DNA from: Flavobacteriaceae bacterium
GTDB taxonomy: Bacteria; Bacteroidota; Bacteroidia; Flavobacteriales; Flavobacteriaceae
Length of the DNA: 7,456 bases
NCBI GenBank assembly: GCA_016763215.1
Contig: JAESUF010000207.1
Coordinates: forward strand, 1 to 7,456
Direction of reading: 5' to 3'
Part shown: in pieces, positions 1 through 7,456 of the stretch
Layout of the letters: each line of letters starts with the position of its first letter
How positions within the stretch are numbered: position 1 is the stretch's first letter
Position numbers and translations under genes: made by a program
The notes under the pieces: model-generated
Told to the model about the DNA's origin: nothing
The model's input: the letters and a program-made list of their open reading frames with translations, nothing else
The model's database searches: none

Positions 1-40
1 TTCCTGAATCTATAATGTTTCCTTTCCCCTCAGTGCCCAT
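1..40 (-). other. Probable frameshift site and out-of-frame continuation of the TonB-dependent receptor
   Basis: In the receptor frame the last residues read FAWALRGKETL-stop. Shifting frame after the AWA codons gives codons for EGKGNIIDSG from 31 down to 2, open to the left edge. This matches the usual strand motif of these receptors (of the form GTEGKGNI-DSG) that precedes the last barrel strands. Adding one base restores a continuous reading: an extra G in the GGG run (CCC on the plus strand, 36-38) gives AWGTEGKGN, and an extra T (an A near 39-40 on the plus strand) gives ALGTEGKGN. The intact gene therefore probably extends beyond the window by several tens of residues. Whether this is a genuine mutation or a sequencing or assembly indel cannot be told here. 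Confidence 0.8.
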
Positions 41-2637
41 GCAAATATTCTATCAGAGAAGTAGTTAAATGTTAAAGTCCCTTGAATACTCTTGCCTCCG
101 TTGTATTCTTTTAAATAACTAACATCTGCATTCATTAACAGGTTAGAAGCTCCTGTTAATTCACTTTTTGTTTGTGAAAAATCAACACTCAAAGGAAAAC
201 CATTGACTGTAGTTTCATTAAACACCTTATCACCATTTAAGTCTTGATTTGTAGTTAACAATGAGATATTTATACCTCCCGTTAGCTTTGTCTTTAATGT
301 TTTCTCTTCCGTTTCTGTTTCTTGTTCAAAAAAGTTTTTTCTCATTTCAAACTCAATTCCATATGCAGTTGCTAAATCTCCAGAATTCACCCAACTCACA
401 TCATTGGATGCCGAGTTTATTGTTGCCTGGTTTATAGGGTCATTAATCAATCTTGCAAAACCTCCAATAGAAATAATTTCATCAGATTTTGGAAAGAAAT
501 CCCATTTTAAATCAAAATTATAGTTGGTCGATGATCTCAATGCCGGATTCCCAAGTGTTGTTAATGTTGCAGATTCATCAAACTGGAATGGGGCTCTTTC
601 TTTGAACTGTGGTAATGTGTATGTTTTGCTCGCTGCAAACTTTAGATTCTGTTTTTCATTTAATTCATACTTTAAAGAAACTGACGGGAGTATTTCAATT
701 TGATTTAAATCTGCATTCCCTCTACTGATAGAAGTATTATATACAATCGTCTGTTCTATTTGCTCCCCTCTAATACCAAATACAGCTGTAAGTTTAGGAG
801 AGAATGCATATTCTAATGTTGCGTAACTGGCGTGGATATTTTGTTCTCCACCGTATGTTTGCGGCGCTAGCACATCTGTACTTGTTCCTAAGCCACCTCT
901 AAATGTCCTAATCCCGAACAATCCTGAGTTAAAGTTTCCTTGATTAAAATAGCTATCAAGATTATAAATATTCGGTACAAAAGGTTGAGCAACTGCTGTA
1001 CCTCCACTATTATTAATTCTAAAGTTAAACTGTGTTGCTTCAAAATCTACAGTTTTAAACCTTCCACTATACCCTATAGTAAGTTTCCCTAAAAACTCGT
1101 CATCTTCGTTTTTATTAAACTTGTAAATTCCTGAAATATTCGCTGTTAATTCTTCGTCTTCTAAGTCTTGGAAAAACCTATGGTTATCAGAATCATTTAA
1201 TGTTAGTCTGAATGATTTTGGCCCGTTTGGTACATCCCAATCATCTGGTGTTAAAATAGTTTGTTTTCTGTTTGGTGTTCCACTTTTCACATAATTATAA
1301 GCGGCTCCCCAACTCAATTGAAAAGAGTCACTAATTCTATGATCCCCCAATAATTGGTGTACATATAATTCTGTTCTATCAAAAGTGGCTCTTTGAACAA
1401 ACGCACCTCCTTCTGGGGCATAATCAAAGATATCTATAACTCCAAAATACTCATCTTGTTTTTGACTAGAGGTATTAATTAGCAATGCATTGTACTGTAT
1501 TTCGTGGCCTTTATGTTTCAACCTGGCATTCCCCATTGCTGTGGTATTGGTTTCATAGATATAACTCTTGAAATCATAATCCCTACTCGCTACACCAGAA
1601 ACATTAACACTCCCTCTTGCAACACCTTCTCTAAATTTATAACCGTTATTAAAAGAAGTTACTGCAAACAAACTTAATTTTGTCTCTTCTCCTAATTCAT
1701 AAGAATCTCCCGCTTTTAAGGAGATACTTCCGTTAAAAGGAATAGAAGTTTCTACTCTATCCCAACTGGTTGTGAAATTGTAATTACTTAGAGGAAATGT
1801 TGGTATCGATGAATCATAAAACCCAGATTTATTAGGCCCATCATTCAAATAAAATTTATCTTGAGAAATAGCTTCAGAATTCACTCCTGTACTTAATCCA
1901 ATTTCAATAAACCCTTTCCCTTTGTAATTTTTCGAAGAGATATTAATATTTGCTCCACTAAAATCTCCATAATTTCTTGGATTGAATGTTTTATCAATAG
2001 AAATAAATTCGATAATATCTGTTGAAAAGATCCCTAAATCAATGTTCTTTTTTGATGGATTATTTGATGGTAATGGAAGTCCGTTTAACGTTGTCACATT
2101 GTAACGATCACCTAAACCTCTTACAAAAATACTTCCAGAACTTTCTTGTTTAGAAATCCCTGTTGTTTTTGTTAAGGCTTCTGTTACATTGCTAACTCCT
2201 TTCCTTTTTAATTCTTGTACTCCAATTTTCTGTTCAATTGTTACCGCTTTCTTTTGCTCTAAAAGTAGTGCAGACTCTTTTTCTTTACTTATGGTAGCCT
2301 TAATCGTTACAGTCTCCAGAGTCTCGCCCTCATCGGCACTCATTGTTTTATTTATGGTAGTTACCCCTCCTGCTTTTATAACTGTCATTTCCTCAAGAGT
2401 CTTGTACCCTAAAAAACTAAAAACGACTGTATAGTTCCCTGGCTTTACAGAAATGCTATATTCACCATTATCATCCGTCTCTACACCAATAACAGTTCCT
2501 TTAATTGCAACTGAAGCATAAGACAAAGGTTCATTGTTGGCGTCTTTGTCTAATAATTTCCCTTTAATTGTTCCTTTTTCTTGCGCATTTGCAAATTGAC
2601 AAACTATAACAGCAAGAATAAATACGATTTTTTTCAT
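10..2637 (-). CDS. TonB-dependent outer-membrane receptor with carboxypeptidase-regulatory-like N-terminal domain (C-terminus lost by probable frameshift)
   Basis: Outer-membrane beta-barrel transporter expected to import a bound substrate using TonB-ExbBD energy; the substrate cannot be read from sequence. Residues 1-18 are a signal peptide (MKKIVFILAV core, cleavage likely after ANA before Q19). Residues about 22-110 form a CarboxypepD_reg-like beta-sandwich (GTIKGKLLDKD, ASVAIKGT, DDNGEYSI, VVFSFLGYKT), typical of Bacteroidota receptors. Residues about 128-236 are the plug domain, with the conserved FVRGLGDRYNVTTLNGLPLP stretch at 171-190 and GDFSGANINISSK at 224-236. The remainder is barrel strands. 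The start is the ATG at 2637-2635, which gives a proper signal peptide. The frame ends at a TAG (12-10) in the middle of a normally conserved C-terminal region; see the separate frameshift entry. It is transcribed divergently from the response regulator across a 189-bp region with an operator-like array. No SusD partner is visible, though the downstream neighbour lies outside the window. Confidence 0.95.
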   Translation of the reverse strand: MKKIVFILAVIVCQFANAQEKGTIKGKLLDKDANNEPLSYASVAIKGTVIGVETDDNGEYSISVKPGNYTVVFSFLGYKTLEEMTVIKAGGVTTINKTMSADEGETLETVTIKATISKEKESALLLEQKKAVTIEQKIGVQELKRKGVSNVTEALTKTTGISKQESSGSIFVRGLGDRYNVTTLNGLPLPSNNPSKKNIDLGIFSTDIIEFISIDKTFNPRNYGDFSGANINISSKNYKGKGFIEIGLSTGVNSEAISQDKFYLNDGPNKSGFYDSSIPTFPLSNYNFTTSWDRVETSIPFNGSISLKAGDSYELGEETKLSLFAVTSFNNGYKFREGVARGSVNVSGVASRDYDFKSYIYETNTTAMGNARLKHKGHEIQYNALLINTSSQKQDEYFGVIDIFDYAPEGGAFVQRATFDRTELYVHQLLGDHRISDSFQLSWGAAYNYVKSGTPNRKQTILTPDDWDVPNGPKSFRLTLNDSDNHRFFQDLEDEELTANISGIYKFNKNEDDEFLGKLTIGYSGRFKTVDFEATQFNFRINNSGGTAVAQPFVPNIYNLDSYFNQGNFNSGLFGIRTFRGGLGTSTDVLAPQTYGGEQNIHASYATLEYAFSPKLTAVFGIRGEQIEQTIVYNTSISRGNADLNQIEILPSVSLKYELNEKQNLKFAASKTYTLPQFKERAPFQFDESATLTTLGNPALRSSTNYNFDLKWDFFPKSDEIISIGGFARLINDPINQATINSASNDVSWVNSGDLATAYGIEFEMRKNFFEQETETEEKTLKTKLTGGINISLLTTNQDLNGDKVFNETTVNGFPLSVDFSQTKSELTGASNLLMNADVSYLKEYNGGKSIQGTLTFNYFSDRIFAWALRGKETL

Positions 2638-2669
2638 TTAATTACTTCTCTATGTAATATTTACAAGTG

Positions 2670-2677
2670 CAAAAGTC
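2670..2677 (-). promoter_or_regulatory. Weak candidate -7 promoter element for the TonB-dependent receptor
   Basis: On the minus strand this octamer reads GACTTTTG, one mismatch from the Bacteroidota -7 consensus TAnnTTTG. It lies about 32 bp upstream of the receptor ATG and 20 bp from the near end of the direct-repeat array. I see no clear -33 TTTG element at the right distance, so it would probably depend on an activator. A single octamer with a mismatch can occur by chance. Confidence 0.35.
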
Positions 2678-2697
2678 AGCTTGTTTTGTAAAGAAAA

Positions 2698-2771
2698 TGT
2701 TACTCGCAGATTATGCTTCGGTTATTGCAATGTTAACGCAACGTTACGAGGTTAAATGATTGTTAAGCAGC
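2698..2771. promoter_or_regulatory. Array of 11-bp-spaced GTTA direct repeats; candidate operator for a PhoB/PhoP-type response regulator
   Basis: GTTA occurs six times in 74 bp, with one further GATTA-type copy in phase. Units begin at 2698 (TGTTA), 2709 (GATTA), 2720 (GGTTA), 2731 (TGTTA), 2742 (CGTTA), 2750 (GGTTA) and 2761 (TGTTA). Spacings are 11, 11, 11, 11, 8 and 11. Read on the minus strand, the units at 2731 and 2761 contain TTAACA and the unit at 2750 contains TTAACC. These resemble Bacillus PhoP boxes (TTAACA-like repeats) and cyanobacterial SphR boxes (CTTAACCT), and the 11-bp period is that of E. coli Pho-box half sites. The array lies in the divergent promoter region directly upstream of an OmpR/PhoB-family regulator gene, which makes that protein the obvious candidate ligand. 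Binding itself is inferred. Confidence 0.65.
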
Positions 2772-2793
2772 TGATTTTTCATTTTAGAATTGC

Positions 2794-2801
2794 TACTTTT
2801 G
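2794..2801 (+). promoter_or_regulatory. Bacteroidota-type -7 promoter element for the two-component operon
   Basis: TACTTTTG matches the Bacteroidota sigma-ABfr -7 consensus TAnnTTTG exactly. Transcription would start near 2806-2808, leaving a leader of about 20 nt before the ATG at 2827. No good -33 element is seen. The space upstream is AT-rich, and the last repeat of the operator array ends 22 bp before this element, which fits activator-dependent or autoregulated transcription. Confidence 0.6.
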
Positions 2802-2826
2802 ACGAGACTAATTCTATAAAACAACT

Positions 2827-3525
2827 ATGAACAATAGTGAAATTAAGATTCTTTTAGTAGATGATGAGCCAGATATTTTAGAGATTGTAGGTTACAATTT
2901 AAAAAATGCGGGCTATCAAGTATACACTGCTGAAAATGGCATTGAAGCTGTTGCAGTTGCAAAAAAAATAATTCCTCATCTTATTTTATTAGATATTATG
3001 ATGCCAGAAATGGATGGTATTGAGGCTTGTGAAAAGATAAGAAGTACAAAAAAATTAGAAAATATTGTTATTGCTTTTTTAACTGCCAGAGGTGAAGATT
3101 ATTCTCAAGTTGCCGGTTTTGATGCTGGTGCCGATGATTACATTACCAAACCTGTAAAACCAAAGGTTTTAATGAGTAAAGTAAAATCATTGCTTCGTAG
3201 GTTAAAAACGGAAGAAACAACTGATACTACTCGAAAAATTGGAGATATTATTATTAACCGAGATGAGTATGTCGTATTCAAAGGAGATAAAAAAATATTC
3301 CTTCCTAGAAAAGAATTTGAATTGTTCTCTTTATTGACTTCTAAGCCTGGTAAAGTTTTTAAACGCGAAACGATTCTAGATACAGTTTGGGGAAATGAAG
3401 TTGTTGTTGGAGGAAGAACAATAGATGTCCACATCCGAAAATTGAGAGAAAAAATTGGTGACCACTATTTTAAAACTGTAAAAGGAGTTGGTTATAAATT
3501 TGTATTAGATGGAGCAGATAAATAA
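2827..3525 (+). CDS. OmpR/PhoB-family two-component response regulator (PhoB-like)
   Basis: Cytoplasmic DNA-binding response regulator of 232 residues, the usual length for the family. The receiver domain spans about residues 5-122: acidic pair D12-D13, phosphoacceptor D56 in LLDIMMPEMDG, T86 in FLTAR, Y105 switch residue and K108 in DDYITKP. All key residues are intact, so it should be phosphorylated normally. A linker of roughly 15 residues leads to a winged-helix Trans_reg_C domain (about 135-229), with the recognition-helix signature GGRTIDVHIRKLREKIG and the wing VKGVGYKF. The ATG at 2827 has no Shine-Dalgarno sequence, as is common in Bacteroidota. The histidine kinase gene follows 11 bp after the stop, so they are cognate partners. 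The operator array upstream suggests autoregulation. PhoB-like is the best description; phosphate as the input is inferred from that resemblance and the box geometry. Confidence 0.95.
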   Translation: MNNSEIKILLVDDEPDILEIVGYNLKNAGYQVYTAENGIEAVAVAKKIIPHLILLDIMMPEMDGIEACEKIRSTKKLENIVIAFLTARGEDYSQVAGFDAGADDYITKPVKPKVLMSKVKSLLRRLKTEETTDTTRKIGDIIINRDEYVVFKGDKKIFLPRKEFELFSLLTSKPGKVFKRETILDTVWGNEVVVGGRTIDVHIRKLREKIGDHYFKTVKGVGYKFVLDGADK

Positions 3526-3536
3526 CTTTGTCTATT

Positions 3537-4583
3537 ATGAGGTTTAAAAAAACATACTCTTTTGCTCTTTGGTCGTCACTATATTTAACAATCTTATCAT
3601 TACTTATAGCGGCTTTTCTATATTTATTTTTTTTTAAAGGCCAAGAATTAATTGGTCTACTTATATTTATTCTACTCATTTTTAGCACTTCCTTTTTTAT
3701 CATCCAATATCGGGCAGAACGTTTTATATACAACAGGATAAAAAAGATTTACGATAAGGTTTCTATTCTTGATGTTAATGATTTTGAAAGAAAATCTGCC
3801 ACCACAGACATAGAAGCACTTTCTAAAAGTGTACAAGATTACGTGGAAGGGAAACGAATTGAAATTCAAAATTTAACCGAGAGAGATTCTTTTCGAAGAG
3901 ATTTCTTAGGGAATGTTGCTCATGAACTAAAAACACCTTTGTTTACTGTTCAAGGGTATATATTAACATTAATTGAAGGGGCAGTAGAAGATGAAGTCAT
4001 TCGAACTAAATATCTAGATAGAGCAAGTAAAGGTGTAGAGCGCTTAACTGCAATTGTGAAAGATTTAGACATGATTGCTAAATTAGAAACTGAAGGGTTA
4101 AAAATGAACATTGAGGTTTATAATATTTTAGAGCTTGTTCAAAATGTTTTTGATTTATTCGAAATGCGAGCAAAGAAGAAAAACATTACACTAAAGTTTG
4201 ATCGAATGTATGAATTTCCATTTTTTGTTCGTGGAGATATTGAGCGTATAGAGCAAGTACTTATTAACCTTGTTGTAAATTCAATTAAATACGGTAGGGT
4301 AAACGGAGTTACAACTGTGGGGATTGATTCATATAATGAAGAAAAGTTTATCGTAAAAGTTTCCGATAATGGGGAAGGAATTAAACAAGAGCATTTGTCT
4401 CGACTTTTCGAACGTTTCTACAGAGTAGATCAGAGTAGGTCTAGAGAGCAAGGCGGCTCTGGACTTGGGTTATCCATTGTAAAACACATTATTGAAGCAC
4501 ATAATGAAACCATCCTTCTCAAAAGTTCTTTTGGAAAAGGTTCTGAGTTTTCATTTACACTGAAAAAAGGTCAAACAACTTAG
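3537..4583 (+). CDS. Membrane sensor histidine kinase (PhoR-like), partner of the upstream response regulator
   Basis: Inner-membrane kinase of 348 residues from the ATG at 3537. A TTG at 3528 would add three residues (MSI) but is less likely, because the ATG gives the natural basic N-terminus MRFKK before the first membrane helix. Two TM segments (about 9-33 and 38-57) are separated by only about four residues, so there is essentially no periplasmic sensor domain. Residues about 59-112 form a short helical linker that may be a degenerate HAMP region. The HisKA domain carries phosphoacceptor H129 in NVAHELKTPL. The HATPase_c domain has the N box (N244, N248 in NLVVNSIKYG), G1 DNGEGI (277-282), F box FERFYR (291-296) and G2 GGSGLGLSIV (306-315). 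All catalytic boxes are intact. The gene is co-transcribed with the regulator, and its last 29 bp overlap the convergent glycosyltransferase gene. Confidence 0.93.
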   Translation: MRFKKTYSFALWSSLYLTILSLLIAAFLYLFFFKGQELIGLLIFILLIFSTSFFIIQYRAERFIYNRIKKIYDKVSILDVNDFERKSATTDIEALSKSVQDYVEGKRIEIQNLTERDSFRRDFLGNVAHELKTPLFTVQGYILTLIEGAVEDEVIRTKYLDRASKGVERLTAIVKDLDMIAKLETEGLKMNIEVYNILELVQNVFDLFEMRAKKKNITLKFDRMYEFPFFVRGDIERIEQVLINLVVNSIKYGRVNGVTTVGIDSYNEEKFIVKVSDNGEGIKQEHLSRLFERFYRVDQSRSREQGGSGLGLSIVKHIIEAHNETILLKSSFGKGSEFSFTLKKGQTT

Positions 4584-5589
4584 GGTTTAGATTTCTTTTT
4601 TCATATTTAATTTCGAAATTGTAATCCAATAATTTTAAAACCTTCTTGTTAAGATCCTCTTCCTTTATACATCTAAAACAACCTTTATCCTGTAAATAAT
4701 TAGCCAAATATTCTTGTTCATTTTGACCTTTAGTCGGAATCAGCAGCGCTTTTTTATTCAAAGAGATTAAATCCATTACTGAAGAATATCCTGATCTACA
4801 AATAACAAATTTTGAACTATTTAATGCTGTTTCTAGCTCTTCAGATTGCATAAAATTATAGATTTTGAGATTTCCATATTCTTCAATCACTTGCTCCTCT
4901 TCTACCACCCCTCGGATTAGCCATGTTTTTTTTGAAGTCTCTTTAAATAATTGCTTTAGTTTTTCTTCTAATTGCGCTCTGTTAGGTTCCGGACCAGAAA
5001 GCACAATAAGTATATCAACATCTAACTCAAGGCTCCTGTATTTTAACCTACTCAAAACACCAATGTATTTCTGTCGCAATCTTTTCTTTGACATTGACAA
5101 CTTCCCAGAGAACTCAGAACCTTCATTATCTGGAATCCAACATTCATTAAATTTTTTAATCACCCTTTGGTGAAAGAAGTTTGTAAGTGGTGTAAAAATA
5201 CCCGACAATACATTAATTTGGTGTGTTATGTATACTGAAGGAATTTTTTTTGAATAGATCCCAAATCGATTGTCTGAAATAATTCCAACAACATCAGAAT
5301 TTTGATTCAAGTATCTATCTAAAATATTTTTTTCTTTTTTAACCGCTTTTAAAATTGAGAATGTTTTAAAAAAAAGACTCCTCTTTAAATTTTTCCCATA
5401 GGAAATATGATACGAAGGAAGGTCTAAGGTTTCTAAGTTTGGAAATTCTTTTTTTAAGAGTTTTAATGTATTTCCATCACTAGCAAGAACAGGTGTATAT
5501 TCTCTTTTTAACAATGCTATAATAATCGGAACGCAACGTGAGGCATGTCCTAATCCCCAATTTAACGGCGCTACAATTATTTTTTTCAT
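4555..5589 (-). CDS. MurG-like GT-B glycosyltransferase (glycosyltransferase family 28 type), acceptor unknown
   Basis: Predicted cytoplasmic or membrane-associated nucleotide-sugar glycosyltransferase of 344 residues with the two-Rossmann GT-B architecture. The N-terminal half opens with a first strand and glycine-rich loop, IIVAPLNWGLGHASR (4-18), as in MurG and related enzymes that bind the acceptor here. Other notable stretches are SDNRFG (105-110), THQI (122-125) and WIPDNEG (151-157). The C-terminal half begins at about 192 with ILIVLSGPEPNR and carries a donor-binding motif, CRSGYSSVMDLISLNKKALLIP (264-285) followed by QNEQEYLAN (289-297), equivalent to the MurG glycine/serine loop and Q-N segment. 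There is no signal peptide or TM segment. The start ATG lies only 4 bp after the purD stop, so translation may be coupled. The nearby WecA-family gene hints at a role in a surface glycan, but donor and acceptor cannot be determined. The 3' end overlaps the kinase gene. Confidence 0.85.
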   Translation of the reverse strand: MKKIIVAPLNWGLGHASRCVPIIIALLKREYTPVLASDGNTLKLLKKEFPNLETLDLPSYHISYGKNLKRSLFFKTFSILKAVKKEKNILDRYLNQNSDVVGIISDNRFGIYSKKIPSVYITHQINVLSGIFTPLTNFFHQRVIKKFNECWIPDNEGSEFSGKLSMSKKRLRQKYIGVLSRLKYRSLELDVDILIVLSGPEPNRAQLEEKLKQLFKETSKKTWLIRGVVEEEQVIEEYGNLKIYNFMQSEELETALNSSKFVICRSGYSSVMDLISLNKKALLIPTKGQNEQEYLANYLQDKGCFRCIKEEDLNKKVLKLLDYNFEIKYEKRNLNPKLFDLFSV

Positions 5590-5593
5590 TTCA

Positions 5594-6868
5594 TTATACT
5601 AAATCAAACCCAATATCTTTTCTGTAGTTCATCTTTTCAAAATGAATTTTATCAATACTTTTATATGTTTTATCTAATGCTTCTTGAATAGAATCTCCAA
5701 AAGAAGTAATAGCCATCACTCTACCTCCGCTTGTTACAACTTCTCCATCCTTTAAGGTAGTTCCTGCATGGAAAACAATTGAGTCCTCCACCTCTTTAAT
5801 ACCAGAGATTGATTTCCCTTTCTCATATGATTCTGGATAGCCCCCAGAAACTAGCATCACTGTAGTTGCGGTTTGTTTGGTCACTGAAAACTTTTTTTCA
5901 TTCAAGGTTTGATTGGCTACTCCTTCAAACAATTCCAATAAATCGGATTCTATTCTTGGTAAAACCACCTCCGTTTCAGGATCTCCCATTCTTACATTGT
6001 ACTCAATTACAAATGGATCTCCTTTTATATTCATCAATCCAATGAAAATAAATCCACGGTAGTCAATTCCATCTTTTTGCAAACCATCCACTGTAGGCTT
6101 CACAACTCTTTCTTCTACCTTCTGAAGAAAAACTTCATCTGCAAAAGGTACTGGAGAAATTGCTCCCATACCTCCGGTATTTAACCCTCTGTCTCCTTCA
6201 CCAATTCTTTTATAATCTTTTGCTGAGGGTAATATTTTATAGTTAATTCCATCTGTTAATACAAAAACAGACAATTCAATTCCATCCAAAAATTCTTCAA
6301 TAACTACTTTAGAGGAAGCCTCTCCAAACTTTTGATTCGATAACATCTCTTCCAATTCGGTTTTTGCTTCTTCTAAAGAATCTAAAATAAGAACTCCTTT
6401 CCCTGCTGCTAAACCATCTGCTTTCAAAACATATGGAGGGTTTAATGCTTCTAGAAACACCTTCCCTTGAGCTAATGTATCCTTCGTAAAAGATTTATAT
6501 TGTGCCGTAGGAACTCCATGCTTCATCATAAATTCCTTTGAAAAATCTTTACTTCCTTCTAACAATGCTCCATCCTTTTTAGGACCAATCACTGGGATTT
6601 TTTTAAGAGCATCATCATTCAAGAAAAAATCGTGTATTCCCTCTACTAAGGGTGCTTCAGGTCCAACAACAACCATATTAATTTGATGGGTCAACACCGC
6701 TTGTTTAACAGCATTAAAATCTGTTGGCGAAATAGTAATATTTATCGCAATTTCATGAGTCCCAGCATTTCCTGGAGCAACATATATTTTCTCTATTCTC
6801 TTACTTTGAATTAATTTTTGAGTGAAAGCATGCTCTCTGCCTCCAGATCCAAGGATAAGTATGTTCAT
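5594..6868 (-). CDS. purD: Phosphoribosylamine--glycine ligase (GAR synthetase)
   Basis: Catalyses the second step of de novo purine synthesis: 5-phosphoribosylamine + glycine + ATP to glycinamide ribonucleotide, in the cytoplasm. The length of 424 residues is normal for monofunctional PurD. The N-terminal domain starts MNILILGSGGREHAF (1-15) and includes VVVGPEAPLVEGI (66-78). The ATP-grasp domain carries LKADGLAAGKGV (148-159), VIEEFLDGIELSVFVL (189-204), the GLNTGGMGA loop (228-236) and the metal-binding E289/N291 in EYNVRMGDPETE (289-300), which runs on into VVLPRI. The C-terminal domain includes VMLVSGGYPE and a GGRV motif. All expected motifs are present with no break. The ATG at 6868 is fixed by the conserved N-terminus. 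It sits between a WecA-family gene (25 bp upstream) and a glycosyltransferase gene (4 bp downstream) on the same strand, and no purine-specific leader is visible in the short upstream gap. Confidence 0.98.
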   Translation of the reverse strand: MNILILGSGGREHAFTQKLIQSKRIEKIYVAPGNAGTHEIAINITISPTDFNAVKQAVLTHQINMVVVGPEAPLVEGIHDFFLNDDALKKIPVIGPKKDGALLEGSKDFSKEFMMKHGVPTAQYKSFTKDTLAQGKVFLEALNPPYVLKADGLAAGKGVLILDSLEEAKTELEEMLSNQKFGEASSKVVIEEFLDGIELSVFVLTDGINYKILPSAKDYKRIGEGDRGLNTGGMGAISPVPFADEVFLQKVEERVVKPTVDGLQKDGIDYRGFIFIGLMNIKGDPFVIEYNVRMGDPETEVVLPRIESDLLELFEGVANQTLNEKKFSVTKQTATTVMLVSGGYPESYEKGKSISGIKEVEDSIVFHAGTTLKDGEVVTSGGRVMAITSFGDSIQEALDKTYKSIDKIHFEKMNYRKDIGFDLV

Positions 6869-6893
6869 GAGATTATTATTCTAAAAGATGAAA

Positions 6894-7456
6894 TCATTGT
6901 AAATTCTTTTTTGAAGCAAATTTCACAAAAACAACATAAAACAATAAAAACATTGTTATATATACTCCTAGCAATAACCGAGAATTATAAATTTTTGCTG
7001 ATGCTATAAAAAGAATAATTGTAATTATAATACTAAATAAGACAATTAAAACACTTGACTTTATATGAGAATTCCCAAGGTTTAAAAGAATATGATGGGT
7101 GTGATTGTTATCTGCCAAAAATGGATTTCTCTTATTCAATATTCTTAAGATAAATACTCTAGTCATATCAAAAAATGGAAAAACTAAGATGGCTATAACT
7201 ATAAAAATTGAATGATGAGGTACAACCGAAATTGTTTCATAATCTTGAGCTCCTAGTGATAAAAACTTAACAGACATTACTGCAATCGTAAAACCAAGAA
7301 TGAGAGATCCTGTATCTCCCATAAAAATCTTCTTCTTTGTTGAAAAATTAAGGCGTAAAAAAGCGATTAACGCACCTACCATTCCTAAGCATATCACTAC
7401 AAAAAAGGGCTCATCTAATAGGTAGTATACATATCCAAAACAAGATAGAATAACAA
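6894..7456 (-). CDS. WecA/TagO/MraY-family polyprenyl-phosphate sugar-1-phosphate transferase, C-terminal part (cut by window edge)
   Basis: Integral inner-membrane enzyme that transfers a sugar-1-phosphate (often GlcNAc-1-P) from a UDP-sugar to undecaprenyl phosphate, starting surface-polysaccharide synthesis. The frame is open to the right edge. Residues before the GTG at 7397 (FGYVYYLLDEPFFV) continue the same hydrophobic protein, so that GTG is internal and the true start is outside the window. Family signatures visible: a loop before KIFMGDTGSLILG (conserved MGD-GS motif), FPFFDMTRVFILR, and NPFLADNNHTHHILLNLG, matching the cytoplasmic H-x-HH motif of WecA/TagO. Four to six hydrophobic segments are visible, ending in a basic tail, SKKNLQ. 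The missing N-terminal part should hold the DD and DGLAG-type catalytic motifs. The HTHH motif points to the WecA/TagO branch rather than MraY proper. It leads the purD-glycosyltransferase run. Confidence 0.9.
   Translation of the reverse strand, partial: VILSCFGYVYYLLDEPFFVVICLGMVGALIAFLRLNFSTKKKIFMGDTGSLILGFTIAVMSVKFLSLGAQDYETISVVPHHSIFIVIAILVFPFFDMTRVFILRILNKRNPFLADNNHTHHILLNLGNSHIKSSVLIVLFSIIITIILFIASAKIYNSRLLLGVYITMFLLFYVVFVKFASKKNLQ

Follow-up and report, generated by a model that had tools for sequence, protein, structure and literature searches.

The intergenic region between a TonB-dependent receptor gene and a PhoB-like regulator gene of a flavobacterium carries an array of direct repeats that is very probably a flavobacterial Pho box, bound by the neighbouring PhoB-like regulator and acting mainly to activate the receptor gene on the minus strand. 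The window analysed here is a stretch of 7,456 bp from a Flavobacteriaceae assembly (contig JAESUF010000207.1, forward strand). An original prediction, made from the letters of this DNA, had read the array as the operator of the adjacent PhoB-type regulator; the conservation of the units and their phase, together with a link to phosphate genes, supports that reading, and from these observations we infer binding. The array has those features of a Pho box that can be judged from sequence, and it appears to represent a new form, with a TAAC unit, a register to the TTTG of a -7 element, and a grid of eight units with one 8-bp break. The features of the window on which the analysis draws are as follows.

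10 to 2637, minus strand: TonB-dependent receptor gene (domain matches to CarbopepD_reg_2 and Plug), the predicted main target
2670 to 2677, minus strand: GACTTTTG, -7-like element of the receptor promoter; TTTG at -18 from the unit-placed grid in 16/17 loci
2688 to 2691, minus strand: unit 0 (GTAA on the plus strand, TTAC on the minus), degenerate, adjoining the receptor promoter; offset 0, at least 3/4 matches to GTTA in 13/17 loci
2699 to 2702, minus strand: unit 1 (GTTA, or TAAC); offset 11, 17/17 loci, an offset used as anchor
2710 to 2713, minus strand: unit 2 (ATTA); offset 22, 17/17 loci, an offset used as anchor
2721 to 2724, minus strand: unit 3 (GTTA), the weakest of the grid; offset 33, 10/17 loci
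2732 to 2735, minus strand: unit 4 (GTTA); offset 44, 16/17 loci
2743 to 2746, minus strand: unit 5 (GTTA); offset 55, 16/17 loci
2751 to 2754, minus strand: unit 6 (GTTA), after the 8-bp register break; offset 63, 13/17 loci
2762 to 2765, minus strand: unit 7 (GTTA), end of the phoB-proximal pair; offset 74, 13/17 loci
2794 to 2801, plus strand: TACTTTTG, -7-like element of the phoB/phoR promoter; its TA follows the GTTA of unit 7 by 32 bp
2827 to 3525, plus strand: PhoB-like response regulator gene (Response_reg and Trans_reg_C; Pfam and NCBIfam)
3528 to 4583, plus strand: PhoR/PnpS-like histidine kinase gene (HisKA and HATPase_c); PnpS and PhoR are its best NCBIfam models, each with a score below the cut-off

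Phased repeats in the intergenic region

The region between the receptor gene (10-2637, minus strand) and the regulator gene (2827-3525, plus strand) spans 189 bp. GTTA tetramers start at 2699, 2721, 2732, 2743, 2751 and 2762, and the odd copy GATTA (2709-2713) supplies an in-phase ATTA at 2710. The original prediction had placed the GTTA starts one base too low, whereas its 11-bp steps and its single 8-bp step were right; it had overlooked a degenerate eighth unit, GTAA at 2688, which lies 11 bp before 2699 and is weaker than the rest. The five consecutive units from 2699 agree with GTTA at 19 of 20 positions. This value was reached in none of 5,000 dinucleotide shuffles of the 189-bp intergenic region (best 15), in none of 300 shuffles of the whole window (best 17), and in none of 300 shuffles when any tetramer and any period from 6 to 30 were permitted (best 18), confirming that the array of phased repeats is real.

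Conservation of the grid among relatives

Using the regulator protein as query, we retrieved 80 loci, among which L001-L031, L033, L034 and L053 belong to Flavobacteriaceae or close relatives by their record titles. GTTA pairs were counted in the 200 bp before the regulator gene in 34 sequences, namely the window and 33 of these loci (L004, with 51 bp only, was excluded, and L032 and the other loci were not used). Thirty pairs stood at a distance of 11 bp, against a mean of 2.4 per other distance, which is the largest excess among 256 tetramers and 36 distances; further peaks were found at distances of 33 (20 pairs), 44 (18), 19 (13) and 22 (12). TAAC on the plus strand gave just 2 pairs at 11 bp in the same 34 regions, with no 11-bp peak, and the repeats are therefore direct and one-sided.

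We then scored a receptor-side box in 36 sequences (the window, L001-L034 and L053; L004 gave no candidate), with TTTG obligatory. Eighteen sequences scored at least 8/12, and the 17 with a divergent receptor gene were aligned; L029 (score 8, receptor not found) was dropped, and L018, in which the receptor-like gene has the other orientation, scored 7. The aligned set comprises the window, Kordia, Christiangramia, Salegentibacter, Mesonia, family-level records and many Flavobacterium, so the loci are not independent. The alignment was gap-free and anchored on the receptor-side unit at offsets 0, 11 and 22, the remaining offsets being free. GTTA matches peaked at offsets 0, 11, 22, 33, 44, 55, 63 and 74, giving tandem direct repeats with steps of 11, 11, 11, 11, 11, 8 and 11 bp and hence the 11-bp period of a Pho box. 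The off-grid offset 68 also reached 10/17, owing to a second TTA within the Flavobacterium sequence ATTAAATTA; the next-best off-grid offsets reached 6/17 and 5/17. The 8-bp step before the last pair gave at least 7/8 matches in 12/17 loci, and any other step from 3 to 24 did so in at most one.

Across the 17 loci, unit columns had a mean pairwise identity of 0.77, as against 0.43 for spacers and 0.33 for the flank beyond the array; the window taken against each of the other 16 loci showed identities of 0.59-0.91 in units and 0.28-0.52 in spacers. An alignment of orthologous regions had been proposed as a check on the original prediction, and units and 11-bp phase were indeed kept across the 17 loci while the spacers drifted. 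The distance from the grid to the regulator start varies from 132 to 199 bp, so that the conservation of the grid does not merely reflect a lack of divergence. L031 leaves the grid past offset 44, and the last pair is absent in L015, L016 and L017.

The receptor-type box was absent from 20 loci outside the main set (L032, L035-L052 and L054; best score 7/12), and pairs were few. In one of these, L042, a Bacteroidales metagenome-assembled genome with a receptor-like gene upstream, three [AG]TTA/GTTA units stand in 11-bp phase in the 300 bp ahead of the regulator match, with pairs at -180 and -169; this is perhaps the same kind of operator outside Flavobacteriaceae. No good array or pair precedes the regulator relative in L018, L019, L032 and L033 (from Psychroflexus, Zeaxanthinibacter, Plebeiobacterium and a Flavobacteriaceae metagenome-assembled genome), which counts as evidence against our main reading.

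Register to the receptor promoter

The units are oriented toward the receptor gene as TAAC-N7-TAAC-N7-TTAC-N14-TTTG, and the TTTG belongs to a -7-like element whose Bacteroidota consensus we take to be TAnnTTTG. Because TTTG was obligatory in the first selection of loci, its invariance in that alignment arises by construction. We therefore repeated the placement of the grid from the units only, ignoring TTTG. The grid fell in the same place in 16/17 loci (L015 gave a tie and shifts by 11), and TTTG was found at -18 in 16/17 loci, as compared with 1 at -29 and 2 at -4. The array thus holds a fixed position 18 bp upstream of a core promoter element in 16 of the 17 receptor loci, as is expected of a Pho box. 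Its polarity and its distance to the -7 element point to the receptor promoter, on the minus strand, as the main promoter served.

The phoB-side pair

Of 36 sequences, 32 carry a pair of the form NTTA-11-GTTA in the 200 bp that precede the regulator gene; the pair is absent in L004 (which has too little sequence), L019, L032 and L033, the copy in L018 is poor, and the pair in L021 is the receptor-side one. In 23 of these 32, among them the window, TAnnTTT follows the pair at a distance of 31-33 or 41-43 bp, a count to be read in the knowledge that so short a pattern is common in AT-rich DNA. The phoB-proximal pair is retained where a divergent receptor gene is lacking (L003, L008), and it is also kept in L005 and L012, where the upstream gene is co-directional with phoB and, in L012, encodes a PiT-type phosphate transporter. 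On these grounds the last pair, beyond the 8-bp break, most likely serves a putative autoregulation of phoBR. The last pair may also be read in the opposite polarity, since GTTAAC in Flavobacterium is palindromic.

One explanation for the shared geometry is that the intergenic region is a single rigid eight-unit operator whose whole layout is under selection, and on which one PhoB filament with a defined discontinuity would couple a strong receptor promoter to a weaker phoBR promoter; we consider this a serious possibility, at slightly less than even confidence. If it were true, uptake through an outer-membrane, phosphate-scavenging receptor and the level of the regulator would respond jointly across several Flavobacteriaceae genera. 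One may postulate an alternative scenario of two independent adjoining Pho boxes, a three-unit receptor box and a phoB pair (or a GTTA-8-ATTA-11-GTTA triple), with the middle units of the window being incidental. In its favour, the phoB-proximal pair occurs without a divergent receptor (L003, L005, L008) and behind a co-directional gene (L005, L012); unit 3 is the weakest (10/17), no in-register last pair is seen in L015, L016, L017 and L031, and receptor boxes of Tenacibaculum occur with no regulator found in the 3-kb locus. The distance from one half to the other is nevertheless base-exact in most loci, with offsets 44, 55, 63 and 74 occupied in 16, 16, 13 and 13 of 17 even though 132-199 bp separate the grid from the regulator start, and we hold the two-box scenario only tentatively, at a confidence somewhat below even.

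The regulator and its kinase

The neighbouring regulator combines a receiver domain with a winged-helix Trans_reg_C domain and is paired with a HisKA kinase, as is expected of PhoB. The PhoB equivalog models of NCBIfam rank first and second for this protein, although both scores miss their cut-offs (TIGR02154, 213.7 of 296.2 bits; NF053854, 200.3 of 270 bits). In the genomes of six relatives the best TIGR02154 match was in every case the regulator at this locus, and the cut-off was passed in none. As the cut-offs are not reached, the name PhoB rests on kinship and regulon; the protein probably acts as PhoB does and is the leading candidate for that role, while falling short of the curated NCBIfam test.

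Regulators of the OmpR family often use direct repeats of 10-11 bp, and several PhoB-like regulators occur per genome (F. panici has the most, with 6 TIGR02154 matches at E <= 1e-45), so the array might be the target of a different OmpR-family regulator encoded in the same genome. We consider this improbable, as the array or the pair adjoins this particular regulator in 32/36 sequences, the best match to the PhoB model is at this locus in 6/6 genomes, and the wider set of boxes lies at phosphate transport genes.

Boxes before phosphate genes

Loci of phosphate-related families in the genomes of 19 relatives were compared with those of general TonB receptors (30 loci, among the matches listed). 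We called a box where two adjacent units with at least 7/8 matches had TTTG or TTCG at the in-register spacing (+-1 bp) and lay no more than 150 bp upstream of the ORF or 45 bp inside it. This looser rule was chosen after earlier results on the same genes, and counts by a strict rule (TTTG, exact spacing) are given alongside, as are counts of a perfect TAAC-N7-TAAC pair with no -7 rule.

Loci with a box (loose rule; strict rule; perfect pair)
PiT-fusion: 9/14; 7/14; 9/14
DUF47: 6/7; 0/7; 4/7
OprP-like, E < 1e-10: 6/15; 6/15; 0/15
OprP-like, weaker: 2/12; 1/12; 1/12
PhoX: 1/10; 1/10; 0/10
PstS-like, over 70 bits: 1/7; 0/7; 0/7
PBP_like_2, weaker: 1/17; 0/17; 0/17
PiT, short type: 0/9; 0/9; 0/9
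Control, general TonB receptors (among the matches listed): 0/29; 0/29; 0/29
Control, other ORFs: 1/107; 0/107; 0/107

Under the loose rule, boxes preceded PiT-fusion, DUF47 and OprP-like genes (8/27 for the last group as a whole) and were mostly absent before PhoX, PstS-like and weaker PBP_like_2 genes. None preceded the nine short-type PiT genes, seven of which lie directly behind a DUF47 gene. The sole positive among the control ORFs is the boxed PstS-like gene again, reached from an adjacent locus, and mononucleotide shuffles reached the box threshold in 0.5-2.9% of cases. The register to TTTG was kept within 1 bp before PiT, OprP and DUF47 genes; it was exact for 7/14 PiT-fusion and 7/27 OprP-like genes and for 0/7 DUF47 genes, in whose boxes TTTG lies one base nearer than 18 bp or reads TTCG. 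Left out of the counts were L132 (no ORF), L219, L126, L143 and L179-L185 (a repeat gene, or start absent), and PF01384 matches without a locus.

The occurrence of boxes before phosphate-regulon genes is therefore not random, PhoX (1/10) and PstS-like genes (1/7) being the exceptions. A scan of the host genome for further copies had been proposed as a check on the original prediction; made in relatives, it showed that matches preceded phosphate transport genes far more often than control genes; neither of the two outcomes that would have counted against the prediction, a lack of conservation and randomly scattered matches, was observed. As marker families PhoX and PBP_like_2 gave little yield and were set aside; most PBP_like_2 matches are weak and may not be Pst. 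Separately, six PstS-like PBP_like_2 genes of Flavobacterium and its kin (L187-L191, L201) lack a box, unlike the gene in L186 beside an OprP gene, and may serve another purpose.

We also scanned genomes with two box models. Both scans were non-exhaustive, and all figures refer to the matches listed (150 first-pass candidates scored per genome). The first model, R1, was built from the 17 receptor boxes and gave at least 28 matches at E <= 10 in F. panici, of which one is the training copy, 17 fall within longer ORFs and 10 lie elsewhere. Among the matches listed, five of these ten precede genes for DUF47, an OprP porin, another TonB receptor, a PF04101 glycosyltransferase (at a distance of about 120 bp) and a lipoprotein-like protein (no Pfam match, adjoining the phoB locus); two more stand ahead of MFS and AraC genes, and L089, L091 and L093 have no clear target. 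Given the 17 matches inside ORFs, R1 was rejected as overfitted to receptor promoters.

The second model, R2, was built from 27 boxes and was used on six genomes of Tenacibaculum, the genus of L003. At E <= 0.01 it gave at least 12 matches, one of which (L240) had been in the training set as L135; L255 and L258, which are short loci, were not placed. Among the matches listed, three lie directly before OprP porin genes, one before a PiT gene, four before receptors of the window's type, one more in a receptor/OprP intergenic region and one before another TonB receptor; of the remaining two, the first stands 330 bp ahead of a DUF1304 gene and the second falls within an ORF of the opposite strand. 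At least 119 matches were obtained at E <= 1, of which 30 were inspected; 7 of the 15 inspected above E = 0.02 lie inside ORFs. The boxed Tenacibaculum receptors (L242, L243, L245, L247) are 40-58% identical to that of the window over about 470-500 N-terminal residues. In Tenacibaculum genomes G020 and G024 (L241, L243, L246, L247, L253), a receptor gene of this type and an OprP porin gene are divergently arranged and boxes serve either side; in G020 the two are followed by a PiT gene that has a box of its own. A receptor of the window's type travels with either phoBR or a porin.

The match before the DUF1304 gene (L244; G023:C188:17338-17378) is a strong box (E = 2.4e-4) whose target is possibly a small unlisted gene. 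A Tenacibaculum gene at L261:1574-3041, with Endonuclease_1, LTD and fn3 domains, carries a weak promoter box (E = 0.064); its domain set is that of EndA1/EndA2, which are Pi-induced in F. johnsoniae according to the text covered of PMC8115612. Within the window, the box score gave a weak minus-strand candidate at 6926-6973 (one perfect unit, one 3/4), which lies upstream of purD in the final part of the gene before it, as well as a plus-strand match at 2674-2720 within the array; both are at chance level. The PF04101 glycosyltransferase gene of the window (4555-5589, minus strand) lies directly behind purD, and its end shares 29 bp with the histidine kinase gene.

That the array reflects chance or composition, as AT-rich DNA with phased TTA that is bent or bound by a nucleoid protein, would suit a window of 33% GC in which TTA is common, yet it can practically be dismissed given 0/5000 shuffles, plus-strand TAAC without an 11-bp peak (2 pairs) and control genes without boxes, and it is contradicted by the conservation of the grid over 17 loci with TTTG at -18 in 16/17.

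Relation to known Pho boxes and phosphate responses

The PhoP box of Bacillus subtilis consists of TTAACA-like repeats, and the minus-strand TAACA/TTACA units here are similar to these and are likewise in tandem, although Bacillus belongs to another phylum with another promoter type and the polarity here points away from the regulator gene. Pho boxes are defined in PMC4415409, in the part covered, as 11-nt direct repeats bound head-to-tail. Such repeats lie upstream of phosphate genes in the E. coli PhoB system, and the array described here adjoins a PhoB-like gene; its unit is TAAC(A) rather than CTGTCAT, its register is to a Bacteroidota-type -7 element, and it has eight units with one 8-bp step as opposed to two per box in E. 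coli. The PhoP operators of Streptomyces coelicolor share with this array direct-repeat units of variable conservation, number and arrangement, and are classed as simple or complex (PMC4415409), whereas their consensus is GTTCACC. We found no Pho box sequence for Flavobacteriaceae in the literature searched, in which subscription journals are thinly covered. Putative Pho boxes are reported at plcP clusters of marine bacteria, with no flavobacterial sequence in the text covered, although the supplements may hold some (PMC4796936); in the part of PMC3547664 covered, the term 'Pho box' appears once, in a passage that gives no box sequence. The main text of PMC8115612, supplements aside, contains neither 'Pho box' nor 'promoter' in the part covered.

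The PhoBR locus of F. johnsoniae has the same neighbours as the window (receptor, PhoB, PhoR and PF04101 glycosyltransferase), together with OprP and lipoprotein genes that are absent from the window. In the text covered of PMC8115612, Pi depletion raised the TonB receptor Fjoh_0545 by +8.02, phoB (Fjoh_0544) by +3.06, PhoR by +0.76, the glycosyltransferase Fjoh_0541 by +5.42 and the lipoproteins by +9.91 and +7.59; the counterpart, by position and domain, of the window's glycosyltransferase is thus Pi-induced. Strong receptor induction with weaker phoB induction would agree with a canonical box at the receptor promoter and, at phoB, one that stands farther off. Bacteroides fragilis lacking PhoB shows only trace expression of pstC in the part of PMC3547664 covered.

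Other observations run counter to our reading. OprP of F. johnsoniae (Fjoh_0542) was not induced (-1.3, not significant; PMC8115612, part covered), yet the F. panici porin gene adjoining phoBR has a box; conversely, a box precedes only 1/10 PhoX genes, yet the PhoX-like Fjoh_2478 was strongly induced (same source). In Riemerella, a mutant of a PhoR-type system showed pstS raised 8-fold (PMC5399024, part covered), which does not fit simple activation; this system is likened here to PhoR with no implication of orthology.

A model for receptor activation

Taking the array as a Pho box of the neighbouring regulator, we propose that the phosphorylated PhoB-like regulator (2827-3525) would bind the minus-strand TAAC units head-to-tail, with one monomer per 11 bp. 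The last unit on the receptor side starts 18 bp before TTTG; a regulator bound there would occupy the place of a would-be -33 element and recruit RNA polymerase, activating the receptor gene as PhoB does in E. coli. The last pair, past the 8-bp break and 32 bp before the regulator's own -7 element, would mediate autoregulation of phoBR.

The near base-exact grid of eight units with its 8-bp break raises a testable question, namely how PhoB filaments behave at a register break between divergent promoters. The proposed form of the box, TAAC-N7-TAAC(-N7-TTAC) at -40/-29/-18 from TTTG, would provide a concrete and testable sequence code for the phosphate regulon of Flavobacteriaceae, which are phosphorus scavengers in sea and soil, and membership of the regulon could be proposed from such a code, including for TonB receptors and a nuclease of unknown regulation.
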